A stretch of 36,225 nt of DNA from Lachnospiraceae bacterium (lineage in GTDB: Bacteria > Bacillota > Clostridia > Lachnospirales > Lachnospiraceae). A model generated the notes under the pieces. It saw nothing but the letters and a program-made list of their open reading frames with translations. It did not search any database and was not told the origin of the DNA. Both the position numbers and the translations under genes were made by a program. Positions 1-36,225 of the stretch are shown one piece after another; within the stretch, counting starts at the first letter, position 1, and the number at the start of each line of letters is the position of its first letter. The stretch spans positions 1-36,225 of the forward strand of contig SVEA01000123.1 in the NCBI GenBank assembly GCA_015057615.1. Direction: 5' to 3'.

Positions 1-462
1 AATCTTTTATTATTTTTCCGTCCTCATCATACTGTGCGCGTCGCTCCCCTCGCGGGAGCGTGGATTGAAATAAACGTATATTAACACGAAATTTTGAGGA
101 GGTCAAAGTCGCTCCCCTCGCGGGAGCGTGGATTGAAATTAAAAGACATTTTTACACCTTTACAGCTTAACCCTGGTCGCTCCCCTCGCGGGAGCGTGGA
201 TTGAAATTTTGAACGCACGTTAATTATCGGCGCACTTTCTGCGTCGCTCCCCTCGCGGGAGCGTGGATTGAAATATCTTTGTGATTTATCTCGTGTAAGT
301 TTAGTGGAGTCGCTCCCCTCGCGGGAGCGTGGATTGAAATTTATGTCGGCGGCAAAGCGTTTCTGCTGAATTGTTGTCGCTCCCCTCGCGGGAGCGTGGA
401 TTGAAATTGTACTTAGTCTTTCTATAATCCCATCAATTCGGCGTCGTTCCCCTCGCGGGAGC
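1..462 (+). CRISPR. CRISPR array 1 (type I-C-like repeat), left end outside window
   Basis: Six complete 32-nt repeats start at 40, 108, 176, 243, 309 and 376. They begin GTCGCTCCCC and end GTGGATTGAAAT, with an internal hairpin (CGCTCCC/GGGAGCG). A seventh, truncated and mutated repeat lies at 443-462 (GTCGTTCCCC start, lost after GGGAGC). Spacers are 34-36 nt: 72-107, 140-175, 208-242, 275-308, 341-375 and 408-442. Bases 1-3 (AAT) match the end of a repeat, and 4-39 would then be a 36-nt spacer, so the array probably continues to the left. The ATTGAAA-type 3' end and the decayed last repeat indicate rightward transcription, with the leader off the left edge. The repeat resembles known I-C repeats; no cas gene is in the window, so the subtype is inferred. 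Confidence 0.97.
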
Positions 463-933
463 AGAATCATATGCTCGAGATTCAAAACTTATGTAGTTAT
501 CGATATTGCTTTTTCATAAATAACTGAGTATAATGACAATGATTTTACAGAAAGAAAATAGCTTTTTTTTGATAATTTTGATGTAATACTGAGACAAATG
601 CAGGAAGAACAGGTTGAGAAAGTTTCTAAATAATGTATTTATTATAGGGAACGAGTTCAAAATTCCGTATTGATATATATTATTGAGAAAACAGGGATAG
701 CAAGGATAAGACGCCACGCAATGGTGTAAAAAAGTATAGATATGAAATGTGTCTCTAATTTTAGTGCGAATATATAGTGAACATAAAAATGCAGGGGTAT
801 TTGCACCAAATAACAGTACCAATTGAATATAAAACTTGATTTATAGTAATGATGTTTGATATAAATATTAAGTTGTTAAGCGGTATGCATAAAGGTATGA
901 AAATATATAGTAATGTTATTGAGCATAATTGCT
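463..933. other. AT-rich inter-array region, probable leader of array 2
   Basis: There is no convincing gene in this 470-bp stretch. The only long open frame (minus strand, 514-822) is low-complexity, rich in Phe/Ile/Tyr, and has no ribosome site. The final 100-150 bp before the first repeat of array 2 is very AT-rich, as CRISPR leaders usually are. I cannot compare it with the leader of array 1, which lies outside the window. Confidence 0.5.
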
Positions 934-1486
934 GTCACTCCCCTTGCGGGAGTGTGGATTGAAATGTACCGAAAAGGCCGGGCTTGAAACCAAACGAGCG
1001 TCACTCCCCTTGCGGGAGTGTGGATTGAAATAGATTATGATTTATCCATAAAGGTAAACACAAAGGTCACTCCCCTTGCGGGAGTGTGGATTGAAATCTG
1101 TGTTACATATTTAATTTTTGACTTGAGTACAGTCACTCCCCTTGCGGGAGTGTGGATTGAAATCCGATGTAACAAATCAATTTATCGCCTATGCGTTGTC
1201 ACTCCCCTTGCGGGAGTGTGGATTGAAATTTTATAAGGGATCTCGTTGTCTTGATGATTAGCCTGTCACTCCCCTTGCGGGAGTGTGGATTGAAATTTGA
1301 CTTTTTGTGTCTGTAAGGATATTTTTGAGGTCACTCCCCTTGCGGGAGTGTGGATTGAAATCAAGTTTATGGATTTTATGAACGGTGAAAAGCAACTGTC
1401 GCTCCCCTCACGGGGACGTGGATTGAAATATGTCTATTATAAATCACTACACCACTGATTTTGGTCGCTCCCCTCAAGGGAGCGTG
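934..1486 (+). CRISPR. CRISPR array 2 (variant I-C-like repeat)
   Basis: Nine repeats start at 934, 1000, 1066, 1132, 1198, 1265, 1330, 1398 and 1464. The first seven are identical: GTCACTCCCC start, GTGGATTGAAAT end, stem CACTCCC/GGGAGTG. Repeat 8 (1398-1429) and the truncated repeat 9 (1464-1486) instead carry the GTCGCTCCCCTC start of array 1. The eight spacers are 33-36 nt: 966-999, 1032-1065, 1098-1131, 1164-1197, 1230-1264, 1297-1329, 1362-1397 and 1430-1463. The degenerate trailer end lies 41 bp before a NUDIX gene. Transcription is rightward, by the same 3'-end logic as array 1. No spacer obviously matches the rest of this window. Confidence 0.97.
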
Positions 1487-1527
1487 ATATGATACAGGAG
1501 TGGGCAGGCCGAAATAAAGGAGATTAT

Positions 1528-2004
1528 ATGCGATTAACAACCTTATGTTATATAGAGAAGGGCGACTGCTATTTGATGCTGCATCGTATTGTTAAGAAAA
1601 ATGATATTAATAAGGATAAATGGATTGGTGTCGGCGGGCACTTTGAAGAGGGGGAAAGTCCGGAGGAGTGTCTTCTTAGAGAAGTTAAGGAAGAAACCGG
1701 ACTTACCCTGACTTCGTTCCGCTTTCGAGGCATTGTAACTTTTCTATCCAATCGATGGGTGCCGGAATATATGTGTCTGTACACTGCGGATGCTTTTGAA
1801 GGAGAAATGATCCCTTGTGATGAGGGTGTCCTTGAATGGGTACCAAAGAAAGATCTGCTTAAGTTAAACCTTTGGGAAGGTGATAAAATATTTCTCAAAT
1901 TACTGGCGGAGGAAGCTCCCTTCTTCTCCTTGAAATTACGATACGAAGGAGATAGCCTGGTTGAAAGCAGCCTTAACGGAAAAACTCTAAATTCTTTATC
2001 ATAG
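1528..2004 (+). CDS. NUDIX hydrolase (8-oxo-dGTP diphosphatase-like)
   Basis: This 158-aa protein has a complete Nudix box at residues 37-59 (G-x5-E-x7-REVKEETGL), the Mg2+-binding catalytic motif of nucleoside diphosphate-X hydrolases. Length and fold fit the MutT/YtkD-like group, which hydrolyses (oxidised) nucleoside triphosphates in the cytosol; the true substrate cannot be read from sequence. I chose the ATG at 1528 because AAAGGAG (1516-1522) precedes it at good spacing. An in-frame ATG at 1489 overlaps the last CRISPR repeat and has no ribosome site. It is a single gene between the CRISPR trailer and a MITE-like element. Confidence 0.9.
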   Translation: MRLTTLCYIEKGDCYLMLHRIVKKNDINKDKWIGVGGHFEEGESPEECLLREVKEETGLTLTSFRFRGIVTFLSNRWVPEYMCLYTADAFEGEMIPCDEGVLEWVPKKDLLKLNLWEGDKIFLKLLAEEAPFFSLKLRYEGDSLVESSLNGKTLNSLS

Positions 2005-2128
2005 GATATAGCAGGAAATAGCAAGGGAATAATAGAAACAACGGAAAAAATAATAACTCTAGTGTAACACCATCCTATGATCTAATACCAGTCTAGTGTT
2101 TCTGCTATATATTTTTTAATATAAAACT

Positions 2129-2424
2129 GATTTAAGTGTCAAAAGCCGATTTATAAAACCAACTTCATCAATTTGCACAATTTATGCATCGATAAGTAAT
2201 ATGAAACAAATTTCATATGCAACACGCAGTTCCGCAAAGCATTGCAAAAACGCAATACTTAGATTGAAGTACGTAATGGTACATAAGATCACAAAATACA
2301 TGGGTCTAAGTACCAACGACTTCAAACAGTTGCGTAAAATATTGTTTCCTATTACTTAAGTATTCCATTGATTTGTGCAAATTGACGAGGCCGATTTGTT
2401 AGAATAGCTTTTGACACTCAAATC
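2129..2424 (+). mobile_element. MITE-like palindromic element, family 1, copy A
   Basis: This ~296-bp non-coding element starts GATTTAAGTGTCAAAAG and ends CTTTTGACACTCAAATC, so the 17-bp ends are inverted repeats with one mismatch. The direct repeat AAAACT flanks it exactly (2123-2128 and 2425-2430), as a target-site duplication would. Nested inverted repeats run inward: CAATTTGCACAA/TTGTGCAAATTG, then AAGTAAT/ATTACTT, then a core hairpin at 2264-2325 (TTGAAGTACGTA to ACGACTTCAA). It has no open reading frame and no transposase. Related copies lie at 12452, 16349 and 20394 in the same orientation. Confidence 0.85.
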
Positions 2425-2488
2425 AAAACTGGTTGCTCTAATAAATCTATTGGAAATGTTATTTATACAAATAAGAAGGGATTACTAT

Positions 2489-3220
2489 ATGAATAGAAAA
2501 ACGGTATTAGTGACCGGCTCTTCCAGAGGAATTGGCAAAGCCATTGCAATAAGGTATGCAAGGGAAGGATATAATGTTGTAATTAATTGTGCATCAAGGG
2601 AAGAGTTGCTGCAAAAAACGAGAGAAGAAATCGAAGCTTTCCAGGTCTCCTGTCTTGCCTTTGTCGGTGATGTAGGAAATTACGAGGTAGTAGCAAAACT
2701 CTTTGAGCAAATAAAGCAAACCTTTGGCGGTATCGATATTCTAGTTAATAACGCTGGGATTGCCGATATCCGTCTTTTTACCGATATGAAACCAGAGGAT
2801 TGGAATCGGATCATAACAACCAATCTGACCTCCGTATTTAATTGCTGTTCCCTTGCTGTCCCTGCTATGGTTCATAAAAAGTCCGGTAAAATCATCAATA
2901 TCTCCTCCGTATGGGGAAATGTAGGTGCTTCCTGCGAAGTCGCTTATTCCGCTTCAAAAGGCGGTGTTAATGCCTTTACAAAAGCCCTTGCCAAGGAACT
3001 GGCACCGAGTAACATCCAGGTGAATGCAGTTGCCTGCGGCGTTATTGATACCGAGATGAATCAAATTCTGGAAGAGGAAGAGATGCAGCAGCTGATAGAG
3101 GAAATTCCGGCAAATCGTCTTGGACAGGCAGAGGAGGTTGCGGAATTGGTTTATCAACTATCTCAAAAAAATGAATACCTGACCGGACAAATTATTACAA
3201 TGGATGGGGGCTGGATTTAG
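2489..3220 (+). CDS. Short-chain dehydrogenase/reductase (FabG-like SDR)
   Basis: This 243-aa classical SDR has the NAD(P)-binding TGSSRGIG motif at residues 9-16, NNAG at 87-90, and the catalytic Ser139/140-Tyr153-x3-Lys157 set. The C-terminus (LTGQIITMDGGW) is typical of the 3-oxoacyl-ACP reductase (FabG) subfamily. With no fatty-acid genes around it, FabG itself is unlikely; a stand-alone reductase such as the EF-P 5-aminopentanone reductase YmfI is one alternative, but the substrate cannot be fixed from sequence. I chose the ATG at 2489 because AGAAGGGA precedes it; the frame is open further left only because it reads into the end of the MITE-like element. Confidence 0.88.
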   Translation: MNRKTVLVTGSSRGIGKAIAIRYAREGYNVVINCASREELLQKTREEIEAFQVSCLAFVGDVGNYEVVAKLFEQIKQTFGGIDILVNNAGIADIRLFTDMKPEDWNRIITTNLTSVFNCCSLAVPAMVHKKSGKIINISSVWGNVGASCEVAYSASKGGVNAFTKALAKELAPSNIQVNAVACGVIDTEMNQILEEEEMQQLIEEIPANRLGQAEEVAELVYQLSQKNEYLTGQIITMDGGWI

Positions 3221-3288
3221 AGGGCGAGAATAGGTGGTTCACGAAAAGTAATATCTGTGGTAAAATGTAACAATGCGAGGTGATCTGC

Positions 3289-4167
3289 TTGAAGAAAAGT
3301 GCCGGTAAATTATTGGTGATCGGCTTGATTAGGTCTTTTATTGTTGTGCTGATTTTGCTTGGCGTCGGTGCCGGTAGTTACTGGGCAGTCATGCATTTTT
3401 GGGACATTCCTATTGCGGAGGCGCCGGAGGAGAAGGATCCAATTAAGGAGCCAGAGAAAGAGCCTATAACGAAGGCGGTCTTGGATGACATTTCTAAGAA
3501 CCTGATTTTTCGCGTTCAGGAGGAAACCGGAGAAATTAATGGGATGCTATTGGAGATTTTTCATTGTGAAGAGAAACGGATGCAGTTTATTACGATTCCA
3601 ATAAGAACACAGTATACCATGTCAGAGGCTTTATACCGGAAGCTGGTTCTGGTACATCCGACGATACCCCAGGTAATCAGGCTTTCCAATATTACAAAGT
3701 ATTTCGATAAGGACGCCGTATATGATTACGGAGTGCTGATTATGGAAGATCTGTTGGGGATTGACATCAGCTATTATACGGCAATTCCCGAAAGCATTTA
3801 TACAACAATATTTAAAACACAGAAAATTGCAGAGGAGAGCGGGGTAACATCTTCTCGGAATTCCTTACAAGAGAAGGAAATCAGTATTTCATATGAAGTT
3901 TTCTCGGACAAATATATAAAATTTTTAAAATCATTTCAAACAGAAGAGGACGTACATGATTATCTTGCAGAGATTTATCCTTCCGTACAGTCAAATCTGA
4001 CCCTGAACGGTAAGATGAACTATCTGGAAAGCTATTGTAAGACGCCTCTGAATAGGGTTTCATTTGCCCTGATGAATGGGATAAATAAAAATAATGCTTA
4101 TTATATTGAAGGCGCGCTTGCAAAGCAGCAGGTTGAAAGCTACATTGCCGGCAATGCGGCAGAATAG
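3289..4167 (+). CDS. Membrane-anchored LytR-CpsA-Psr-like protein, divergent
   Basis: This ~292-aa protein has a short basic N-terminus, one membrane segment (about residues 9-31) and an acidic Pro/Glu/Lys linker (about 43-60). An extracytoplasmic domain follows, with the outline of an LCP domain: a strand pattern around MLLEIFHCEEKRMQFITIPIRTQ and then EDLLGIDISYYTAI. LCP proteins attach wall teichoic acids or polysaccharides to peptidoglycan. The usual Arg/Asp pyrophosphate-binding residues are not clearly present, so it may be a non-catalytic relative. I prefer the TTG at 3289, which has GAGGTG six bases upstream; GTG at 3280 is the alternative. Confidence 0.6.
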   Translation: MKKSAGKLLVIGLIRSFIVVLILLGVGAGSYWAVMHFWDIPIAEAPEEKDPIKEPEKEPITKAVLDDISKNLIFRVQEETGEINGMLLEIFHCEEKRMQFITIPIRTQYTMSEALYRKLVLVHPTIPQVIRLSNITKYFDKDAVYDYGVLIMEDLLGIDISYYTAIPESIYTTIFKTQKIAEESGVTSSRNSLQEKEISISYEVFSDKYIKFLKSFQTEEDVHDYLAEIYPSVQSNLTLNGKMNYLESYCKTPLNRVSFALMNGINKNNAYYIEGALAKQQVESYIAGNAAE

Positions 4168-4276
4168 AGGATGAGAACCTCGTGTCAGTGCATAAATAAA
4201 TGGGAAGTGCGTACGATAAAGTTATACCGTCTACATAACAATATTTCTAGCATGCAGAAGAATTAAGTAGGATTAA

Positions 4277-4390
4277 GTGATCGCACAAAGAAAATCAATA
4301 GGGCAGGAGCTGTCCAAATTCACGCCTGTGGAGATCGTGGGTAATAAGGTCTGCGAAGCAGGAAGCCGATGGGCTGTTAAAGATCGGTAG
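4277..4390 (+). pseudogene. Probable IS200/IS605 TnpB C-terminal relic with right-end scaffold
   Basis: A 37-codon open stretch reads GQELSKFTPVEI and then EAGSRWAVKDR before a TAG; stop codons lie just upstream, so nothing longer survives. The 'TPVE…EAGS' ending resembles the C-termini of many TnpB proteins. The DNA around it (GAAGCCGATGGGC at 4362-4374, then GGTAGTTCAC at 4386-4395) recalls the right-end/omega-RNA region of IS200/IS605 elements, where a GAAGCC…TAGTTCAC block closes the element. The match is from memory of the family and is partial. The rest of the 4168-4419 spacer holds nothing else I can support. Confidence 0.35.
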
Positions 4391-4419
4391 TTCACATGAC
4401 AGGTAGCTAAGGAGTCAAT

Positions 4420-5307
4420 ATGGCAGCAGATAATAAAAATAAGAAAACCATACAAATTCTGCAAAAATATACTATTCTTGTTGCAGGTGTCGTATTAATA
4501 GCATTAGCTGTTAATCTGATTTACGAGCCTATGGGGCTTGTAACCGGAGGAATATCCGGTATCGCAATTGTATTTAAACATTTGACGGAGCCATTTTTAA
4601 AAGGAGGAGGCGTGCCGATCTGGCTTACCAATATCCTTTTTAATGTTCCACTGTTCCTACTTGCTTTTTGGATGAGAGGGAAGCAATATGTTGTGTCCGG
4701 TCTTTTAGGAACGATAATCTTTACCTTGGCACTCTATCTGATCCCGGTCTATGATCTGCAGCTGGAAGATAAGCTGCTCGGAGCTTTGTTTGGTGGAGCA
4801 CTAACCGGTGTAGGCATCGGAATGATATTTTCCGTATCCGCATCGACTGGAGGGACGGATCTTCTTGCCATGTTGATTCACGATAAGAAAAGACATATAT
4901 CGGCACCTCAGATACTCTATGTCATCGATGGTGTCATTATTTTAGCCGGTGCAATGGTCTTTGGTATCAGCAATGCTCTTTATGCAATTATTGCAGTTTT
5001 TATCACAACGAAGTTCTCCGATGGGATTCTGGAGGGTCTGAAATTTGCTAAAATGGCATATATTATTTCCGATGAGTACGAAAAAATTGCAAATGCGATA
5101 TTAACTTCCATGGATCGCGGTGTTACCGGTATATATGCAAAAGGGATGTATTCAAATGCAGACAAAAAAATGCTGTTTTGTGTAGTTTCAAAGAAAGAAA
5201 TTGTACAAATCATTGAAATATCCAAGAAAATGGACCCGAATTCCTTTGTTATAATTAGTGATGTTCGAGAAGTTATGGGTGAGGGATTTATTGAATATAG
5301 ACAGTAA
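4420..5307 (+). CDS. YitT family membrane protein (YitT_membrane + DUF2179)
   Basis: This 295-aa protein has about five or six hydrophobic segments between residues 20 and 200. They carry the family's glycine-rich GLVTGGISGIAIV and SASTGGTDLLAMLIH stretches. A soluble C-terminal domain (about 215-295) contains VTGIYAKGMYSNADKKMLFCVV and ends DVREVMGEGF, the DUF2179 signature. The family is universal in Firmicutes and thought to act in membrane transport, but its substrate is unknown. The start has TAAGGAG seven bases upstream. It is probably monocistronic, with a hairpin at 5355-5381 behind it. Confidence 0.92.
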   Translation: MAADNKNKKTIQILQKYTILVAGVVLIALAVNLIYEPMGLVTGGISGIAIVFKHLTEPFLKGGGVPIWLTNILFNVPLFLLAFWMRGKQYVVSGLLGTIIFTLALYLIPVYDLQLEDKLLGALFGGALTGVGIGMIFSVSASTGGTDLLAMLIHDKKRHISAPQILYVIDGVIILAGAMVFGISNALYAIIAVFITTKFSDGILEGLKFAKMAYIISDEYEKIANAILTSMDRGVTGIYAKGMYSNADKKMLFCVVSKKEIVQIIEISKKMDPNSFVIISDVREVMGEGFIEYRQ

Positions 5308-5354
5308 GTAAAACGATTTTTTAAGCTATTATCGGTAAAAACACTTATTTTATC

Positions 5355-5389
5355 GGCTTGTATACAAATTATACAAAAGCCCAATTTTT
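5355..5389 (+). terminator. Putative terminator after the YitT gene
   Basis: GGCTTGTAT (5355-5363) can pair with ATACAAAAGCC (5371-5381), leaving a two-base bulge, and a T-run follows (5385-5389). The stem is modest, so this is a weak call. Confidence 0.4.
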
Positions 5390-5496
5390 ATTTTGTTAAA
5401 ATGGGATATGGTGTAAGAAAGCCAAATGGTGTATTATTACGGTATAGTAATAGTACAAGAATTTACAGATTGTACAATAAATTAGGAGGATATAAA

Positions 5497-6612
5497 ATGG
5501 CAAGTTTATCATTAAAGAACATTACAAAACAATATCCTAACGGAGTTGTTGCAGTAAAAGACTTTAACCTCGATATAGCTGATAAAGAGTTTATCATCTT
5601 TGTTGGACCTTCTGGTTGTGGTAAATCAACCACCCTTCGTATGATTGCTGGTCTTGAAGAAATCACACAAGGTGAGCTATGGATTGGTGACAAGTTAGTA
5701 AATGATGTAGAGCCTAAGGATAGAGATATTGCGATGGTATTCCAGAACTACGCATTGTATCCGCATATGTCAGTTTACGATAATATGGCGTTTGGTCTTA
5801 AGTTGAGAAAGATACCAAAGGACCAGATTGATAAATCCGTACATGAAGCAGCTAAGATCCTTGATATTGAGCATTTGTTAGATCGTAAACCGAAGGCTCT
5901 GTCCGGTGGTCAGAGACAGCGTGTTGCTATGGGTCGTGCTATTGTTCGTCAGCCTAAAGTATTCCTTATGGATGAGCCTTTATCAAACCTTGATGCTAAG
6001 CTAAGAGTTCAGATGCGTATTGAGATCGCTAAATTACACAAGAGACTGCAAGCTACCATCATCTATGTAACACATGACCAGACCGAGGCTATGACACTTG
6101 GTACAAGAATTGTTGTTATGAAGGACGGTCTCATTCAGCAGGTAGATACTCCTCAGAACTTATATGACAGACCGCAGAATTTATTCGTTGCTGGTTTCAT
6201 GGGATCTCCGCAGATGAACTTCCTTGATGCAGTTATCTCTAAGAGAAATAACGATGTAGTTGCTACTTTCGCTAATCATACCGTTAAGATTCCGGAAGCT
6301 AAGGCTAAGAAATTGCTGGAAGGCGGCTATGAAGGAAAGACAGTTATACTTGGTATTCGTCCGGAAGATGTTCACGATGAAGAGATGTTTATCAACAGCT
6401 CTCCGGATAGCGTTATCGAAGCAACGGTTAGAGTTTACGAGCTGTTAGGTGCAGAAGTATTCTTGTATTTCAATATTGACGAGAACTTAGAAATCACCGC
6501 ACGTGTTAACCCTCGTACAACAGCTAGACCGGATGATACGCTTAAGATTGCATTCGATATGTCGAAGCTGCATATCTTTGATAAAGAAACCGAACTGGTT
6601 ATTGCAAACTAA
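5497..6612 (+). CDS. ugpC: Carbohydrate ABC transporter ATPase, UgpC/MsmX/MalK type
   Basis: This 371-aa ATPase has Walker A GPSGCGKST (37-45), Q-loop VFQNYALYPH, signature LSGGQRQR (135-142), Walker B VFLMDEP (155-161) and switch His193. A C-terminal TOBE/OB-fold regulatory region starts near 240 (IGIRPEDVH-like text at about 285). Length and motifs fit the MalK/UgpC/MsmX group, which powers uptake of sugars or glycerol-3-phosphate. No permease or binding protein is adjacent, which fits a shared ATPase like Bacillus MsmX that serves several importers. TAGGAGGA ends six bases before the ATG at 5497. Codon use looks highly adapted, suggesting strong expression. Confidence 0.93.
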   Translation: MASLSLKNITKQYPNGVVAVKDFNLDIADKEFIIFVGPSGCGKSTTLRMIAGLEEITQGELWIGDKLVNDVEPKDRDIAMVFQNYALYPHMSVYDNMAFGLKLRKIPKDQIDKSVHEAAKILDIEHLLDRKPKALSGGQRQRVAMGRAIVRQPKVFLMDEPLSNLDAKLRVQMRIEIAKLHKRLQATIIYVTHDQTEAMTLGTRIVVMKDGLIQQVDTPQNLYDRPQNLFVAGFMGSPQMNFLDAVISKRNNDVVATFANHTVKIPEAKAKKLLEGGYEGKTVILGIRPEDVHDEEMFINSSPDSVIEATVRVYELLGAEVFLYFNIDENLEITARVNPRTTARPDDTLKIAFDMSKLHIFDKETELVIAN

Positions 6613-6638
6613 ATAACATATTATAATAAAGTACTTAT

Positions 6639-6663
6639 AGGGAACACGAGAGTGTTCCCTTTT
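6639..6663 (+). terminator. Terminator of the ABC ATPase gene
   Basis: AGGGAACAC (6639-6647) and GTGTTCCCT (6652-6660) form a perfect 9-bp stem with a GAGA loop, followed by TTT. It lies 27 bp after the stop codon. The spacer 6664-6859 shows only a weak second hairpin (about 6719-6745) before a run of T. Confidence 0.8.
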
Positions 6664-6859
6664 GGATTCCGGCAAGCCATGAGGTATGCGAATTTGTTTA
6701 TAGTAACGGTGTAGTAAGATTAAGTCTTGCATTAAAACAAGGCTTTAAACTCGCAGGTTTTTTTATTTAAAGGAATGAATTTTTACACTACTGCAAATAG
6801 TAATATTGTAGAGTCTCAAATATAGTATAATCAATGAACAAATGTCGCAATTTTTAAAA

Positions 6860-6888
6860 TTGACACAAATATACGAAAAAATTAATAT
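6860..6888 (+). promoter_or_regulatory. Vegetative (sigma-A) promoter of the CdaR/PucR-like gene
   Basis: A perfect -35 TTGACA (6860-6865) and a near-perfect -10 TAATAT (6883-6888) are separated by 17 bp in AT-rich DNA. Transcription would start near 6895, giving a ~100-nt leader to the ATG at 6997. Confidence 0.7.
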
Positions 6889-6996
6889 AAGTTTAACATT
6901 CTTAGTTTACTTATGACGATTTTAGTGCTAGAATGAAACTTATATATCTATGAATTATAAAATTTAATAGAAATATAATATAAAGGGAGTGAATTT

Positions 6997-8085
6997 ATGA
7001 TTTCAAATCAAATTCTACAAAGTACAATAGACGGGTTGAAGGGAATTACACGCATTGACATCTGCGTTATGGATACAGAAGGTAAGGTTCTTGCTACCAC
7101 GATTGAGAATATGGAGCAATATGAGGACGCTGTCCTAGCCTTTGTTTCTTCTCCGGCAGACAGCCAGGCAATTCAGGGCTACCAATTTTTCAAGGTGTTT
7201 GATGAGCATCAGTTAGAGTATGTAATACTTATTAAGGGTGACAGTGAGGATGTCTTTATGATCGGTAAGATCGCATCCTTCCAGATTCAGAACCTTCTGG
7301 TTGCATATAAGGAAAGATACGACAAGGATAATTTCATCAAGAACCTGCTTCTTGATAATCTACTTCTTGTTGATATCTATAACCGGGCAAAGAAACTTCA
7401 TATTGATACGGAGGCAAGACGGGTCGTTTATATTATTGAGACCAAGAATGAAAAGGATGCCAATGCTTTAGAGACGGTGCGCAGCCTTTTCTCCGGTAAG
7501 ACAAAGGACTTCATTACAGCAGTCGATGAGAAAAACATCATTCTGGTAAAAGAAGTGAAGCAGTCAGAGAACTATGAAGACTTAAATAAAACAGCGAAGG
7601 TTATCCTGGATATGCTGAATACCGAAGCTATGACGAAGGTACATGTGGCATATGGTACCATTATCAATGAGATCAAGGATGTATCCCGGTCCTATAAAGA
7701 AGCGAAGATGGCATTGGATGTCGGTAAGATCTTCTACAGCGAGAGAAATGTGGTTGCCTATAACAATCTGGGAATTGGCCGCTTAATTTATCAGCTTCCG
7801 CTACCGCTGTGCAAAATGTTTATTAAAGAGATTTTCGAAGGAAAGTCCCCAGATAATTTTGATGATGAGACATTGACGACGATTAATAAATTCTTTGAAA
7901 ACAATCTAAATGTCTCCGAGACCTCCAGACAACTGTATATTCACAGAAATACCCTGGTATACCGTTTGGATAAATTGCAGAAGAGTACGGATCTTGATCT
8001 TCGGGTATTTGAAGATGCGATTACATTTAAGATCGCTTTAATGGTTGTAAAGTATATGAAGTATATGGAGCAAATGGATTATTAA
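6997..8085 (+). CDS. CdaR/PucR-type transcriptional regulator
   Basis: This 362-aa protein has the three-part build of the CdaR family: an N-terminal ligand-sensing domain (residues 1-125, starting NQILQSTIDGLKGITRIDIC), a middle GGDEF-like region, and a C-terminal helix-turn-helix. The last (about 298-350) has LNVSETSRQLYIHRNTLVYR, the PucR HTH_30 signature. Family members respond to sugar diacids, purine breakdown products or other small metabolites and usually activate nearby genes. Here no catabolic operon adjoins it, so the target is unknown; the upstream sugar-ABC ATPase is a weak candidate. The start has AAGGGAG at good spacing, and the gene has its own promoter and terminator. Confidence 0.88.
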   Translation: MISNQILQSTIDGLKGITRIDICVMDTEGKVLATTIENMEQYEDAVLAFVSSPADSQAIQGYQFFKVFDEHQLEYVILIKGDSEDVFMIGKIASFQIQNLLVAYKERYDKDNFIKNLLLDNLLLVDIYNRAKKLHIDTEARRVVYIIETKNEKDANALETVRSLFSGKTKDFITAVDEKNIILVKEVKQSENYEDLNKTAKVILDMLNTEAMTKVHVAYGTIINEIKDVSRSYKEAKMALDVGKIFYSERNVVAYNNLGIGRLIYQLPLPLCKMFIKEIFEGKSPDNFDDETLTTINKFFENNLNVSETSRQLYIHRNTLVYRLDKLQKSTDLDLRVFEDAITFKIALMVVKYMKYMEQMDY

Positions 8086-8099
8086 GAGTTAAGAAATTG

Positions 8100-8152
8100 A
8101 GCTGTTGTAAAACAACTTGTACAATAAAATATAGTTGTTTTGCAGCAGCTTT
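8100..8152 (+). terminator. Terminator-like hairpin after the regulator gene
   Basis: AGCTGTTGTAAAACAACT (8100-8117) pairs almost fully with AGTTGTTTTGCAGCAGCT (8133-8150). Only a short T-stretch follows, so termination efficiency is uncertain. Confidence 0.6.
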
Positions 8153-8203
8153 CCGTTTCATGTTATCGGAAGCATTCTAATATTATTATAGAGAGAATAT
8201 TTT

Positions 8204-8232
8204 TTGTTTATATGGTAAAGGGTATTTATAAA
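8204..8232 (+). promoter_or_regulatory. Probable sigma-A promoter of ctpA
   Basis: TTGTTT (8204-8209) and TATAAA (8227-8232) are spaced by 17 bp, about 28 bp before the ATG at 8261. The leader would be short and contain the GGAAAGGGGG ribosome site. Confidence 0.5.
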
Positions 8233-8260
8233 ATTATAAAATAACGGAAAGGGGGATATT

Positions 8261-9514
8261 ATGAAGAAGAACTTTATTACCGGACTATTATCCGGTGTTT
8301 GCAGTTCTATCCTACTGTTTGCTATTATAGGAACCTTATACGTTATGGCAGATGGTAAAGTAAATGAATACAACAACAATAATAATGTCGGGATAGAATC
8401 CGAGAAAGATGGTCAGCCAACGTTAAAAGCCGAAGGCTTTAAGCAGATTGAAGATAAATTGACTTTTTTAGAGATGCTGGTTGATAATTATTATTTGGAA
8501 GAGGTAGATCCTAAGGTGTATGCGGATGGAATCTATAAGGGATTTATCAGCAGCCTGCATGACCCGTATTCCACGTATTATACCGCAGAGGAATATAAAG
8601 CATTGATGGAGAGCTCATCCGGAGTATACCATGGTATTGGTGCGACCGTCAGTCAAAATACGAAGACTGGCGTTATTACCATAGTGAAACCCTTTAAAAC
8701 AGGACCGGCTTATGAGGCAGGGCTTCATCCGGGTGATATTCTTTATCTGGTAGAAGGAGAAGAGGTCACCGGAGTTGACCTTACCGAAGTGGTATCGAAG
8801 ATGAAGGGCGCGGAAGGGACCAAAGTTCGTATTTCCGTTCTTCGTGACGGAGAAACCAAGCCGATGGAATTCACCATTACAAGAAGGCAGATCGAAGTAC
8901 CGACAATCGAATATCAGATGCTGGATAATAAAATCGGCTATATTGTGATCAGCGAATTTGATGAAATTACCGTTTCCCAGTTTAAGGAGGCAATCGATAA
9001 GCTAGAGGAAAAAGGGATGAGGGGACTTGTCATTGATGTCCGTAACAACCCTGGAGGATTGTTGGAGGCTGTTTGCAGGATGCTGGATCGTCTGCTTCCG
9101 AAGGGCCTGCTGGTATATACGGAAGATAAGTATGGCAACCGGGTGGAAGAAAAAGCAGAGGATTCGCAGAAGCTGAAGGTTCCTCTGGCGGTTATAATTA
9201 ACGGGCAGAGCGCCAGTGCATCCGAAATTTTCGCCGGCGCAGTGCAGGATTATGAGATCGGAACGATCGTCGGAACAACAAGCTTTGGAAAGGGAATCGT
9301 GCAAAAGGTTATTCCTTTAACGGATGGTACGGCGGTAAAGCTTACGATATCAAAATATTTTACACCGAAGGGGCGTAATATTCATGGAACCGGAATTACC
9401 CCAGATGTGGAAATTGAATTGAATGAGGAATTGCTGAAAGAAATCGAAATCCCGATTGAAAAAGATAATCAGCTTCAGAAAGCGATCGAGACGGTGGAAG
9501 AAAAAATAAAGTAA
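8261..9514 (+). CDS. ctpA: S41 carboxy-terminal processing protease (CtpA/CtpB)
   Basis: This 417-aa exported protease has an N-terminal membrane anchor or signal (about residues 8-30), a helical N-domain, a PDZ domain (about 122-200, with HPGDILYLVEGEEV) and a tail-specific protease domain. The catalytic serine lies in SASASE (317-322) and the general-base lysine is Lys344 in SFGKG. Such proteases act outside the membrane and trim C-termini of envelope or regulatory proteins; Bacillus CtpB acts in sporulation signalling. The ribosome site GGAAAGGGGG precedes the ATG. It has its own promoter and a strong terminator, so it is not part of the flagellar operon downstream. Confidence 0.95.
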   Translation: MKKNFITGLLSGVCSSILLFAIIGTLYVMADGKVNEYNNNNNVGIESEKDGQPTLKAEGFKQIEDKLTFLEMLVDNYYLEEVDPKVYADGIYKGFISSLHDPYSTYYTAEEYKALMESSSGVYHGIGATVSQNTKTGVITIVKPFKTGPAYEAGLHPGDILYLVEGEEVTGVDLTEVVSKMKGAEGTKVRISVLRDGETKPMEFTITRRQIEVPTIEYQMLDNKIGYIVISEFDEITVSQFKEAIDKLEEKGMRGLVIDVRNNPGGLLEAVCRMLDRLLPKGLLVYTEDKYGNRVEEKAEDSQKLKVPLAVIINGQSASASEIFAGAVQDYEIGTIVGTTSFGKGIVQKVIPLTDGTAVKLTISKYFTPKGRNIHGTGITPDVEIELNEELLKEIEIPIEKDNQLQKAIETVEEKIK

Positions 9515-9524
9515 AGGAAGCGAC

Positions 9525-9568
9525 ATCGATTATGGTATCTCTCTAAGAGGTACCATAATCGATTTTTT
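9525..9568 (+). terminator. Rho-independent terminator of ctpA
   Basis: ATCGATTATGGTATC (9525-9539) pairs with GGTACCATAATCGAT (9549-9563), followed by six T (9563-9568). It begins ten bases after the stop codon. Confidence 0.9.
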
Positions 9569-9700
9569 AATTGAATATGAAAGTTCGGCCTATTCAATTA
9601 AAAAATGCTCAATGCGAACATAGTTCGCATTGGGATGACGCACTCAGCACGTAACGAATACTTGAAACATGTATTCGTAAGGGCGAAACTTTTTCTTGAT
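9563..9700. repeat. Cluster of palindromes of unknown type
   Basis: The ctpA-flgM spacer holds three consecutive hairpins. TTAATTGAATA pairs with TATTCAATTAA (9566-9603), CAATGCGAAC with GTTCGCATTG (9610-9632), and ACGAATAC with GTATTCGT (about 9654-9679). An outer pairing of AAAGTT…GGCCT with GGGCGAAACTTT is also possible. The layout resembles the palindromic elements elsewhere in this window, but I see no shared ends and no clear target duplication. Confidence 0.5.
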
Positions 9701-9706
9701 TTGCTA

Positions 9707-9733
9707 TAAGGATAATTTGAAAATTACCGATAA
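9707..9733 (+). promoter_or_regulatory. Sigma-28 (SigD) promoter of flgM
   Basis: TAAG (9707-9710), 15 bp, then ACCGATAA (9726-9733) fits the SigD consensus TAAA-N15-GCCGATAT/A closely. It lies about 95 bp before flgM, whose product inhibits SigD. FlgM and the genes behind it would thus be under the sigma factor that FlgM controls. Confidence 0.75.
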
Positions 9734-9828
9734 ATAATATAGAGTCGATTGAATGAGTGAAAGAAAAGACGGCTTTCGCCGGTTAGTAGCTCACAATGAA
9801 GAAATGTAAGAGATAGGTGGTGATTTAA

Positions 9829-10107
9829 ATGCGTATCGATGCATTTAATAAAGTTAGTAAGTTATATCAATCCAATAACATAAAGAGTACGAAGAGCGTA
9901 AAGGGCGCAAGTTTTTCCGATAAGCTTGAGATTTCACAGACCTGTAAGGATTATCAAATCGCAAGGAATACATTAAAATCCGTACCCGATGTTCGGGAGG
10001 AACGGGTGAAGGAAATTAAAGAGCGCATTGCTTCCGGTACCTACAACATTAATTCGGAAGAAGTAGCAGATAAGCTGATAGAAAACTATTTTAATAAATT
10101 GGCTTAG
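9829..10107 (+). CDS. flgM: Anti-sigma-28 factor FlgM
   Basis: This 92-aa protein has the FlgM layout: a flexible N-terminus with polar residues, then DKLEISQTCKDYQIARNTLKSVPDVREERVKEIKERIASGTY, and a final helix SEEVADKLIENYF. The DVREERVKEIKERIASGTYNI stretch is the conserved sigma-binding signature. FlgM holds SigD (sigma-28) inactive until the hook-basal body is complete and it is exported. It heads the late flagellar cluster. GGTGG lies at good spacing before the ATG, and a SigD promoter is at 9707-9733. Confidence 0.95.
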   Translation: MRIDAFNKVSKLYQSNNIKSTKSVKGASFSDKLEISQTCKDYQIARNTLKSVPDVREERVKEIKERIASGTYNINSEEVADKLIENYFNKLA

Positions 10108-10179
10108 CAGGAAGGCTTAGGCTTCGAACCGTAATAGGGAAGCAAATTGTGAAAGCCTGCATGGAAGAGAGGAAGAATC

Positions 10180-10695
10180 GTGGCAAGCTTAATAGATGAA
10201 TTAATTGATGTTTTAGATCAGGAATTGGATATTTACCAGCAGTTAATACCAATTTCCAATGAGAAAACACAGATTATTGTTAAGAATGATCTGGCTGCTC
10301 TTCAAGAGATTACCGACGAAGAGCAGGCTGCAGTCGATAAAATCACCTCTTTAGAGAATAAGAGGGAGCGGGTTGTTGAAAATATTAAAATCGTGATTAA
10401 TCGGAAGTCGGATACGCTTAGTTTGAAGACGCTCATTCAGCTATTGGAGAATCAGCCCAAGGAGCAGAAAACTCTTTCCATTCTACATGACAATCTGGAT
10501 AATATCGTTCGACAATTGATGGAGATAAATAGTCGCAATAAATCTTTAATAGAGCAATCCCTGGAAATGATTGAATTTAATATGAATTATATTCAAAGCA
10601 TGAGGCTGTATCAGGGAAATAATAACTATACAAAAGATGCGGAGCAGTATGATACGAAGATTTCGGGAGCAGGAATCTTTGATGCAAAGCAGTAA
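10180..10695 (+). CDS. flgN: Flagellar export chaperone FlgN
   Basis: This 171-aa, nearly all-helical protein starts with a GTG (10180) behind AGAGGA. It has the FlgN pattern: an N-terminal helix (LIDELIDVLDQELDIYQQLI), a middle LAALQEITDEEQAAVDKI, and an amphipathic C-terminal helix with SLEMIEFNMNYIQSM before a disordered tail. FlgN is the cytosolic chaperone of the hook-filament junction proteins FlgK and FlgL, whose genes follow directly. It lies 72 bp after flgM and 20 bp before flgK, so it is probably in the same transcript. Confidence 0.9.
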   Translation: MASLIDELIDVLDQELDIYQQLIPISNEKTQIIVKNDLAALQEITDEEQAAVDKITSLENKRERVVENIKIVINRKSDTLSLKTLIQLLENQPKEQKTLSILHDNLDNIVRQLMEINSRNKSLIEQSLEMIEFNMNYIQSMRLYQGNNNYTKDAEQYDTKISGAGIFDAKQ

Positions 10696-10715
10696 GAGTG
10701 AGGTAAGGTGAAAAG

Positions 10716-12404
10716 ATGAGTTCATTTGGCAGCTTATATGTAGGAGCTTCCGGCTTGAATACCAGCCAGAATGCGTTAAATACGACGGCACATAATTTAG
10801 CCAATGTAGATACGAAGGGTTATGTCAGACAGCAGGTACTTTTAAGGGATTTCGGCTATATTAATTGGGGACAGAATCATATTTCCATATTGCAGAAGGG
10901 CCTGGGAGTAGATTTCGAGACAGTAAGGCAGGTAAGGGATTCCTTTTTAGATAAAGCCTACCGTCAAGAGATTGGAAGAGAAGCGTTCTATGATGCCGGA
11001 TATCAGGCAATCGCAGAAGTGGAAAGCTTGTATGGCGAATTGGAGGGGGTACCCTTCCAGGATACTCTCCAGGATTTATGGAGATCCCTGCAGGCAGTTG
11101 CAAAGGAGCCGAACAATAGTGAAACAAGAGCTTCCTTTGTGCAGTCCGCGGTCACCTTTATCGAAAGAGCAGAAAATATTTCTTATCAGATCAAGGACTA
11201 CCAGGTGAATTTAAATATCCAGATCAAGGATACGGTGAACCGGATCAATAGCATTGGTGATGAAATCAAGGATTTGAACCATAAAATAAGAACATATGAG
11301 AGTAATGGCGTGGAACATGCCAATGACCTGCGGGATCAGCGTAATGTCCTCTTAGATGAGTTGGGACAATTGGTCAACATCACCTATCGGGAGGATCATG
11401 ACGGTGTTGTTACGGTAAATGTCGAAGGGACTGCCTTTGTTTCCGAAGATATGGTTACCCATATGGGAGTGAAAAAGGCGGCTCCGGACACCGATATGCT
11501 GGTTCCGGTATGGCCATCCCACAAGAATGCGGAGGTTTTCAATTTTGACCGGCTGCCATCCTCGGAAGCCAATACAGATATCGGAAGCTTAAAAGGTTTA
11601 CTGCTGGTTCGGGGCAATAAGGCAGCCAATTATCTGGATATACCGGTGCGTAAAAGTCCGGAAGGGGAAGATGAAGCAGCGGATGCGGAATATGATGCAA
11701 AGGTGAAAGAATATAATCTGCGCATAGAATCCTCTGCGATCATGAATATACAAGCACAATTTGATCAATTGATTCATGGAATCGTTACTACGATCAATGA
11801 TATTTTATGCCCGAACACGAAGCTGGCGAATGGTACCATTGTGTTGGATCAGGACAAGGCGCCGGTCTGTATTGACGGAGAAACCCGGGGCATCGAGCTG
11901 TTCAAGAGAAAGTCAATGGACCGGTATAGTATGTCGGGAGATGAATATGTCCTCAATGCGGAAGATGAGAACGATATCCATTCCTTGTATACGATCGGAG
12001 AAATTGAGATAAATCCTTTGATTTTACAGGACTATGCCAATCTGAATTTATCTAGTAAGGACGGCACGGAGGATTATGACAGTGAGGTAGTAGATCAATT
12101 ACTAGCCAAATGGCAGGAGCCCTTTGCAACCTTATCACCCAATACATTGACCTACTATAATTTTTCGGATTATTATAATGCCTTTATCTCCGGGATCGCC
12201 AATCGCGGCGAAAAGTACTATTCGATTAGTACCAACCAGGCAACCATGGTTGCAAACATCGACAATAAGAGGATGGAGATTTCGGCAGTATCTTCCGATG
12301 AAGAATTAACGAATCTGATTAAATTTCAGCATTCCTATAACGCATCGGCAAGGTATATCACGGTGATTGATGAAATGCTGGAGCATATTATTACGAGACT
12401 ATAA
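10716..12404 (+). CDS. flgK: Hook-filament junction protein FlgK (HAP1), copy 1
   Basis: This 562-aa protein has the conserved rod/hook-type N-terminus (LYVGASGLNTSQNALNTTAHNLANVDTKGY, residues 7-36), including the SQNALNTTAHNLAN flagellar signature. The C-terminal helix (LTNLIKFQHSYNASARYITVIDEMLEHII) also fits. These two ends form the coiled-coil D0/D1 domain of FlgK; the middle is the variable surface domain. FlgK joins hook to filament. GAGGTAAGGTG precedes the ATG. A second, longer flgK follows after a MITE-like element. Confidence 0.94.
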   Translation: MSSFGSLYVGASGLNTSQNALNTTAHNLANVDTKGYVRQQVLLRDFGYINWGQNHISILQKGLGVDFETVRQVRDSFLDKAYRQEIGREAFYDAGYQAIAEVESLYGELEGVPFQDTLQDLWRSLQAVAKEPNNSETRASFVQSAVTFIERAENISYQIKDYQVNLNIQIKDTVNRINSIGDEIKDLNHKIRTYESNGVEHANDLRDQRNVLLDELGQLVNITYREDHDGVVTVNVEGTAFVSEDMVTHMGVKKAAPDTDMLVPVWPSHKNAEVFNFDRLPSSEANTDIGSLKGLLLVRGNKAANYLDIPVRKSPEGEDEAADAEYDAKVKEYNLRIESSAIMNIQAQFDQLIHGIVTTINDILCPNTKLANGTIVLDQDKAPVCIDGETRGIELFKRKSMDRYSMSGDEYVLNAEDENDIHSLYTIGEIEINPLILQDYANLNLSSKDGTEDYDSEVVDQLLAKWQEPFATLSPNTLTYYNFSDYYNAFISGIANRGEKYYSISTNQATMVANIDNKRMEISAVSSDEELTNLIKFQHSYNASARYITVIDEMLEHIITRL

Positions 12405-12451
12405 TTGAAATATTTTTGCAAATGATATTTGCTTATACACATAGATAGAAT

Positions 12452-12748
12452 GATATGAGTGACAAAAGCTGATTTATAAACTCGACTTCTTCAATTCATA
12501 ATATATGTGTTGACAAGTAATATGAAACAAATTTCATTCGCAACACGTTATTCCCAAAGCACTGCATAAAAAGCAGTACTTGAATTGAAGTACGTAGTGG
12601 TACATAAGACCACAAAATACGTGGTCTAAGTGCCAACGACTTCAAACAGTTGCAAATTTAAATTTTGTTTCCTATTACTTAAGTTTTTCCTTATTGGTGC
12701 AAATTGATGAAGAAGATGATTGTTAAGAAGGCTTTTGTCGGGGTAATT
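12452..12748 (+). mobile_element. MITE-like palindromic element, family 1, copy B
   Basis: This ~297-bp element begins GATATGAGTGACAAAAGC and ends with a decayed inverted copy (CTTTTGTCGGGGTAATT). The direct repeat ATAGAAT (12445-12451 and 12749-12755) flanks it as a target duplication. The internal arms match copy A: AAGTAATATGAAACAAATTT against AATTTTGTTTCCTATTACTT. The core hairpin (12585-12645) has a perfect six-base apical stem, GACCAC/GTGGTC (12608-12613, 12621-12626). It fills the spacer between the two flgK genes and contains no gene. Confidence 0.83.
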
Positions 12749-12795
12749 ATAGAATACAAAAGAATTCGAGCGTGAACGAAAGAGGTGCGATATCG

Positions 12796-14670
12796 ATGGG
12801 GTCAACATTTTTTGGATTAAATATCGGACGGACAGGCTTATATGCCTTCCAGGCAGCATTGGATACGACTGCTCATAATATAGCCAATGCAGAGGCAGAT
12901 GGCTACAGCAGACAGATACTCGGGATGAGAGCCGATAGAGCATTGCGTGTTAACAGTACATACGGGATGGCAGGAACCGGTGTAAGTGTTACCGGAGTAA
13001 CGCAGATGCGGGATGAATATTATGATATCAAATTCAGGAACAACAATACCATATTTGGTGAGTATTCCAATAAGATGCATTATATGACGGAGATCGAGAA
13101 CTATTTTAATGAAATCAGCGTAGAAGGCTTTACAACTTCCTACAATTCTATGAATGATAATTTACATGAGCTGACGAAGAATCCCTCCAGCTCAGCTGTT
13201 CGTACACAGGTGGTTAATTATGCGACAACCTTGACCGAATATTTTCATTCCGTTTCACAGAATCTTAGTGCTACACAGGAAAGCTGTAATTTTGAAGTTG
13301 GGAACATGGTAGATAAGATCAACTCTTTCGCACAGCAGATCGCTTCCCTTACCAAACAGATTGATTCCTTGGAAGTCCGCGGCGGTACAGCCAATGATCT
13401 CAGGGATGAGAGAAATCGGCTGCTTGATGAGCTGTCTGAAATTGCCAACACAACCGTGACAGAAAGAAGAGCAGAAAATATGTCCGATATTACCAGCTTT
13501 GTGGTAAAAATCGACGGGCAGACCCTGGTGGACGGGATGAACTATAATACCTTAAAAGCAGTTCCGAGAGAGCAGAAGGTAAATCAAAATGATGTAGATG
13601 GTCTATATGATATCTTCTGGCAGAACGGGCAATCCTTTAATACCAATAGTGCAACGTTACGCGGCACGTTAAAAGCGCTCTTTGAGGTGCGGGACGGTAA
13701 CAATGCGGAGAACCTGAAAGGAACCGTGGCTTCGGCAGAAAATACGGAAGTTACCATGAGTGACGGAACGAGTAAAAAGGTCACGCACGTTAAAATAACC
13801 GGCACCAATATCAATGCGGTTGAAAAACTCAATATCCCGGATCAAGGTACGCTTACCATTCATAATAAAACCTATAACTATACAGGTTTTAAAATCGAGA
13901 AAGATGGATCCGGTGATTTTGTATATACCTTTGAACTGGAGGAAGTGATGGATCCGGCTGCATTGGAGGGTAAGTCGATTTCCTTAGGAAAGAGCATCTC
14001 TTATAAAGGAATTCCCTACTATATGAGCAAAATGAATGAATTGGTTCGTACCTATGCAAAGGCATTCAACCAGATTCATAGAACAGGAAAAGATCTGGAT
14101 AATGAATCGGGGATGGATTTCTTTACTGCAGTTGATAAGGTAAGCGGCAAAGATTATGCATTCGGGACATCCGGATCCAACGAGGATTTTGATGAAATCA
14201 CTTCGCGGACCGGCAGCTTTTATCAGGTGCCTGCTGAGGGTAAACCGTTCTACGGCTCCTATTACCTGCTGACAGCAGAAAACTTCGCTGTGAACAGCAG
14301 CATTATAAAGGATCCGGATAAATTAGTAGCAGCGTCGGATGTGACCAATGGAGTGGAAAATAACGATATCGCGGAAGAACTGCTTGCGCTAAAGGACAAA
14401 AGAATATTTATACAGGGTACCACAGAAGGCTTCTTCCAAAGTCTTATCGCTGAAATAGGAACAGATACCGATAAGTCAGTGAGATTTTCCAAAGCGCAGG
14501 AGAATATAAAGAAATCGATCGAAAATCAGCGTCTTTCGATATGCGGCGTGGATATCGATGAGGAAGCGATGAGCCTGATTCGCTATCAGAATGCTTACAG
14601 CCTGTCGGCGAAGGTAATATCGGTCATGGACGAGATTTATAATAAACTTATTAATGAGATGGGTGCATAG
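12796..14670 (+). CDS. flgK: Hook-filament junction protein FlgK, copy 2 (longer)
   Basis: This 624-aa FlgK paralogue has the N-terminal flagellar motif (ALDTTAHNIANAEADGYSRQ) and a C-terminal helix (EEAMSLIRYQNAYSLSAKVISVMDEIYNKLI). Its centre is about 60 residues longer than copy 1 and different in sequence. I chose the ATG at 12796, which has AGAGGTG eight bases upstream; a GTG at 12772 is the alternative. Tandem flgK genes suggest either an uncharacterised junction built of two proteins or alternative junctions. Both share the chaperone FlgN upstream. Confidence 0.9.
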   Translation: MGSTFFGLNIGRTGLYAFQAALDTTAHNIANAEADGYSRQILGMRADRALRVNSTYGMAGTGVSVTGVTQMRDEYYDIKFRNNNTIFGEYSNKMHYMTEIENYFNEISVEGFTTSYNSMNDNLHELTKNPSSSAVRTQVVNYATTLTEYFHSVSQNLSATQESCNFEVGNMVDKINSFAQQIASLTKQIDSLEVRGGTANDLRDERNRLLDELSEIANTTVTERRAENMSDITSFVVKIDGQTLVDGMNYNTLKAVPREQKVNQNDVDGLYDIFWQNGQSFNTNSATLRGTLKALFEVRDGNNAENLKGTVASAENTEVTMSDGTSKKVTHVKITGTNINAVEKLNIPDQGTLTIHNKTYNYTGFKIEKDGSGDFVYTFELEEVMDPAALEGKSISLGKSISYKGIPYYMSKMNELVRTYAKAFNQIHRTGKDLDNESGMDFFTAVDKVSGKDYAFGTSGSNEDFDEITSRTGSFYQVPAEGKPFYGSYYLLTAENFAVNSSIIKDPDKLVAASDVTNGVENNDIAEELLALKDKRIFIQGTTEGFFQSLIAEIGTDTDKSVRFSKAQENIKKSIENQRLSICGVDIDEEAMSLIRYQNAYSLSAKVISVMDEIYNKLINEMGA

Positions 14671-14700
14671 AGGTTTCACTTAAATTAAGGATGGAAATAT

Positions 14701-14820
14701 GATTAAGGTGTCAAAAGGTGCGTAGCACTTATTCTAATACAAGATATTGCTTGGTAAGCGAGCTTACACATCAATATCTTGTACCAGAATATCACCTTCG
14801 GAGCTTTTGACACCTTAATC
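14701..14820. mobile_element. Short MITE-like element with the family-1 ends
   Basis: This 120-bp palindrome has perfect 17-bp terminal inverted repeats (GATTAAGGTGTCAAAAG at 14701-14717, CTTTTGACACCTTAATC at 14804-14820). It is flanked by the direct repeat AAATAT (14695-14700 and 14821-14826). Inner arms TACAAGATATTG/CAATATCTTGTA and GTAAG/CTTAC close the hairpin. Its interior is unrelated to the 300-bp copies, but its ends belong to the same group and are identical to the sequence at 36211. It sits between flgK copy 2 and flgL. Confidence 0.88.
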
Positions 14821-14860
14821 AAATATACAAATCCAAATTCTTAAAACATGGAGGCATATT

Positions 14861-16348
14861 ATGAGAGTAACCAATAAAATGATGACGAATAATATGATGA
14901 GCAACATAAACAAGAACAAAGAGTATATGTCAATACTAGAGCAGCAGTATTCTACCGGTAAGAAGATTCAGAGACCGTCAGAAGATCCGATCGTGGCGGT
15001 TAGGGCGCTTAAGCTTAGGACGAATTTAGCTGAATTGGAACAATATCATGAAAAAAATATTCCGGATGCCATGTCCTGGATGGATGTTACCGAGACGGCA
15101 CTTACCACGGTGCATGATCTTTTGCATGATATCAATACCTATTGTGTACAAGGCAGCAGTGACCAGCTGCAGCCTTCCGATCGTCTGGATATTGTTCAAA
15201 ACCTGGAGCAGCTAAAGCAGCAGATTTATCATGAAGGTAATTCAAGCTATGCAGGAAGATATGTATTTACTGGATATAAAACGGACAGCTCGCTGCTTTT
15301 TGACAGAAAAAGAACGGACTTAAGCTACCGGATTACTGAAAAAATAACCGGGAATCAAATTGAATTCGGAAGAGCCGTTGCAGGCGGCTATGAGATGGCG
15401 GATTATGATGATATAGCAGAGGATTTTGCGGATGCACCGCAGCTGGTGGAATATCGTAGAATCCAGCTGTCCTATGATACACTGGATACTTCTGCCACAC
15501 CTCCGGCAGAAGTAAGCTATACGCAGGGAGGCGTTACGAAGGATTTAACTGGTAAGATTACGGTGGTTTCCGCAACGGAGGATAACCCCTATGAGCCTGA
15601 TCCGGATAAAATCAACTATATACCGGAGACCGGAGAATTGATTCTGGGAGCGAATATTTATAAAGAAATGAAGAATGCGGATCAAATTGATATAAACTAT
15701 ACGAAAAGCAGCTTTAAAGAAGGCGATCTGAAACCGGAGCACTATTTTGACTGTGTACTGAAGGACCCTGAAAAGCCGGAGGAAATCACCTTTACCCGAC
15801 CGGAGATAAAGCAGGAAATCCGGTATGAGGTGAATTATAATCAAAAGCTTACCGTGAATACGGAAGGCGCTGAGGCATTTGCCCATAAGATGGGAAGAGA
15901 TATTGATGAAATTCTGAATGCGGTGAATGATGTTATTGCATCCGAGAATAAGATCGCAGAAGTAAAGGAACGCTTAAAAGATACGGATTTAACGACGGAA
16001 GAACGTGCCAAATATGAAAAGATGCTGGAGCAGCTGGATACCGAATATGTATTGAAGAAGGAAGTAATGCAGGATGCTTTTTCAAACGGCATCACTACTT
16101 CTTACAATGAAAAGGACCGGGTAAATACTGCCTTGGCAGATCTGGGAAGCCGGTATGTTAGATTGAAATTAACGGATGACCGACTGGGAAGCCAAAAGAC
16201 GGATTTTGAGGATCTGATGTCGCAAAATGAAGATGTGAATTTGGTAGATACGATTATTCGATATGGATCCGCAGATATGATTTACAATGCTTCCTTAAGT
16301 GCAGCAGCCAGAGCGGTGCAGAATAACTTACTGGATTTCTTGAGATAA
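14861..16348 (+). CDS. flgL: Hook-filament junction protein FlgL (HAP3)
   Basis: This 495-aa protein has a flagellin-like N-terminus (MRVTNKMMTNNMMSNINKNKEYMSILEQQYSTGKKIQRPSEDP, with the RPSEDP motif) and a C-terminal helix ending LSAAARAVQNNLLDFL. Both ends form the helical D0/D1 core. Typical FlgL proteins are about 300 aa; this one carries an extra central domain (about residues 180-400) rich in beta-type sequence and a charged coil. GGAGG lies seven bases before the ATG. The stop codon abuts the left edge of MITE-like copy C. Confidence 0.92.
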   Translation: MRVTNKMMTNNMMSNINKNKEYMSILEQQYSTGKKIQRPSEDPIVAVRALKLRTNLAELEQYHEKNIPDAMSWMDVTETALTTVHDLLHDINTYCVQGSSDQLQPSDRLDIVQNLEQLKQQIYHEGNSSYAGRYVFTGYKTDSSLLFDRKRTDLSYRITEKITGNQIEFGRAVAGGYEMADYDDIAEDFADAPQLVEYRRIQLSYDTLDTSATPPAEVSYTQGGVTKDLTGKITVVSATEDNPYEPDPDKINYIPETGELILGANIYKEMKNADQIDINYTKSSFKEGDLKPEHYFDCVLKDPEKPEEITFTRPEIKQEIRYEVNYNQKLTVNTEGAEAFAHKMGRDIDEILNAVNDVIASENKIAEVKERLKDTDLTTEERAKYEKMLEQLDTEYVLKKEVMQDAFSNGITTSYNEKDRVNTALADLGSRYVRLKLTDDRLGSQKTDFEDLMSQNEDVNLVDTIIRYGSADMIYNASLSAAARAVQNNLLDFLR

Positions 16349-16632
16349 AGACGGTTTGTAAATTAGCTTCGTTAATTTGCACAATATATGTGTTGACAAG
16401 TAGTAACATGAAACAAATTTCATTCGCAACACGCAGTTCGGCAAAGCATTGCACAAAACGCAATCCTTGGATTGAAGTACGTAGTGGTACATAAGATCAT
16501 AAAACACATGATCTAAGTACCAACGACTTCAAACAGTTGCGCCTTAAAATATTGTTCCTGTTACCCCAGTTTTACCTTGATTTGTGCAAATTGATAAAGA
16601 CGATTTGTTAAGAAGGCTTTGACACTCATATC
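16349..16632 (+). mobile_element. MITE-like palindromic element, family 1, copy C
   Basis: The right end is intact (CTTTGACACTCATATC, 16617-16632), but the left terminal repeat is degenerate where it meets the flgL stop codon, so the left boundary is approximate and no target duplication is clear. The internal arms (AATTTGCACAA/TTGTGCAAATT) match copies A, B and D. The core hairpin (16472-16532) has the apical stem GATCAT/ATGATC (16495-16500, 16508-16513), which differs from copy B on both sides and still pairs perfectly. Confidence 0.8.
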
Positions 16633-16663
16633 AAGAATATTCTTCGAAGAAAGGAAAAAGGTC

Positions 16664-17134
16664 ATGCGGATAAAAACGAAACATTTTGGTGAAATTGATT
16701 TAGATGAGAATAAAATAGTAAATTTCGAGAATGGTATATTAGGATTTGAGGATTATAAAAAATATACGATTCTCTATGATAATGAAAATGGAGAAGGATC
16801 ATCGGATGTTTCCTGGTTACAAAGCCTGGAGGAGCCGGCGCTTGCTATTCCAGTCATGAGTCCTTTCCTGGTAAGAGAGAATTACAATCCGGAAGTAGAA
16901 GATGAATTGCTAAAGCCACTCGGTGATATGCAGCCGGAGGATATAGCAGTATTCGTTTCGATAACTGTACCAGCGGATATAACAAAATTATCAGCCAATC
17001 TGAAAGCTCCCTTTATCATCAATGCGAAAACAAGAAAAGGTGCGCAGATCATAGCAGAAAATCAGGACTACGAGATAAAGTATTGTTTTTATAATCAGCT
17101 GCAATCGATTAAGGAAGCAAAGGAGGGCCGGTAA
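16664..17134 (+). CDS. fliW: Flagellar assembly factor FliW
   Basis: This 156-aa protein has the FliW hallmarks: an N-terminal GILGFEDYKKYTIL stretch, then WLQSLEEPALAIPVMSPF, and a C-terminal LKAPFIINAKTRKGAQI. FliW binds flagellin and antagonises CsrA, so CsrA is freed to repress flagellin translation when flagellin builds up in the cytosol. I chose the ATG at 16664 over an upstream in-frame start because AAAGGAAAAAGG precedes it and the family starts with MxIxTxxFGE-like text. Its TAA directly abuts the csrA ATG. Confidence 0.95.
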   Translation: MRIKTKHFGEIDLDENKIVNFENGILGFEDYKKYTILYDNENGEGSSDVSWLQSLEEPALAIPVMSPFLVRENYNPEVEDELLKPLGDMQPEDIAVFVSITVPADITKLSANLKAPFIINAKTRKGAQIIAENQDYEIKYCFYNQLQSIKEAKEGR

Positions 17135-17356
17135 ATGTTAGCCCTATCAAGAAAAATCAATGAATCCATAATAATCGGCAACGAGATTGAGATAACCGTA
17201 TTAGAAGTCAAAGGAGATCAGGTTAAACTCGGAATTAGCGCCCCGAAGTCAATTCCGGTATACCGAAAGGAGATTTACCTGCAGATCCAGGAGGCGAATA
17301 AGGAGGCGGCAGAAGCAACGGTAAGTGATGAGGTGTTGAAGAAATTGTTTCAATAG
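17135..17356 (+). CDS. csrA: Carbon storage regulator CsrA
   Basis: This 73-aa CsrA has the canonical [20 protein letters not shown] start, the [22 protein letters not shown] core with the RNA-contacting residues, and an extended C-terminal tail typical of Firmicutes, which FliW contacts. CsrA binds GGA motifs in mRNA hairpin loops and blocks ribosome access. Its ATG follows the fliW stop with no gap, and its AAGGAGGG site lies inside fliW, so the two are translationally coupled. A likely target is the flagellin leader at 21687-21785. Confidence 0.97.
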
Positions 17357-17409
17357 CTACCCATATTACTTTTTAAGATATGGCTTGCGTCCTATTATTG
17401 AGATCGTAT

Positions 17410-17436
17410 TAATTTTTTTCATAAGTTAACCGATAT
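17410..17436 (+). promoter_or_regulatory. Sigma-28 promoter of flaG
   Basis: TAAT (17410-17413), 15 bp, then ACCGATAT (17429-17436) fits the SigD consensus with two changes. It lies about 100 bp before flaG and would give flaG-fliD their own late-class transcript. Confidence 0.65.
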
Positions 17437-17538
17437 AACTGTTAGATGCAAATACGAATGTAAGGGAAGTCAAGGATGGCATCAGAGTTCGTATTTTATA
17501 ACCAAAGATAAGATAGAGCACATGGAGGTGTTGGAAAG

Positions 17539-17949
17539 ATGGCATTAGATGTCGTATCAAATGCAGTATATCATGATAATGTAAAAACGGTTGATCTAGG
17601 TGCCCATAGCGTAGCTTTACAGACAACTACAGGCACTAGGAAATCTTCGGAAGTCCCGGTATCAGAAAAAGCTTCCGGCAGGAGTCAGCTTACTGTGAAT
17701 CAGGGAAAGGTTCAGAAGGAAGTTTCGGAGGAACAGCTTAAGAATGCAATCGATAAAGCAAATAACCAGATGAAACCGCATAGGACACGTTTTGAATTTG
17801 CCTATCATGAGGAAACAAAGCGGGTATCGATCAAGGTCTTTGATAAGGATACCTCAGAGGTGATTCGAGAGATTCCTCCGGAGCAGGCATTAGATATGCT
17901 GGAGAAGCTATGGGAAATCGCTGGTTTCCTGGTGGATGAGAGAAGATAG
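17539..17949 (+). CDS. flaG: FlaG family flagellar protein
   Basis: This 136-aa protein has a variable, polar N-terminal half. Its conserved C-terminal FlaG domain is RFEFAYHEETKRVSIKVFDKDTSEVIREIPPEQALDMLEKLWEIAGFLVDERR, with the IREIPPEQALDM signature at about residues 108-120. FlaG proteins affect filament length or cap function in several bacteria; the mechanism is unclear. TGGAGGTG precedes the ATG. A SigD promoter lies upstream and fliD directly downstream, the usual pairing. Confidence 0.92.
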   Translation: MALDVVSNAVYHDNVKTVDLGAHSVALQTTTGTRKSSEVPVSEKASGRSQLTVNQGKVQKEVSEEQLKNAIDKANNQMKPHRTRFEFAYHEETKRVSIKVFDKDTSEVIREIPPEQALDMLEKLWEIAGFLVDERR

Positions 17950-17955
17950 AATAGT

Positions 17956-18006
17956 CTCGCAAAAGAACTGCGAGCCATTATAAGAATAGCAAAAGCAGCT
18001 ATTCTT
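17956..18006 (+). other. Two hairpins between flaG and fliD
   Basis: CTCGCA/TGCGAG (17956-17961, 17969-17974) and AAGAATAGC/GCTATTCTT (17982-17990, 17998-18006) form two stems without a T-run. They may stabilise or process the mRNA; termination is unlikely. Confidence 0.45.
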
Positions 18007-18067
18007 CCGAGTTTATGAGATGCTATCGTGAAAATCATGGAGTGTAAGAGGAGAAAGGAGAGACAGG

Positions 18068-20362
18068 ATGCCGGTACGAATGACAGGAATGATCTCTGGG
18101 ATGGATACCGAAACATTAATAAAAGGTATCGTAGATGCACAGAGATTAAAGAATAAAAGAGTAGAAGACAAGCAGACCTTGCTTGGATGGAAGCAAGACA
18201 AATGTAAAGAGTTAAATGCGAAGCTGTATAAGCTTTATACAGCGGACTTAGATAAAATGAGACTGAAATCTAGCTATATGGCGAAAAAAGTTTCATCAAC
18301 AAATGAGGATTTAGTCACTGTGAACTCGAAAGTAAATGCACCGGTAGGATCGCATGAGCTTACAATTGGTGCTTTGGCACGTTCACAGTATGTAACAAGC
18401 GGTGTAATTAAAATCGATGCCGATGGTGCGGCGACCGAAGCGAAAGCCTCTACCAAATTAACGGGGCTTGGTATTGAAGAAGGAACCCTAATTAATCTTA
18501 CCAGTGATGGAAAGACCGCAACCTTAGAGGTTACAAATGAAACAACGCTCGCTAATTTTGTTGATTTTGCAAAAGGTGCCGGCTATAGCGCCAATTTCGA
18601 TGAGACCTATGGAAGACTTTTTATAAGCGCTAAGTCAAGTGGTACAAAGAATGCTTTCCAGATCACGGCGACCACTTCAACTGCAACGGCTCCTAAAAAT
18701 GAATTATTAACCTTAACAGGGTATTCCTATCTTAACGCAGAGGATAAGAAAAAAGTTGATGCCGCAATCGCGACTCTTGCAGCTGAGGAAGTGAAAGAGG
18801 GAGAGGAACAGAGCGAAGCAGCCAAAGCGGCGATAGATAAATTGAAGGAATTTGCAGAAATAGAAGCCAAAAGAATCATTGCCAGTAACGTTGATAAAGA
18901 AATCAGAGCGGAGGTCGTTCCTCGTGCCGAAGAGAAAGAAATAAATAGAATTAAGGATCAGGTATTAAAAGAGTATCTAGAAGAGCATGAGGTTACAGAG
19001 GGCGAACTGACGGATGAACAAAAAAAAGAGCTCGAAAAATTACAGGATGAAAGAATAGCAGCTTCTACTAATCAGATCAACTATGCTATTAAAGATGCGG
19101 TTAACAAAGCAATAGCAGAAGAAAAAGGGAAAGAAGAACCGAACCGATATACATTAGCTGAAGAGGCAAACCAGACCGTTATCACGAATGCTATGAATCA
19201 GACTGGTACGGTAGCGGTAACCTATCAGACCAACAGTAAAACAGCCCAAACAGATGTCAGCTCCAGGTTACAGAAAATCGGTTTGGATGCACTTGATGAG
19301 AATGGAAACATAGTTGATAAAGATATAATCAGTAAAGATGGAAAAATAATCGGTAGAATCGATAAGGATGGAAATAGAATCGATGAAAATGGAATTGTAA
19401 TCGGTAGAATCGATAAGGATGGAAACATAATTGATGAAGATGGAAGCGTAATCGGTAGAATCGAAGATGGAAACGTAATCGATAAAGATGGAAACGTAAT
19501 CGGTACATACAGTCAAGCATCTACCATTATAAGAGCAGAGGACAGCAAGATTACATATAACGGCGTGGAATATACTAATTCCTCCAATGTGATTAATATC
19601 AATGGACTGGAACTTACCTTGAACGGAGTGTCAAATGGTGAGACCGTCCACTTAAATGTATCGAATAATTCGCAGGGTGTCTATGATACTATAAAAAAAT
19701 TCATTTCCTCGTACAATGATATTTTAAAAGAGATGAATGATTTATATTATGCCGATTCTACCAGAGGCTATGATCCGCTAAGCGATGATGAAAAGGCAGC
19801 GATGACAGACAAGCAAATTGAAAAATGGGAAGATAAGATCAAGGATTCCATTCTAAGGAGAGACAGTACCTTAGGTTCTTTGCTTGATGCTATGAAAAAT
19901 GCGATGCTGTCTTCTGTGGAAGTTGACGGAAGTAACTACTCCTTATCTAGTTTTGGAATTCTGACCTCCAAGAGCTATTCAGAAAAAGGATTGTTGCACA
20001 TTCATGGTAATGAGGATGATCCTGGTTATGCATCGATGGAAGATAAACTTATGAAAGCGTTGGAGGAGGACCCGGATACCGTTATGGAGGTAATGTCACA
20101 GGTTTCGCAGAAACTTTATGATACCATGCATGAGAAAATGAAATCAATTCCAAATATCCGAAGCGCATTCACCTTTTATAATGATAAAGAGATGGCGAAA
20201 CAACACACAGAGTATGCCAAAAAAATTGCTAAACTGGAGAAAAAAGTAATAGAACTGGAAAGTAAATATTATAAGCAATTTGCTGCCATGGAATCGGCTA
20301 TGGCTAAGATGCAGTCGCAAAGCAATGCTCTTGCTGGAATGCTTGGAGTATCGAATAAATAA
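18068..20362 (+). CDS. fliD: Filament cap protein FliD (HAP2), enlarged
   Basis: This 764-aa protein has the FliD N-terminus (RMTGMISGMDTETLIKGIV), a FliD_C region (KFISSYNDILKEMNDLYYADS, SLSSFGILTSKSYSEKGLLHIHG) and a long C-terminal coil with AMESAMAKMQSQSNALAGML. Many Firmicute FliD proteins are shorter (about 450-650 aa). Two extra parts explain the length: a charged helical insert at about residues 224-370 (Glu/Lys-rich) and a short-repeat block at about 410-480. FliD caps the growing filament and folds arriving flagellin. GGAGAAAGGAG precedes the ATG. It lies downstream of flaG and upstream of fliS, with MITE-like copy D after it. Confidence 0.93.
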   Translation: MPVRMTGMISGMDTETLIKGIVDAQRLKNKRVEDKQTLLGWKQDKCKELNAKLYKLYTADLDKMRLKSSYMAKKVSSTNEDLVTVNSKVNAPVGSHELTIGALARSQYVTSGVIKIDADGAATEAKASTKLTGLGIEEGTLINLTSDGKTATLEVTNETTLANFVDFAKGAGYSANFDETYGRLFISAKSSGTKNAFQITATTSTATAPKNELLTLTGYSYLNAEDKKKVDAAIATLAAEEVKEGEEQSEAAKAAIDKLKEFAEIEAKRIIASNVDKEIRAEVVPRAEEKEINRIKDQVLKEYLEEHEVTEGELTDEQKKELEKLQDERIAASTNQINYAIKDAVNKAIAEEKGKEEPNRYTLAEEANQTVITNAMNQTGTVAVTYQTNSKTAQTDVSSRLQKIGLDALDENGNIVDKDIISKDGKIIGRIDKDGNRIDENGIVIGRIDKDGNIIDEDGSVIGRIEDGNVIDKDGNVIGTYSQASTIIRAEDSKITYNGVEYTNSSNVININGLELTLNGVSNGETVHLNVSNNSQGVYDTIKKFISSYNDILKEMNDLYYADSTRGYDPLSDDEKAAMTDKQIEKWEDKIKDSILRRDSTLGSLLDAMKNAMLSSVEVDGSNYSLSSFGILTSKSYSEKGLLHIHGNEDDPGYASMEDKLMKALEEDPDTVMEVMSQVSQKLYDTMHEKMKSIPNIRSAFTFYNDKEMAKQHTEYAKKIAKLEKKVIELESKYYKQFAAMESAMAKMQSQSNALAGMLGVSNK
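19295..19509 (+). repeat. In-frame short tandem repeats inside fliD
   Basis: The stretch codes for repeated units of the form IGRIDKDGN-xIDE(N/D)G-x-V (GRIDKDGNRIDENG, GRIDKDGNIIDEDG, GRIEDGNVIDKDG). At the DNA level GGTAGAATCGATAAGGATGGAAA recurs nearly unchanged at 19351 and 19402, with partial copies on both sides. Units of 21-24 residues alternate with half units. The recent-looking DNA identity suggests expansion by slippage or unequal recombination, always in frame. Confidence 0.85.
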
Positions 20363-20393
20363 GGGAATAGAAGCATCCAAATTCGTAAATATT

Positions 20394-20690
20394 GATTTAA
20401 GTGTCAAATCCAGTTTATAAAACTACCTTAATCAATTTGTACAATTTATGTATTGATAAGTAATAAGGAAAACATATTTCAATCGCAACACGTGTTCCCC
20501 CAAGTATTGCAAAAAACGCAATACTTGGGTTGAAGTACGTAACGGTACATAAGACCACAAAATACGTGATCTAAGTACTAACGACTTCAAACAGTTGCAA
20601 ATTAAAATATTGTTTCCTATTACTTAAGTTTTTCCTTGATTGTGCAAATTGATGAAGACTATTTGTTTGGAAGAATTTGGTACTCATATC
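20394..20690 (+). mobile_element. MITE-like palindromic element, family 1, copy D
   Basis: It begins GATTTAAGTGTCAAA and ends with a decayed TTTGGTACTCATATC; AAATAT flanks it (20387-20392, one base from the left end, and 20691-20696). Inner arms ATCAATTTGTACAA/TTGTGCAAATTGAT and AAGTAATA/TATTACTT pair as in the other copies. The core hairpin is at 20530-20590. It fills the fliD-fliS spacer and contains no gene. Confidence 0.82.
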
Positions 20691-20737
20691 AAATATAGTA
20701 ACATTAAAATACATCATTTATTTTGGGAGGGATTTAC

Positions 20738-21115
20738 ATGGCGATAAATGCAGCAGCAGCGTACCAGAATAATCGAATCAAGACTGCTTCACCGACGGAG
20801 CTTACATTAATGCTTTATGAAGGCGCAATTAAGTTTTGCAATATAGCCCTGGATGCAATTGATGAAAAGAACATAGATAAAGCAAATCTCAATATCATTA
20901 AAGCAGAGAAAATTATAACTTATCTTCGCTCTACTCTGGACTTTAAATATCCGGTAGCGCAGGATTTTGAAAATGTATATGACTATCTATATGAACGATT
21001 GGTAAAGGCAAATATCCGCAAAGAGCGAGAAGTTCTAGAAGAGGTATTAACACATCTGCGAGAAATGCGAGATACCTGGAAGAAAGTCATGAATAATGGC
21101 AAAGGGATTTCCTGA
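20738..21115 (+). CDS. fliS: Flagellin export chaperone FliS
   Basis: This 125-aa all-helical protein has the FliS signature: AAYQNNRIKTASPTELTLMLYEGAIKFCNIA at its start, then KANLNIIKAEKIITYLRSTLDF, the YDYLYERLVKANI helix and LREMRDTWKKVM at the end. FliS binds the C-terminal helix of flagellin and keeps it unpolymerised until export. It is known to join the FliW-CsrA circuit in Bacillus. I chose the ATG at 20738, with GGGAGG eight bases upstream. Confidence 0.96.
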   Translation: MAINAAAAYQNNRIKTASPTELTLMLYEGAIKFCNIALDAIDEKNIDKANLNIIKAEKIITYLRSTLDFKYPVAQDFENVYDYLYERLVKANIRKEREVLEEVLTHLREMRDTWKKVMNNGKGIS

Positions 21116-21132
21116 GGAATGGGAGGTACAAT

Positions 21133-21612
21133 GTGGATAAAAGCGCATATATACATATCTTAGGTGATTCGTTAGAGAAGAAAGTCTCCGTACTAGATCA
21201 GCTGCTTGAGGCTACTTTGCTGCAGGAAAAATATTTAGCAGAAAATCCGAGTGATATGAATGACTTTGAACATGCATATACAGTAAAAGAAGCACTTCTG
21301 GAGAAGCTTGATAAGCTGGATGAAGGCTTTGAACTGATCTATCGGCATGTCAGGGAAGAGTTAAGCAGTCAGCAGGTTCATCAAAAAGAAGAAATTCTGA
21401 GCTTACAGGAGCTGATACGCCAGGTAACAGAAAAGAGCACGCAGATACAAGCGATAGAGATGCGCAATAGAAATAAGCTGGATAGCTACTTTTCCAAACA
21501 GAAGGAAAGTATAAAGAGCTATAAAGTGAATAGTAAGACAGCTTCCAGTTATTATAAGAATATGGCAGACCAGCATAGCGGGGAATCGTATTTTTATGAC
21601 AAAAAAAAATAA
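21133..21612 (+). CDS. FliT/FlgN-like coiled-coil flagellar chaperone
   Basis: This 159-aa helical protein of unassigned family starts with GTG (21133) behind GGGAGG. It has heptad-rich segments (LEKKVSVLDQLLEATLLQEKYL; VKEALLEKLDKLDEGFELIYRHVREEL; IRQVTEKSTQIQAIEMRNRNKL) and a basic, Ser/Lys/Tyr-rich tail. Size, helix content and position between fliS and flagellin fit a FliT-type chaperone, which in other bacteria binds FliD. I recognise no catalytic motif. It is 17 bp after fliS and so co-transcribed. Confidence 0.7.
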   Translation: MDKSAYIHILGDSLEKKVSVLDQLLEATLLQEKYLAENPSDMNDFEHAYTVKEALLEKLDKLDEGFELIYRHVREELSSQQVHQKEEILSLQELIRQVTEKSTQIQAIEMRNRNKLDSYFSKQKESIKSYKVNSKTASSYYKNMADQHSGESYFYDKKK

Positions 21613-21631
21613 AAATATTTAAGATTTGCTA

Positions 21632-21658
21632 TAAAGTATTACTTTTATCAGCCGATAT
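21632..21658 (+). promoter_or_regulatory. Sigma-28 promoter of the flagellin gene
   Basis: TAAA (21632-21635), exactly 15 bp, then GCCGATAT (21651-21658) is a perfect SigD consensus. Transcription would start near 21666, giving a leader of about 125 nt before the ATG at 21790. Confidence 0.9.
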
Positions 21659-21686
21659 ATATAATGAGTAAAGAAACATTTATCGG

Positions 21687-21785
21687 TAAAGCGGTCAAGG
21701 GAGCGTACGGCCGGAGATGCTTTACTGAGAATGCAGTTACTAAATAAGAGTGGCAAGGATGCTACTTATCATTCAAGGAGGAATT
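21687..21785 (+). promoter_or_regulatory. Predicted CsrA-binding leader of flagellin mRNA
   Basis: Three foldable segments expose GGA. First, TAAAGC/GCTTTA (21687-21692, 21719-21724) encloses CGGTC/GGCCG with AAGGGAG in its loop. Second, AGTGGC/GCTACT (21749-21754, 21761-21766) has loop AAGGAT. Third, ATTC/GAAT (21771-21774, 21781-21784) has loop AAGGAG, which is the Shine-Dalgarno itself. A GGA in a hairpin loop, one covering the ribosome site, is the known CsrA target design. The pairing is my reading by eye. Confidence 0.6.
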
Positions 21786-21789
21786 ACAT

Positions 21790-22629
21790 ATGGTTATTCA
21801 ACACAATATGGCAGCAGCCAACACAAACAGACAGTTAGGTATTACATCAGGTCGTCTGAGCAAGTCAACTGAGAAATTATCATCCGGTTACAAAATTAAC
21901 CGTGCTGGTGATGATGCAGCTGGTCTTTCTATTTCCGAAAAGATGAGAGGACAGATCAGAGGTCTTGAGCAGGCTTCTACAAATGCACAGGATGGAATTT
22001 CCTTAATTCAGACAGCAGAAGGTGCTTTAAACGAGACACACTCTATTCTTCAAAGAATGAGAGAGCTAGCAGTTCAGGCAGCTAACGATACGAATGCTGA
22101 CGAGGATCGCGATGCTATTAAAGCTGAGCTTGATCAGTTAACCGAAGAGATCGATCGTATTGCAACTCAGACAGAGTTTAATACGAAGACACTGATGACT
22201 GGTAAGTTTGCTGGTACAGGTAAAACAGGCATTTCAGAATTGAATTTCCAAGTTGGAGCTAATGAAAAACAGAACATTGCATTAAAAATTGGTGATATGC
22301 AAGCAGCAGCATTTAGTGGCTTAAAGGATATCAAGGTTACTTCCTATGATAGCGCTACTGCAGCAATTACCACCATTAATAATGCGATTACGAAAGTTTC
22401 CACAGAAAGATCCACTCTTGGTGCAGTTCAGAACAGATTAGAGCACACCATTGATAATGCAGATAATACAGCTGAGAACTTACAGGCTGCTGAATCTCGT
22501 ATCCGTGATGTTGATATGGCTAAAGAAATGGTTAAGTACTCTAAGGATAATATCCTTCAGCAGGCAGCTCAGTCAATGCTTGCTCAGGCTAATCAATCAA
22601 CACAAGGTGTACTTGCATTATTACAGTAA
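21790..22629 (+). CDS. hag: Flagellin
   Basis: This 279-aa flagellin has conserved N-terminal (VIQHNMAAANTNRQL…STEKLSSGYKINRAGDDAAGLSISEKMRGQIRGL) and C-terminal (AAESRIRDVDMAKEMVKYSKDNILQQAAQSMLAQANQSTQGVLALL) helical domains. Only about 60-80 residues lie between them, so it has essentially no D2/D3 surface domain, like Bacillus Hag. The exposed Ser/Thr residues in the middle are candidate O-glycosylation sites for the glycan genes that follow. Expression is likely high: perfect SigD promoter, CAAGGAGGA ribosome site, well-adapted codons, own terminator. CsrA control is predicted in the leader. Confidence 0.97.
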   Translation: MVIQHNMAAANTNRQLGITSGRLSKSTEKLSSGYKINRAGDDAAGLSISEKMRGQIRGLEQASTNAQDGISLIQTAEGALNETHSILQRMRELAVQAANDTNADEDRDAIKAELDQLTEEIDRIATQTEFNTKTLMTGKFAGTGKTGISELNFQVGANEKQNIALKIGDMQAAAFSGLKDIKVTSYDSATAAITTINNAITKVSTERSTLGAVQNRLEHTIDNADNTAENLQAAESRIRDVDMAKEMVKYSKDNILQQAAQSMLAQANQSTQGVLALLQ

Positions 22630-22649
22630 TTTAATCCAGTAAACACAAT

Positions 22650-22678
22650 AAGACCGGCCAGTTTGGTCGGTCTTATTT
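22650..22678 (+). terminator. Terminator of the flagellin gene
   Basis: AAGACCGGCC (22650-22659) pairs with GGTCGGTCTT (22665-22674) around a five-base loop, followed by ATTT. One G-T wobble. It lies 20 bp after the stop codon. Confidence 0.85.
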
Positions 22679-22735
22679 CATAATAAAGTCTTTTTTGTTT
22701 CGAGCAGAAAAATAATTGTGATAGATGGGAGAGCT

Positions 22736-23056
22736 ATGGAACATTTAGAAGAAATGGTAATCAAGACAAAGAAGGATATAGAAGGGGTTGCAGAAGCGTT
22801 TTATCAACAAAGAGACCAGGAAGGTTTTGAAAATTTGGTTGAAGTTATCGATGTTGTATCAAAAATTGTAACTTCTATCGAAAAAATCAATGCAGGATAT
22901 GAAATAAGTAAGGAAAGCCTTGACTTGGAGACGAGCCTCAAAGAGGCTACAGAGGCTATGGTTAATAAAGATACCGTATTGCTTGCGGATATTCTAAAAT
23001 ATGACATAACAGATTCATTGGATAATATTTTGAATAAAATCAAAGGACAAATGTAA
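22736..23056 (+). CDS. Small helical protein, partner of the Maf-type glycosyltransferase
   Basis: This 106-aa soluble protein of unknown function is probably all helical. Residues 77-87 (NKDTVLLADIL) and the surrounding helices resemble residues 80-90 (NKDYILFADIL) of the N-terminal module in the gene at 34809. I chose the ATG at 22736, behind GGGAGAG; a GTG at 22718 is less likely. It lies one base before the Maf-type gene, so the two are co-translated. The shared module suggests a role in flagellin modification, perhaps scaffold or flagellin contact; this is inference. Confidence 0.7.
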   Translation: MEHLEEMVIKTKKDIEGVAEAFYQQRDQEGFENLVEVIDVVSKIVTSIEKINAGYEISKESLDLETSLKEATEAMVNKDTVLLADILKYDITDSLDNILNKIKGQM

Positions 23057-23057
23057 T

Positions 23058-24890
23058 ATGTATTATGAGAAAAACATGCAGATATTACAAGAATATAGGG
23101 AACAACTATATCAACTGATAAAACAGCAAACAATAGAAAATACAGATGCGTCAGATGCATTTGTTCATTCCGTATCCACCCGGACAGGTGAACTTGCATT
23201 AGTTGTTGAGAAGGACAATCATCAGTTTCGTCTTAATAGTAGATATAATCCGCAAGAAGAAGCAAGTAAATGGGCAGAACAGTATCATATTAAAAATTTA
23301 AATACAGTAGTGGTAATGTTCGGCTTAGGAAACGGTATATTTGCACGAGAAATGATGAATAAATTAAATGATGATAATCTGATGATCGTATATGAACCTT
23401 CTTTAAAAATATTCTTGCATGTATTAGAAAAATATGATGTAGAGGATATTCTTAAAAATAAAAGAGTCGGTATCGTAATAAAAGGAATAAATGAATTTGA
23501 ATTTCCTTATTTACTTTCTATTACATTAACGTGGATGAATTTATTCTCAAAAGTGGAGTGTGTGCATCCGGGCTATGAGAAACTGTTTGAGACTTCCTTT
23601 CTGGACTTTAAAAATACTATCAAAGACAATACCTTTAATAATTTTTTGACTAAAAATACATATGGATTTAAGGGAAAATCAACGGCAGAAAATGCTTTTC
23701 ATAATCTTTTATACTTGGCGGATTCTGTTTCTATCTGGGATTTAGATAAGGACTTACCTAAAGATATACCTGCTATCGTAGTCGCTGCAGGACCGTCTTT
23801 AAACAAAAACGTAGAAATCTTAAAGCAAGCAAAGGGTAAATCTATTATATTCGCTGTTGACCGGTCCTATGAAACACTATTGGAACATGATATAGAACCG
23901 GATTTTATAGTTACACTTGATGCAGATAAAAAGCTGAAATATTGTGGTAATCGGAGAGGATTTAAAGACACCTTATTATGTAAACTGGAATCAAGTCCTG
24001 ATATCTTGGACAATCATGGCGGTAAAAAAATTATCTATTATTGCAATGATTTTATTGTAAGTATATACAAAAAGCTGGGGAAGAAATTCTTCAATATAAG
24101 TCCGGGAGCTTCTGTTGCGACTGCCGCTTTTTCGATATGTGTAAATCTTGGCTTTGGCAGAATTGTATTTGTTGGGCAGGATTTGGCATATTTAGGGAAT
24201 GTATCACATGCGGATTTACAAACAAGTGGAAACGTAATTAATGACGAGAAAAAAGCGATTGATTTGTATGTTGAAGACATCCATGGTAATACTGTCAGGA
24301 CAAGGCATGACTGGTATGCTTTTCTGCGTTCCTTTGAGAATGCAATACAACAATTATCAAATGTCGATATTATAGATGCAACTGAAGGAGGCGCACGAAT
24401 TAAGGGGACGCGTATTCTTCCACTACAAGATGTTGTTGATCAATATTGTACTAGGAAATTTGATTGTAAAAGCATCATAGATAATCAAACACCAACCTTT
24501 CATAAGAAGGAATTAAGTGGGATCTATGATTACTTGGTAAAAAGCAGGGGAAACTTGGACGAGATCATAGAATTATCGCAGCAGGCGATAAAAGAACTTA
24601 GTTTATATGAAACGAATAGAAAAAATAATGGACAAATGCTAATTAAGAGTATAGCAGAGATCAATGGAAAAATTGAGAAAATGCCGATATTCTCCTTAAT
24701 AGATGAGTATGTTATGGGGAAAGGTGCCAATGAAATTGCAGGCTTATATTTTGTTACAAATGACAAAAAAACGGATGAGGAAATCACATTAAGCAATGCA
24801 AAAGCAATATTTCATAATATGATTGAAGCAAGTGAATGGGTAATTCCACTATTGGAAAATTCGATACATAAATACGAAACTTTGCTATAA
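23058..24890 (+). CDS. Motility-associated factor (Maf) glycosyltransferase, DUF115/MptE-like
   Basis: This 610-aa protein has an N-terminal domain with MFGLGNG (residues 88-94) and the central DUF115 domain. That domain contains VVAAGPSLNK (241-250), DRSYETLLEHDIEPDFIVTLDAD and FVGQDLAYLGNVSHAD, followed by a helical C-terminus. Maf proteins of Campylobacter, Aeromonas, Geobacillus and Clostridium move CMP-activated nonulosonic acids (pseudaminic, legionaminic or related) onto flagellin Ser/Thr. Position right after flagellin and before neuB/neuA agrees. The MptE-like pyrophosphokinase fold shared with this family is a frequent source of misleading database names. Confidence 0.88.
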   Translation: MYYEKNMQILQEYREQLYQLIKQQTIENTDASDAFVHSVSTRTGELALVVEKDNHQFRLNSRYNPQEEASKWAEQYHIKNLNTVVVMFGLGNGIFAREMMNKLNDDNLMIVYEPSLKIFLHVLEKYDVEDILKNKRVGIVIKGINEFEFPYLLSITLTWMNLFSKVECVHPGYEKLFETSFLDFKNTIKDNTFNNFLTKNTYGFKGKSTAENAFHNLLYLADSVSIWDLDKDLPKDIPAIVVAAGPSLNKNVEILKQAKGKSIIFAVDRSYETLLEHDIEPDFIVTLDADKKLKYCGNRRGFKDTLLCKLESSPDILDNHGGKKIIYYCNDFIVSIYKKLGKKFFNISPGASVATAAFSICVNLGFGRIVFVGQDLAYLGNVSHADLQTSGNVINDEKKAIDLYVEDIHGNTVRTRHDWYAFLRSFENAIQQLSNVDIIDATEGGARIKGTRILPLQDVVDQYCTRKFDCKSIIDNQTPTFHKKELSGIYDYLVKSRGNLDEIIELSQQAIKELSLYETNRKNNGQMLIKSIAEINGKIEKMPIFSLIDEYVMGKGANEIAGLYFVTNDKKTDEEITLSNAKAIFHNMIEASEWVIPLLENSIHKYETLL

Positions 24891-25007
24891 CTAAAATATA
24901 ACACTAGCGCTTTATATGATGCAATTCTAAGTATACTATGGCGGTCTAAATGCATCCGTTGTTGCAAATATATAATTCTATAAAGATTTCTTAAAAAGGA
25001 GCTTGGT

Positions 25008-26210
25008 ATGAAGGTTCTTCATGTAGCAAGTTTTAACGGAAACATTGGAGATTATGCGAATCACAGTGGCTTTCGAAGGTGTATGAGACATTATGTAAAT
25101 AATAAGATTGAATACACGAATTTAGAAATACGCGAATTCTATAAATCATGGAATATGAGAAAATTTGATGATGACTTTGTCAGCATAGCAAATCAATTTG
25201 ACTTATTGATATTTGGCGGCGGTAATTTTTTTGAAATGTGCTGGGACTATTCTTCAACTGGTACTACGATCGATATACCAGAAGAAATTCTTAATAAAAT
25301 AAAATGTCCTATTCTTTTTAATGGTTTAGGTATTGATGATAAAAATGGTGTGATAAATAGGGATAACATTAAGAAGTTTGGGCGTTTTTTAAAAGTGATA
25401 ACCTCATCCGATCAATATTTCGTTACGGTAAGAAATGACGGATCATTAAAAATTGCAGAGAAATATTTTGACAATTCGATTATCCAGTGTATACATAAGA
25501 TACCGGATGGTGGATTTTTTGTTTCTCCTAAAGAATATATTCATCTTGAGATTCCAGACAAATATAAAGTAATTGGAATTAATTTGGCGGGAGATGCGCC
25601 AAAGGTAAGATTTTCTGAAACCGGCAGCGATGGAAGAATTACGCAGGAACAGTTTATAGAAGAGTTTGCGCAATACATTGATACCGTTTTAAGCCTATAC
25701 AATGATATTTTCATAGCGTTTATTCCCCACATAGGTAAGGATTTGGAACTCATCTCAAAAGTATTAGGTAAGATAAAAGATAATATTTTACGTACACGAA
25801 TAAGTGTAGCACCTTATTTAAACGGAACGATAACGGATGGTAACTATATTTTCGACTTATATAGAAAATGTGCTTTGACGATTGGCATGCGTTATCATTC
25901 AAATGTTTGTTCAATTGCAGTCAATACTCCGACAATTGGAATTGTAAACTTACCAAAACACAAAATGTTATATGAAGACATTGGTATGCAAGATAGATTA
26001 GTAGTCTCGGATGAGCCTGATTTTGGGAGCAGACTACTAGAAAAAACAAAAAGAAGTTTAAGTGATTTAAGTAATATGAAGAAAGAAAACAGACAATTAC
26101 TTGAAAGGCTTACATTGGAGAACGAAAAGTATTTTAAAAATATAAATCTATTTTTAAATAAAAATATAAGACATACAAGGGGAGAGACGTATGAGCAAAA
26201 TAGTATATAA
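25008..26210 (+). CDS. Polysaccharide pyruvyl transferase family protein 1
   Basis: This 400-aa protein has the PS_pyruv_trans outline: N-terminal NGNIGDYANHSGFRRCM, then FDLLIFGGGNFFEMCWDY, a middle PILFNGLGIDD, and C-terminal DLYRKCALTIGMRYHSNVCSIAVNTPTIGI, which includes the conserved GMRYHS motif. Members add ketal pyruvate from PEP to sugars (CsaB on cell-wall polymers) or serve unknown glycan roles. AAAGGAG lies before the ATG. Its 3' end overlaps neuB by 20 bp, tying it to the nonulosonic acid pathway. Confidence 0.82.
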   Translation: MKVLHVASFNGNIGDYANHSGFRRCMRHYVNNKIEYTNLEIREFYKSWNMRKFDDDFVSIANQFDLLIFGGGNFFEMCWDYSSTGTTIDIPEEILNKIKCPILFNGLGIDDKNGVINRDNIKKFGRFLKVITSSDQYFVTVRNDGSLKIAEKYFDNSIIQCIHKIPDGGFFVSPKEYIHLEIPDKYKVIGINLAGDAPKVRFSETGSDGRITQEQFIEEFAQYIDTVLSLYNDIFIAFIPHIGKDLELISKVLGKIKDNILRTRISVAPYLNGTITDGNYIFDLYRKCALTIGMRYHSNVCSIAVNTPTIGIVNLPKHKMLYEDIGMQDRLVVSDEPDFGSRLLEKTKRSLSDLSNMKKENRQLLERLTLENEKYFKNINLFLNKNIRHTRGETYEQNSI

Positions 26211-27069
26211 AAAACCAAGGGTAATTGCAGAAATAGGATGCAATCATAAAGGTGAATTTGAAACAGCTTTAGAAATGATTAAAATTGCAAAAATATTTTG
26301 TAATGCAGATGTGGTTAAATTTCAAAAGCGTAATAATAAAGAATTGTTGACACCAGAACAATATAATGCACCGCATCCAAATCCGCATAATTCTTATGGT
26401 TCTACCTATGGAGAGCATAGAGAATTTCTAGAGTTTTCTGTAGAGCAGCATAAAAAATTATATGAATTTTGCAAAGAAATGGGCATTGTATACTCTACAT
26501 CCGTTTGGGATATGACATCTGCGAAGGAAATTTCAGCACTAAATCCAGAGATGATTAAGATACCAAGTGCATGTAATAATAATCTAAAAATGCTGCAATG
26601 GCTGTGTGATAGCTATCCTGGGGAAATCCATGTTTCCGTTGGTATGACAACACATGAGGAAGAAGAAAACATTGTTCAATTATTTGAAAAGTCAGGACGA
26701 AATAGAGACCTGGTACTATATTCTTGCACTTCCGGTTATCCTGTGCCATTTGAAGATGTTTGTCTGATGGAGATCAAGAGACTAGTGAATACCTATGGAG
26801 ATACTGTAAAAGAAATCGGATTTTCGGGACATCATAATGGAATAGCGATTGATATTGCAGCTTATACGTTAGGTGCGACTATTTTTGAAAGGCACTATAC
26901 TCTAAACAGAACTTGGAAAGGCACGGATCATGCTGCATCTTTAGAACCAGATGGTCTTAGAAGATTAAAGCGTAACCTGCTTGCTACATATAACAGCTTA
27001 AGCTATAAATCCTCTGAAATACTTCCTATAGAACAGGTACAGAGGGATAAATTAAAATACAGAGAATAG
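26191..27069 (+). CDS. neuB: NeuB-type nonulosonic acid synthase lacking the SAF domain
   Basis: This 292-aa protein has the NeuB TIM-barrel motifs: VIAEIGCNHKGEFETALEMIK, VVKFQKRN, YSTSVWDMTSAKEI, IKIPSACNNN, VSVGMTT, GFSGHHNG and ATIFERHYTLNRTWKGTDHAASLEP. The family condenses PEP with a ManNAc-like sugar or its 6-phosphate. Typical NeuB is about 345 aa because of a C-terminal SAF (antifreeze-like) domain; this one stops where that would begin (RDKLKYRE), and only 41 bp remain before neuA, so the domain is truly absent. GGGGAGAG precedes the ATG. Substrate is unproven. Confidence 0.9.
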   Translation: MSKIVYKKPRVIAEIGCNHKGEFETALEMIKIAKIFCNADVVKFQKRNNKELLTPEQYNAPHPNPHNSYGSTYGEHREFLEFSVEQHKKLYEFCKEMGIVYSTSVWDMTSAKEISALNPEMIKIPSACNNNLKMLQWLCDSYPGEIHVSVGMTTHEEEENIVQLFEKSGRNRDLVLYSCTSGYPVPFEDVCLMEIKRLVNTYGDTVKEIGFSGHHNGIAIDIAAYTLGATIFERHYTLNRTWKGTDHAASLEPDGLRRLKRNLLATYNSLSYKSSEILPIEQVQRDKLKYRE

Positions 27070-27110
27070 TAATCATTTGATTTTGCTATGTGTGATATGA
27101 GGTGATATAA

Positions 27111-28268
27111 GTGGAAAAGATAGTGGCATTTATTCCAGTACGCGGCGGCAGTAAATCAATACCGTTAAAAAATATAAAATTAATCAATGGAAGGCCTTTG
27201 GTGTATTGGACAGCTTTTGCTGCAAGTACATGTCCCTTCATTGATGAAGTTTTCGTGGCAACCGATGATAAAAATATCGCAAGCGTTGTTAATGAATTTG
27301 GTTTAGATAAAGTTAAGGTTATAGGAAGAAGTGCTTTCAGTGCATCCGATATCGCTTCTACAGAAAGTGCAATGTTAGAATTCGCTGAGCAGCATCATTT
27401 TGAACATATTGTTTTAATTCAGGCAACCTCTCCTATGCTTGAAGCAGATGACTTAACAAAAGGGATAGAATTATATCAGCAAGAGAACGTAGACAGTGTA
27501 TTATCGGTAGTACGCCAAAAAAGATTTGTATGGAAAGAACATAGTGGATATGTGGAACCGTTAAACTATGACCTATATCATAGACCCAGACGACAGGAGT
27601 TCGAGGGATACTTGGTCGAAAATGGTGCATTTTATATTACGTCGAAGAAATTACTGATGAAAACTCAAAATAGAATCTCCGGTAAGATTAAAGCCGTTGA
27701 AATGAAAGAAGAATCTTATTTTGAGATTGATGAGCCAAGCGATTGGGTTGTTATAGAAAATTTAATGAAAAATAAAATACAGAAAGCCAATCAGCAAACA
27801 CCGATTAAGATGCTTTTGACGGATTGTGATGGTGTCTTAACGGATGGAGGCATGTACTATACTGAGAACGGCGATGAGATTAAGAAGTTTAACACAAGAG
27901 ATGGCATGGCTTTTGAGATATTAAGAAAAAGAGGAATCCTTACCGGTATTATTTCCGGAGAGGACAGAAAAATTGTTAGAGATAGAGCGAATAAGCTAAA
28001 AGTGAATGAGTGTCATGTAGGGATTAAAGATAAGATTGAAGTCATTAAGGGGATTGCCAAAAAGTATAATTTACACCTTGATGAAATTGCTTATATAGGT
28101 GATGACATAAATGACTTGGAATGTATGAAAGCTTGCGGCTTTTCAGCTTGTCCGTGCGATGCTGTACAGGAAGTAAGGCAGACTGCAAAGTATATTTGTT
28201 CCGCATCCGGAGGCAATGGAGTAATAAGAGAAATTGCAGATCTATTTATAAATCATATGGTACATTAA
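27111..28268 (+). CDS. neuA: CMP-acylneuraminate synthetase fused to a KdsC-like HAD phosphatase
   Basis: This 385-aa fusion starts with GTG (27111) behind GAGGTGATATAA. Residues 1-225 are a NeuA-type cytidylyltransferase: IPVRGGSKSIPLKNI (8-22), NGAFYI (171-176) and FEIDEPSDW (204-212). Residues 230-385 are a HAD-IIIA phosphatase: DCDGVLTDGG (238-247, nucleophile Asp238, acid/base Asp240), SGEDRK and IGDDINDLE (329-337). Mammalian CMAS has the same order. A fused phosphatase is what a pathway needs if the synthase makes a 9-phosphate that must be removed before activation. Confidence 0.92.
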   Translation: MEKIVAFIPVRGGSKSIPLKNIKLINGRPLVYWTAFAASTCPFIDEVFVATDDKNIASVVNEFGLDKVKVIGRSAFSASDIASTESAMLEFAEQHHFEHIVLIQATSPMLEADDLTKGIELYQQENVDSVLSVVRQKRFVWKEHSGYVEPLNYDLYHRPRRQEFEGYLVENGAFYITSKKLLMKTQNRISGKIKAVEMKEESYFEIDEPSDWVVIENLMKNKIQKANQQTPIKMLLTDCDGVLTDGGMYYTENGDEIKKFNTRDGMAFEILRKRGILTGIISGEDRKIVRDRANKLKVNECHVGIKDKIEVIKGIAKKYNLHLDEIAYIGDDINDLECMKACGFSACPCDAVQEVRQTAKYICSASGGNGVIREIADLFINHMVH

Positions 28269-28291
28269 TAAGGTCTTTTTATGGAGTGAAA

Positions 28292-29851
28292 ATGCAAATA
28301 ATGATTAAAAGCTTACTAGAAGATTTAAATAAATATGTTAAAGCGATGCAAGAGAATAGCGAAAAGGCAAAACAATTTTCCGATTTGTTTAGAGAAAACT
28401 ATATGTCATTAAAGGAAGAACAGCAACTGGATGATTTTTATGAGAGGTTGTGGTCTGAATTTAGTTCTGATCCCAAAATCTTTACCTTAATACTATCAAT
28501 TATTTATGATGTAGTGAGAGATGACAGAAGTCTTTGTGAGATTTTTTATTTATTACAGCATAGCGATATGGATCTGCTGACTCAAATTTATATAAGAGAT
28601 CAACTGGAGACATGCATATTTCGAAATAGTAATTTAAGCCGAAATTATAGAAATAGAAGAAATTTACATAAACAATTGCTTACAAAATTAGAAAATTTAA
28701 TAGATGTTAATTTAGACTATAAACCTTATAAATTTCGTAATAAAAAAAGGATAGTCCTAACAATATGTCAATTATTAGGGGATTCACATGCACCTACTCG
28801 TGTTTTAAAAGAAATATGTTATATTTTACAAAACAAATTTCATTATGAAGTACTTGTAATTGTAGCAATTGATGATATGTATGATGGGGATTTATCCTCA
28901 ATATGGTATCATCCTGCTATATCATTCTACAATGAAAATTATAATGGAAGCTTTACGGTTAAATATAAAGAAGAAAAAATAAATGGTTTTCAATTTATTA
29001 TGAATCATAGAAATCTGGGAATTATAAAAAAGCTAATAAATATTATTTGTAATTATAATCCAGCCTTTATTTGGCATATGGGAAATCGCTGCCTTTTTGC
29101 TGACTTGTTTAGAAAGTATACAACGGTCATGGCTATGCCATTTACCGATGGCTATACAATATCGGAAGCACAGATTATGTGTACTTATTTAAACAGTCAT
29201 TCGGATGAAATTAAAGATATGGAAGCGTATTTAGGGGAAACAGGGCAGAAACCATTACAATATGATTTGAGACTTCCATTAACCCCATCAATGAAAACCT
29301 ATCACAGAAAAGATTTTAATATTGATGATAAAGATTTCGTTATAACTGTGGTTGGAAATCGATTGGATATAGAGGTCAATAATGAGTTTAAGCAATTATT
29401 GAGAAAGATATTAAAAAATAGTTCCAGAATATCTATCGCCTTTGTAGGTATATTTGAGAGTTACCCCTCTTTTGTAAATGAAGATGAAATTTTTAGCACA
29501 AGAACTAAATTTTTAGGTTATCAAGAGGATCTTATTGGAGTTTTAGGTATCATGGATTTGTTTCTAAACCCACCGAGACAAGGTGGTGGAGGTGGTGCGG
29601 TTTACTCCTTATATAATGGGGTGCCTGTTGTAACCTTAAATTATTGTGACGTGGCAAATAGCTTAGAACCTGAGGATACTTGCAATAGCATTCAAGAAAT
29701 GTTTGAATTGATTCAAAAATATTTTTACGATAAAGAGTTTTACCAAAAACAATCGGTGAAGGCATTAGAAATAAGGAAAAAACGTGGATTAGACGTATTT
29801 TTCAATAATACAAAAACAATGCTTGAGGAAGCAGTAGAATTGTTTGAATAA
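28292..29851 (+). CDS. Glycosyltransferase, GT-B type
   Basis: This ~519-aa protein has an N-terminal helical part (residues 1-145) and a GT-B domain. Its C-terminal half has the donor-site pattern TKFLGYQEDLIGVLGIMDLFLNPPRQGGGGGAVYSLYNGVPVVTLN (about 407-450), like GT4/GT41-type enzymes, in which P-x-(2)-G-G-(G)-x-(A/S) holds the nucleotide sugar. I chose the ATG at 28292 behind GGAG; the longer open frame to 28121 merely overlaps neuA in another frame. Acceptor and donor are unknown; in this cluster it may extend the flagellin glycan. Confidence 0.75.
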   Translation: MQIMIKSLLEDLNKYVKAMQENSEKAKQFSDLFRENYMSLKEEQQLDDFYERLWSEFSSDPKIFTLILSIIYDVVRDDRSLCEIFYLLQHSDMDLLTQIYIRDQLETCIFRNSNLSRNYRNRRNLHKQLLTKLENLIDVNLDYKPYKFRNKKRIVLTICQLLGDSHAPTRVLKEICYILQNKFHYEVLVIVAIDDMYDGDLSSIWYHPAISFYNENYNGSFTVKYKEEKINGFQFIMNHRNLGIIKKLINIICNYNPAFIWHMGNRCLFADLFRKYTTVMAMPFTDGYTISEAQIMCTYLNSHSDEIKDMEAYLGETGQKPLQYDLRLPLTPSMKTYHRKDFNIDDKDFVITVVGNRLDIEVNNEFKQLLRKILKNSSRISIAFVGIFESYPSFVNEDEIFSTRTKFLGYQEDLIGVLGIMDLFLNPPRQGGGGGAVYSLYNGVPVVTLNYCDVANSLEPEDTCNSIQEMFELIQKYFYDKEFYQKQSVKALEIRKKRGLDVFFNNTKTMLEEAVELFE

Positions 29852-29885
29852 AAATCGTAAAACAGCAATTAGAGAGGAAAAAACA

Positions 29886-31199
29886 ATGAACGTTTTAGTA
29901 ACTGGATTATGTACCCTTCATTGGGGAAGGTTAGAGTATGGGAATGTGGGAAACTATTACATCATTGAACCATTCTTTCGTGAACTGCATCGTGTGTTCC
30001 CTGATGCAAATATTTTTACGACATTTCAGATGACGAATGAATTCAGCCAAAGGGAAAAAGTTACATGCTTGCCGATGGATTATTATTATTCATGGTCTGA
30101 AAATGATTTGGATAGAGCATTGAAAGAGTATGCAATAGCGGAGTTATTTCATAGGACGGGACAAATTGTAGAAACGACTCCCTATATCGATCAAGTTTTG
30201 ATAAGTGATATGATTATTGATCTGAGTGGTGAAATGTGGGGGGATAAAGCCAATCCGGTAGGAAAAGACAGAATGCTAGTTAATTTGCTTAAAATGAGAA
30301 CAGCTCAATTATTGGGTAAACCTACGGTTTTGTTTGCTGCTTCTATCGGTCCGTTTAGTGAATCAAGAACCAATGAACTTGCAAAAATAACTTTTGAGAA
30401 TTATACCTTAGTCACAAGCCGGGAACAGGAAACTACACGCTTATTAAGACAAAACGGTTTTCAAATAAATCATTTGAAAGAATATCCTTGTCCCTCCTTC
30501 CTTTTTGAACCAGCAAAGGAATGGGATATGCAAGAAATCTATAGAAATGAAAAAATATTAAATTCTCCAAAGCCTACCATAGGAATGGTAGTATGCGGAT
30601 TCAATATGACTGAGCCTCCTTATGATAAGTGGCCAAGAATGGATGAAGAATATTCACAATTCGCTCTGGTAATAGAACATATAGTAAATGATTTAAATGC
30701 CAGGGTAGTTTTGATGTCACATAGCAATGGGTTTGTTAAAGAACCTAATTTTAAGCTTCAACCGGGAAGAGATTATCCGATCGTCAAGCAGCTTCAGGCA
30801 GTTGTTGCTAAACGAGGAATTGTAAATAATATGGAGGATGTTTTGTGCATAGATCATGCCTATATACCATCCCAAATAAAAGCAATTATTGGACAATTTG
30901 ATTTGTTCGTTACAGGTAGAATGCATGCATCTGTAGCTTCCGTTACACAAAATGTACCAACAGTATTTATTATGCATGGTCAAGGATCAAAAAGTACTAA
31001 AATATTAGGTTTTTCATCAATTGTCGGATTATCCGAATATGTATCCTATCCAGTTGCAGATGATATGATAGAGAAAATAGATGATTGTTTTTATCATCGC
31101 AATAGTATAAGAGATCATTTAAAACCCAGAATTTCGATGATTCAAGATAGGGCGAGAAGAGGTTTTGATGCTTTAAGAGAAATAATGGAGGATGCATAG
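29886..31199 (+). CDS. Polysaccharide pyruvyl transferase family protein 2
   Basis: This 437-aa protein is related in outline to the one at 25008 but little alike in sequence. It shows GRLEYGNVGNYYIIEPFF at the N-terminus, SDMIIDLSGEMWGDKAN, a PTVLFAASIGPF stretch (a strong family feature), EYPCPSFLF and, near the C-terminus, FDLFVTGRMHASVASVTQNVPTVFI. I chose the ATG at 29886, behind GAGAGGA. Its TAG overlaps the GTG of the Fe-S protein gene by one base. The pair is common in surface-polysaccharide clusters. Reaction unproven. Confidence 0.8.
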   Translation: MNVLVTGLCTLHWGRLEYGNVGNYYIIEPFFRELHRVFPDANIFTTFQMTNEFSQREKVTCLPMDYYYSWSENDLDRALKEYAIAELFHRTGQIVETTPYIDQVLISDMIIDLSGEMWGDKANPVGKDRMLVNLLKMRTAQLLGKPTVLFAASIGPFSESRTNELAKITFENYTLVTSREQETTRLLRQNGFQINHLKEYPCPSFLFEPAKEWDMQEIYRNEKILNSPKPTIGMVVCGFNMTEPPYDKWPRMDEEYSQFALVIEHIVNDLNARVVLMSHSNGFVKEPNFKLQPGRDYPIVKQLQAVVAKRGIVNNMEDVLCIDHAYIPSQIKAIIGQFDLFVTGRMHASVASVTQNVPTVFIMHGQGSKSTKILGFSSIVGLSEYVSYPVADDMIEKIDDCFYHRNSIRDHLKPRISMIQDRARRGFDALREIMEDA

Positions 31200-32329
31200 T
31201 GGAAAATGTATTATCATTAAAACAGAGATATAATTCTTGTACCAGCTGCGGAATTTGTGAAGTTATCTGCCCACAGAAATGCATTCATTTAGAATTGAAT
31301 CAGGATGCTTTTTTTACACCGGTTTTAAATACAAACAAATGTATTGCATGTGGATTATGTACAAAAGTTTGTGTTAAAGGTGTTGATTTTTCAAGTAGAT
31401 TGGAAGGCAAAACATTGGAAGAATGCACAGTCTGTTCTGCCATACATAAAGATAGAGTCGAATTAAGTTCGGTATCATCTGGAGGTGTAGCAAGTGAGCT
31501 TGCTAGTCTGTGTCTTGAAAATGGATATAATGTTCTCGGTGTAGTTATGGATATAGAAAAAGGCTATTCAGAGCATATTGTGGTAAAAGATAAAAAGGAT
31601 TTAAATAAGATTAAAGGATCAAAATATGTACAAAGCAATATAATGAAAGCATTTGAAAACTTTGATAAGAATAAAAAAACATTAATCGTTGGCTTACCTT
31701 GTCAAATATATGGAATAAGAAAATACATACAGCATTTCCAGATGGAAGACCAGTTTGTTTTAGTAGATTTGTTTTGTCGTGGAACAACATCAATCAATTT
31801 ATTTCTAAAATATAAAGAATATTTAGTTTCACATCATGGTTTGAAAAACATTAAGAAGGTTAATTTTAGATCAAAGGTGAAAGGATGGCATAAATTTTCC
31901 TTGGCAGCAGTAGATGAGACAAATAATACATATGAAAACACAGTATATGATGATCTTTTTTATTCCTTCTATTTAAAAAACACTTGTTTTAAAGAAAGCT
32001 GTTATTCGTGTGCTTTTCGTCATAATCGAGTTTTTTCGGACATTCGATTAGGAGATTTTTGGGGTGAAAAATACTATGGTCATGATGAAGGAGTCAGCAT
32101 TGTTGCGATTTACTCGAAAAGGGGGGAAACAATCTGGAATAAAGTGCGGGAACGATTTATTGTAGAAGAAAATGACCCTTCAGAATTAAAAAAATCTCAA
32201 AGATTTAATGAATTTCCAGTACCTGAATTTAGAAATGAACTTCTTAGAGCATTATCTTCGAATGAAAAACTGGAAGATATCCATAAAAGATTTGGGATTG
32301 ATAAAATGGGTTTTTATAGAGAAAAGTAA
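31199..32329 (+). CDS. F420-hydrogenase beta-like Fe-S protein (FrhB/FdhB type)
   Basis: This 376-aa protein has an N-terminal 2x[4Fe-4S] ferredoxin domain (Cys14/17/20/24 and Cys48/51/54/58) and the FrhB/FdhB C-terminal domain: VSSGGVASELASLCLENGYNVLGVV, GSKYVQSN, LIVGLPCQIYGIRKYI, VDLFCRG, and later CFKESCYSCAFRHNRVFSDIRLGDFWG. The GTG start (31199) overlaps the previous stop codon. Members in polysaccharide clusters are thought to do flavin-dependent redox chemistry on sugars or on pyruvyl groups, but none is well characterised; no F420 synthesis genes are in view. Confidence 0.85.
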   Translation: MENVLSLKQRYNSCTSCGICEVICPQKCIHLELNQDAFFTPVLNTNKCIACGLCTKVCVKGVDFSSRLEGKTLEECTVCSAIHKDRVELSSVSSGGVASELASLCLENGYNVLGVVMDIEKGYSEHIVVKDKKDLNKIKGSKYVQSNIMKAFENFDKNKKTLIVGLPCQIYGIRKYIQHFQMEDQFVLVDLFCRGTTSINLFLKYKEYLVSHHGLKNIKKVNFRSKVKGWHKFSLAAVDETNNTYENTVYDDLFYSFYLKNTCFKESCYSCAFRHNRVFSDIRLGDFWGEKYYGHDEGVSIVAIYSKRGETIWNKVRERFIVEENDPSELKKSQRFNEFPVPEFRNELLRALSSNEKLEDIHKRFGIDKMGFYREK

Positions 32330-32391
32330 TCAAAATTAACTGTTATGCAAATAGACTTTAATTTTTAAACAATTCTATGGGGGTACTTGAA

Positions 32392-33102
32392 ATGAAATTA
32401 GCAATTATGCAGCCCTATTTTTTCCCTTATCTAGGATACTTTAGTTTGATTAAAAATACAGATAAATTTATTTTGTTTGATACCGTACAATTTATTAATC
32501 ATGGTTGGATTGAAAGAAATAGAATTTTAAAACCGGGGGAAGGTTGGCAGTATATTTCTGTTCCGCTTATAAAGCATTCCAGGGAAACGAAGATTAAGGA
32601 TATACAAATAAATAATTCTTCCGATTGGCAAGACAGAATATACCGTCAATTAGAACACTATAAGAAAAGAGCCCCATTCTACGATCGAACAATGGAAGTA
32701 GTAAAAGAGGCTCTTAATATACAGACGAATAGTATTGTACAATTAAATAAACAGGTTTTAAGTACGGTATGTGAATATATAGGAATCAAAGCAGATATCC
32801 ATATCTTTTCTGAAATGAACCTGTTGATTGATAAAGTAAATGCTCCTGACGAGTGGGCTCTAAATATTTGTAAGAAGTTAGGCGGAGTAGATGAATATTG
32901 GAATCCGGAGGGAGGATTGGATTTCTTTCATAGATATAAATATGAAAGAGAAGCGATAGAAATAAAATTCTTAAAAATGAGATTAACGAAATATCCACAA
33001 AGAAGAAAAGAATTTATAGAAGGCTTATCAATAATCGATATGATGATGTTTCTTGAACCGGACAATATCTTAGAGAGATTAGATGATTATGATATAATTT
33101 AA
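32392..33102 (+). CDS. WbqC family protein
   Basis: This 236-aa protein starts MKLAIMQPYFFPYLGYFSLIKNTDKFILFDTVQFINHGWIERNRI, the clear WbqC signature (QPYFFPYxGYF, then DxxQ(Y/F)xxxxWxxRNRI). The family occurs in O-antigen and other glycan clusters beside aminotransferases and acetyltransferases; the reaction is not established. The ATG at 32392 makes the family-typical start; an in-frame ATG at 32377 would add five residues. GGGGGTA precedes the chosen start. Confidence 0.9.
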   Translation: MKLAIMQPYFFPYLGYFSLIKNTDKFILFDTVQFINHGWIERNRILKPGEGWQYISVPLIKHSRETKIKDIQINNSSDWQDRIYRQLEHYKKRAPFYDRTMEVVKEALNIQTNSIVQLNKQVLSTVCEYIGIKADIHIFSEMNLLIDKVNAPDEWALNICKKLGGVDEYWNPEGGLDFFHRYKYEREAIEIKFLKMRLTKYPQRRKEFIEGLSIIDMMMFLEPDNILERLDDYDII

Positions 33103-33114
33103 GGATGATATGAG

Positions 33115-33609
33115 TTGAAAAAAAACGATAAAAAGAATGAGATAAGCATTGATAAAAAACAAGAATCATATCATATAACTCGAGTTCGTACATGGAGAGA
33201 TGTCTTTGCTCTTCTACTAAAATATGATTCTGACTTTATTCCTTCTATATCAGAAAGAAAGCATGATTTAATGGAATACGCACATAAGTTATACCAATAT
33301 GCTTATGTATATATCGTTGCCGAAGAGAATAACTGGGTCGGTTTTATTGCATTTTATGCTAACGATATGGTAACAAAAACAGCGTATATTGCTCAAATAG
33401 CGGTTGATTCAGAGAAGTGTCACAAAGGATTTGGAACAGCCTTAGTAGAAAAATGTATTAACATATCTAAATTAAATGGAATGCTTGAAATAATGCTTGA
33501 AGTGAACAAAGAGAACAGAAGAGCAATTGAATTTTATAAAAAGATAGGTTTTATATATAAAAGACAGGCATCCCGATATTCAGAATACATGACGTTAAAA
33601 CTAAAATAG
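33115..33609 (+). CDS. GNAT family N-acetyltransferase
   Basis: This 164-aa protein starts with TTG (33115) behind AAGGATGATATG. It has the GNAT acetyl-CoA loop: AYIAQIAVDSEKCHKGFGTALVEKCI (about residues 100-125), and the beta-bulge/helix MLEIMLEVNKENRRAIEFYKKIGF. It lies 12 bp after WbqC and 31 bp before the DegT aminotransferase, so it may acetylate the amino sugar that enzyme makes, as VioB or FdtC-type enzymes do. Substrate is inferred only from neighbours. Confidence 0.83.
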   Translation: MKKNDKKNEISIDKKQESYHITRVRTWRDVFALLLKYDSDFIPSISERKHDLMEYAHKLYQYAYVYIVAEENNWVGFIAFYANDMVTKTAYIAQIAVDSEKCHKGFGTALVEKCINISKLNGMLEIMLEVNKENRRAIEFYKKIGFIYKRQASRYSEYMTLKLK

Positions 33610-33640
33610 ACATCTTACACAGAAGAAGAGGGTATAGTTA

Positions 33641-34729
33641 ATGACGATTCAGGTAACACGCTCCTCAATGCCTCCTTTTGAGGAATATATGAATGAAATT
33701 AAGGATTTATGGGATAGCAGATGGCTTACGAATATGGGGGCAAAGCATAAGCTGTTGGAGGAACAGTTAAAACAATATTTAGATACTCCGTACATATCTC
33801 TTTTTACCAATGGACACCTTGCTTTAGAGAACATAATAGAAGCTTTTCAATTGACCGGTGAAGTTATAACAACTCCATTTACTTTTGCCTCGACAACCCA
33901 TGCGATTGCCAGGAAAGGTTTAAAGCCGGTCTTTTGTGATATTAGACCGGATGATTTAACGCTTAATGCAGATCAATTGGAGGAGTTAATTACAGAGAAG
34001 ACTTCCGCAATTATACCGGTTCATGTTTATGGTAATATTTGTGATGTTGATTCAATTGATCGGATTGCCAAGAAATATAATCTAAAAGTGATTTATGATG
34101 CTGCACATGCTTTTGGCGTTACCCTGGATGGTATCGGAGCAGCGAACTTTGGTGATGCTTCCATGTTTAGCTTTCATGCTACGAAAGTATTTCATACCAT
34201 AGAAGGCGGCGCTGTAACCTTTCAGGATGCTTCACTTATAAGAAACCTGAATAATTTAAAAAATTTTGGAATAACTGGATATGAAACAATAGAATGCATT
34301 GGTGGAAACGCTAAGATGAATGAATTTCAGGCGGCAATGGGAATTTGCAACTTGAGGCATATAGAGGAAGAAATAGAAAGGCGTAAAGTATTAACGGAAT
34401 ATTATTATGAAAAATTGAGTGATATTAAAGGGATATGTATTATCAAACCCAAGGATGGAGTAAAGTATAACTATTCCTACTTTCCTGTTGTATTTGATGG
34501 ATATAAATATACAAGGGATGAAATATTTGATAAATTAAAAGCAGAGAATATTAATGCACGCAAATATTTCTATCCGATTACAAACAGTTTTGAGTGCTAC
34601 AAATCCTGTAAGGGTAATGAAACACCGGTTGCAAAGTATATGTCGGAGAGAATTCTGACACTACCTCTTTATTCGGATCTCCGGATCCATGAGGTGGAGA
34701 GGATTTGCAATGTTATTTTAAAAGGATAG
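33641..34729 (+). CDS. DegT/DnrJ/EryC1/StrS sugar aminotransferase, VioA-like
   Basis: This 362-aa PLP enzyme has SLFTNGHLALENIIEAF, GEVITTPFTFASTTHAIARKGLKPVFCDI, IIPVHVYGN, VIYDAAHAFG (Asp163) and SFHATKVFHTIEGG with the Schiff-base Lys182. Text such as WDSRWLTNMG and ITTPFTFASTTHA resembles VioA-type transaminases, which turn dTDP-4-keto-6-deoxyglucose into dTDP-4-amino-4,6-dideoxyglucose. Together with the GNAT and WbqC genes this suggests an N-acylated aminodideoxy sugar. No dTDP-sugar synthesis genes (rml) lie in the window. AAGAAGAGGG precedes the ATG. Confidence 0.9.
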   Translation: MTIQVTRSSMPPFEEYMNEIKDLWDSRWLTNMGAKHKLLEEQLKQYLDTPYISLFTNGHLALENIIEAFQLTGEVITTPFTFASTTHAIARKGLKPVFCDIRPDDLTLNADQLEELITEKTSAIIPVHVYGNICDVDSIDRIAKKYNLKVIYDAAHAFGVTLDGIGAANFGDASMFSFHATKVFHTIEGGAVTFQDASLIRNLNNLKNFGITGYETIECIGGNAKMNEFQAAMGICNLRHIEEEIERRKVLTEYYYEKLSDIKGICIIKPKDGVKYNYSYFPVVFDGYKYTRDEIFDKLKAENINARKYFYPITNSFECYKSCKGNETPVAKYMSERILTLPLYSDLRIHEVERICNVILKG

Positions 34730-34808
34730 TATGATTTAAAAGTTAGAAATGTACCTATACGATAATAGAGAACTTTCCATAGCGAAAGTATAACAGGGGG
34801 CAATATTC

Positions 34809-35726
34809 TTGAATACCAATATCAAACATATCTTTGAACAGAATATTCAGCTTCTGGGGGATGCCGACAAATCCGTCTATTATTTTCGGCAGCAGCAATA
34901 TAATAAGGCGCTCGGCATCGTAACCAATTCCCTGGATAAGATAGAAGCTGTGGTGGAGGCGATCATCACCGACCGGGAGTATTTTCATACCCTGCCTACG
35001 GATCATGTGCTGGACATGCTGTCAGGGCTGTTAGAGGCGAAGAAAAACAAGGATTATATCCTGTTTGCCGATATTCTGGAGCTGCAGTTGATCAGCTTTC
35101 TTTACCGAGTGCAGGAGCTGATTCTCCGAAAAGAAAATATTTCCTTTAATGAGGATAGATATCGGGAAAATGTACATATACTCTTAGAGAGAGGGATCGG
35201 CTTTTCCGAGCGGTTGATGATGTCGATTGATGCCCGCAGTCTCTTAGACAGTGGATATCGTATCGAAAGTACTTCCTGCGGATTGATGACCCTGGCTGCG
35301 GAAAATGAGAATGCAACATTTTATTTTCACACCAATAACCGGGTTCAGCTGGAAGCCTTTCTATTAGCAGAACACTGGGTACAGCGTACCAAGCAGAGAT
35401 ATATTCTCTACGGTTACGGCATGGGATATCATATCAAGGAGTTGCTCCGACTTGCCCCGAAGGCAGAGATCGAGGTTTTCGAAGGGGATATTAATATCCT
35501 GCAGCTTGCTTGTGCATTTACAGATCTACAGGAATTTGCCGGGGAGGAGCGTCTTCGGATCTTCTTTGATCCCGATTTTAAAGCTTTAAAAAAGCGGATC
35601 ACTTCCTTGACTGCCAAGGAAGCATTTATTATTCATTATCCATCTCTGATGAATATCCGGGAGGCAAAAATCAGAAGCTTACTGGAAGAACATATTCCCT
35701 GGTCGAAGATGCTGGAGACCTGCTAA
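34809..35726 (+). CDS. Maf N-terminal-domain protein without the DUF115 catalytic domain
   Basis: This 305-aa protein starts with TTG behind AGGGGG. Residues 1-105 resemble the small protein at 22736 (NKDYILFADIL at 80-90). Residues 150-305 resemble residues 38-190 of the Maf protein at 23058: STSCGLMTLAAENENATFYFHTNNR matches STRTGELALVVEKDNHQFRLNSR, and YGYGMG (201-206) matches FGLGNG. It thus fuses the two neighbours' modules but stops before any DUF115 motif. A MITE-like element lies 24 bp after the stop, so truncation by insertion is possible. The codons are GC-richer than those of the cluster before it. Function unknown. Confidence 0.75.
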   Translation: MNTNIKHIFEQNIQLLGDADKSVYYFRQQQYNKALGIVTNSLDKIEAVVEAIITDREYFHTLPTDHVLDMLSGLLEAKKNKDYILFADILELQLISFLYRVQELILRKENISFNEDRYRENVHILLERGIGFSERLMMSIDARSLLDSGYRIESTSCGLMTLAAENENATFYFHTNNRVQLEAFLLAEHWVQRTKQRYILYGYGMGYHIKELLRLAPKAEIEVFEGDINILQLACAFTDLQEFAGEERLRIFFDPDFKALKKRITSLTAKEAFIIHYPSLMNIREAKIRSLLEEHIPWSKMLETC

Positions 35727-35750
35727 TTCTTATTTTGACCCAGTCATAGG

Positions 35751-35953
35751 GTTACTGTTCACACATGGGTAAAGTCTATAATATGATTTCGACGAATGAT
35801 ATCCGATAAGGAGTATTTCATTCGTTGGTACTTTGGCTCCGTATTTCGGAGCCTTATGTACCGCTACGTAATGCAACTAAGCGAAAGCGTCTCCGATTCG
35901 GATACATTTGACGAAATCATAACATGGTATACATGGTGGGTGTGAACAGTAAC
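35751..35953. mobile_element. MITE-like palindromic element, family 2
   Basis: The ends GTTACTGTTCACAC (35751-35764) and GTGTGAACAGTAAC (35940-35953) are perfect 14-bp inverted repeats. TCATAGG occurs on both sides (35744-35750 and 35955-35961, one base off on the right), probably a target duplication. Arms ATGATTTCG…ATATCCGAT and ATCGGAT…CGAAATCAT fold inward onto the hairpin GGCTCCG/CGGAGCC (35835-35841, 35847-35853). No gene inside. The core 35823-35870 is homologous, in inverse orientation, to the core of family 1. Confidence 0.82.
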
Positions 35954-35961
35954 ATCATAGG

Positions 35962-36210
35962 GACTTTCTTTCTATTTGCATTCGTAGCTTCCTTGATTTT
36001 TTTAAGTAATTGCATTACAATTGCAATACCATATTGAATTCTATACAAAGAAAGTAGAAATCATCTGAATCAAAGGATGGAACAACTTTACAAATAAAAA
36101 TTTTGTAATATAGCATTTGCTTTGTTGATGGGGAAATATGTATAATATTATTATGTTATTGAAGTCTTTGCTTGCATATAAATTGGTAATTTGATTAAAA
36201 TAAGATAGAT
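35962..36210. other. AT-rich spacer, no gene seen
   Basis: There is no credible open frame in this stretch. GTAATTGCATTACAATTGCAAT (about 36005-36026) is a short palindromic tract. A possible promoter (TTGCTT, 18 bp, TATAAT) lies at 36117-36146 and would read off the right edge. Confidence 0.5.
36117..36146 (+). promoter_or_regulatory. Possible sigma-A promoter reading off the right edge
   Basis: TTGCTT (36117-36122) and a perfect TATAAT (36141-36146) are 18 bp apart in very AT-rich DNA. The gene it might serve is outside the window. Confidence 0.35.
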
Positions 36211-36225
36211 GATTAAGGTGTCAAA
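36211..36225. mobile_element. Left end of another family-1-type element (cut by window edge)
   Basis: GATTAAGGTGTCAAA is identical to the first 15 bases of the 120-bp element at 14701 and near-identical to the ends of copies A and D. The rest lies beyond the window. Confidence 0.75.

Follow-up and report, generated by a model that had tools for sequence, protein, structure and literature searches.

The elements analysed here form a large family of short dispersed units in which a long inverted-repeat stem, P1, is capped by one conserved core. As the ends of these units and the lengths of their target-site duplications (TSDs) differ, and as pairs of terminal inverted repeats (TIRs) of the F1 type exist that enclose no core, we conclude that two transposition systems at least, and probably three, have carried the core as a passenger. 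Two of the carrier families, F1 and F2, are represented in the window, the whole stretch of 36,225 nucleotides under study (Table 1). The initial annotation had reported five cores of common order here, and all five were recovered at their places as covariance-model matches, with the apical stems that it quoted (GACCAC/GTGGTC, GATCAT/ATGATC and GGCTCCG/CGGAGCC) present in the sequence. Its proposal that families with unrelated ends share a homologous core holds, as F1 and F2 are joined by one 63-bp match (77.8%, E 7e-7); every further match in the full-length comparison had E ≥0.25, so that F2 is not a rearranged F1. The observation was thus correct and its extent is greater than first reported. 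The hairpin that had been taken as the conserved unit is present, but it is the apical part only of a larger conserved fold.

Table 1. Positions and parts of the F1 and F2 elements in the window
Feature	Position	Strand	Details
F2 miniature element	35751..35953	+	203 bp; perfect 14-bp TIRs at either end
F2 left target duplication, GTCATAGG	35743..35750		8 bp
F2 right target duplication, ATCATAGG	35954..35961		8 bp, one mismatch to the left copy
F2 conserved core	35802..35898	+	match to model R1, 83.6 bits, E 1.2e-19
F2 P2 arm, CGT-T-GGTAC / GTACC-GCT-ACG	35823..35868	+	apical stem GGCTCCG/CGGAGCC, loop TATTT
F2 P3, GNRA hairpin GC-GAAA-GC	35879..35890	+	from sequence and loop counts
F1 copy A, complete	2129..2424	-	296 bp; TIRs GATTTAAGTGTCAAAAG / CTTTTGACACTCAAATC
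F1 copy A TSD, AAAACT	2123-2128 and 2425-2430		on both flanks
F1 copy A core	2242..2338	-	covariance model, 66.6 bits
F1 copy B core	12565..12658	-	left TIR 12452-12468, 3 mismatches; right end not found
F1 copy C core	16452..16545	-	right TIR 16616-16632, 4 mismatches; left end not found
F1 copy D core	20510..20603	-	left TIR 20394-20410, 2 mismatches

The TIRs of F1 copy A are 17 bp long with one mismatch between the ends. In each of copies B, C and D one or both ends are too degenerate for placement, the right end of copy D lying perhaps at 20674-20690 with 6 mismatches. Other repeats of the window are CRISPR-like arrays at 38-1495, with repeats of ~32 nt of which the variants GTCGCTCCCCTCGCGGGAGC... 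and GTCACTCCCCTTGCGGGAGT... adjoin, four tandem repeats of ~51 nt (19316-19516) within the ORF at 18068-20362, and a long palindrome between two ORFs at 14692-14829, with 68-nt arms that are 78% complementary and a 2-nt spacer.

The extent of the conserved core, ~90 nt, was recognised by aligning cores from other genera. It comprises the P2 arm with its fixed irregularities, the GNRA-capped hairpin P3 and the long basal stem P1, and it carries near-invariant unpaired bases. P2 typically reads CGY-Y-GGTAC ... GTACC-R-YT-ACG, has a T-rich loop and an apical stem that covaries; the junction of P1, P2 and P3 was drawn by RNAfold in many of the printed folds, which were left uncounted. The F1 copies of the window's own genome have a longer P3 hairpin without GNRA (e.g. 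window 2242-2338), and at one locus (L366, G000:C60:4600-4960) an F2 copy has lost the 3' side of P2 together with the apical hairpin, its P3 and ends being kept. A tree of the cores resolves poorly, with 10 of 106 inner branches starred.

Compensated change in the stem, on which the initial annotation had relied, exceeded shuffled controls in two alignments. In the alignment of the window's family (A3; 111 distinct rows among 115 model-aligned matches) 92.3% of the cells are paired and double-sided change is seen in 23 of 25 pairs; the covariation score is 0.606, against 0.183 (sd 0.007) for shuffled rows and 0.063-0.110 for slid partners. The alignment of a second class (A4, 41 matches, 39 distinct) has 90.1% paired cells, double-sided change in 18 of 25 pairs and a score of 0.476, against 0.177 for shuffled rows and 0.044-0.095 for slid partners. 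Two apical column pairs never pair in the second class, so its apical stem is different or misaligned. Of five covariation measures one, 'further pair types', does not exceed shuffles, 194 and 333 of 500 of which reach the observed value. Model R1 was built from 40 sequences whose seeds were fetched by an exact pattern, and the conservation of those letters in alignments A1 and A2 is therefore by construction; for A3, 39 of 100 sources came via the exact pattern and the others via the model search, from which A4 derives wholly. Fitting the alignments to the structure, with related rows, favours the structure, and as the rows are related and were partly fetched by exact pattern, the paired percentages and the p-values given below are optimistic.

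The suggestion that compensated change bespeaks selection on a folded RNA or single-stranded DNA is weakened: compensation alone is insufficient, P1 being paired likewise. It is the GNRA loop of the core, with its strand-asymmetric mismatches, that speaks for RNA. A stem selected as RNA should tolerate G-U more than A-C, and the two stems were compared on this basis, using 104 unique rows of the window's family and 38 of the other order that remained of A3 and A4 after near-identical rows were removed. Over the 16 pairs of P2, G-U outnumbers A-C by 20 to 7 in the family (p 0.019) and by 11 to 2 in the other order (p 0.022). In P1 the two are about equal (361:341, p 0.47; 114 copies, either strand folded in turn). 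GNRA loops cap P3 in 100 of the 104 family rows and in all 38 of the other order. A separate scan found GNNA loops in 20 of 57 copies of the own genome, 126 of 148 other copies of the family and all 18 of the other order; their second base is variable, and a purine stands third in all 164 of these loops. As the own genome has so few GNNA loops and its F1 copies have a P3 without GNRA, the GNRA loop is not indispensable. The GNRA loop and the G-U excess of P2, set against the equality in P1, lead us to consider the core strand-specifically constrained and P1 not. P1 looks maintained at the DNA level and the core looks selected as RNA or as one DNA strand.

The history of the arms differs from that of the core. 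In three genomes of other genera, G225, G153 and G180 (10, 8 and 7 copies), the left arms, compared between copies, are near shuffled similarity (medians 0.60 vs 0.58, 0.64 vs 0.60 and 0.58 vs 0.54, respectively), and still 17-38 of 45 arm bases find a partner in the opposite arm; identity between the cores is 0.79, 0.86 and 0.77. Among eight orthologues in sister species, two (236/301 and 239/309) have arms of 0.55-0.68, cores of 0.93 and 0.99 and a P1 that is still paired, one has intermediate arms (0.75-0.78) and five have arms of 0.82-1.0; the pair 230/302 shows a double A-T to T-A change. Template switching is described as able to create and to repair stems (PMC8794818), and for the replacement of P1 in both arms we consider it the likeliest process. 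Two copies are absent from a sister genome, one upstream of rapZ, where the difference is 183 bp with no clear duplication, and one between rmlB and rmlA, along with nearly the whole intergenic region. The idea that P1 is copied from the target flank finds no support at these sites, both rapZ arms lying within the 183-bp difference and nearly all of the rmlB-rmlA intergenic region differing. Since repeat families with unrelated ends carry it, something about the fold seems to be retained independently of the machinery that moves the elements.

In the window's own 4.07-Mb genome the exact flank pattern CGTTGGTACTT-N(4-30)-CTTATGTACC has 118 matches and the reversed pattern none, which excludes chance as the source of the core pattern. 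Copy numbers per genome are lower bounds: the F2 query and the F1 query each found at least 40 places, mostly full length, and 150 of 150 scored candidates match model R1, i.e., at least 150 places. R1 also has 91 matches in 778 kb including the window, a density that is overstated as these sequences were selected for holding copies. Both families have the terminal inverted repeats and target-site duplication by which MITEs are recognised. Among 17 two-ended F2 copies, with ends GTTACTGTTCACAC, the 8-bp flanks are identical in 7 and differ by at most one mismatch in 11, compared with 4 of 272 for mismatched partners. The 25 two-ended F1 copies, with GATTTGAGTGTCAAAAG-type ends, have with at most one mismatch a 6-bp TSD in 13 cases and a 7-bp TSD in 6 (controls, 20/600 and 2/600). 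Other genera have ends of a third class, of TAGGTAATTGCGAAACTC type, with duplications of ~9-12 bp. Based on ends and TSD length we infer that different transposases moved F1 and F2, and as coreless F1-type TIR pairs of 74 and 96 bp exist, the core is seemingly unneeded for F1 movement. The earlier suggestion of a passenger moved by different transposases would agree with the unrelated ends and differing TSD lengths. The 778 kb scanned for F1 or F2 TIR pairs yielded no autonomous element with such ends and no cognate transposase, and exact TIRs listed genome-wide, together with 20 stretches around TIRs, several of which are cut by contig ends, gave only short, coreless, broken or contig-end copies. 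Of 115 rows, 78 have no TIR of the three classes within about 190-200 bp.

Some loci hold more than one core. A tandem array of four with a 148-bp period occupies 272-762 of L267 (G110), and pairs in opposite orientation ~60-370 bp apart recur in several genomes (L142 2115-2676, L122 2609-3042, L073, L088, L197, L402, L416 and L421), that of L142 lying between genes that by eye are leuC-like and lysR-like. A transposase gene between paired cores was sought by eye in four two-core loci with listed ORFs and none was seen. Elsewhere, an ORF that by eye resembles an IS91-type transposase (L344, 6463-7638) lies a few hundred bases away from an F1 copy.

Orientation was scored relative to ORFs of at least 100 codons for 84 of the 91 R1 matches, the 7 weakest being dropped. 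Between co-directional neighbours the F1 copies of the own genome are antisense in 31 cases and sense in 5 (p 1.3e-5), whereas F2 copies are sense in 8 and antisense in 3 (p 0.23); as the two families disagree, orientation seemingly follows the carrier and not the core. F1 also lies against GC skew (44:12), yet among the 13 copies between convergent or divergent genes the ratio is 7:6, which speaks against replication strand as the cause, and transcription, not replication, seems to drive the F1 bias. Since F1 is antisense, the strand of the core is usually outside the flanking mRNA, and this counts against a role in cis in readthrough transcripts. In other genomes, the copies for which no TIR was recognised are sense in 17 cases, antisense in 23, convergent in 4, divergent in 5, within an ORF in 5 and at an edge in 13, and these counts contradict the idea of a 5' leader.

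The search of related genomes with covariance models found the core widely in its own family and, in addition, in a second class. With one genome per genus and E 1e-4, R1 matched 79 and the broader model R2 88 of 200 genera of the family; named records with the exact pattern include, among the matches listed, Anaerocolumna, Anaerosporobacter, Herbinix, Mobilitalea and Butyrivibrio. Of 391 genomes drawn from the class, 11 matched, every one from the window's own family (16 genomes of which were listed), and none was found outside it. R2 matched 5 genomes in a draw of 398 of the phylum (E 1e-3), namely 4 of the family and one, G968, of another class; within the order of G968 there were matches in 18 of 151 genomes and in 2 of 30 genera (E 1e-3). 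G968 is probably a negativicute, judging by an autotransporter-like ORF recognised by eye on one stretch. Many cores also occur in a MAG labelled Bacteroidales (JAMPFJ records; L082, L103 and L116), a public label that looks wrong.

Taken together, we propose that two transposases, supplied in trans, would have copied one passenger core around the own genome. On the strand drawn here the core would act as a folded RNA, as the strand-specific changes are confined to it, with a single DNA strand as second choice. The self-complementarity of P1 would be kept at the DNA level, by TIR function in the MITEs and by template switching or a similar process in copies with a unique stem. That part of the proposal which concerns carriers, passenger and RNA domain we hold to be likely; for the explanation as a whole our confidence is slightly better than even. 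It is conceivable that the RNA forms as transcription crosses the element and binds a host factor common to these bacteria, so that insertions are tolerated, much as the intron of IStrons is said to make insertions harmless; this function, our pick among several, is speculative and we think it rather unlikely. We give a little less credence still to the thought that, in two bacterial classes, it is the core itself that truly replicates: as a functional RNA it would hop between carriers, having been captured by several transposon types, and would otherwise be re-established at every site with a new self-complementary stem.

Substrates of single-stranded DNA transposases have bulged or mismatched bases, a T-rich loop and strand specificity, and the core resembles them in its bulges, mismatches, T-rich loop and strand specificity. 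It could accordingly be a DNA hairpin cut strand-specifically by an enzyme of HUH/Y1 type that moves the elements or once did so, the MITE ends being later carriers. The 78 rows of 115 without any TIR class and the rapZ site without a clear target duplication would fit, and GC-GAAA-GC forms a stable hairpin as DNA too. However, F1 and F2 have TIRs and duplications of 6-8 bp of the DDE type, the inspected pairs of cores enclose no transposase-like ORF, and the third loop base is a purine in every GNNA loop scored, although a DNA loop rule would permit pyrimidines there. We therefore regard this reading as improbable, and prefer the folded RNA.

Lower again we rate two further readings. The pairing might be a mutational by-product, template switching at inverted repeats (a published mechanism, PMC8794818) keeping the stems perfect with no selection on the fold. 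Arms near chance identity within genomes, the two orthologues whose diverged arms still pair beneath conserved cores, and the equality of G-U and A-C in P1 are what it would predict, but it leaves the near-invariant unpaired bases, the GNRA rule and the G-U excess of P2 unexplained and is already insufficient for the core; moreover, the five orthologues with similar arms imply that turnover is not general at sister-species distance. It is just as hard to believe that the element is a cis-regulatory leader or an intercistronic mRNA element of the flanking genes. By eye, copies in G153 and G225 do lie sense, just upstream of ribosome-binding sites (fabF-[element]-fabZ, tpiA, rapZ and rmlA), yet the flanking genes differ between copies, TIR-less copies of other genomes are no more often sense than antisense, and F1 is predominantly antisense in its own genome. 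The reading of a passenger RNA on a DNA-maintained stem thus remains the one that we favour.

Should the core be a selected RNA, it would be a conserved passenger that several unrelated miniature transposons share, found in 88 of 200 sampled genera of one family and in a second class, and one may then ask what a transposon gains from a folded RNA cargo for which its transposase seems to have no need. A stem apparently kept at the DNA level beside one selected in an RNA-like manner is also a natural case that bears on the reading of covariation.

The statement that no described family matches holds for Rfam and the literature searched: the window had no Rfam match at gathering score, none of 12 loci had one overlapping the element at E ≤1 (three matches lie elsewhere), and no paper among those searched was recognised as describing it. 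Prokaryote MITEs as characterised in PMC10969869 are alike in size (<500 bp), TIRs, direct repeats, AT-rich intergenic sites and predicted stable stem-loop transcripts; they are defined by their ends, whereas here one core is common to families that differ in ends and TSD length, and many of its copies are without any of the three TIR classes. IStrons (PMC4227781) likewise have a structured RNA travelling with DNA transposons, but theirs is a group I intron, none of which was found by Rfam in the window. REP/BIME palindromes (PMC2817692, PMC3733652) are also high-copy, intergenic and sometimes arranged in inverted pairs; here the fold is larger, its conservation is at the tip and it is carried in elements with TIRs.

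The nearest described kinds are the bcr repeats of Bacillus cereus and the mobile/repeat candidates of PMC11109978, a 2024 survey that counts 250 such structured candidates. The repeats bcr1-bcr18 of the B. cereus group (PMC3446304, PMC6542083) are dispersed, some of them MITE-like, in UTRs or within operons, and bcr10 and bcr18 have conserved RNA secondary structure; as described there, they belong to one species group, MITE-like and RNA-like repeats are separate families and a TTTAT-type mechanism is proposed. MRSC-65-2 and the other mobile/repeat candidates share with our elements high copy number, strong covariation, inconsistent gene orientation and the undecided choice between RNA and DNA form (PMC11109978). 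MRSC-65-2 is depicted as one long stem with a UYCCGG repeat, in contrast to the junction and GNRA hairpin found here; by eye, the column consensus of our 104 unique rows lacks that repeat and has a second hairpin. Set beside the kinds compared here, our elements are distinguished by a single fold that carriers with unrelated ends have in common, in several genera and in two classes.
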